From: Acetatifactor muris
GTDB lineage: Bacteria > Bacillota > Clostridia > Lachnospirales > Lachnospiraceae
Direction: 5' to 3'
DNA length: 32,721 nt
NCBI GenBank assembly: GCA_023664365.1
Contig: JAMPFR010000037.1
Span: 1 to 32,721, forward strand
Shown here piece by piece: positions 1 to 32,721 of this stretch; the first letter of the stretch is position 1; each line of letters opens with the position of its first letter. The translations under genes and the position numbers were made by a program. The notes beneath the pieces were generated by a model. It was not told the origin of the DNA. It did not search any database and was given only the letters and a program-made list of their open reading frames with translations.

Positions 1-57
1 GTCCAGTTCCGTCAGCCGGGCGGGATCAATTCTCTGATCCCCATGGTAGAGAAACAT
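1..57 (-). CDS. 5' end of an unidentified leftward gene (partial)
   Basis: Reading leftward, an ATG at 57-55 opens a frame (MFLYHGDQRIDPARLTELD) that runs off the window edge. A purine-rich AGAGGA touches the ATG with no spacer, so the true start may be elsewhere; an in-frame GTG lies 30 bases upstream. Nineteen residues are too few to assign a family. Confidence 0.35.
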   Translation of the reverse strand, partial: MFLYHGDQRIDPARLTELD

Positions 58-422
58 TCCTCTTCTGTTGCTGCTAATAGTATACACTTAAAAGCATTTT
101 TCCTCAACAGTCTTTTCAAAATTTTATAAATGGAGTGCTTACTTCATTTTTGCTTGGATATGCAGATAAATTTGTGCGTTTCTGTGTGCTTTGCGTGGTA
201 TGATCCAGACTTTTATAAATGAAATCAAGTGTGTTGAACTTCTGGCAGATGCTGGTTTTCTTCCGCAATCCTGTGGGCACCTTTCGGGTGCTCATGCTTC
301 TGAGCGCCTGTTTATATGATGCTGATTCCCGAAAAATCAATTTCCAGATATTCTTATATCCATCCCATTCAGTGTAGCATAATCAAAACATATAGTAGCT
401 TATCCTCAAAATAAGAAAATCA
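58..422. other. intergenic stretch with no supported gene
   Basis: I see no convincing gene here. A leftward 74-codon frame begins at a TTG without a ribosome site, has no recognisable motif and is rich in Ser/Thr/Lys, as expected of AT-rich non-coding DNA. The only clear signal is the promoter that follows at 423-450. Confidence 0.4.
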
Positions 423-450
423 TTGACAAAGGGAATGGGGGGGGTAAAAT
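423..450 (+). promoter_or_regulatory. sigma-A-type promoter for the 539 gene
   Basis: TTGACA (423-428), a 16-base spacer containing a run of eight G, then TAAAAT (445-450). It lies about 90 bases before the ATG at 539 and is the only good match in the upstream gap. Confidence 0.6.
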
Positions 451-538
451 AAACTGACGCGTTTCTCCCCTGTTGTGTTGAATAGAAAATTGCGGAGAAA
501 AAGAAAGGAAAATACAGAAGGAAAGGAGGATACAGAGG

Positions 539-874
539 ATGCTGCGAAGAGACGAAAGCGAGATCACCTTTGAGGTGACAGTGATCAAGCGGGAGCACGA
601 AACCTGCGTACTGAGAAATTTCTGGAACAATGGGGATGACTACTGGCTGCACGAGGAGCCCCAGCTTTTATCGGCCTATGTAGGGCTTAATGATGAGAAA
701 ATTGCTCAACGGGTATGGGAAGAAACGGTTGGGTTCTGGATCATGGCATGGAAAGCAGATCTAAAGAAGCCGGAGCTGACGGAAGAGGCTAAAAGCCAAA
801 TCCGGCAGATATTGGAAGCATTTGAAAGCATGGAATATGACAAGGTGAAAAAGGTAGTCATCCGCAAAAATTAG
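539..874 (+). CDS. hypothetical protein, 111 aa
   Basis: I do not recognise this protein. It is soluble-looking, with no signal peptide or membrane segment. The N-terminal half looks like beta strands (EITFEVTVIKREHETCVLRNFW) and the C-terminal half is helical (LTEEAKSQIRQILEAFESMEYDKVKK). The start is well supported: AAGGAGGA at 523-530 lies 8 bases before the ATG, and a sigma-A promoter is upstream. The DUF6273 lipoprotein starts 44 bases downstream with no terminator between, so the two are probably co-transcribed. No function can be inferred. Confidence 0.75.
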   Translation: MLRRDESEITFEVTVIKREHETCVLRNFWNNGDDYWLHEEPQLLSAYVGLNDEKIAQRVWEETVGFWIMAWKADLKKPELTEEAKSQIRQILEAFESMEYDKVKKVVIRKN

Positions 875-918
875 CCTTGACAGGAGCGTTAATAAAGGAA
901 AAGGGAGGATTTTGGAGA

Positions 919-1869
919 ATGAAAAAACGGATTTTGTTATGTGCGTTGGTAATGGGAACAGCCCTTATAGCGGCGGGCTGCGGGAGCGAGGAGCAGTCCG
1001 GGGGATACAGGGATGAGGGATCGGCCCCCATAGATCCATCGGCCCCCATAGATCCATCAGCCCCCATAGATCCATCGGCCCCCATAGATCCATCGGCCCC
1101 CATGGATTCATCGGAGCCTGAGGAAAAAGAAAGCCTTACGGCGCTTTATGCCTCGGCGAGGGAGGGAAGTATTTTGACTTTCGGAGTTTATGAACAGGAC
1201 AATAATCTGTCGAACGGGCCGGAACCCATCGAGTGGATCGTAGTGAAAAATAATAACGGGCAAGAGCTTTTATTGCTCAGCAAGTATATTTTGGATTATA
1301 GGGAGGGAAGCAATAAGAGAGATAGCAGCTATCCGGCTTTCGGTGACAGATACGAAACAGGAAAGGACGGGGTAACATGGGAAGTTTCCGCTATACGCAA
1401 ATGGCTGAACACGGATTTCATGAATACGGCGTTTTCTGAAGAAGAGCAGGATTATATCAAGGTGGCGGATCTGACGACCCCGGACACGGTAAGCGCCTGG
1501 TGTGGCAGGGAGAATCAGGAGTTTCGCACCTATGGCGGGAACCCCACCAGCGATCGTGTGTTTCTGTTGAGCTTTGAGGAGGCGTCGGAGCTTGGGAAAG
1601 AGGTTCGGGTGGCGGAAAAAACGCCTTATGCGGATGCAGTGGGGGGAGACCGGTGGCTTAATTATTGGCAGCTGCGCTCTGTTAGCAAGCCTTGTTATTG
1701 GGGAGATACTTATGACCCAATAGAGCAATATTCGGATAACTTTAGATGCTGTGGTGAAGACGGTACGTTTGAAGAGGTACAGTATGGTGAAGCAGGGAAG
1801 AAGATTGGGGTTAATATATATACCAGCCCTGGAAATATCCGTCCTGCGATCTGGCTGATCATAGAGTGA
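919..1869 (+). CDS. DUF6273-type lipoprotein with hexapeptide repeats
   Basis: Probable surface lipoprotein of 316 aa. The open frame extends to 877, but I choose ATG 919 because it has GGGAGG upstream and gives a proper signal peptide with lipobox IAAGC, lipidated Cys21. Residues 35-64 are five copies of SAPIDP or a near match, a likely wall-spanning or spacer stalk encoded by an 18-bp DNA repeat. The rest resembles the DUF6273 domain: an LTFGVYEQD start, PIEWIVVKNNNGQELLLLSK, WEVSAIRKWLN, VFLLSFEEA and the terminal IRPAIWL. The molecular role of that domain is unknown. It follows the 539 gene and is followed by a strong hairpin. Confidence 0.85.
   Translation: MKKRILLCALVMGTALIAAGCGSEEQSGGYRDEGSAPIDPSAPIDPSAPIDPSAPIDPSAPMDSSEPEEKESLTALYASAREGSILTFGVYEQDNNLSNGPEPIEWIVVKNNNGQELLLLSKYILDYREGSNKRDSSYPAFGDRYETGKDGVTWEVSAIRKWLNTDFMNTAFSEEEQDYIKVADLTTPDTVSAWCGRENQEFRTYGGNPTSDRVFLLSFEEASELGKEVRVAEKTPYADAVGGDRWLNYWQLRSVSKPCYWGDTYDPIEQYSDNFRCCGEDGTFEEVQYGEAGKKIGVNIYTSPGNIRPAIWLIIE
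1021..1110 (+). repeat. 18-bp tandem repeat, five copies, in-frame
   Basis: Unit tcggcccccatagatcca at 1021, 1039, 1057, 1075 and 1093. Copies 1, 2 and 4 are identical, copy 3 has one change, and copy 5 has two (catggattca). It encodes SAPIDP. The near-identity at DNA level, including codon choice, indicates recent slippage or copy-number change. Confidence 0.95.
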
Positions 1870-1937
1870 GAGAGGACTTACAGCGGAGAACGCTGGAGTA
1901 TATGAAACTTTTTCTGTAAATCGTTATTAGATAATAA

Positions 1938-1980
1938 TAGGTCTTTTGTGATAAAATAAAAATCACAGAAGGCCTATGCT
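1938..1980. terminator. stem-loop terminator after the DUF6273 gene
   Basis: A 15-bp stem with two G-U pairs: taggtcttttgtgat pairs with atcacagaaggccta across an A-rich loop of about 8 bases. It is followed by tgcttttg, only a modest T run, so efficiency is uncertain. It lies 69 bases past the stop at 1869. The remainder of 1870-2134 shows nothing coding. Confidence 0.6.
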
Positions 1981-2086
1981 TTTGTCGTTGCATTTTATTT
2001 TCTATCCTGCCTGAAGCCGTAATAGCTGTAAAAAGCGTTGCAGGCTTGATGCCCCATTGCTTGCAGAGGGGATGTCGATTTCTCAG

Positions 2087-2110
2087 CACAATTATAACCA
2101 CAATTATAAC
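2087..2110. repeat. 12-bp perfect tandem duplication upstream of the MATE promoter
   Basis: cacaattataac occurs twice, end to end (2087-2098, 2099-2110), 24 bases before the -35 box of the MATE gene. One helical turn per copy would suit a regulator binding one face, but this is only positional inference. Confidence 0.6.
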
Positions 2111-2134
2111 CTGCTTTTAACAGGTGCGCAAGTC

Positions 2135-2162
2135 TTGACAATGCCTTTTATCGGAGTATAAT
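2135..2162 (+). promoter_or_regulatory. strong promoter for the MATE gene at 2207
   Basis: Consensus TTGACA (2135-2140), 16-base spacer, consensus TATAAT (2157-2162), about 45 bases before the start codon. Confidence 0.8.
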
Positions 2163-2206
2163 GCAACATGGTTTTAAATAAATGGTGACAGTCAGGTGAG
2201 CAAAAT

Positions 2207-3565
2207 ATGAGTATGAATAAGGATTTGACCGTGGGGGAGCCCCGGAAAGTGTTGTGGAGGTTTTGTCTGCCGCTGTTCGGAAGTATTATCTTTCAGCAGC
2301 TGTATAACATTGCAGACAGCTTCACGGTGGGAAAGTTTGTGGGGGAAAACGCGCTGGCGGCGGTGGGAAACAGCTATGAGATCACGCTGATCTTCATTGC
2401 CTTTGCTTTTGGCTGCAATATCGGCTGCTCCGTCATTGTTTCCCGGCTTTTCGGAACGAAGGATTACGGGGAGATGAAAACGGCGGTGTACACTTCCCTG
2501 ATCGCCACGGGCGTGCTGTGCGGGGTGCTGATGCTGTTCGGCGTTTTCAGCTGTGAGTGGCTGCTGCGGCTTATCAATACTCCGGAGAAGGTTTTTGCGG
2601 ACTCAGCCCTGTATCTGGATATTTATGTGTGGGGACTGCCCTTTTTGTTTTTCTATAATGTGTGCACCGGTATCTTTTCCGCCCTGGGGGATTCCAAAAC
2701 GCCTTTTATTTTTCTGGCCTGCTCTTCCCTGTCCAATATTGCCATGGACATTTTGTTTGTGAAATCCTTTGACATGGGCGTGGCAGGGGTGGCCTGGGCT
2801 ACCTTTCTCTGTCAGGGAGTCAGCTGTGTGCTGGCGGTGGCGGTGGTGCTGAAAAGGCTGGCGGGTATCAAAGTGGAGCGGAAGGTGAAAATCTTTTCCT
2901 GGCCTTTGTTTTGCAGGATCGCGGTGATCGCAGTGCCCAGCATTTTGCAGCAGAGCTTTATTTCAGTGGGCAATATTGTGCTTCAAAGCGTGATAAACGG
3001 CTTCGGCCCTTCCGTCATGGCGGGATATTCCGCGGCTATCAAGCTGAATAATCTGGTGATCACGTCCCTGACAACGCTGGGCAACGGTATTTCCAATTTT
3101 ACCTCTCAGAATATCGGCGCAGGGAAGCTGTACCGGGTGAAGCAGGGCTTCCGCGCAGGCTGGAGGATGGTGTGGACTATCTGTGTGCCGCTGGTGCTGC
3201 TGTATCTGCTTGCGGGGCGTTTCCTGGTGTACATATTCATGGAGGATATTACGGGAACCGCTATCGACACGGGAGTGCAGTTTTTAAGGATAGTATCCCC
3301 CTTCTATTTTGTCATATCCGTCAAGCTGGTGGCGGACGGTGTGCTCCGGGGCGCAGGGCTGATGGGGCGGTTTATGATCTCCACCTTTACGGATTTGATC
3401 CTCAGGGTGGTACTGGCAATTCTGTTTTCCATTCCCTTTGGAGCCACGGGAATCTGGTGTGCCTGGCCCGTGGGCTGGGTGCTGGGGACGGCGCTGTCGG
3501 TGCTGTTCTTTAAGGGCGGCCCTTGGAAGGATGCGGAGGAAGCTGCCGATGTTCAGGTGGTGTAG
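2207..3565 (+). CDS. MATE family efflux transporter
   Basis: A 452-aa inner-membrane exporter, normal length for the MATE family (cation- or proton-driven antiport of drugs or metabolites). Twelve hydrophobic segments are evident. Family hallmarks include the N-terminal LPLFGSIIFQQLYNIADSFTVGKFVGENALAAVG block, the ISNFTSQNIGAGK stretch in the second half, and VADGVLRGAG near the end. The ATG at 2207 has AGGTGA 6 bases upstream; the ATG at 2213 is an alternative. It is monocistronic, with its own promoter, and ends 11 bases before the converging solute-binding-protein gene. Substrate is not predictable. A second MATE gene lies at 23739, and the two are clearly diverged paralogues. Confidence 0.93.
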   Translation: MSMNKDLTVGEPRKVLWRFCLPLFGSIIFQQLYNIADSFTVGKFVGENALAAVGNSYEITLIFIAFAFGCNIGCSVIVSRLFGTKDYGEMKTAVYTSLIATGVLCGVLMLFGVFSCEWLLRLINTPEKVFADSALYLDIYVWGLPFLFFYNVCTGIFSALGDSKTPFIFLACSSLSNIAMDILFVKSFDMGVAGVAWATFLCQGVSCVLAVAVVLKRLAGIKVERKVKIFSWPLFCRIAVIAVPSILQQSFISVGNIVLQSVINGFGPSVMAGYSAAIKLNNLVITSLTTLGNGISNFTSQNIGAGKLYRVKQGFRAGWRMVWTICVPLVLLYLLAGRFLVYIFMEDITGTAIDTGVQFLRIVSPFYFVISVKLVADGVLRGAGLMGRFMISTFTDLILRVVLAILFSIPFGATGIWCAWPVGWVLGTALSVLFFKGGPWKDAEEAADVQVV

Positions 3566-3576
3566 AGTGTCGGAAT

Positions 3577-5808
3577 TTATTGAATCTCCTGCAAAAGCAA
3601 AGACACCCTATTCTGAATCTTTTTCACTGTACTGTCCAAATCCACCTGTCCGGAGAAATACCCTTCCGCTTCCTCATTGATAATTACCTGTATGTCCCAG
3701 TGCGGCTCAAATCTGTTCGCTGCACCCTCCACCAACCTCCGTACTGTGTCAACATCCTCCTGTGTGGCTGCATATATCTCGATATTTTCATAGACTGTAG
3801 AATAAAATCCCTTGGGCTGCCTCTCCATGTCTCCTTGTTGCGTGATGTAATACTCTTCCTCCATGGAGGCATCCAGAATCTGATCGAACTGTTCCTGTAC
3901 AATCGGAAATCCCTGCCCATCGTATCCATGCAGTAAATAAAACTTCACGAATTCCCAGGCTCCTTCCCGGTTCTCTTTTTTTGCATTGACGGCAACATCG
4001 CTGCCCCTAAATGTAATGACAGTTCCTGTGCCTTCTGCCACAGGATACCCGATAAAAGCGACATCTGCCCCATACATTTCTTTCGCTATCTGGTAGTCGA
4101 TCACACTGGAGATGATCCCCACAGACATCACTACTTCCCGGTTTTGAATCCTTTGCAGATAAGTTCCTCCTGTATAATTCCCCGTATATTCTTTGGCAAA
4201 GGAAAGCACCTTCTTAAAATAGTCCCCCTCAAAATTACACATTCCGTTTTCCCAGTCTATAAATTCATCCATGGCCACTGTACAGAGTCTGGTTAAAACC
4301 GGTTCATCTCCCGAAAATCCCGCAATGGCATTCAAATCCTTCCCGCTGTCTTCCAGTATTTGAAACAATTCATCGAAGGTAACACCACTATGTCCGTCTA
4401 TCACGTCGTCGTATCCCCACATAGAATGGAGTTGAAAACCCGGTGCAATGCTGTATAGATGCCCTCCATCTTCATAAGCTTCCGCCACTGACTGTACCAG
4501 TATATCTTTGGAACACTCTTCATCATCTTTCATAAAATCATACAGATCCGCCAACACTCCCTTTTCGGATAACATGCTGCGATCAATTCCCGATAACGCA
4601 ATTATATTCGGGGCCGTTCCGGTGATGATATCCAGCTTGAGCTGTTCAGCAGCTTTGTCGTAATCTCCTGTCCGGTCGAAGTAGTCCACTATCTCAACCC
4701 TGTAATCACTACTATAGCGATTAAATTCCGTTACCATCCTCTCCAAATCCTGCGCAGTCATAATCATCCCCAGAGTCACGGTCTTCTTTTCCGATTCTCC
4801 CGGCGTAAATGAAATAAACTCTGAACAATCAGATTCTCCAAAGTTGCTGATAATCTCAATCGCGTCCCCCTTTTTTGCAAGGAACAGAATATCAGAAGAA
4901 TAAATCCCATAACCGGATAAATTCAGCAGTTTTTTCGTCGTCTGCGTATTATAATGATACTCAAAAAGTTCATTGTTCTGGCAATACAGAAAGCCGTCTT
5001 CTATGGCAACGATGTTTTCTAAACTGCTCGCGTAATCTGCTTCAAAAAATCCCCCGGATTTTTCCAGTCTTACTTCATCCTTTAGTTTTCCCTGTGCTAC
5101 ATCTATTTCCTTTATATAAACACCCTCTTCATCCCTAACGATAAAGATGGGGGAACCATCTGCAGCAACTTGGAAATTCAATACCTCTGTCCTAGAAACG
5201 CGTGGAATCTCCTCATAAAAGATTGTGTTAAGCTGACTGTCCTTTACATAAACACGGTCTATGTAATGCCACACTTCTCTTACGGTACCTTCTACCTTTT
5301 TTTCCTCAGGGATCAGCATCTCGCACCAAATATACGAGTATCCGTTTTGAACCGTATAAACACCTTTCAGGAGCAAATCTATAGCATCCCCGGTACTTTC
5401 CAGATTCATATTTACATAATCCTGAAGGTGACCGGCGGCGTCGATTTTCCAAATGCCCGCACTTTTCTCCCTGTTATCCAAGATATATATATTACCCTCC
5501 TGATCCGCTGCCATTCCTGATATCAGCACGGCGTCCGGCAACACGAAGGTTTCATTTACTAAAAAGTTTTCTTTATCTATGCTGTCCAAGAGTACCTCAT
5601 TGTCCTTAATGTAACATCCGTATATATTGCAATCCGCCGCCAAAGCAAACACATACTGTTTTTCCAGTCGAGAGTAACTCTCTTTCCATGAAATGACATC
5701 TGCTTGTAAAGTGCCGTTTCTTTCATTATCTCCCGATACGCCACAAGCAGTCATAAGAAGCACAAATATACTTACTACAGTTATTATTTTATGTTTTATC
5801 CTTTTCAT
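3577..5808 (-). CDS. lipoprotein: N-terminal propeller-like region fused to an extracellular solute-binding domain
   Basis: A 743-aa lipoprotein with a signal peptide ending LMTAC (Cys22). Residues about 40-330 contain repeated beta-sheet units such as VLISGMAADQEGNIYILDN and LNFQVAADGSPIFIVRD, typical of NHL- or WD-like propellers. From about residue 337 it reads as a family-1-type sugar-binding protein: TVTLGMIMTAQDLERMVTEFNR, then ITGTAPNIIAL, GAWEFVKFYLL, and the C-terminal YFSGQ...IQNRVSLLLQE signature common to clostridial binding proteins. Ordinary binding proteins of this class are about 400-450 aa. No permease or ATPase gene is nearby, so a sensing rather than importing role is possible (inference). 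A GGCGGG site precedes the ATG. A paralogue with the same architecture is encoded at 17720-20269. Confidence 0.85.
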   Translation of the reverse strand: MKRIKHKIITVVSIFVLLMTACGVSGDNERNGTLQADVISWKESYSRLEKQYVFALAADCNIYGCYIKDNEVLLDSIDKENFLVNETFVLPDAVLISGMAADQEGNIYILDNREKSAGIWKIDAAGHLQDYVNMNLESTGDAIDLLLKGVYTVQNGYSYIWCEMLIPEEKKVEGTVREVWHYIDRVYVKDSQLNTIFYEEIPRVSRTEVLNFQVAADGSPIFIVRDEEGVYIKEIDVAQGKLKDEVRLEKSGGFFEADYASSLENIVAIEDGFLYCQNNELFEYHYNTQTTKKLLNLSGYGIYSSDILFLAKKGDAIEIISNFGESDCSEFISFTPGESEKKTVTLGMIMTAQDLERMVTEFNRYSSDYRVEIVDYFDRTGDYDKAAEQLKLDIITGTAPNIIALSGIDRSMLSEKGVLADLYDFMKDDEECSKDILVQSVAEAYEDGGHLYSIAPGFQLHSMWGYDDVIDGHSGVTFDELFQILEDSGKDLNAIAGFSGDEPVLTRLCTVAMDEFIDWENGMCNFEGDYFKKVLSFAKEYTGNYTGGTYLQRIQNREVVMSVGIISSVIDYQIAKEMYGADVAFIGYPVAEGTGTVITFRGSDVAVNAKKENREGAWEFVKFYLLHGYDGQGFPIVQEQFDQILDASMEEEYYITQQGDMERQPKGFYSTVYENIEIYAATQEDVDTVRRLVEGAANRFEPHWDIQVIINEEAEGYFSGQVDLDSTVKKIQNRVSLLLQEIQ

Positions 5809-5841
5809 GTTCCCGCCTCATTGCTTCCGTTATAAATAAAT

Positions 5842-5880
5842 TTCAGTTATGGCACACCATAACGGTGTGCCATAACTGAA
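5842..5880 (-). terminator. perfect 17-bp inverted repeat between the SH3 and SBP genes
   Basis: ttcagttatggcacacc and its exact complement are separated by ataac. Read leftward it follows the SH3 gene (stop at 5900) and is trailed by atttatttata, so it probably terminates that transcript. It also sits 34 bases before the SBP start, where the SBP promoter should be, so an operator role is an alternative. Confidence 0.6.
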
Positions 5881-5899
5881 AAAATGATTATCGCGCGGC

Positions 5900-6433
5900 T
5901 TAATAATTGCAAAGTATCGTAGTGTTCTTTGTTACATAACCGGATACATCGCCGTATACTGCGCCATACCAACCGTCCAAATCTGCCTGGAAAGCGAAAT
6001 ATGTTTTGTTAGGGATATATATTGTTATTATATAACTTGGCAGGTATGATTTATACATGGGAATACTGCTGGTACTGGAATCTGCCTTCAGATAATGATC
6101 TTGGGGGATAAAGTCAATAAGTCTTTTGGCCACATATCCATAATACCCATTGGTATCATACTGTACTTTATAGAAATCCCCTGATTGCCCGACGATCATC
6201 ACGCGGGTCTCGTCCGGTATAGATTTGATGATACTTGAAGTTGTCAGATTCGCTGCATTTCTCACATTTACTCCGGACCCGTCACTTGTATTTGTAATCC
6301 CATACCCAGGCTTACTTACTGACACATCAGAAATGGACTGTGCATGCACGGGCAACGAATTTGCGGTCAAAAAAACCATTGCTGCTGCCAAAGTGATTGC
6401 TGTAAAACTCTTGAACTTTTTTGTTATCTTCAT
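5900..6433 (-). CDS. secreted bacterial SH3-domain protein
   Basis: A 177-aa exported protein. The signal peptide has a KKFK basic start, a hydrophobic core and a PVHAQ cleavage region near residue 32. Residues about 50-108 form an SH3_3-type domain: GVNVRNAANLTTSSIIKSIP, then VMIVGQSGDFYKVQYDTNGYYGYVAKRLI. A second, degenerate SH3-like unit may occupy 125-175 (WYGAVYGDVSGYVTKN). Such domains usually bind peptidoglycan or tether to the wall; no catalytic domain is fused. GGAGG lies 7 bases before the ATG. The upstream lipoprotein gene is in the same direction 82 bases away and may share its transcript. Confidence 0.85.
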   Translation of the reverse strand: MKITKKFKSFTAITLAAAMVFLTANSLPVHAQSISDVSVSKPGYGITNTSDGSGVNVRNAANLTTSSIIKSIPDETRVMIVGQSGDFYKVQYDTNGYYGYVAKRLIDFIPQDHYLKADSSTSSIPMYKSYLPSYIITIYIPNKTYFAFQADLDGWYGAVYGDVSGYVTKNTTILCNY

Positions 6434-6515
6434 ACTTTTTCCTCCGTTTAGTGTATTTCACGATTTATAACTTTTTTATTTCTCCATCGGACTCACCTCT
6501 TTTCCTAAGCACATA

Positions 6516-7670
6516 TTATCCTGTAAAGGCTTCCCGATTTTCCCAAATCAGTTCGCCATTAACAGCATCCACGGCAAAAATCAGTTCGCACCTCTTAATT
6601 CTCTCCAATTCATCATTCCCCGGCCAGAATCTCCAGATTGGCACAATCTCCAACTCACCATTTGAAGAAATCACCGCCAAGTATTCCAGGCTGATTTTTG
6701 TGACATACATCTGTGTTTCCTGCATCTGAATGGAATCAATCTGCTCCTGCATGGCCGCAACAGCTTCCGTTGGCGTCAATATAGGTACAGCCAACCCGAT
6801 CTCTTCCATAGAGAAAAAGCTGCCCCATGCTTTCACCGGCAAAATACTCCCTTTCGATGTTGCCGTGCTGAAATCATGCCAAGCAGTTACAGGCATCCCA
6901 TCTACCATCTGTTTAAATACAGCCTTGGCATACGGATGTCCGCTGTCTTCCTCGCAGATATGGATATAGTCACAAACATATTCAATCTCCTCTGTCACAG
7001 AGGTAGCGGTTAACTTTCCTATCTGTATAATTTCTGAAGTCGAACAATTTGTGACCTCTATAAGCAGCATTTGGTCTTCTGCGGGTGTATTGAAAAGTCG
7101 TATGGGCGATACCTCGCTTTCTTCCACATAATCTAATGCAATATCTATTCTCTCGACATTTACAATCTGTTCACCCGAAATCCGGGAGTCCTTAATCCTA
7201 CACACCCATCTTTCCCCACGGGGAGTCACAATCTCCCATGCACCCTCTTTCTCATTGTACATTGCCGCCTCATTCACATCCCAGCTTTCTGCAGGAAACA
7301 TCCTCTCCAGCAATGCTTCCCGCTTTTCATCTGCAAATTGCAACGGTATATACTTGTAACGGCTCACACGGCTGACGCCATCCACATCCACCTGCGCATC
7401 AATAGATATGACCTCTCCCGCAGAAGTTTCTATTGTCTGTATTATTGTTGTACCCGCACAGGCAGTAAGAATGTCCTGGCTTGAATTACCTGTAGAGACA
7501 TCTTGCTGTGCGCCGGGGTTGTTTTCCGGCTTTTCGACATTGGTACTGCTTTCTACTATGCTTGAAGGAATAATTTGTTCCTCATTGATTTCCTGTTGCG
7601 TACAAGCCGTTAATAAAAGCGGCAATAAAATGAATCGTGCCATCTTGTATAACTTTAGTCTTTTATGCAT
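6516..7670 (-). CDS. lipoprotein of unknown function, 384 aa
   Basis: The signal peptide ends LLLTAC (Cys23), followed by a low-complexity Ser/Asn/Glu linker to about residue 65. The body alternates sheet and helix without motifs I can name with confidence. The C-terminal ISLEYLAVISSNGELEIVPIWRFWP...LIFAVDAVNGELIWE resembles the closing beta hairpins of PepSY or YycH/YycI-like modules and possibly DUF6034 lipoproteins. That is a resemblance only. AAGGA lies about 6 bases before the ATG. It heads a possible two-gene unit with the SH3 gene. Its upstream gap holds the truncated copy of the regulator 3' end. Confidence 0.7.
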   Translation of the reverse strand: MHKRLKLYKMARFILLPLLLTACTQQEINEEQIIPSSIVESSTNVEKPENNPGAQQDVSTGNSSQDILTACAGTTIIQTIETSAGEVISIDAQVDVDGVSRVSRYKYIPLQFADEKREALLERMFPAESWDVNEAAMYNEKEGAWEIVTPRGERWVCRIKDSRISGEQIVNVERIDIALDYVEESEVSPIRLFNTPAEDQMLLIEVTNCSTSEIIQIGKLTATSVTEEIEYVCDYIHICEEDSGHPYAKAVFKQMVDGMPVTAWHDFSTATSKGSILPVKAWGSFFSMEEIGLAVPILTPTEAVAAMQEQIDSIQMQETQMYVTKISLEYLAVISSNGELEIVPIWRFWPGNDELERIKRCELIFAVDAVNGELIWENREAFTG

Positions 7671-7823
7671 ATTTCATCCTTATTCGACGGTGCTGCTGTG
7701 CTTCTTTTTCCCTGAGATTACTGCTTATGCACCTAAAATTTTATCTTGTCTGCCAGCAGAATTAATTCTTATGATGACAGGAACTTCTTCTGTTTATCAC
7801 TATTTTATGTTAGCATATAATTT

Positions 7824-7871
7824 AAAAAAGAGAATGACGCTTTCGGAAATTATCATTTTCCAAAAACGTCA
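7824..7871 (-). terminator. rho-independent terminator (copy in repeat 1)
   Basis: Read leftward: a 15-bp stem starting TGACG and ending CGTCA with several G-U pairs, then TTCTCTTTTTT. It is the duplicate of the 9432-9479 terminator and now sits downstream of the 8036-8743 gene, which it probably terminates. Confidence 0.75.
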
Positions 7872-7876
7872 AAAAA

Positions 7877-7958
7877 TCAATACCACTCTCTTGATCGCCC
7901 CAACAACTTTTCATAGGACTCTTTAGCAACTTGAGCTGTCTGCTCTCTTCTGAACAAA
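7877..7958 (-). pseudogene. 3' fragment of a duplicated HTH regulator gene
   Basis: Encodes LFRREQTAQVAKESYEKL followed by LGRSREWY and a stop, identical in protein to the C-terminus of the 612-aa regulator at 9485-11323. The single DNA difference in the coding part is silent. Homology stops abruptly at 7958, so only the last 26 codons remain. Confidence 0.85.
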
Positions 7959-8035
7959 ATTTGGAGAAAGCCGCAAAGATTACAGTACATAAGTCTCCTT
8001 CAGACGCATTGTGTTTGCAGTGAGATTATTGACTG

Positions 8036-8743
8036 TCAGTCAAATGCGCTGGTTTTTGCTATTGTTTGAATTGTTTTTCCGCTGGTTGATGATTTAGAAC
8101 TGACAACTAAGGTAAATGAATATCCTGTTTGTCCTGCTGCAGTTGTATCCTTAAAGGAGGCTCCTTCAAAATCTCCGGATGTTACCGGAGTAACCCTTGC
8201 TGTACATATATAACTTCCGTCCCCTGTATAAGAACCGGATCTGCTGCCGGAAAGCGCCACTAATTCATTTTTTACACCAAGATGATCTATCCATGTTATG
8301 ACTGCATTTACCGTCACGCCATCCTTTGTCCAACTGCCGTCAGAATTTTTTTCTTCTGCGTTCACACTCAATACGCACAGGGCAGAGCGATTGTCATCAC
8401 CTGATAAGTTTAAAGCTGACTCATCCTGATATATTACCTTTGTTAAAGTAGCTTCCGCTTCGATAAAATGTACCGCACCGTCTTCATCATATTCATATGC
8501 TTCAATTTCAACGCCCTCATTTGAACGGCGGTCATTTGATAATGTTATTGTCTGAATATCAATAATATTGCTATATTGCTCAAACAGCAAATCAGGTTCT
8601 GTTTCTAATAGCCTGATTACGGATTCATTCGCCGTCTCCTGGCTAAATACTGCTCTTTCGTTTGCCTTTGCACTAAGGCATATAGAATTCATTACAAGTA
8701 CCATAGATAACACAGTTAATAAAATTTTTTCATTATTCTTCAC
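8036..8743 (-). CDS. secreted protein of unknown function, 235 aa
   Basis: The start is a GTG at 8743-8741, one base after the TAA of the upstream membrane-protein gene, so translation is probably coupled. A signal peptide of about 27 residues ends LSAKANE; no lipobox. The mature part is Ser/Thr/Gly-rich and mostly beta: a helical segment SVIRLLETEPDLLFEQYSNI, then VTVNAVITWIDHLGVKNELVALSGSRSGSYTGDGSYICTARV-type strands ending in a Ser-rich tail. No catalytic motif is visible. It could be a cell-surface or released effector made with its membrane partner. I do not recognise the family. Confidence 0.75.
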   Translation of the reverse strand: MKNNEKILLTVLSMVLVMNSICLSAKANERAVFSQETANESVIRLLETEPDLLFEQYSNIIDIQTITLSNDRRSNEGVEIEAYEYDEDGAVHFIEAEATLTKVIYQDESALNLSGDDNRSALCVLSVNAEEKNSDGSWTKDGVTVNAVITWIDHLGVKNELVALSGSRSGSYTGDGSYICTARVTPVTSGDFEGASFKDTTAAGQTGYSFTLVVSSKSSTSGKTIQTIAKTSAFD

Positions 8744-8744
8744 C

Positions 8745-9266
8745 TTACTCTTTCGTTAATATTTTAGTCTTAAGTCTGGCATATATAGGAAGCATCAAAA
8801 TAACAGCCATTATGCCATATAATACACCAATACCCGCATTTGCCATAAGTGGCATAAAAAACTCCGGTTGCTTCAACGATAGTGAGTGCAATAATCCAAT
8901 TGCCGTTACGATTGTTAATAATGTGCCCGTAAGAAATGCCGTTATCATCGATAACTTAATAGAAAAAGCCGCCTTTCTGACTTGGGCAACAGTTTCTCCG
9001 GAATCTTTTACGCAATATGCCAAGGCACACCCAAATTCCTTAAGCAGACCGGTTGCCGTCAAAATAACCAGAACCATGCATATTATCGGAAGCAGCATCA
9101 TTCCGTCACTGTACACTATTGGCTTTATACCCATACTTCTGATATATAAGCTCAAAAAAAGGCTGCACAATATAACAATTGCAATTTCTCCTGCAATAAG
9201 AGAAATAATCCAATATGCTCTTGGAAAATTTGCCTTATCCTTCTTTTTTGCTGCAATTTTTTGCAT
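8745..9266 (-). CDS. four-helix membrane protein, unknown function
   Basis: A 173-aa protein with hydrophobic segments near residues 19-44, 55-74, 104-127 and 139-163 and a Lys-rich N-terminus. The order (two helices, charged cytoplasmic loop KEFGCALAYCVKDSGETVAQVRK, then two helices with ANAGIGVLYGIMAVILMLPIYARLK) faintly resembles MotA/TolQ/ExbB proton-channel topology. The match is too weak to name it. AAGGAGAG lies upstream of the ATG. It is the first gene of a pair with the secreted protein; both lie between 190-bp direct repeats. Confidence 0.75.
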   Translation of the reverse strand: MQKIAAKKKDKANFPRAYWIISLIAGEIAIVILCSLFLSLYIRSMGIKPIVYSDGMMLLPIICMVLVILTATGLLKEFGCALAYCVKDSGETVAQVRKAAFSIKLSMITAFLTGTLLTIVTAIGLLHSLSLKQPEFFMPLMANAGIGVLYGIMAVILMLPIYARLKTKILTKE

Positions 9267-9376
9267 TTTGCTCTCCTTTCCTGCTGAAATTATCGTCTAT
9301 ATATCCGTGACAACTTATTGATTCATTGGACTTCCCCCTTCCTTTTAATATATACATATGTGGATTCATGTGTAAT

Positions 9377-9566
9377 TTATGATGGCAAAAACTTCTTTTG
9401 CTTATCACTATTTTATGTTAGCATATAATTTAAAAAAAAGAATGACGCTTTCGGAAATTATCATTTTCCAAAAACGTCAAAAAATCAATACCACTCTCTT
9501 GATCGCCCCAACAACTTTTCATAGGACTCTTTAGCAACTTGAGCTGTCTGCTCTCTTCTAAACAAA
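9377..9566. repeat. 190-bp direct repeat, copy 2 (native 3' end of the regulator gene)
   Basis: The partner of 7769-7958, offset exactly 1608 bases. It comprises the last 82 bases of the regulator coding region and about 108 bases downstream, including the terminator. Confidence 0.93.
9432..9479 (-). terminator. rho-independent terminator of the double-HTH regulator
   Basis: Read leftward, six bases past the stop at 9485: TGACGTTTTTGGAAA pairs with TTTCCGAAAGCGTCA through G-U pairs over a loop of about 7 bases, then TTCTTTTTTTT. Confidence 0.85.
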
Positions 9567-11323
9567 TCAGCGCTGTAAAAGGCAAATTCATAATATTTCA
9601 GGCTTGTCTCCTCTTCCCCCAAATGCTCTAGGGCATCCGCTTTGCTGCTCAAAAATAATGGCAGTATTTTTCCTGTACCGCCGGCCCGGCACAAGCGAAT
9701 TCCATCCTCGGAATAGTCCAATTCCTCCTTCCACTTTTTCAATCTCCCTGCGCATTCCGCCAAACGTGCCATGAGCATTATTACTCCTTCGAAATGAAAT
9801 TCCTGTCTGACCTTACTGCTCTGATAATGCCTTAATAACTTCTTCAATAAATACTCTGCCTGCGCCTCCTTTTTCTCATTTATCAACGTATCTGCCATTT
9901 TGATCATTACACCGATTTCTTCCCTGCTGAAGGGACAGCTCCAAAAGTCCTCCGACCATTTCCTGACATCCACATTTTTCGGCACTTTCTTCAACGTGAT
10001 GGACAAAATTTTCCTGGCTCTTTCAAACTGCTGCTCCGGGGGAATTCTGTCTGACTCACAGTCTATGGTAAAATTCCTGATTTCCACATACTGACGATTG
10101 CAGTCATAAGATAAGTCCAGTTCCTCCTTCATTCTTTTCAGCGCGGCCTCTGCCTGTTCCCATTTTTTGTTCATAATCAACGTGGTTATCTGCCATTCCA
10201 GGTTAAACAGTGCAAAGTCATTCGCTTCAATGTTGTTGTAGTAATAATCCTCCCGCAAATCTAATTTTTTCGCCAGTGCCCGAAAAGTACCTGTATTGGG
10301 CGCCCGCCTGCCGGTCTCGATTCTGGAAAGAGTTTCCGGGGTACAGATCCCCGCGCTGAGTTCTTCCTGAGAATAACCGCGATACCGCCTGTTTCTGCTG
10401 AGCAACTCGCCCAGCAGGTCGGCATCCTGCCATGTGTCCGTCATATATAGTTCGTCATCGAATTTTTCTCCCGTCTGCCCCAATTCCTGCATCAGCTCTT
10501 GCCACGCGTTCAGCTGCATTTTCTCATTATGTACCTGTTTCTCCATTCCCAGACATTCCGCTGTCTTCACATAACTGTCTAAAACTGCTTCCATGCCGGG
10601 GATATAACCAAAGGTTACTATCATATTCATGGCTTTTTCTGCCATGGCCATGCATTCATGATACATGCCCTGTTCATAGAGTATGGGTAGGTACCGGGCT
10701 GCCACCCTGGGGTATAGTTTTACTTTCTCCCGCTCTTGCGAGAAGCGGGCAGGAATATAACCCTCCAGAAAAAGCAACACCTTTGCTGCATCCTCCCGGT
10801 TCCGGCAGGAATCACTCCAGAGCAGCATAATATTAATTTCCTGTATACTCAAATAAGTATGTGCGCCCAACTGTCTTGGGAAATCCGGCACTGTCCTTTG
10901 AACAGCCTCCTGATACAGTTCGGCCGCGTCACCTTTATCTCCGGACAATTCCGCCTTCGCCCTCACCTGTATCACACTAAAAAACTGCTCCTGAATTGCC
11001 GGATTACAGACAGGCTTCCGGCCTGCCTCTTCCCTCAGCAGCGCCATCACCTTTTGCCAATCCCGATCTATCTGTGCCACGGAAAGCTGTTGTCTCCAGT
11101 CAAAATAAGTATATTCTCTCTTCGTCAGCAGGGCGGCAAAGATGTCCGAAGAAAATCCCAGCCGCTGCAACAGCGCCGTCAGCAGCAGTCTGTCCATCCT
11201 GCGCTCTCCTTTCAGGTATTTTGTCAGCGCCGAGGGTGAACATAGGCCTTTGCACAGATCAATCCTGCTTATGTTCCTGTTTATAATTGCTTCCTGAAGT
11301 ATCTCCCCCATGGTCTTTTTCAC
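9485..11323 (-). CDS. transcriptional regulator with two XRE-type HTH domains and TPR-like repeats
   Basis: A 612-aa cytoplasmic protein. HTH 1 spans residues about 5-60 (ISRIDLCKGLCSPSALTKYLKGERR). HTH 2 spans about 303-358 (YSQEELSAGICTPETLSRIETGRRAPN, a canonical XRE helix-turn-helix). Each HTH is followed by 250 or so residues of paired helices of TPR type, for example ISLEYLAV-free helical stretches such as WEQAEAALKRMKEEL and AEYLLKKLLRHYQSS. The layout HTH-TPR-HTH-TPR suggests an internal duplication of an RRNPP-like (peptide-responsive) regulator. That is inference; no pheromone ORF is evident next to it. Start is GTG 11323 with GGGTGAT upstream; the ATG four codons in has no ribosome site. 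The imperfect palindrome at 11347-11365 is a candidate autoregulatory site. Confidence 0.88.
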   Translation of the reverse strand: MKKTMGEILQEAIINRNISRIDLCKGLCSPSALTKYLKGERRMDRLLLTALLQRLGFSSDIFAALLTKREYTYFDWRQQLSVAQIDRDWQKVMALLREEAGRKPVCNPAIQEQFFSVIQVRAKAELSGDKGDAAELYQEAVQRTVPDFPRQLGAHTYLSIQEINIMLLWSDSCRNREDAAKVLLFLEGYIPARFSQEREKVKLYPRVAARYLPILYEQGMYHECMAMAEKAMNMIVTFGYIPGMEAVLDSYVKTAECLGMEKQVHNEKMQLNAWQELMQELGQTGEKFDDELYMTDTWQDADLLGELLSRNRRYRGYSQEELSAGICTPETLSRIETGRRAPNTGTFRALAKKLDLREDYYYNNIEANDFALFNLEWQITTLIMNKKWEQAEAALKRMKEELDLSYDCNRQYVEIRNFTIDCESDRIPPEQQFERARKILSITLKKVPKNVDVRKWSEDFWSCPFSREEIGVMIKMADTLINEKKEAQAEYLLKKLLRHYQSSKVRQEFHFEGVIMLMARLAECAGRLKKWKEELDYSEDGIRLCRAGGTGKILPLFLSSKADALEHLGEEETSLKYYEFAFYSADLFRREQTAQVAKESYEKLLGRSREWY

Positions 11324-11346
11324 GTTTCATCACCCGCTCTTTGCTT

Positions 11347-11365
11347 ATATGTTATTATTACATAT
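11347..11365. promoter_or_regulatory. candidate operator upstream of the double-HTH regulator
   Basis: ATATGT and ACATAT arms around a 7-base AT centre, 24 bases before the GTG start. It lies in a very AT-rich segment, so a chance occurrence is quite possible. Confidence 0.3.
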
Positions 11366-11449
11366 TTATCTTATCATATCACATAAATATATATAATGCA
11401 ATTATCAAAGAGTTTAGGCAGATTTGAAGGAAAAGGAAAAACTCGGGGC

Positions 11450-11478
11450 TTGCATTTCACACCGACTTATGATAAAAT
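11450..11478 (+). promoter_or_regulatory. tRNA operon promoter
   Basis: TTGCAT (11450-11455), 17-base spacer, TAAAAT (11473-11478), about 70 bases before tRNA-Tyr. No other promoter separates the two tRNA genes, so both are probably read from here. Confidence 0.55.
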
Positions 11479-11546
11479 TTCACATTGTCAGGGTCGGTGC
11501 TGCCGCGTCTTGTATGGTGGTATTGAATCCGGCACGATTTTAACAT

Positions 11547-11628
11547 GGATGGGTTCCCGAGTGGCCAAAGGGGACAGACTGTAAATCTGCTGCAAATTGC
11601 TTCGGTGGTTCGAATCCACCCCCATCCA
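11547..11628 (+). tRNA. tRNA-Tyr (anticodon GTA)
   Basis: Acceptor arms GGATGGG and CCCATCC pair fully. The anticodon loop CTGTAAA has GTA at 11581-11583, a long class-II variable arm is present, and the T arm is GGTGG-TTCGAAT-CCACC. The outermost anticodon-stem pair is A-C mismatched. CCA is not encoded directly after discriminator A11628. Confidence 0.95.
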
Positions 11629-11693
11629 TGCCATATGCGGGCAATGCTTTATCATGGCAGGAGCCGTTGATGAAGCCTAGGCGCATGTGCCCT

Positions 11694-11777
11694 GCTGGTA
11701 TGGTGGAATAGGCAGACACAAGAGACTTAAAATCTCTCGGGGGCAACTCCGTGCCGGTTCAAGTCCGGCTACCAGCA
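11694..11777 (+). tRNA. tRNA-Leu (anticodon TAA)
   Basis: Acceptor GCTGGTA pairs with TACCAGC. Anticodon loop CTTAAAA has TAA at 11728-11730, the long variable arm is CTCGGGGGCAACTCCGT-like, and the T arm is GCCGG-TTCAAGT-CCGGC. CCA is not encoded. The segment from the anticodon stem to 8 bases beyond the gene is repeated exactly at 13519-13581, marking this gene as an integration target. Confidence 0.96.
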
Positions 11778-11785
11778 TTATTTTA
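11723..11785 (+). repeat. att-like 63-bp direct repeat, left copy (inside tRNA-Leu)
   Basis: Identical over 63 bases to 13519-13581. It runs from the anticodon stem of tRNA-Leu to 8 bases past the 3' end, the usual footprint of a tyrosine-integrase attachment site. Confidence 0.93.
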
Positions 11786-11788
11786 GTG

Positions 11789-11832
11789 GAGTCCATATTT
11801 TCAGTTGATAGCTGAGATGGATTCTTTTTTTT
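11789..11832 (+). terminator. terminator of the tRNA operon, inside the island
   Basis: GAGTCCAT pairs with ATGGATTC, with an inner TCAG/CTGA stem, followed by eight T (11825-11832). Because it lies past the left att copy, the tRNA-Leu gene now uses a terminator brought by the element. Confidence 0.8.
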
Positions 11833-11853
11833 CGCCAATACCATTTTTTCCCG

Positions 11854-11882
11854 TTGACAACATTTCGATTTTTGGATACACT
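11854..11882 (+). promoter_or_regulatory. promoter of the toxin-antitoxin pair
   Basis: TTGACA (11854-11859), 17-base spacer, TACACT (11877-11882). It is 46 bases before the preferred ATG at 11928. Confidence 0.6.
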
Positions 11883-11927
11883 AACAATAAGTAAATGGTT
11901 AATTTACAAGTCGAAAGCGGTGGCGTA

Positions 11928-12554
11928 ATGTTGCATGAATATCTGAAAGAAAACTATAAACCGGGGGAGCCGATCTTTGCAGGGGATATTGTCATTTCCG
12001 GATTATCGGAAGAAAATCTTCGTTATCATCTAAAGAAACTTACTGATGATGGTCTTTTATGCCGGTTTGAGGCGGGGATATATTATTTTCCCAAAACGGA
12101 TATTTTTGGAGAAAAGGCTGCTTTAACGGCGGATACGGTTGCCTTTCACAAGTATGTCAAACGCAGGGGAAAACAGGTGGGATACTATTCAGGATATACT
12201 CTGGCAAACCGTATGGGACTATCTACACAGATGCCGTTCATAGAGGAAATCACCAGTAATTTTGCACCGGCACCGGTTCGGGAGCTGACAATAAAAAACC
12301 AAAGGTACATTTTAAGGCGGCCGGTGGTGGAGGTTACGGATGAAAATGTGGCAGTTTTGCAGTTCCTGGACTGTCTGAAGGACTTGGAGAAGTGTGCGGA
12401 GGAGGAGCCGGAGGTCTGTGGGAGGATTCTTACTGCTTATGCAAGAGAGCATACTCTTACAAAGGCAGTGGTAGACAGATTCCTTGTAAATTATCCGTTG
12501 AAAATATACAAGACGATATATGAGACGGAGGTGGATTTTGGAAGTTCCTTTTAA
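11928..12554 (+). CDS. AbiEi-like antitoxin (DUF6088-type winged helix)
   Basis: A 208-aa protein with an N-terminal winged helix (LHEYLKENYKPGEPIFAGDI, then LSEENLRYHLKKLTDDGLLCRFEAGIYYFPK), as in AbiEi/DUF6088 antitoxins that bind their own promoter. The middle YYSGYTLANRMGLSTQMPF and RYILRRP match the family style. The open frame begins at 11895, but that ATG has no ribosome site; the ATG at 11928 follows GGTGG. In known type IV systems the antitoxin represses the operon and counteracts the nucleotidyltransferase without stable binding. It sits 45 bases before the toxin-like gene, both inside the tRNA-Leu island. Confidence 0.82.
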   Translation: MLHEYLKENYKPGEPIFAGDIVISGLSEENLRYHLKKLTDDGLLCRFEAGIYYFPKTDIFGEKAALTADTVAFHKYVKRRGKQVGYYSGYTLANRMGLSTQMPFIEEITSNFAPAPVRELTIKNQRYILRRPVVEVTDENVAVLQFLDCLKDLEKCAEEEPEVCGRILTAYAREHTLTKAVVDRFLVNYPLKIYKTIYETEVDFGSSF

Positions 12555-12599
12555 ATTATTGATTAGTACGTATATTGAGGCACGCAGAGGGGTGTAAGT

Positions 12600-13514
12600 A
12601 TGTATCTGCATGAGGACAGGGAAGCATTTCAGGATATAATTGAACAGACCGCTGATAACTGCGGAAGGACGCTGGCAGTGGTGGAAAAAGATTATTATGT
12701 GACGCTGATACTGAAGCTGCTCGCAGAGCAGCTTGAAAACTGTGTTTTCAAAGGAGGAACATCCCTGTCAAAAGGTTTCCGTGTAATAGATAGGTTTTCC
12801 GAAGATATTGATATTACCTTTAATGAACATATTGGAGAGAGCAGAAGGAAGAAACTAAAGAATGCCGTTTTGAAAGGTATTAGCGAGGAACTGGAGATGC
12901 CAATTGCAAACTGGCAGGAAATCCAGAGTGACAGGGATTATAATGTCTATTTGTTTTCCTATGAATCGGTATCTGCTTTTCAGGATGATAGATTACCACA
13001 GTATGTAAAGCTGGAAACGGCTCTGGGCTCCTATTCTTTCCCTACGCAGAGCGTTGAGATCCGCAATTATATCGGGGACTATCTGGAAGGAAGAGGGAGA
13101 ACGGACCTGGCAGAGCAGTTTTTTCTGGGTAAGTTTTCCATGAATTTACAGTCCTTGGAGCGAACTTATATAGATAAAGTCTTTGCCCTATGTGACTATT
13201 ATCTTCAGGGAAGGTCGAAGCGCTATTCACGTCATTTGTATGACATTTACAAGCTGACACCTCTGATAAAATTTGATAATGAATTTGCTGCATTGGTAAG
13301 AGAGGTGAGGAAGCATCGTTCCAAAATGAAGGTATGCCTGTCAGCGAAAGATGAAATTGATGTGCCGAAGGTCATTTTGGAGTTTTGTGATAATTCTTTT
13401 TACAGGGAGGATTATCAGGCTGTTACAAGTTATTTTGCAGCCGATGAGGTGCCTTATGATGATGTAATCGGGCAGATGCGGGTACTTGCCGCCGATAATT
13501 TGTTTGTAAAGTAG
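12600..13514 (+). CDS. AbiEii-like nucleotidyltransferase toxin
   Basis: A 304-aa protein of the nucleotidyltransferase AbiEii/AbiGii family. Diagnostic motifs are EKDYYV (residues 29-34), KGGTSLSKG (51-59) and SEDIDITF (67-74) with the metal-binding D69 and D71, then the helical ERTYIDKVFALCDYYLQG and RHLYDIYKL blocks. All expected active-site residues are present, so it should be functional. Known relatives block growth by adding nucleotides to tRNA or other RNA and can abort phage infection; the target here is unknown. AGAGGGG lies upstream of the ATG. The stop is five bases before the right att-like repeat. Confidence 0.9.
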   Translation: MYLHEDREAFQDIIEQTADNCGRTLAVVEKDYYVTLILKLLAEQLENCVFKGGTSLSKGFRVIDRFSEDIDITFNEHIGESRRKKLKNAVLKGISEELEMPIANWQEIQSDRDYNVYLFSYESVSAFQDDRLPQYVKLETALGSYSFPTQSVEIRNYIGDYLEGRGRTDLAEQFFLGKFSMNLQSLERTYIDKVFALCDYYLQGRSKRYSRHLYDIYKLTPLIKFDNEFAALVREVRKHRSKMKVCLSAKDEIDVPKVILEFCDNSFYREDYQAVTSYFAADEVPYDDVIGQMRVLAADNLFVK

Positions 13515-13518
13515 TACA

Positions 13519-13581
13519 AGACTTAAAATCTCTCGGGGGCAACTCCGTGCCGGTTCAAGTCCGGCTACCAGCATTATTTTA
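13519..13581 (+). repeat. att-like 63-bp direct repeat, right copy (displaced tRNA-Leu 3' half)
   Basis: Exact copy of 11723-11785 without the 5' half of the tRNA, so it cannot make a tRNA. The last codons and the stop (13574-13576) of the converging GNAT gene lie inside it. Confidence 0.93.
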
Positions 13582-14032
13582 ATGGAAGCTTCATCTCAAT
13601 CTCCCCATCATTGACGATTCTTCCGGTTGGCAGGAAGCCCAACTTTTCATAGACATGCTTTGCGATTTTGTTATCCGGTACATAGTCCAGGATAATAAAG
13701 TCGTATTTGCCGGAGTCCTTTGCCAGTTGAATCATCTGCTGTATGGCTGAAGTGCCGTATCCCTTGCCCTGATGCTCTTCAGGAAATAGGATCCGCCACA
13801 GTACCAGGCACCGATCGTCACTGTCCTCATCCAGCATCATAAAACCCACAGGCTCTTCCCCATGATAGACAGCAAAAGGATAAACATCGCCCGCTTCCCT
13901 GTAAAGCCATGCCTGCGCCAGGGAATAGGCGTTTGAGGCTACAAAATTTTCCCCCTCCGGGCGTTTCATCTGCATAATTGCCATAAAATTTTCTTCAGTG
14001 ATCCTCTGAAAATGAACATCCGTATCTTCCAT
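13574..14032 (-). CDS. GNAT family N-acetyltransferase
   Basis: A 152-aa single-domain GNAT enzyme using acetyl-CoA. The signature is WRILFPEEHQGKGYGTSAIQ, with the Q-G-K-G-Y-G pyrophosphate-binding loop near residues 88-93, then ILDYVPDNKIAKHVYEKLGF typical of the C-terminal half. The N-terminus (ITEENFMAIMQMKR, YPFAVYHGEEPVGFMML) recalls Blt/PaiA-like polyamine acetyltransferases, but the substrate is not certain. GAGGA lies 10 bases upstream of the ATG. It is probably the third gene of a leftward unit (GH27, zinc ribbon, GNAT; 18-base gap). Its last residues are encoded by displaced tRNA-Leu sequence. Confidence 0.9.
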   Translation of the reverse strand: MEDTDVHFQRITEENFMAIMQMKRPEGENFVASNAYSLAQAWLYREAGDVYPFAVYHGEEPVGFMMLDEDSDDRCLVLWRILFPEEHQGKGYGTSAIQQMIQLAKDSGKYDFIILDYVPDNKIAKHVYEKLGFLPTGRIVNDGEIEMKLPLK

Positions 14033-14050
14033 AAGTTTGTTTTCCTCATT

Positions 14051-14260
14051 TTAAGCTTTATCCTCAAAAAGCGTGCATCCCATTTCCTTAAACTGCCGGA
14101 TTTTCTCCTCCAGCAGCTCCGTGGTAACGTCAAAATATTCCGCGCAGCAGGAAATGCACAAAAAGGAGACTGCCGCCCGGTTAAAAAGCTTTTTGTGAAG
14201 CCCGATTTCATCCCGGGTCAGCAGTCTGCCGCATTTATTACAGTATTCCGCGCTATCCAT
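14051..14260 (-). CDS. small zinc-ribbon-like protein, 69 aa
   Basis: Starts at the ATG of ATGGATAG, which overlaps the stop of the GH27 gene by eight bases, with GGAGAG 7 bases upstream; the longer frame to 14293 is less likely. EYCNKCGRLL and FLCISCCAEYF provide two Cys-x2-Cys pairs that should bind one zinc. The C-terminal part is helical (TTELLEEKIRQFKEMGC). No enzymatic residues are visible. The overlap implies translational coupling, but a functional link to alpha-galactosidase is not obvious. Confidence 0.8.
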   Translation of the reverse strand: MDSAEYCNKCGRLLTRDEIGLHKKLFNRAAVSFLCISCCAEYFDVTTELLEEKIRQFKEMGCTLFEDKA

Positions 14261-15383
14261 GTACCAGCTCTCCGATAAGGATTTTGCATTCATCCACGGC
14301 TATGCTGCAGCGGAGTCCGTCCCGGTACACGCCCATATCCTCCCCGGTGACGGCGTCTGTCAGCCGCAGGGCCATGCCGGATTCAGAGTGAATGCCCAGG
14401 TCGTCAAAGGAAATGCTCATGGTATTCTCCCAGTCGTTGGCGGAGTCCAGATTGAAAAAGCCCAAGGCCACGCGGCTGCCGCTGAGGATTTTAGCCATGG
14501 TGTAGGTCTTTTCCCCATTGTGTCCCAATAGGAACGCAGGCCTGCATTCCGGATCCTGATTAATGGCAATCAGCCCCTTGCAGAGCAGGGTCTTTTGGTT
14601 GGCCTCATCTATGTTTCTCAAATCCGCGCCGATGATCAGCGGGGAACCCATGAAAGCCCACATGGCGAAATGCTGCAGATACTGCGCGTCGCTGCAGCCC
14701 TCCAGTCCTACGTTTCCCTTGCCGTGCATACCCGTAATCAGCATATCCATGTCGTTGTAGCAGCCGGGGCCGTTGTTTTCAAGGTTCTCCACCTGGCTTT
14801 TGAAAATATCCTTGTAGCTCTTGGGAACGTCGAAAATATCCCCGGTGGAGCGATAGCTGTGCGCCCCCCGGGAACGCATCCAGCCGGAGGGATTCTCCAC
14901 GCCCCAGTTGCAGGAGGCCAGCAGAATATCCCTGCCGCTGCTGCGCAGGGCCATGGCCATGGTCAGATAGGCGTTTTTGGCGTCGCCGCTGGCGGGGAAA
15001 TTACAGAAGTCGTATTTCAGGTAGTCCACCCCCCACTCCGCAAACTGTCTCGCATCCTCGAACTCATGTCCGTAGCTGCTGGGATATCCGGCACAGGTCA
15101 TAAAGCCCGCGCAGGAATACATGCCGAATTTCAACCCCTTTGAATGTACATAGTCGGAGACATATTTCATACCGTGAGGGAACAGCGCCGGGTCAGCCGC
15201 CAGCTTCCCCTCCACCCGCTCTTTCAGGGACCAGCAATCGTCAATAATCACATACTCATAGCCTGCGTCCCTGTATCCCTTTTCCACAATGACGTCCGTC
15301 ATTTCCATGATCAACTGTTCGTTAATGTCTTTTCCAAAGGTGTTCCAGGAATTCCACCCCATGGGTGCTTTTTCTGCCAGCAT
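14253..15383 (-). CDS. GH27 family glycosidase (alpha-galactosidase type)
   Basis: A 376-aa enzyme without signal peptide, so probably cytoplasmic and acting on imported oligosaccharides. The (beta/alpha)8 domain shows MGWNSWNTFG (8-17), IIDDCW (46-51), LKFGMYSCAG, YLKYDFCN with predicted nucleophile Asp125, and YRSTGDI with predicted acid/base Asp182. PGCYNDMDML and the AINQDP block follow, then a small C-terminal beta domain. Typical activity is removal of alpha-galactosyl groups; some GH27 members are beta-L-arabinopyranosidases. AGGAGG is placed well before the ATG. GH140 lies upstream in the same direction, suggesting side-chain pectin or plant-glycan use. Confidence 0.92.
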   Translation of the reverse strand: MLAEKAPMGWNSWNTFGKDINEQLIMEMTDVIVEKGYRDAGYEYVIIDDCWSLKERVEGKLAADPALFPHGMKYVSDYVHSKGLKFGMYSCAGFMTCAGYPSSYGHEFEDARQFAEWGVDYLKYDFCNFPASGDAKNAYLTMAMALRSSGRDILLASCNWGVENPSGWMRSRGAHSYRSTGDIFDVPKSYKDIFKSQVENLENNGPGCYNDMDMLITGMHGKGNVGLEGCSDAQYLQHFAMWAFMGSPLIIGADLRNIDEANQKTLLCKGLIAINQDPECRPAFLLGHNGEKTYTMAKILSGSRVALGFFNLDSANDWENTMSISFDDLGIHSESGMALRLTDAVTGEDMGVYRDGLRCSIAVDECKILIGELVHG

Positions 15384-15423
15384 ACTTTTGTCCTCCTTTT
15401 ATAAAGTGCCGTGCAAGCGGCGG

Positions 15424-15444
15424 TAAGGCGGCGGGGCCGCCTTA
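15424..15444. repeat. GC-rich 9-bp inverted repeat in the GH140-GH27 gap
   Basis: taaggcggc, ggg, gccgcctta: a perfect 9-bp stem with a 3-base loop and no T run on either side. It lies about 40 bases before the GH27 start and may be an attenuator, an RNA processing site or an operator. A weaker AT-rich hairpin (15471-15489) lies nearer the GH140 stop. Confidence 0.5.
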
Positions 15445-15505
15445 AATTCCGTGTCAACAGAATTATGATACCATAAAATCCGTTTATGGAAAAGAGGTTA
15501 TTGAT

Positions 15506-16828
15506 TTAACAGGAAGCAGTCCGTGCCCTGATTACCAGCACCCAGTCATTGGCATCTCCGCTCCTTGCAACGGGGCGTACCTTCCATTTCGGGACGTCCT
15601 GCAGAGTGTCAATATAGCTGTATGTCCCGTCCTGGGGGTTCATCCAGTAGGCGTTCAGCGGCCGATTCCCGTAGCGGCTTAAGTCCAACATGAATTCGTC
15701 TCCATTGTAATCATAGCATAACAGGTAATCCGCCCCGGCAAAAACCGCTATCCGGTGGTAACGTTCTTTTTGGCCGTACAGCAACAGACTGTCATCCGCC
15801 CGGCCGTTCACGAAGTCAACACTCTCCATAAGTTCCTTCAGATACCGCATTTGGGACGAACCCGGAAGATGAAGGGCGTCCTGCCAGCTCTCCCGGACTC
15901 CGTAAGCCCCTGCGCCTTCTTTCGGATTGTAAAACTGCATGACAGCGTTGCTGCCGTAGGTATGGCCCGCCGCTCCTGCAAACAGAGACCAGTAGGCATA
16001 TCGGCGCACATCCCGGTCTTCCCAGTAAGGGTTGCGAGGGTCATGCAGTCCCTGGGGAATCCGTTCATAGGAGGGCTCCCCGTCCAGGGTAGGCTTCGCT
16101 GTGTCATATCCCAGATCCCGTTCCACGTATTTCCAGCTGTCCTCTCCATAGAATGTTTCGCGGGCGGCGTTATCGTCCCATTCCCCCAGACAGACCTGGT
16201 CATAACGTCTGTGTCCCGACTGAAACATGTTGAAATCAAGCCAGTCCGCATCGTGGAACCAGAGGGAGGAGGAAGTCCGTCCAAAGGGATGGAAGCCGAT
16301 GAGTCGTTCAGGGTCATGCTTTTTGAGAATTTCCGCCTTCATGCGGAACACCTCCGGCGCTGCGTCTCCCCGGACGTCTCCGCCCAGTATCCAGACAATA
16401 TTCGGTCTTTTCTTAAAGCGTTTTCCTAAGAATTCCGCATATTCGGTAATGTTTGTCCCGTTCAGCACACCGTCCTTTACAAGGGAACCCCAGGCGGGCA
16501 GGAGCCCCAGGTAAAGCCCCAGCTCTTCCGCGTGTTTCAGTATTCTGTCCACGCTTTCCCAATAGGAGCTTTCCGTCACGTCCTTTATCCCCGGTGCAAG
16601 GGAACAGCCGCTTGCGGAGATACCGGGCAGGGTATGAACCAGGACAGTCTGGATGATATTATAGCCCTTTTCCTTCCGGTTCCGCAGATAGCGCACCGCG
16701 TCCGCCTCATCCGGCTTCTGCAGCAGAAGCCAGGCGGTATCCCCCAGCCACAGGAAGGGAGCGCTGCCCTCCATAAAGTAACGCCTGTTATCGCTGATCC
16801 TCAGGGGTTCCCTGTTCCACTTTCCCAT
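15506..16828 (-). CDS. GH140-like glycosidase (apiosidase family, DUF4038)
   Basis: A 440-aa protein without signal peptide. The N-terminal (beta/alpha)8 domain of the DUF4038/GH140 type begins with FLWLGDTAWLLLQK, then GYNIIQTVLV, RPNIVWILGGDVRGD (Asp151) and LDGEPSYE (Glu251); the last two are the probable catalytic pair. SLFAGAAGHTYGSNAVMQFY is also typical. The C-terminal about 90 residues match the small beta domain (collagen-binding-like) found in this family (LLCYDYNGDEFMLDLSRY, YWMNPQDG). Characterised members remove apiose from rhamnogalacturonan-II side chains. GGAGGT precedes the ATG and a promoter lies at 16861-16889. The cytoplasmic location implies uptake of oligomers. Confidence 0.88.
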   Translation of the reverse strand: MGKWNREPLRISDNRRYFMEGSAPFLWLGDTAWLLLQKPDEADAVRYLRNRKEKGYNIIQTVLVHTLPGISASGCSLAPGIKDVTESSYWESVDRILKHAEELGLYLGLLPAWGSLVKDGVLNGTNITEYAEFLGKRFKKRPNIVWILGGDVRGDAAPEVFRMKAEILKKHDPERLIGFHPFGRTSSSLWFHDADWLDFNMFQSGHRRYDQVCLGEWDDNAARETFYGEDSWKYVERDLGYDTAKPTLDGEPSYERIPQGLHDPRNPYWEDRDVRRYAYWSLFAGAAGHTYGSNAVMQFYNPKEGAGAYGVRESWQDALHLPGSSQMRYLKELMESVDFVNGRADDSLLLYGQKERYHRIAVFAGADYLLCYDYNGDEFMLDLSRYGNRPLNAYWMNPQDGTYSYIDTLQDVPKWKVRPVARSGDANDWVLVIRARTASC

Positions 16829-16860
16829 ACCGTACCTCCGTTTTTTTGTTCCGGATACTC

Positions 16861-16889
16861 ATTATAATCCATTTTTAACAGGGATACAA
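16861..16889 (-). promoter_or_regulatory. promoter for the GH140-GH27 unit
   Basis: Read leftward: TTGTAT (16889-16884), 17-base spacer, TATAAT (16866-16861), about 30 bases before the GH140 start. The -35 is imperfect, which suits an activated promoter. Confidence 0.55.
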
Positions 16890-16979
16890 TTCGTGAAAAG
16901 AATAATCTGATACAGATTTGATGCATAGGGGTTTTAAGATATTTAAAAAAGCTGTAAAATGAAAGTGAGGGGCGTTGCT

Positions 16980-17717
16980 ATGAGGAAATTAAAAATCAGT
17001 ATTTTGTGTGTATGTCTTGCCTTTTTGCTTAGTGCCTGTGGGGCTGACGGGGTAAATGCCGAAAACAGTATTGAAGAAAATCGCGAAAACAGCGCGGAAG
17101 AAAATACCGAAAAAAATGCCGAAAACAGTGCCGAGGACAATATAGAGCAAGGCGGAGACGCTGCGGAGGACGCACCGGCGTTGCCGGATGAAGGGCCGGA
17201 CGCCGTAAGCGATGAGCCGTCGGACAGGTATAGAGCAGTGCTTTCAGGGGAAGAAAATTTTGTCGCCGTGGATTTCAGGGACGGAGACAGAAGTGTAAAC
17301 ATTGAAAATATCAAGGAGATTGTTTCCGATGAGGACTGGCTGACGGCGGAGGTGACAAAATTCACGATCCTTGATTTGGATGAAGATGGAGACAAGGAAG
17401 TTGTGCTCTGGATAGAAATAAAACCGGCTGATTCGGATTGGCAATTTGAAATTTTATATTTTCAAGACCAGGAAGTTTACGGATTTTCTATGCCGGCCAG
17501 AGGGCTTGCGAGTCTGAAAGCAGACGGAACCTTTTACTATTGGGGAGGTATAGATAATAGCGGAATAGGCAGACTGCGACTGCTCGAGAGAGGCTATGTC
17601 CAGGAAGAAATGCCGGATCAGCAGCATCAAGATGAAAAAGAGGACGCCCGGTGGTATGACCTGACGCCCGAAGGCGTGGAGCTTGCCTTTGAAAATGAGT
17701 TTGCCGAGGGGAATTGA
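16980..17717 (+). CDS. lipoprotein with acidic Asn/Glu-rich linker, 245 aa
   Basis: The signal peptide ends LLSAC (Cys20). I choose ATG 16980 because GAGGGG lies 7 bases upstream; the frame opens at 16959 without a site. Residues about 25-75 are a low-complexity linker of repeated AENS/EEN/EDN units. The C-terminal domain contains FTILDLDEDGDKEVVLWIE, a VCBS/FG-GAP-like or EF-hand-like acidic loop that could bind calcium. Function unknown. It ends two bases before the start of the large SBP-like lipoprotein and is surely co-transcribed with it, so the two probably act together at the surface. Confidence 0.75.
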   Translation: MRKLKISILCVCLAFLLSACGADGVNAENSIEENRENSAEENTEKNAENSAEDNIEQGGDAAEDAPALPDEGPDAVSDEPSDRYRAVLSGEENFVAVDFRDGDRSVNIENIKEIVSDEDWLTAEVTKFTILDLDEDGDKEVVLWIEIKPADSDWQFEILYFQDQEVYGFSMPARGLASLKADGTFYYWGGIDNSGIGRLRLLERGYVQEEMPDQQHQDEKEDARWYDLTPEGVELAFENEFAEGN

Positions 17718-17719
17718 GC

Positions 17720-20269
17720 ATGGGAAACAAAAGACGGAAAAGAATATTCTGCGCCGGGCTTGGGCTTGTGCTGGCTCTTGGGCTGTGCGCCTGCGGGGGC
17801 GGCGGAGAAAAGAGTACAGACGTAGAAAGTACAAACGGGGGCAGTCAGGGCGGCGGGTCCGGGAGTGCGGGCAATGCCTCCGGAGCTTCCGATGCGCCCG
17901 GAAGCAATGACGGGAATGCTGACGACAGCACCGGCAGTACCGGCATCAAAACCAATGCCAACACAGATCTGGTGAAGGAAAATGTTTACCGGGTCAGCGA
18001 GATCGGGTTTCCGAGGGTGGATGAAAGCGACAATATAGAAGTCCTGGCATATTATGACGGCAGAATCTACGCGGCCATGAAAGTATACGACTGGGAAAAC
18101 GGCCATAAATATTATATATTTTCCGCGGATGAAAATGGGAATGTCCTGAGCACGGCTTTCCTTGAGCTTCCGGGCAGGGCGGACAGAGAAGAGGAAGCGG
18201 AGGCAGCGGCGAAGGAACCGAATCCAAACGTGTGGGAAACGGAAGATATCCGTTACAGCGATTTTACATTCGGGCCGGATGGAAGGGTCTACGCACTGCG
18301 TCAATATCAGTACACCTATGTAAATTATCTGACGGATCGGTCCACAGAGGAGCAGCATGAATATCTGTGCTGCTGGGATGGGGACGGCAGCCTTTTGTGG
18401 CAGACGGAAAGCCCTGAGGGCAGCGGGGAGGGCTTAAGTGTGTGGGCCATTTTACCCGGGGAGGACGGTTCCCTGGAGCTGTTGCTGACCGGAGAGAAAG
18501 CGTACAGGGTCTCTGTGGGAAAGGATGGCAGTTTGTCAGAGGCGGGGAAGAAAAGCCTTTCGGAGGAAACCGCCGGGGCGCTCAGTAACTGCAGAAGGCT
18601 GTTGCGGAGGAAGGACGGCGCCTGCCTGCTGCTGTGCAGAGATGATAACAGCCTTTCTCTAATGGAATATGATCTTCAGACGGATACCCTGGGGGAAAGC
18701 TTCGGACTGCCGGAGGATATTTCTGTTTTTTCCCTGAACGGCACTTTCTTTTCCGCAGGGGCGGACAGTGATTTGACTTACGGAAACGCATCGGGGGTCT
18801 ATACCTGGAATATGGGTGATGAGCAGAGCCGGTTAAAAATGAGCTATATCAACTCCGACAGAAATATTACAGGCGTGAGGGCACTTTGGGAGCTGGATGA
18901 AACTCGTTTCATTATGTACTATGAGGAAGATTGGGAGTGGAAGGCTGGGATCTTTGAATATGTGAGACCGGAGGATATTCCCGACAAGGCGGTGATCGTG
19001 CTGGCGGGGCTCAACGTGAACGGCGGCATTAAAACACGGGCAGTTCAGTATAACAGGAGCAGTGATAAATACAGGGTTCTGGTGAAGGAATATGAGACTC
19101 GGGACGCTTTGCATCTTGACATGGTTTCAGGCAAGATGCCCGATATTATACTGGTTCAGGGATCTTCCCAGGAGGAGGCTTTACCCATGGACAGCTATAT
19201 TGCAAAGGGGCTGATCGCAGATGTGGGAAAGCTGATAGAGGAGGACGGGGAGTTGTCCCGGGCGGACTATCTGGAAAACGTGTTTGAGGCTTATTCCGTT
19301 GACGGCAGGTTGATGTATGTAGTACCTTCCTTTACTTTTTCCACCATGGCGGCGAGAGCCTCTCTTGTGGGGGACGAAAAGGATTGGTCCGTGGAAAGGG
19401 CTTTGGCGGTGCTGGAGGAAATGGGCAGGAACGCCCGCCTGATGGACGGACTGAGCCGGGATACCTTTATGGAAAAGGTGTTGGAGTACCGGGGGAATGA
19501 TTTTATAGATGTAAAAACGGGGAAGTGTACCTTTGATTCGCCGGAATTTATCGAGCTGATGAAGTATGCCCGTACCCTGCCGGAGGAAAGAAGCTATGCC
19601 GGACAGAGCGGCGAGGGAGAATATGAGCTGCAGTATCTGAAAAACAGAACCTTGCTGATGGAACTGAATATCTGGAGCTTCAGCCCGAATATAGACGGGA
19701 ACGAGAGACTGTTTAATCAGTTGAACGGATACCTGGGCGGCGAATATTCCCTTGTGGGATTTCCCGCCGTTTCCGGGGAATCGGCCGGGGAGACCGGGAG
19801 CGGCAAAGGAGGCAGCGGCGCTTATGTACAGGCCGTAAACCGGATGGCTCTTTCCGCTGTGTCTGATAATCCGGAGGGCGCCTGGGACTTTGCAAGGTAT
19901 TATCTGACGGAAGAGTATCAGAAAAGCCTGGAGAGCAGCCTGCCTGTCAACAGACGGCTGTTTGAGGAATGGGCGGAGGAGGAGACAAGGCGTTCTTATT
20001 ATATAAATGAGAACGGAGAAAAGGTGGAGTATGACCTGTATATGGATCAGGGAGGAAGCGTAGCCGCCGTGCCGCCTCTGGACAGGGAACAGCTGGATGA
20101 GCTGATTGCCTATGTGGAGTCCGTGACCGCCACTCCCTTTGAGGATAAAATCGTAATGAATATTATCTGCGAGGAGATGGGAAGCTATTTCTCCGGACAG
20201 AAGACAGCGGAGGATACGGCGGCGCTTATCCAGAACCGGGTGCAGATGTATGTGCTGGAAAATCAGTAG
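17720..20269 (+). CDS. large lipoprotein: propeller-like region plus extracellular solute-binding domain
   Basis: An 849-aa lipoprotein with a lipobox LCAC (Cys25), then a Gly/Ser/Asn-rich linker to about residue 80. Residues about 90-425 form repeated beta units (VLAYYDGRIYAAMKV, DFTFGPDGRVYALRQ, YLCCWDGDGSLLWQT), consistent with a propeller. From about 428 it reads as a family-1-type solute-binding protein: VLAGLNVNGGIKTRAVQYNRSSD, GKMPDIILVQG, GAWDFARYYL, and YFSGQKTAEDTAALIQNRVQ at the end. The 3577-5808 protein has the same plan and C-terminal signature. GAGGGG precedes the ATG by 8 bases; the frame could open at TTG 17714. No permease or ATPase genes adjoin, so a sensory or carbohydrate-tethering role is as likely as import. 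Confidence 0.85.
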   Translation: MGNKRRKRIFCAGLGLVLALGLCACGGGGEKSTDVESTNGGSQGGGSGSAGNASGASDAPGSNDGNADDSTGSTGIKTNANTDLVKENVYRVSEIGFPRVDESDNIEVLAYYDGRIYAAMKVYDWENGHKYYIFSADENGNVLSTAFLELPGRADREEEAEAAAKEPNPNVWETEDIRYSDFTFGPDGRVYALRQYQYTYVNYLTDRSTEEQHEYLCCWDGDGSLLWQTESPEGSGEGLSVWAILPGEDGSLELLLTGEKAYRVSVGKDGSLSEAGKKSLSEETAGALSNCRRLLRRKDGACLLLCRDDNSLSLMEYDLQTDTLGESFGLPEDISVFSLNGTFFSAGADSDLTYGNASGVYTWNMGDEQSRLKMSYINSDRNITGVRALWELDETRFIMYYEEDWEWKAGIFEYVRPEDIPDKAVIVLAGLNVNGGIKTRAVQYNRSSDKYRVLVKEYETRDALHLDMVSGKMPDIILVQGSSQEEALPMDSYIAKGLIADVGKLIEEDGELSRADYLENVFEAYSVDGRLMYVVPSFTFSTMAARASLVGDEKDWSVERALAVLEEMGRNARLMDGLSRDTFMEKVLEYRGNDFIDVKTGKCTFDSPEFIELMKYARTLPEERSYAGQSGEGEYELQYLKNRTLLMELNIWSFSPNIDGNERLFNQLNGYLGGEYSLVGFPAVSGESAGETGSGKGGSGAYVQAVNRMALSAVSDNPEGAWDFARYYLTEEYQKSLESSLPVNRRLFEEWAEEETRRSYYINENGEKVEYDLYMDQGGSVAAVPPLDREQLDELIAYVESVTATPFEDKIVMNIICEEMGSYFSGQKTAEDTAALIQNRVQMYVLENQ

Positions 20270-20279
20270 GAAGGTGGTC

Positions 20280-20375
20280 TTGTGCCATTATCCTATTATG
20301 TGTTACAATGAGCAGTACCGGGTGGATGAAGCAGGCGAACCCGGGACCTATATGCTCTACGGCCATGCCGGATGA
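20280..20375 (+). pseudogene. relic of a calcineurin-like metallophosphoesterase gene
   Basis: The frame reads LCHYPIMCYNEQYR, then TYMLYGHAG and a stop. This matches the [CS]HYP...W/Y...YGHxH metal-binding end of calcineurin-like phosphoesterases. A shift of one base at the GH motif continues as MPDEWIELDRKRRE, as such proteins do after that motif. No N-terminal part exists between this and the lipoprotein gene 10 bases upstream. A chance 32-codon frame is the alternative. Confidence 0.45.
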
Positions 20376-20411
20376 ATGGATAGAGCTGGACAGAAAGAGG
20401 AGAGAATGTAA

Positions 20412-21203
20412 ATGGCAGATATGCTGACAGAGTTGGGATGGACGATTCTGATTACTTTTTTTGCGGGCATGGGCGCAGGGCTTGGCACCGGCTTTGCCGG
20501 AATGAGCGCCGCGGCGGTGATCAGCCCCATGTTGATTACTTTTTTGCACATGGATCCTTATATGGCGGTAGGTATCGCGCTCTCCTCAGATGTGCTGGCA
20601 AGCGCAGTTTCCGCTTACACATACGGTAAAAACAAAAATATAGATATAAAAAACGGCGTGGTAATGATGGCAAGCGTCCTTGTGTTTACCGTTGTGGGAA
20701 GCTATGTTTCCAAGCTTGTACCGGATCAGACCATGGGGAATTTCTCCGTGTTTATGACGTTTCTCCTGGGAATCAAATTTATTGTGAAGCCGGTCATGAC
20801 TACAAAGGAGGAGATGCGGGCGGTCTCTCCGAAAAAGCGGATCGTCCAGTCCGTTATATGCGGCGTCATAATAGGCTTTATCTGCGGCTTTATCGGCGCC
20901 GGAGGCGGCATGATGATGCTCCTTATCCTGACCTCCGTATTGGGCTATGAACTGAAGACCGCAGTAGGAACCAGCGTATTTATCATGACCTTTACGGCAC
21001 TGACAGGGGCTGTCTCTCATTTTGCCCTGGGGGGCATGCCAGATTATACGGTTCTGGCCCTGTGCGTACTCTTTACCCTGCTGTGGGCGAGAATAGCGGC
21101 AAAATTTGCCAATAGGGCGGAGCCAAGGACTCTGAACCGGGCCACGGGCATTGTCCTGGTGGTTCTTGGGATCGCGATCTTCCTGTTTTCGGCGTTGACG
21201 TGA
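20412..21203 (+). CDS. TauE/SafE family membrane permease
   Basis: A 263-aa protein with about eight hydrophobic segments in two similar halves: GMGAGLGTGFAGMSAAAVISPML near the N-terminus and CGVIIGFICGFIGAGGGMMMLLIL in the middle. The paired G-x-G-x-x-x-A/G motifs are diagnostic of the TauE/SafE (DUF81) family, which exports sulfite, sulfoacetate or other organic anions. Length is normal. GAGGAGA precedes the ATG. It has no close partner gene; the long inverted repeat at 21205-21256 follows its stop directly. Substrate unknown. Confidence 0.88.
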   Translation: MADMLTELGWTILITFFAGMGAGLGTGFAGMSAAAVISPMLITFLHMDPYMAVGIALSSDVLASAVSAYTYGKNKNIDIKNGVVMMASVLVFTVVGSYVSKLVPDQTMGNFSVFMTFLLGIKFIVKPVMTTKEEMRAVSPKKRIVQSVICGVIIGFICGFIGAGGGMMMLLILTSVLGYELKTAVGTSVFIMTFTALTGAVSHFALGGMPDYTVLALCVLFTLLWARIAAKFANRAEPRTLNRATGIVLVVLGIAIFLFSALT

Positions 21204-21204
21204 C

Positions 21205-21256
21205 GTAACAGTTCAGCCGCGGAAGCTTTTATGAATGAGAGGGGCTGAACTGTTAC
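21205..21256. repeat. long palindromic element, copy 1
   Basis: gtaacagttcagcc and ggctgaactgttac form a perfect 14-bp stem around a 24-base loop. Starting two bases past the TauE stop, it lacks a T run on either strand. A shorter relative at 32490-32520 keeps gtaacagt, ttttatga and gctgaactgttac, so this looks like a dispersed palindromic repeat rather than a simple terminator. Confidence 0.75.
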
Positions 21257-21284
21257 GACGTAACGATAACGTTATAAAAATCAG

Positions 21285-21314
21285 TTGCATCTCGATTACA
21301 GCGCGTGGTATAAT
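21285..21314 (+). promoter_or_regulatory. promoter for the 126-aa protein
   Basis: TTGCAT (21285-21290), 18-base spacer, consensus TATAAT (21309-21314). The 10-bp palindrome ATAACGTTAT just upstream (about 21267-21276) could be an operator. Confidence 0.65.
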
Positions 21315-21386
21315 GATTCTGTTGACGTAGAATGCAGAGAAAAGGGCGATGCCCGGTAATCTCTCCGTCTATGAAAGGAGTGGCAT

Positions 21387-21767
21387 ATGCGGATAGGAGC
21401 AGTGGGCTTTCAGATGTACCAGCCCTACATATACAATACGAATACCGTAAGCGGCAAAAGCTTGTCTAAGGTGAATCCCATCGGTGACGACCTGTTGTCC
21501 TCCGGAACTGACTTTTCGGGCATGACAGATGAGGAGCAGCAGAATCTCAATCCTCTGCGGAGAGGAGAGACGGCTAATTTCGCGGATGTCATTGCCATGC
21601 AGATGCAGATGGGCAGGATGAATGCAGATAAAATCATGAAGCCTGCGGCGGAAGAGGCACAGCCCATAGAGGAAGATAGGGATGCAGTCCGCCCTCTGCA
21701 GACGGGTGCAAGCCTGTACCAGTTACAGCGCGCGTCGTTTGCCTACCAGATGAATATGATAGCATGA
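21387..21767 (+). CDS. hypothetical protein, 126 aa
   Basis: AAAGGAG lies upstream of the ATG. The protein starts MRIGAVGFQMYQPYIYNTNTVSG, has a flexible polar centre (NPLRRGETANFADVIAMQMQMGRMNADK) and ends LYQLQRASFAYQMNMIA. It has no signal peptide, membrane segment or Cys residue. The Gln/Met-rich amphipathic C-terminus faintly recalls helical ends of flagellar rod or hook proteins, but I would not name it. It stands alone between its own promoter and a strong terminator, which suggests an independently regulated, possibly abundant product. Confidence 0.8.
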   Translation: MRIGAVGFQMYQPYIYNTNTVSGKSLSKVNPIGDDLLSSGTDFSGMTDEEQQNLNPLRRGETANFADVIAMQMQMGRMNADKIMKPAAEEAQPIEEDRDAVRPLQTGASLYQLQRASFAYQMNMIA

Positions 21768-21775
21768 GAATCGTG

Positions 21776-21811
21776 ACCGCAGAGTGAAGTGAGCTTGCTC
21801 TGCGGTTTTTT
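21776..21811 (+). terminator. rho-independent terminator
   Basis: ACCGCAGAG pairs perfectly with CTCTGCGGT over a 12- to 13-base loop and is followed by six T. It lies 8 bases past the stop of the 126-aa gene. Confidence 0.92.
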
Positions 21812-21850
21812 GCTGCATGAATAACTATAAGAACAAAGGAGTACAGAGTC

Positions 21851-22984
21851 ATGGATTTGAAAAAACCGATTGCCTATGCACAGGAAGCATGTGAAACAAT
21901 GATGCGTCTTTACCCTGCGGAGGAGCTTCCTCCAAAAGGGCGTTTTCATTATCATCAGGGCGTTTTCCTTTCAGGTATGTGCAAAACTGCCGCCCTCTGC
22001 GGAGAATCCCGCTATACGGATTATGCGGGGGCATGGCTTCATTCCGTCTTTTCTCCGGACGGAAGCCGGATACTGCAGTATGACCATGCCGATCTGGATG
22101 ACATTCAGCCGGGTATTCTGCTGTATCCTCTCTGGGACGCAACGGGGGACGCCTTTTACAGGACTGCCATGGACGCCGTTATGGCCCAGGTGCCGGACAT
22201 TCCCCGCTGTGAATGCGGCGGCTTTTATCATAAAGTGAGATGTACCGGCCAGATGTGGCTGGACGGATTATATATGGCATGTCCTTTTATTGCCGAGTAT
22301 GCCCGTCGATTTGAGCGGCCTGAGCTGATGGATCTGGCGGTGCAGGAAATACTGCTGATGCGGAAAAATAACAGAGATCCGCAAACCGGTCTATGGTACC
22401 ACGCGTGGGATGAAACAAGACAGACAGAGTGGGCAGATCCGGAGACAGGCTGCTCTTCGGAGTTCTGGGGGCGTTCCATGGGCTGGGTGCCTGTGGCAAT
22501 TCTGGATGTGATGGAGCAGCTGGCGCAAATGCCCGGCGAACAGCCGGATCGGGAAGGTTCCCGTTATCAACAGCTGGCTGCTATTGTGAAGGATTTGCTG
22601 GAAGCCCTTTCCCGGTATCAAAGCCCTGACGGACGCTGGTATCAGGTGGTTAATAAGCCGGAAAAGCCGGGCAACTGGCTAGAGAATTCCTGCTCCTGTC
22701 TGTATGCAGCCGCCATGGCAAGGGGCGTGCGCAGGGGCGTACTGGATGCCTCCTGGCTGGAGCGGGCCGGCCGCGCTTTCTCAGGGGTGGTGGGATCCCT
22801 GACCTGGCAGGGTGAGAATATTCAGATTGGAAATGTGTGCATCGGCACAGGCGTGGGAGATTACGACTTTTACTGCGCCCGTCCCGTCCATGTCAATGAT
22901 CTGCACGGCGTGGGGGCATTTCTGCTTATGTGTACGGAGCTGCAGGCGGCGCTGGACGACGGCGGTATCGAATATGTAAAATAA
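21851..22984 (+). CDS. GH105 family unsaturated rhamnogalacturonyl hydrolase-like enzyme
   Basis: A 377-aa cytoplasmic (alpha/alpha)6 barrel enzyme of the GH88/GH105 type. The motifs follow YteR-like proteins: DHADLDDIQPG, TGQMWLDGLYMACPF with the predicted catalytic Asp138, LWYHAWDE (182-188), SSEFWGRSMGWV (202-213), YQSPDGRWYQVV, NWLENSCSCLYAAAMARGVRRG and VHVNDLHGVGAFLL. Family members hydrate the double bond left by pectate or rhamnogalacturonan lyases, releasing 4-deoxy-uronate. GGAG lies 9 bases before the ATG. It complements GH27 and GH140 at 14253-16828 but is in a separate unit. Confidence 0.9.
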   Translation: MDLKKPIAYAQEACETMMRLYPAEELPPKGRFHYHQGVFLSGMCKTAALCGESRYTDYAGAWLHSVFSPDGSRILQYDHADLDDIQPGILLYPLWDATGDAFYRTAMDAVMAQVPDIPRCECGGFYHKVRCTGQMWLDGLYMACPFIAEYARRFERPELMDLAVQEILLMRKNNRDPQTGLWYHAWDETRQTEWADPETGCSSEFWGRSMGWVPVAILDVMEQLAQMPGEQPDREGSRYQQLAAIVKDLLEALSRYQSPDGRWYQVVNKPEKPGNWLENSCSCLYAAAMARGVRRGVLDASWLERAGRAFSGVVGSLTWQGENIQIGNVCIGTGVGDYDFYCARPVHVNDLHGVGAFLLMCTELQAALDDGGIEYVK

Positions 22985-23116
22985 GGATTTGCGGCAGGGA
23001 ATACAGGAGCGATAGGAGCTATGGACTGACCCGGCCCAAAGGCGGCGAAGGGTGAAAGCATACAGGAATTCGGGAATAGCCCGCATGATTTTCGGCAATT
23101 CGGGCATGCTACGCCC

Positions 23117-23656
23117 ATGGAGAAAAAAACGGCGAGAACCTTTGATTTTTATGTGATATTGTTTTTCCTGGTCTCCTTTGCGGGATGGCTGTGGGAAGTG
23201 GGAATTTTCCTGGTGACAAAACATGCCTGGATTAACCGGGGAATTTATAAAGGCCCTTATCTGCCCATTTACGGGGTAGGAGGGCTTTTGCTGTGGTTTC
23301 TGCTGCACCGCCTCAGCAGAAAGCCTTTCGTGACATTTTTGCTGTCAGGGGTACTCTGTTCCGCTCTGGAGTATTTTACCAGTGTCTTTCTGGAATGGAG
23401 GTGGGGCGTGCGCTGGTGGGATTACAGCGGCTATCATCTGGACCTGAACGGGCGGATATGCCTGCTGGGAGCAGTGTGCTTCGGCCTGGGAGGCATGGCG
23501 CTGAACTGTTATCTCATGCCCCTGTACATGCGGCTGTACCACAAAATTTCCCGCAGCTGGCGGCTGATTCTGTGCGGTATTTTTCTGGCAGTATTTCTGC
23601 TTGACATTACCTATTGTGCGGTACGTCCCAACATGGGTTACGGAATTTCGCAGTAA
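23117..23656 (+). CDS. CmpB-type membrane protein (putative ABC-transporter type IV family)
   Basis: A 179-aa integral membrane protein with about five hydrophobic segments. FAGWLWEVGIFLVTKHAWINRGIYKGPYLPIYGVGG is the hallmark block of the PF06541 (CmpB) family, followed by EYFTSVFLEWRWGVRWWDYSGYHLDLNGRICL, also typical. The biochemical role of the family is not established. The start is uncertain: the ATG at 23117 lacks a good ribosome site and the preceding 130 bases contain no better in-frame choice. It ends about 80 bases before the MATE gene. Confidence 0.82.
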   Translation: MEKKTARTFDFYVILFFLVSFAGWLWEVGIFLVTKHAWINRGIYKGPYLPIYGVGGLLLWFLLHRLSRKPFVTFLLSGVLCSALEYFTSVFLEWRWGVRWWDYSGYHLDLNGRICLLGAVCFGLGGMALNCYLMPLYMRLYHKISRSWRLILCGIFLAVFLLDITYCAVRPNMGYGISQ

Positions 23657-23660
23657 GGGC

Positions 23661-23689
23661 TGTTCTTTTTTCCGCAAAGGTACTATAAT
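23661..23689 (+). promoter_or_regulatory. possible promoter for the second MATE gene
   Basis: Consensus TATAAT (23684-23689) with 17 bases to a poor -35 (TGTTCT). It lies 49 bases before the ATG at 23739. Confidence 0.4.
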
Positions 23690-23738
23690 ATTGAAACGGA
23701 AAGAAACCAGCGGATAAAATCAAAAGGAGTACAATATC

Positions 23739-25118
23739 ATGACAATCAAAGAGCTTTTCATGCCGTCGGACATGACAGAGGGCAGGCCCTGGGAGAAAAT
23801 CGTTATTTTCACCATTCCCATGCTGATTGGAAACATTGCCCAGCAGCTTTACAACACGGTGGACAGCATTGTCATCGGCAAATATGTGGGAGACAATGCG
23901 CTGGCCGCAGTGGGAAGCGCCGCCCCCATTATGAATCTGCTGCTGGTGCTTTTTGTGGGAATTTCCGTGGGCGCCGGTGTTATGGTGTCCCAGTATTTCG
24001 GGGCGAAGCAGAGGGAAGAGCTGTCTGTTACCATAGGAAACTGTGTGACCCTGACAGGCATTGCGTCTCTCATCATCATGGTGCTGGGGGCGTTTTTGTC
24101 CCGGCCGCTGCTGGAGCTTCTGAACACTCCGGACTCCATTATTGACTGGTGCACCTCTTATCTGGTAATCCTGATGGTGGGCTGCGTGGGAAGCGCCTAT
24201 TACAATATCCTGTGCGGTATCCTGAGGGGGCTGGGGGATTCCGTATCGGCCCTGGTGTATCTTCTGGTGGCGACAGCTATCAATATTGTGCTGGACATTG
24301 TCTTTGTGGCAAATTTCAATCTGGGCGTGGCAGGCGTGGCCTATGCCACCGTGATTGCCCAAGCCGTGTCTGCCGTCCTGTGCTTCGTGCGGCTGATGCG
24401 GATGAAGGAGACCTTTGATTTTAGGGGAGAATACCTGAAGATGAGAAAGCGGTATTCCCTGGAAATTATCCGGCTGGGCCTGCCCTCCGGCATTAACCAG
24501 GCTATCTTTTCCCTGGCAATGGTAGTGGTGCAGTCCCTGACTAACAGCTTCGGGGAAATGGTGATTGCGGCAAACGTGATTATCATGCGTGTGGACGGTT
24601 TTGCCATGATGCCGAATTTTTCCTTCGGCACAGCCATGACTACCTATGCAGGGCAGAATGTAGGGGCACAGCGCATGGACAGGGTAGAGCAGGGTACGAA
24701 GCAGGGGACGCTGATTGCCGTTGCCACCTCCACGGTGATTACCCTTATGATTCTGCTGTTCGGCAGGCATCTTATGGCAATTTTCAGCGATACGGAGGAG
24801 CTGGTGCTTTTGAGCGCCAATATGATGAAGATTCTGGCGGCGGGCTATATCGCCATGGCGGTAACCCAGAGCCTGTCGGGAGTGATGCGGGGCGCAGGCG
24901 ACACTACCACGCCCATGTGGATTTCCCTGATTGTCACTGTGCTGATCCGGGTGCCTCTGGCCTATGGAATTGCGTTTCTTACCAGAACGCCGGAGCTGCC
25001 TAACGGCCGGTATGAGTGCCTGTGGATTTCCCTTCTGCTCAGCTGGGTGCTGGGGGCCGCCATTACATATATCTGTTATCGGCGGGGAAAATGGAAGGAG
25101 AAGTTTAGCAAATCTTAA
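23739..25118 (+). CDS. MATE family efflux transporter
   Basis: A 459-aa inner-membrane exporter with twelve hydrophobic segments and the family blocks IPMLIGNIAQQLYNTVDSIVIGKYVGDNALAAVG and TTYAGQNVGAQRMDR, plus SLSGVMRGAGDTTTPMW in the last third. It is complete and of normal length. AAGGAG lies 9 bases before the ATG. It is only moderately similar to the MATE protein at 2207-3565 (shared QQLYN..DS..VGK.VG.NALAAVG), so this is not a recent duplication. It likely exports organic cations or drugs; substrate unknown. Confidence 0.93.
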   Translation: MTIKELFMPSDMTEGRPWEKIVIFTIPMLIGNIAQQLYNTVDSIVIGKYVGDNALAAVGSAAPIMNLLLVLFVGISVGAGVMVSQYFGAKQREELSVTIGNCVTLTGIASLIIMVLGAFLSRPLLELLNTPDSIIDWCTSYLVILMVGCVGSAYYNILCGILRGLGDSVSALVYLLVATAINIVLDIVFVANFNLGVAGVAYATVIAQAVSAVLCFVRLMRMKETFDFRGEYLKMRKRYSLEIIRLGLPSGINQAIFSLAMVVVQSLTNSFGEMVIAANVIIMRVDGFAMMPNFSFGTAMTTYAGQNVGAQRMDRVEQGTKQGTLIAVATSTVITLMILLFGRHLMAIFSDTEELVLLSANMMKILAAGYIAMAVTQSLSGVMRGAGDTTTPMWISLIVTVLIRVPLAYGIAFLTRTPELPNGRYECLWISLLLSWVLGAAITYICYRRGKWKEKFSKS

Positions 25119-25119
25119 G

Positions 25120-25148
25120 TTGTTATTAACGGACGGAAGAGGTAAAAT
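25120..25148 (+). promoter_or_regulatory. promoter for the LTA-synthase-like gene
   Basis: TTGTTA (25120-25125), 17-base spacer, TAAAAT (25143-25148), immediately after the MATE stop and 67 bases before the ATG at 25215. Confidence 0.5.
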
Positions 25149-25214
25149 ATATCCGGTAAATTCTTTTGGTAAGTTTTATCCGGAAGACACAGAACAAAGG
25201 AAGAAGGCAGGATT

Positions 25215-27374
25215 ATGACCGTCTGGTTTATTTATGCCGGAATACTGATCTACATGGAAACAGTGTTCCATTTCGGATGCTTCGGACTGCAGGGCTTCAA
25301 CCCCGTTTTTTCCCTGGGGCTGGTTGCGCTGATTGCGGCAGTGCAGGCATTTATCGGCGGATGCTTTTCCGAAAAAGGGGAGAAACGGGCGTCCAGGATT
25401 ATGTTATGGCTGCAGTATGCCGTTTTTGCCGTACAGGCAGTTTATTATCACATATTTAAGCAGCCCCTGCAGTTGAGAATCATGTTTGAGAGCGGAGCGG
25501 ATGCGCTGACAAATTACTGGCGGGAGGCGTTGACGGGGCTGCTGCAGACACTGCCGCTGCTGGTACTGCTCATGCTGCCCATACTGGGCCTTGAGGCGCT
25601 GAGAAAGCTGGGAAAATGGCGGTACAGGCCGATGCACGGCATAAAGAAGCTGCGTATGGGGCTGATTGCCTGGATATCTTTGACTTACTGCATCTGCGTT
25701 ATTATGATCGGAAATATCACACAGGCAGCCTATGCCGAGGAGTACAGCGAATATTATGACCCGGAGACGGTTATGCGCAATATGGGCGCTATTGCCATGG
25801 TGCAGCGGGACGGGTTTTACGAGATTCAGAACCTTTTTGACAATCTGTCCCGCCGCAGGGAAGCTTCCCGGGCTGTGTCCGGCAGCAGCATGGCGGATAC
25901 GGGCCTGTCCGGGGCGGATGCGGTTTCTGTGGAAACGGTATCGGGAAATACTGCGTCGGCCGTGGAAGAGGACAGCGCCGCCGAACAGAATATGAGAGGA
26001 GCGGAGGAAGAGCCGGAAATACCTGAGGAGGCACCGGAAACGCCTGAGGAAGAGCCGGAGCCGGATACGTCTCCCAACGCATGGGAAATTGATCTGGCAA
26101 AGCTGGCGGAGCTGTCTCAGGACAGCAAGGAGGAAAAGTGGCTGGCGGACTATATTGCAGGACTGACCCCCACCAACCGCAATGAATATACGGGTATGTT
26201 TGAGGGCTATAATCTGATTTTTCTCACGGCAGAGGGATTTTCCACCTATGCCGTTCGGGAGGATTTGACGCCCACATTGTACAAAATGGTGAATTCTTCC
26301 TTTGTGTTCAACAATTACTATGTTCCGCTGTGGCAGACCAGCACCAGCGACGGCGAGTATGTGAACTGTACGGGACTGATTCCGGACGGGCAGCACAGTA
26401 TGAAAAAAAGCGCGGTGAATGATATGTACTGCTGTCTTCCCCGGTTCTTTTCGGAGGAGGGCGTTTACTGCAGGGCATACCATAATAATACCCTGTCTTA
26501 TTATGACCGTTATCTGTCCCACCCCAACCTGGGATATGACTTTAAGGCCATCAAGCTGGGAAAGGGCCTTTCGGAGGAAGAGTGGGGAGACCAGCTTTTT
26601 ACCGTGGAAACGCCGGACGCATGGCCGGGCTCTGATTATGAGATGATGGTGGGGACCGTGGACGAATACATCAATGACGACAGGTTTCATGTGTATTACA
26701 TGACGGTTTCCGGGCATATGAATTACGATTTTAAAGGAAACAGGATGTCCTCCTGGAACAAGGAGGCGGTGGCGGATCTGGATATGTCCGAGAATGCCAG
26801 GGCATACATTGCCTGCAACATCGAGCTGGATAAAGCGCTGGAATATCTGCTGGATCGACTGGAGCAGGCGGGAAAGCTGGAAAATACGGTGATCTGTCTC
26901 AGCGCGGATCACTATCCCTATGGGATGACGGAGGAGCAGTATGAGGAGCTGGCGGGAAAGGATTTGTCTCAGGATATGGATACCTACCGCAACAGCCTGA
27001 TTTTGTGGAATGCAGGCATGGAGGAGCCTGTGTATGTGGATAAGGTCTGCTGTTCCGTAGACATACTGCCCACGCTGCTGAATCTGTTCGGCTTTGACTT
27101 TGATTCCCGTATGTATGCGGGAAGGGATATTTTCTCCGAGGCCGAAGGCCTTGTAATTTTCAATGACAGGAGCTTTGTCAGCGATACGGTGGCCTACAGC
27201 AGGAAGCAGAAGACCACCACCTGGAAGGATGCGCTTTCGGAGGAAGAGCAGGAAGCATACATGAGTGCGGCAAAGCAGGACGTGAAGGACAGATACCAGT
27301 TCAGCGCCTATATCCTGCGCAATAATTATTATAATCTGATTCGACAGTGTATCACGGAGGAATCTGTATATTAA
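25215..27374 (+). CDS. LTA synthase family sulfatase-fold membrane protein
   Basis: A 719-aa protein with five N-terminal hydrophobic segments (within 1-170) and an extracellular sulfatase/phosphotransferase domain from about residue 330. The metal site is intact: Glu340 in FLTAEGFS, the QTSTSDGEY motif with the likely catalytic Thr377, His501 in VSGHMNYDF, and Asp565-His566 in LSADHYPYG. Relatives transfer glycerol-phosphate from phosphatidylglycerol to build lipoteichoic acid or decorate other polymers. Unusual is a Glu/Pro-rich, disordered insertion at about 215-288 (repeats of PE/EEPE) between membrane and catalytic parts. The purine-rich AAGGCAGGA before the ATG is a weak ribosome site. 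The long opposite-strand frame is a composition artefact. Confidence 0.9.
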   Translation: MTVWFIYAGILIYMETVFHFGCFGLQGFNPVFSLGLVALIAAVQAFIGGCFSEKGEKRASRIMLWLQYAVFAVQAVYYHIFKQPLQLRIMFESGADALTNYWREALTGLLQTLPLLVLLMLPILGLEALRKLGKWRYRPMHGIKKLRMGLIAWISLTYCICVIMIGNITQAAYAEEYSEYYDPETVMRNMGAIAMVQRDGFYEIQNLFDNLSRRREASRAVSGSSMADTGLSGADAVSVETVSGNTASAVEEDSAAEQNMRGAEEEPEIPEEAPETPEEEPEPDTSPNAWEIDLAKLAELSQDSKEEKWLADYIAGLTPTNRNEYTGMFEGYNLIFLTAEGFSTYAVREDLTPTLYKMVNSSFVFNNYYVPLWQTSTSDGEYVNCTGLIPDGQHSMKKSAVNDMYCCLPRFFSEEGVYCRAYHNNTLSYYDRYLSHPNLGYDFKAIKLGKGLSEEEWGDQLFTVETPDAWPGSDYEMMVGTVDEYINDDRFHVYYMTVSGHMNYDFKGNRMSSWNKEAVADLDMSENARAYIACNIELDKALEYLLDRLEQAGKLENTVICLSADHYPYGMTEEQYEELAGKDLSQDMDTYRNSLILWNAGMEEPVYVDKVCCSVDILPTLLNLFGFDFDSRMYAGRDIFSEAEGLVIFNDRSFVSDTVAYSRKQKTTTWKDALSEEEQEAYMSAAKQDVKDRYQFSAYILRNNYYNLIRQCITEESVY

Positions 27375-27388
27375 ATGAATCAAACCCC

Positions 27389-27417
27389 TTGACAAGGAGT
27401 GTTCAATAGGATACAAT
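27389..27417 (+). promoter_or_regulatory. promoter for the 27462-28300 operon
   Basis: TTGACA (27389-27394), 17-base spacer, TACAAT (27412-27417). Its position excludes the open-frame ATG at 27399 and supports the TTG start at 27462. Confidence 0.75.
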
Positions 27418-27461
27418 ATGTATCAGCAGGGATACTTTTTGAAAAAAGGGGGGAGATAATT

Positions 27462-28007
27462 TTGACTGTGGAATTGACATCGATTTTAAACTTAGATAAA
27501 ATTAACGTATCAGGGATGATTGCTCCGAAGCCGGAGAGGCTGAAATACTATGAGGAATACTATCTGGCGGAGGGGCGGTTTGCAAATGCCGTCATAGTGG
27601 ACGAGCACTGGAATATCCGTTCCGGCTATATGACATATCTGCTGGCAAAGAAGTATGGAGTAAGACCGCCTATTTATGAGGTTCGTGCGTCAAGGCCTCT
27701 GAAGAAGGTGGTGCGGGGCAGATATGTGCGTTATCCGGAATGGGAGCAGAGCTTTGCGGACGGACAGACTGAGGGCCGGAGGTCTAAAGGGAAGAGGTCT
27801 GCGGACAGAAGGCAGGATGTCTGGCTCTACACTCTGAAGGAGCCGGTGGTTCCCGGAGATATTCTGCGGGTTGAGACCCGGAACGGAGCGTCCAACATCC
27901 GGGTGGAGGCAGTGGAATATGTGGGAGAGGACGAAAGCTGTGCCGGTATGCGCAGGACCCTGAAGCACGTCAGAAAAAGAAAAAGTGTATTGGAGAGTGG
28001 AACATGA
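27462..28007 (+). CDS. hypothetical protein, 181 aa, coupled to an XRE regulator
   Basis: The start is TTG at 27462, 7 bases after AGGGGGGAG, and downstream of the promoter; the ATG at 27399 lies inside the promoter. The N-terminal half contains MIAPKPERLKYYEEYYLAEG and VIVDEHWNIRSGYMTYLLAKKYGV. The latter has the outline of a ParB/Srx N-domain (a D-x-x-G-x-I..G..R/Y..A...G pattern), but the usual GxRR residues are not conserved. The C-terminal half is very basic (EGRRSKGKRSADRRQ) and could touch nucleic acid. The stop overlaps the next ATG (ATGA), so expression is tied to the small XRE regulator. Function unknown. Confidence 0.75.
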   Translation: MTVELTSILNLDKINVSGMIAPKPERLKYYEEYYLAEGRFANAVIVDEHWNIRSGYMTYLLAKKYGVRPPIYEVRASRPLKKVVRGRYVRYPEWEQSFADGQTEGRRSKGKRSADRRQDVWLYTLKEPVVPGDILRVETRNGASNIRVEAVEYVGEDESCAGMRRTLKHVRKRKSVLESGT

Positions 28008-28300
28008 GAAAAGCAATGGATTATGTATTTACTATGGACAATCAGGAAATTTTAATCGAGGGACTTCAGAAGGAAACCAGGGCGCAGGTTATCGGAAATT
28101 ATGTGAAGTGCCGCAAGGACAAGAAGCTGACCCAGGACAATCTGGCACAGCTGTCCGGTATTTCACGGCCTAATATTACCCGGTTTGAGAGCGGCAAATA
28201 TAACCCTTCCCTGGAGATGATGGTGCGTATCGCGGCGGCCATGGATATGGAGGTACAGGTTACCCTTGTGAGGAAGAAGAAGGCAAATAAGAACGGATAA
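28004..28300 (+). CDS. XRE family transcriptional regulator, 98 aa
   Basis: A single XRE helix-turn-helix occupies residues about 28-85: VKCRKDKKLTQDNLAQLSGI, then SRPNITRFESGKYNPSLEMMVRIAAAM. It ends in a Lys-rich tail. An N-terminal extension of about 27 residues (IEGLQKETRAQVIGNYVK) precedes the HTH, as in HigA-like or antitoxin-type regulators. It shares ATGA with the upstream gene, an arrangement also seen in toxin-antitoxin operons; the upstream protein does not look like a known toxin, so this stays open. It probably controls the 27389 promoter. Confidence 0.88.
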   Translation: MRKAMDYVFTMDNQEILIEGLQKETRAQVIGNYVKCRKDKKLTQDNLAQLSGISRPNITRFESGKYNPSLEMMVRIAAAMDMEVQVTLVRKKKANKNG

Positions 28301-28338
28301 TATCTTTTGAGTTGAACCGCCTCACAACAGCCCGTTGC

Positions 28339-28367
28339 TTTACAGGACGTTTCGGTATGGGTACAAT
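28339..28367 (+). promoter_or_regulatory. promoter for the HTH-FlhA fusion gene
   Basis: TTTACA (28339-28344), 17-base spacer, TACAAT (28362-28367), 73 bases before the ATG at 28441, giving a short leader. Confidence 0.6.
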
Positions 28368-28440
28368 GTAAGCAGCAGAAAATACCGCGGGCCCTGAACG
28401 CTGTACGGCAGGGACGCAGAAAGGGTGGAAAGGCGGAAGG

Positions 28441-29190
28441 ATGAAAAAGGATAATCGCATTGCAGAGGTAATCAGTAAGGGCAGGCAGAACCTGAACATG
28501 ACGCAGGAGGAGTTTGCTTCAAGGCTGGGAGTGACGCCCCAGGCGGTGAGCAAGTGGGAGTGCGGCACGGGAATGCCGGACGTAAGTCTGCTTCCGGGAA
28601 TCTGCAGCGTGCTGAAAATCAGCGGAAATGCATTTCTGGGAACGGAAGAAAATCTGGTGGAAAGCAGCAGCCAGAAGATGGAGAGGGAAATCCGGGAGCT
28701 TATGTTTGCGGATCCTCTTGTATTGCAGTTCGGAAAGGATTTGATCTCCTGCTTTGTGGAAGGGGTACCCACCAACTATGTAAATAAGCGCAGAAAGAGT
28801 CTGGCTGCCGCCACGGGAATGTTGATGCCCATTCTGCGCCTTCGTGACCAGCTTAGCCTGGAACCGCTGGAATACCAGATACTTTCCTATGATAAGGTGT
28901 TGTTTCAGGGGAAGGCGGAGACCGCAGACGAGCAGGCTTTTCAGGCGCTGATTGACAAGACGGTGGAAATCTGTTACGAGAACTATGATACTATTTTAAA
29001 CAAGCAGCTGGTGAAAACCATAGTGGACAATGTGAAGGCTCTTTATCCGGGTGTGGCGGAGGGCCTTATTCCGGAACAAATCAGTTACCTGGAAGTATTG
29101 CAGTATCTTCGTAAAAGGATTAAAGAGACTCACAATATTCACGACATGATTCATATTCTGGAGGAACTGGAAAGCAGCCGTTTGGCCTAG
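28441..29190 (+). CDS. XRE HTH domain fused to a shortened FlhA-like cytoplasmic domain
   Basis: A 249-aa soluble protein. Residues 8-65 are an XRE HTH (MTQEEFASRLGVTPQAVSKWECG). Residues about 90-243 resemble the C-terminal cytoplasmic domain of FlhA/FHIPEP: DPLVLQFGKDLISCF, MLMPILRLRDQLSLEPLEY (compare the VVPxxRxRDNLxLxPxxY block of FlhA), then ALYPGVAEGLIPEQISYLEVLQYL and NIHDMIHILEEL (compare YPxxVEExVPxxLSLxxxQxVLxxLL and IRDLxTILEAL). The region between, about 80 residues in FlhA, is missing, and so are the eight membrane helices. GGCGGAAGG precedes the ATG. No flagellar export genes are nearby. It may regulate genes in response to a flagellar or other chaperone-cargo partner (inference). 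Confidence 0.82.
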   Translation: MKKDNRIAEVISKGRQNLNMTQEEFASRLGVTPQAVSKWECGTGMPDVSLLPGICSVLKISGNAFLGTEENLVESSSQKMEREIRELMFADPLVLQFGKDLISCFVEGVPTNYVNKRRKSLAAATGMLMPILRLRDQLSLEPLEYQILSYDKVLFQGKAETADEQAFQALIDKTVEICYENYDTILNKQLVKTIVDNVKALYPGVAEGLIPEQISYLEVLQYLRKRIKETHNIHDMIHILEELESSRLA

Positions 29191-29247
29191 CACATTATTG
29201 ACTTTGTACCAATGTTTATATAAAGGTACCTATATAAAGATACAGAA

Positions 29248-29297
29248 GAGGGCGTCGATTCATCAGCTGCTTTCAGCAGGGAATCAATGCCCTCTTT
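29248..29297 (+). terminator. terminator after the HTH-FlhA gene
   Basis: GAGGGC...GATTC pairs with GAATC...GCCCTC (14-bp arms with G-U pairs and one mismatch), capped by an inner CTGCT/AGCAG stem, then TTTG. It lies about 58 bases past the stop. Confidence 0.65.
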
Positions 29298-29304
29298 GTT
29301 CATG

Positions 29305-29339
29305 ACAATAGAATTTTTGCGAAGCGTGAATTCTATTGT
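29305..29339. repeat. 11-bp perfect inverted repeat between convergent genes
   Basis: acaatagaatt and aattctattgt around a 13-base loop, between the FlhA-fusion terminator and the stop of the leftward 81-aa gene. It may serve as terminator for that gene, although no long T run follows leftward. Confidence 0.5.
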
Positions 29340-29365
29340 TTACATCAAACGGCGCAGTTTTGGTT

Positions 29366-29611
29366 TTAATCCTGATCCTCTGTGTCCGGCTGAAGGTATT
29401 CGGACAGAACAGAGTAATCATCCTCGTCTGTACAGACTATTTTAGCCTGCTGCAATTCTCCCGGTTTGCATACAGAGACGACCACATACCGGGAAAGCAG
29501 GGACTTTACGTTTAAAATATCGCCCTCGTGCGTGTGAAAAAAGACATCCCCGGAGCATTTTTCCGTGGCGGCAAGGAATTCGGATACATCAACGGTTTCT
29601 CTTAATTTCAT
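29366..29611 (-). CDS. small hypothetical protein, 81 aa
   Basis: An acidic, soluble protein: MKLRETVDVSEFLAATEKCSGDVFFHTHEGDILNVKSLLSRYVVVSV, then an acidic C-terminal tail DEDDYSVLSEYLQPDTEDQD. No known motif; the predicted fold is a short helix followed by strands. GGGGGGAG lies 7 bases before the ATG. A promoter at 29794-29766 gives a leader of roughly 145 bases containing four consecutive small hairpins, unusual for such a short gene. It is monocistronic and convergent with the HTH-FlhA gene. No function is inferred. Confidence 0.75.
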   Translation of the reverse strand: MKLRETVDVSEFLAATEKCSGDVFFHTHEGDILNVKSLLSRYVVVSVCKPGELQQAKIVCTDEDDYSVLSEYLQPDTEDQD

Positions 29612-29662
29612 GACTTTGCTCCCCCCCGAGTTTATTTCTCTTCTTATTTATAAATATAAACT

Positions 29663-29741
29663 CGAAAGCCCGTGCTTTCGCACTTTATGTTTGACTTCGT
29701 CAAACGCTTTCGCGTTATATACCCATGCTTCCTTTGGAAGC
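29663..29741 (-). promoter_or_regulatory. array of four short hairpins in the leader of the 81-aa gene
   Basis: Four perfect stems in 79 bases: 29663-29680 (7 bp, 4-base loop), 29689-29705 (7 bp, loop TTC), 29704-29715 (4 bp, GAAA tetraloop when read leftward) and 29727-29741 (6 bp, 3-base loop). They lie between the leftward promoter and the ribosome site, so would be transcribed. Confidence 0.6.
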
Positions 29742-29765
29742 GGCATTTGTTTTTCTTCTGCGGTT

Positions 29766-29794
29766 ATTATATCACACCCGTTGTAAAATGAAAA
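29766..29794 (-). promoter_or_regulatory. leftward promoter for the 81-aa gene
   Basis: Read leftward: TTTTCA (29794-29789), 17-base spacer, TATAAT (29771-29766). It is divergent from the 29813 promoter. Confidence 0.55.
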
Positions 29795-29812
29795 CTTTTT
29801 TTGCTGAATAAA

Positions 29813-29841
29813 TGGACAAAACGCTCTTTTAGATATAAAAT
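29813..29841 (+). promoter_or_regulatory. promoter for the DUF3048 gene
   Basis: TGGACA (29813-29818), 17-base spacer, TAAAAT (29836-29841), 42 bases before the ATG at 29884. Confidence 0.6.
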
Positions 29842-29883
29842 AGAGAGTATAACAGATAACAATGAAAGGACAGGAGTTCTATT

Positions 29884-31185
29884 ATGAAGAAAAAATTAGT
29901 AGCAGCACTTGTAATAGCCATGACTATGGGCGTCTTGGCAGGATGCGGTGACGGCGAAGGCGATCCGTCCTCCCCTGTTTCCGGGCTGAGCGGCTCGCCC
30001 ATTATAACGGGTGAGCCGGAGGGGGATTCATCTGAGGCTTCTTCTGATACGCCGGAGGAATCCACGCCGGAGGATGAGGGCGCCGATCTTGGCGACGGCT
30101 TGAAGTCCGGCGGTGAGACGCATACCATCGGAGCGAGGACGGAGGTAGACGGCAAGGTGCAGAGCCGGCTCACCGGAGAGTGGAAGGATGCGGCCATCGC
30201 CAACAGAAGGAATATGGCGATTATGATACCGAACAACAAACGGGGCGGCTATAAGGACAGCAGCCCGCTTATGAAGCAGTACGGTATCTCCTCCGCCAGC
30301 ATTATTTACGAAGCGCCTGTTGAGGGACGTATCACACGTCTGATGGCTGTCTTTGAGGATTATGACGATTTGGAATTTATCGGGCCGGTTCGTTCCAGCC
30401 GTGACTATTACATCCATGAGGCCATGTCCTTCGATTCTATTTATGTGAACTGGGGCCTGGCAATACCCTGGGTGGAGAAGCTGATAGAATCCAAACATAT
30501 TGACAACATCAGCACGGATCCGGTCATTGACAACAGTTACGACAGGGCGTTTGAACGGAATAAGGATCTGATGCCGGGGTCGGCCACAGAGTTTACGGGC
30601 GTACTGAATGTGCAGAAGTATACGGAAGGCGTGGAAGCCAGAGGCTATGAGAAGGAGTACAGAGATACCTTTGTCAAGACATTTGAATTTGCAGACGACG
30701 GATATCTGGCAACCTATGACGATTTCCCTGATGCTACGAAGGTATATCCCGGCGGCGGACAGACAAACTCCGGCGGTTACGGCAGTCACAAGCCCTGCTT
30801 TGAGTACAATCCGGAGGACAGGCTGTATTACAGAAGCCAGTGGGGTGAGCCCCATACCTGTGGAAAGACCGGGGAACAGCTGACTGTAACCAACGTTATT
30901 TTTAAGGTTTGTCATGGCTCCAGAAAAGAGCCCAATAATCCGAAGAGCGACTATCTTGACTTTGTGACGGATGGCAGCGGCAATGCATATGTGTTTACCA
31001 ACGGTAAGGTGATTGAGGGTACATGGGAGCGCAAGGGTGCAAGCGATCCCAGCTATGGTAACTACTTTAACCCGAATCCTACCATCTATTACGACAAAAA
31101 TGGCAATGAAATCGTGCTGAACCAGGGAAAGACCTGGATTTGCTGTATCTGGGATGATTATGAAGAATGGGTTTCGTGGGAATAA
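29884..31185 (+). CDS. DUF3048 (YerB-like) lipoprotein
   Basis: A 433-aa lipoprotein with lipobox LAGC (Cys21), then a Ser/Pro/Glu/Asp-rich linker to about residue 85. The DUF3048 N-terminal domain follows: MAIMIPNNK, SSASIIYEAPVEGRITRLMAVFEDYDDLEFIGPVRSSRDYYIHEAMSFDSIYVNWG. The C-terminal domain includes VTNVIFKVCHGSRKEPN, a GNAYVFTNGKVIEGTWERKG hairpin and IVLNQGKTWICCI. YerB-type proteins are surface lipoproteins of undefined activity. GGAG lies 7 bases before the ATG. The gene overlaps the start of the DUF3810 gene by about 26 bases, so the two products are probably made together. Confidence 0.9.
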   Translation: MKKKLVAALVIAMTMGVLAGCGDGEGDPSSPVSGLSGSPIITGEPEGDSSEASSDTPEESTPEDEGADLGDGLKSGGETHTIGARTEVDGKVQSRLTGEWKDAAIANRRNMAIMIPNNKRGGYKDSSPLMKQYGISSASIIYEAPVEGRITRLMAVFEDYDDLEFIGPVRSSRDYYIHEAMSFDSIYVNWGLAIPWVEKLIESKHIDNISTDPVIDNSYDRAFERNKDLMPGSATEFTGVLNVQKYTEGVEARGYEKEYRDTFVKTFEFADDGYLATYDDFPDATKVYPGGGQTNSGGYGSHKPCFEYNPEDRLYYRSQWGEPHTCGKTGEQLTVTNVIFKVCHGSRKEPNNPKSDYLDFVTDGSGNAYVFTNGKVIEGTWERKGASDPSYGNYFNPNPTIYYDKNGNEIVLNQGKTWICCIWDDYEEWVSWE

Positions 31186-32467
31186 CAAAAAAGTAAAAAG
31201 GGTTTTCCTGACAGTCGCAGCAGTGGTTATACTGCTGAATGTGGCAGCGTGGTGTAGTGCGGCCTTTTGTGACTGGTATATTGCAAATGTTTTTCCTATC
31301 TGGGTCAATACCTACGGACGTGTTACGGGAATTTTCCCTTTTTCCGCAGGTGAATGGCTGATTGCCGCCGGGCTTGCCCTGGCGGCGGCAGCCTTGCTTC
31401 TTGGCGTTGTGTGGGTGGTGCTGGGCGCTGTCGGCGGAGTCAGGAGGGCCCGGAGCCGTATCATGGAGAGAAAAGCTTCAGGAGCGGAGGGGATCGCAGG
31501 TGTGTGGGTGTATGCAAGAGCCCCGCAGATAAGCGCTTTCCGCCGTTTTTCCCGGAGCTTTTACATATTTTTTGCCTGGACGGTATTGACAGTCTGCCTG
31601 ATTATGACACTGAACTGCCTTATCCTGTATCATGCCACACCGATTTCGGAGCGTTGGTTTGGAGAGGATGACGGGGAATATACGCCTGTGGAACTGGTAG
31701 AAATGTACAATCTGGTGGCGGGAGAGTGTAACCGGCTGGCAGAGGTTGTGGAGCGGGACGGGAGCGGAATGGCGGCTTATGTGGCCTCTGACGGAATTGC
31801 AATATCCCGGCGGGACGGTGCAAACTGGAACAGGGGGCTTAAGTGTATGGCGGATGAAGCGCGGGAGCTGATGCAGGGGCTGGGAACGGTATATCCCCAG
31901 CTGGCGGGCTGGTATCCGCGTCCCAAGGCAATGTTCTTTTCTGATTTTATGTGCCAGCAGTACATGCAGGGATATTATTTTCCCTTTTCCATGGAAGCTA
32001 ATTACAACGACGTCATGCACATACTGAACATTCCTTCTACTATGTGCCATGAGCTGGCGCATCTGAAGGGCTTTATATATGAGGATGAGGCGAACTTTAT
32101 CGGTTATCTGGCATGTGTGCAGTCGGAGAATACTTTTTTCCAATATGCAGGTTATCTCAGCGTACTGAATTATCTGTACAATGATATTTGTAAGCTGGCG
32201 CTGGAGAATCCGGAATTATATGAGAAGACCGTGGCCCAGGTCGGGCTTGCAGATGTGTCCGATCAGGTTCGCAGAGACGATATTTTCGTGTCGGAGGAGG
32301 AGTGGAAGCGTATCAACGGCAAGGCCCTTATTGATACGGAGGTGGTAGACAAGGCAGCGGATGCATTTATCGATATGAACCTGAAGATAAACGGCGTATC
32401 CGACGGCGCGGTCAGTTACAGCAGGGTGGTAAAGCTGTTATTGCAGTATTACAGGCAGCAGGAGTAG
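31160..32467 (+). CDS. DUF3810 membrane protein with HExxH metalloprotease motif
   Basis: A 435-aa protein (counting from ATG 31160; ATG 31154 is two codons earlier). It has three hydrophobic segments (about 15-38, 62-95 and 135-158), then an extracellular domain with TMCHELAHLKGFIYEDEANF: His297-Glu298-x-x-His301 with Glu310 as a likely third zinc ligand, the gluzincin-like arrangement of the DUF3810 family. This suggests a membrane-anchored protease, but no substrate is known. No strong ribosome site precedes it, so it probably depends on ribosomes finishing the overlapping DUF3048 gene. It is followed by a palindromic repeat rather than a clear terminator. Confidence 0.88.
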   Translation: MKNGFRGNNKKVKRVFLTVAAVVILLNVAAWCSAAFCDWYIANVFPIWVNTYGRVTGIFPFSAGEWLIAAGLALAAAALLLGVVWVVLGAVGGVRRARSRIMERKASGAEGIAGVWVYARAPQISAFRRFSRSFYIFFAWTVLTVCLIMTLNCLILYHATPISERWFGEDDGEYTPVELVEMYNLVAGECNRLAEVVERDGSGMAAYVASDGIAISRRDGANWNRGLKCMADEARELMQGLGTVYPQLAGWYPRPKAMFFSDFMCQQYMQGYYFPFSMEANYNDVMHILNIPSTMCHELAHLKGFIYEDEANFIGYLACVQSENTFFQYAGYLSVLNYLYNDICKLALENPELYEKTVAQVGLADVSDQVRRDDIFVSEEEWKRINGKALIDTEVVDKAADAFIDMNLKINGVSDGAVSYSRVVKLLLQYYRQQE

Positions 32468-32489
32468 AAATTGTGCCAGAGAAATGCAG

Positions 32490-32520
32490 GTAACAGTTTT
32501 ATGAGCGGCTGAACTGTTAC
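32490..32520. repeat. palindromic element, copy 2 (short form)
   Basis: gtaacagtt and aactgttac form a 9-bp stem around ttatgagcggctg. It shares gtaacagt, ttttatga and gctgaactgttac with 21205-21256 and looks like an internally deleted form of the same element. Confidence 0.7.
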
Positions 32521-32549
32521 ATATGCAGAAATAAAGTTCGTCCCGAATA

Positions 32550-32578
32550 TTGACATTTTTTGTCTTTCCATGTAAGAT
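32550..32578 (+). promoter_or_regulatory. promoter for tRNA-Phe
   Basis: TTGACA (32550-32555), 17-base spacer, TAAGAT (32573-32578), about 90 bases before the tRNA. Confidence 0.6.
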
Positions 32579-32669
32579 ATTTCTTGTCATATAAGATGTT
32601 GCACAGATGTTGTACATAGGACGCTGCAGTGCCGCAGCATAAGCTGCAGTAAAAAAGCCTGCGTCGTAT

Positions 32670-32721
<52 letters not shown>

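Follow-up and report, generated by a model that had tools for sequence, protein, structure and literature searches.

A probable remnant of a tRNA-Leu(UAA) island reduced to an AbiE operon in Acetatifactor muris

Introduction

How did an AbiE toxin–antitoxin (TA) operon come to lie between an intact tRNA-Leu gene and a second copy of that gene's 3′ half? The question is raised by a stretch of 32,721 nucleotides from Acetatifactor muris (contig JAMPFR010000037.1 of assembly GCA_023664365.1), which is called the window throughout. The features of the locus are listed in Table 1. They are considered below together with the same site in relatives, the location of AbiE elsewhere and the explanations that compete for the origin of the segment.

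Table 1. Features of the tRNA-Leu(UAA) locus in window coordinates
Feature	Position	Strand	Basis or remark
tRNA-Tyr(GTA)	11546..11629	+	ARAGORN; lies upstream of the target gene
tRNA-Leu(TAA), intact, target gene	11693..11778	+	ARAGORN; Rfam RF00005, 57.6 bits
attL core, repeat copy 1 (68 bp)	11723..11790	+	3′ half of tRNA-Leu
Anticodon loop of tRNA-Leu	11726-11732		by inspection
Hairpin followed by T8, probable tRNA-Leu terminator	11788..11825	+	fold -15.8 kcal/mol, z -3.99
Integrase relic: final ~13 codons with stop, from an antisense tyrosine-integrase gene	11801..11842	-	profile and pairwise similarity
AbiE promoter, TTGACA-17-TACACT	11854..11882	+	promoter scan; similar boxes in homologues
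Inverted repeat GTAAAT-N5-ATTTAC, candidate AbiEi operator	11891..11907	+	by eye
abiEi, antitoxin/repressor	11928..12554	+	208 aa; a 219-aa ORF opens at 11895
abiEii, nucleotidyltransferase toxin	12600..13514	+	304 aa
attR core, repeat copy 2	13519..13586	+	4 bp past the abiEii stop
GNAT acetyltransferase gene, chromosomal neighbour	13574..14032	-	stop inside the repeat

Results and Discussion

A direct repeat of the 3′ half of tRNA-Leu

A repeat search of the window reveals two direct copies that are identical at 67 of 68 positions and are spaced 1796 bp apart. The first 63 bp are perfect, with 11723-11785 equal to 13519-13581. The first-pass annotation had described the perfect part at this spacing and had assigned its first copy to the 3′ half of tRNA-Leu(TAA); the repeat was found again, and ARAGORN and Rfam both support the assignment. 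The repeat starts 3 nt before the anticodon loop and overruns the 3′ end of the tRNA by 8 bp (12/13 when extended). Simple arithmetic places a perfect repeat of 63 bp far beyond chance for a sequence of 32.7 kb. Across the 174 contigs of the window genome, the repeat is present at these two places only, and the next match, on contig C92, is at 77%. The displaced fragment has the same orientation as tRNA-Leu. ARAGORN calls no tRNA at the second copy, in agreement with Rfam.

The second copy provides the last codons and the stop of the convergent GNAT gene, which adjoins the site also in genomes G070, G036 and, as debris, G077. tRNA-Tyr lies within 600 nt of tRNA-Leu(UAA) in 60 of the 69 genus loci checked.

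The window contains another direct repeat, of 190 nt at 96% identity with a spacing of 1608 (7769-7958 and 9377-9566). It spans the 3′ end of an HTH gene (9485-11323, minus strand) and flanks two ORFs (8036-8743 and 8745-9266, both on the minus strand) that have no Pfam match above cut-off. Elsewhere in the window, at 877-1869, a lipoprotein-like ORF encodes a short tandem array of SAPIDP close to its N-terminus.

The AbiE operon

The only ORFs of at least 200 aa between the repeat copies are the AbiE pair, and no transfer genes are among them. An AbiEi/AbiEii-like pair had been proposed here at first reading, and profile searches uphold it. AbiEi matches the PADLOC AbiEi model (1.1e-77) and Pfam DUF6088 (1.7e-07), and AbiEii matches Pfam PF08843 (6.8e-30) and the PADLOC AbiEii model (1.1e-83). 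The antitoxin gene lies upstream of the toxin gene with a gap of 45 nt, and the two are presumably co-transcribed. The AbiEi start at 11928 appears better placed than that at 11895, because it agrees with a by-eye comparison of homologues and because 11895 falls inside the inverted repeat. The arms of this repeat are alike by eye in three of seven homologues (G013, G026 and G173).

The nucleotidyltransferase (NTase) motif, composed of G52, G53, D69, I70 and D71, is invariant in the window protein and six aligned homologues. The residue before the glycines is a lysine, whereas the published consensus has a hydrophobic residue at this position (PMC3985639). Of 12 comparisons of the AbiE genes, 11 have a usable dS, and the dN/dS ratio is 0.04-0.10 in these; AbiEii of G173 yields no usable dS, and the value for AbiEi of G059 derives from 123 codons. 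This purifying signal was rejected as proof of selection at the present site, as it is a between-species signal and mostly older than this insertion.

The AbiE family is described as combining autorepression, a GTP-binding NTase toxin, phage resistance and the stabilisation of mobile elements (PMC3985639). In Streptococcus suis, AbiEi is reported to bind oriT and restrain excision of an ICE, and AbiE stabilises ICESsuHN105 (PMC11062541). The window operon resembles the type IV TA systems presented in these two sources in its bicistronic AbiEi-AbiEii order, its NTase motif residues and its promoter inverted repeat. It differs from them and from ICESsuHN105 in that its AbiEi matches Pfam DUF6088, in that it sits on what is probably a remnant rather than on an active ICE, and in that it is known from sequence alone. 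By analogy, the pair probably defends against phages. AbiEi would repress the operon and neutralise AbiEii, and the NTase activity of AbiEii would stop growth upon phage infection or loss of the locus. AbiE may also stabilise integrated elements, as in the analogous systems.

An integrase tail behind the tRNA

The DNA between the repeat copies had been read in the first-pass annotation as a tRNA terminator, a promoter and the AbiE pair, with no trace of an integrase. The three components are present, but the terminator DNA is at the same time the 3′ tail of an integrase gene, and the absence of any trace does not hold. The tail is antisense and about 40-80 bp long; no integrase gene is found between the repeat copies apart from it. 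The integrase-like similarity at the DNA level (11781-11859) is wider than the relic itself, which overlaps the hairpin. The hairpin is absent from the output of a simple terminator scan.

The tail was scored with an HMM built from six integrase tails, the window being excluded from them. The HMM matches the window with 14.1 bits (E 2.3e-4), compared with 6.4 bits for the best of 300 mononucleotide shuffles and 2.0 bits for the best of 196 control segments. In pairwise comparison, the window tail is identical to the integrase stub of G036 at 63 of 79 positions and to the integrase end of G063 at 55 of 75, and 0 of 1000 mononucleotide shuffles are as good in either case, although the similarity takes in the terminator, which could inflate the match. 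The G063 integrase ends in GKEKESTSAAN*, and the window encodes GEKKESISAIN* at the same place. An initial reading of 11787-11840 as native chromosomal sequence was dropped after integrase tails were found in relatives.

At E<1e-3, the HMM also matches 18 of 63 other tRNA-Leu loci, all 18 of which score above the window. We infer from these loci that such scars may be kept behind tRNA-Leu because the tRNA needs a terminator. At L045, L113, L051, L139, L123, L094, L081 and other loci, tail-like sequence lies behind tRNA-Leu and no integrase match adjoins it.

Integrases and decayed islands at tRNA-Leu(UAA)

At E<=1e-40, the tail-integrase family is present in 4 of 138 genomes (G003, G151, G063 and G026). 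The first three are close, full-length relatives of the lost integrase and lie directly behind tRNA-Leu(UAA) in antisense orientation, with the CDS ending 27-30 nt from the tRNA, which agrees with the earlier suggestion that the tRNA 3′ end serves as an att site. The G003 integrase is full length, with 468 aa and a match to Pfam PF00589 (3.3e-27). The integrase of G026 is at 35%, and the 14 kb examined with it contains no tRNA-Leu.

Complete islands with an integrase sharing the repeat had also been envisaged. The integrases of G003, G151 and G063 do occupy the same tRNA, but an attR was found for none of these elements. In G003, whose assembly is 85% complete, the 3′ half of tRNA-Leu is present once, and another 18 kb of its contig contains no copy. 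In G151, the only candidates are an 80% match on C37 and two pieces, of 24 and 27 bp, on contig C38, where the flanking DNA resembles that of a different tRNA-Leu. No second copy occurs in G063 before the contig ends 2.3 kb on.

Use of the site was surveyed across hand-picked genus loci. ARAGORN calls a tRNA-Leu(TAA) at 70 of them; L129 was left out because a contig end truncates it, leaving 69, and no tRNA is called at the candidate locus L135 of G010. The sequence downstream of the 69 loci has a median length of 12.1 kb and reaches at least 5 kb in 54 of them; larger islands would therefore be missed. A second same-strand piece of the tRNA's own 3′ half is found downstream at 7 of the 69 loci. 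It measures 54 bp in G189 and 20-32 bp in G030, G175, G155, G152, G057 and G058. The shorter cores span the 3′ end of the tRNA only, and an integrase match stands beside the tRNA in four of the six genomes. Extra downstream pieces of G163, G026 and G053 contain no second copy. A long block starting from the anticodon is present in the window, in G189 and, in degenerate form, in G036.

The first-pass annotation had offered a larger island collapsed to its addiction or defence module as one possible origin, and decayed islands at tRNA-Leu in G036 and G189 lend weight to it. In G036, contig C22 carries tRNA-Tyr, tRNA-Leu and the integrase tail, and contig C58 carries an att relic that matches at 40/43 in its best stretch and is degenerate elsewhere, together with a LigT/2H-like gene and GNAT. 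We take the two contigs as neighbours within a decayed island of ~9.8 kb, because their ends overlap by 14 nt and a permease frame runs on across the overlap. The cargo identified by Pfam consists of FtsX/MacB permeases, an ABC ATPase and an APH-family gene, and we read a further two genes as a two-component pair. The decayed island of G189, 2.4 kb in size, lies at tRNA-Leu(UAA) and contains an integrase relic and a 592-aa protein without a Pfam match. Its tRNA fragments of 54 and 45 bp start at the same tRNA base as the window repeat, within one nucleotide. These two degenerate 3′ fragments are arranged in tandem (L082, 9803-9907), as though tRNA-Leu had formerly carried two elements in a row.

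Origin of the segment

The segment is probably a CIME-like remnant, formed when a tRNA-Leu island collapsed by deletion and kept AbiE. This reading builds on the repeat and the integrase tail, on the decayed islands and full-length integrases at tRNA-Leu(UAA) in relatives, and on the apparently empty site of G070 described below. An element whose tyrosine integrase recombines within the anticodon part of tRNA-Leu(UAA) would have inserted between tRNA-Leu and GNAT, restoring the tRNA at attL and displacing the old 3′ half to attR. Deletion would then have removed the integrase gene along with almost all other content. The last integrase codons would remain, doubling as the tRNA terminator, and the self-contained AbiE cassette of promoter, AbiEi and AbiEii would survive. 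The order of these events is our reconstruction, and the deletion may have taken one step or several. The CIME class is assigned from the att copies and the gene loss, the transfer genes of the parent element not being seen. Excision of the remnant is predicted to be possible through homologous recombination or through a related integrase provided in trans or by cis-accretion, and would restore a functional tRNA-Leu.

The segment would thus represent an end point of island decay, at which a TA/defence operon is left, along with an att copy on either side and an integrase tail sharing its DNA with the tRNA terminator. Island remnants of this kind are already known, and the locus is a further case. 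The lack of an attR for the elements with full-length integrases speaks against collapse, and so does the 8-bp extension of the repeat past the tRNA end, which exceeds what restoration of the tRNA needs. Shared ancestry of the element arm and the chromosomal flank of the lineage is one account of the extension. The DNA to the right of attR has no match in G063, the score being reached by 679 of 1000 shuffles, and gives a weak signal against G036, reached by 44 of 1000.

AbiE at other sites and the possibility of a minimal satellite

Alternatively, the 1.8-kb unit of att core, terminator and AbiE could itself be mobile, a minimal satellite moved in trans by the tRNA-Leu integrases of full elements, as the first-pass annotation had also suggested. 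It would then be a live mini-element crossing cells and inserted by integrases of unrelated full elements, with AbiE as both its sole cargo and its own addiction module, and would rank among the smallest integrase-less elements at tRNA sites. A pristine attR beside an already lost integrase favours such a unit, as do ends that fit tightly on the AbiE cassette. The abiEii stop almost abuts the core, and at the other end the DNA becomes homologous at 11837-11845 in 17 of the 20 closest loci in genome_contigs (L207-L222, L228, L232, L234 and L258). The homology ends at 13505-13518 in 18 of the 20, one of the other two being cut by a contig end. As these shared ends indicate, AbiE travels as a promoter-to-stop cassette of ~1.67 kb.

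A further point in favour of the satellite comes from G077, in which the tail behind tRNA-Leu is followed by a 35-bp AbiEi piece, an AbiEii piece of ~100 bp, GNAT debris (36/47 and 17/20) and sequence corresponding to the window from 20438 onward. The closest sequences to the AbiEii piece are those of G059 (89/100) and G179 (85/100), with the window further off (79/104), which suggests two arrivals; AbiE of G077 is likely to have arrived independently, although the piece compared is short.

The wider distribution of AbiE nevertheless makes a mobile unit unlikely. AbiEii matches occur at 26 places in 21 of 138 genus genomes, and tRNA-Leu(UAA) lies in the ~1.5-kb flanks of only two of these places, the window and the debris of G077. 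Longer flanks likewise place none of seven AbiE relatives with 73-85% identity at tRNA-Leu. In genome_contigs, 92 stretches encode AbiEii relatives, and none of the best 80 of these 92 has tRNA-Leu(UAA) in the examined sequence. IMG/VR contains no exact match to a 46-letter pattern of the repeat, and the window genome has no integrase of the tail family at the strict limit of E<=1e-40.

Any tRNA is present at nine of the same 80 genome_contigs loci, one being tRNA-Leu(CAA). A link between the toxin's RNA substrate and its location at a tRNA, raised at first reading, finds no support in these counts. Some AbiE carriers share long flanks with one another, and the neighbours of AbiE in G053 look like housekeeping genes. 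Carriage of the segment by plasmids was rejected, the single plasmid match covering 4% of the query. Carriage by phages was likewise rejected, since 19 of the 20 matches listed, from 28 phage-collection records, cover 3-7% of the query. IMG/VR holds one AbiEii relative, at 43%. A 7.9-kb faecal scaffold labelled as bacteriophage (MT837052.1; L041, 6229-7736) has an AbiE-like stretch that covers 68% of the query at 67.8%; it was deposited without annotation and may be bacterial in origin.

Age of the insertion

The age of the insertion can be gauged by comparison with G070, the nearest relative by GNAT (95% at the DNA level). The dS of GNAT between the window and G070 is 0.163, which predicts about five changes in 63 neutral bp if attR had been in place since the two lineages split. 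None is seen (P about 0.006), so the duplication is either young or homogenised. Gene conversion between the copies could also keep the repeat identical.

The first-pass annotation had proposed a comparison with related genomes for empty sites, and G070, where the tRNA 3′ half adjoins GNAT directly, apparently has one. Contig C48 of this genome starts inside the tRNA with AAG, as in the tRNA itself, where the attR of the window has ACA. The contig continues with the repeat, bearing one change, and GNAT, and it matches the window, apart from local gaps (for example, at about 15.4-16.9 kb), as far as the window's right end. The identification of an empty site rests on these three diagnostic bases left of the repeat and on synteny at a contig edge. 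Contig C4 of G070 was considered as the left flank and set aside, as its homologue (78%) of the HTH gene has no neighbouring tRNA.

A different view of the age is that an old island remnant became fixed in the lineage and that attR looks fresh through short gene conversion with tRNA-Leu. The arrangement of tRNA-Leu and tail is indeed common, as the 18 HMM matches indicate, and the AbiE and GNAT debris of G077 shows that the layout can be old. However, the att relic of G036 has decayed, the AbiE piece of G077 is not nearest to that of the window, and G070 (86% complete genome) has no AbiEii match at E<=1e-3. We give an old remnant a slim chance, slightly below that of a satellite. Very improbable is a duplication of the 3′ half by a non-mobile event such as slippage or break repair with separate arrival of AbiE. 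It would suit an identity that runs past the tRNA end. Against it, the integrase tail lies and is oriented as expected, and the fragments in the decayed islands at tRNA-Leu begin at almost the same tRNA position.

Relation to known systems

Among the matches listed from the open-licence literature, no paper deals with this locus or with an AbiE-only remnant at a tRNA. Under the CIME definition given in PMC5704250, which there cites Pavlovic 2004, a decayed site-specific element keeps attL and attR and has lost its integration and transfer genes, and the probable collapsed island of the window is alike in these respects. It differs in being cut to a single TA operon, in having an integrase tail at the tRNA terminator and in being assigned without a view of an ICE or IME parent.

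Anticodon-centred att sites are treated as a recognised class of tRNA islands in the description of Islander (PMC4383910). The window shares with these islands a tRNA restored at one end, a displaced 3′ fragment at the other and a block that runs from the anticodon. Islander as described there requires an integrase gene inside the island, whereas the window has none between the tRNA and the fragment.

In the account of E. coli defence hotspots in PMC10121019, 18 of 41 hotspots are at tRNA loci and AbiEii is found at three hotspots. The hotspot islands of unclear mobility reported there resemble the segment in carrying defence genes without a full mobility set. They typically keep an integrase or recombinase gene, whereas the window retains only the integrase tail.
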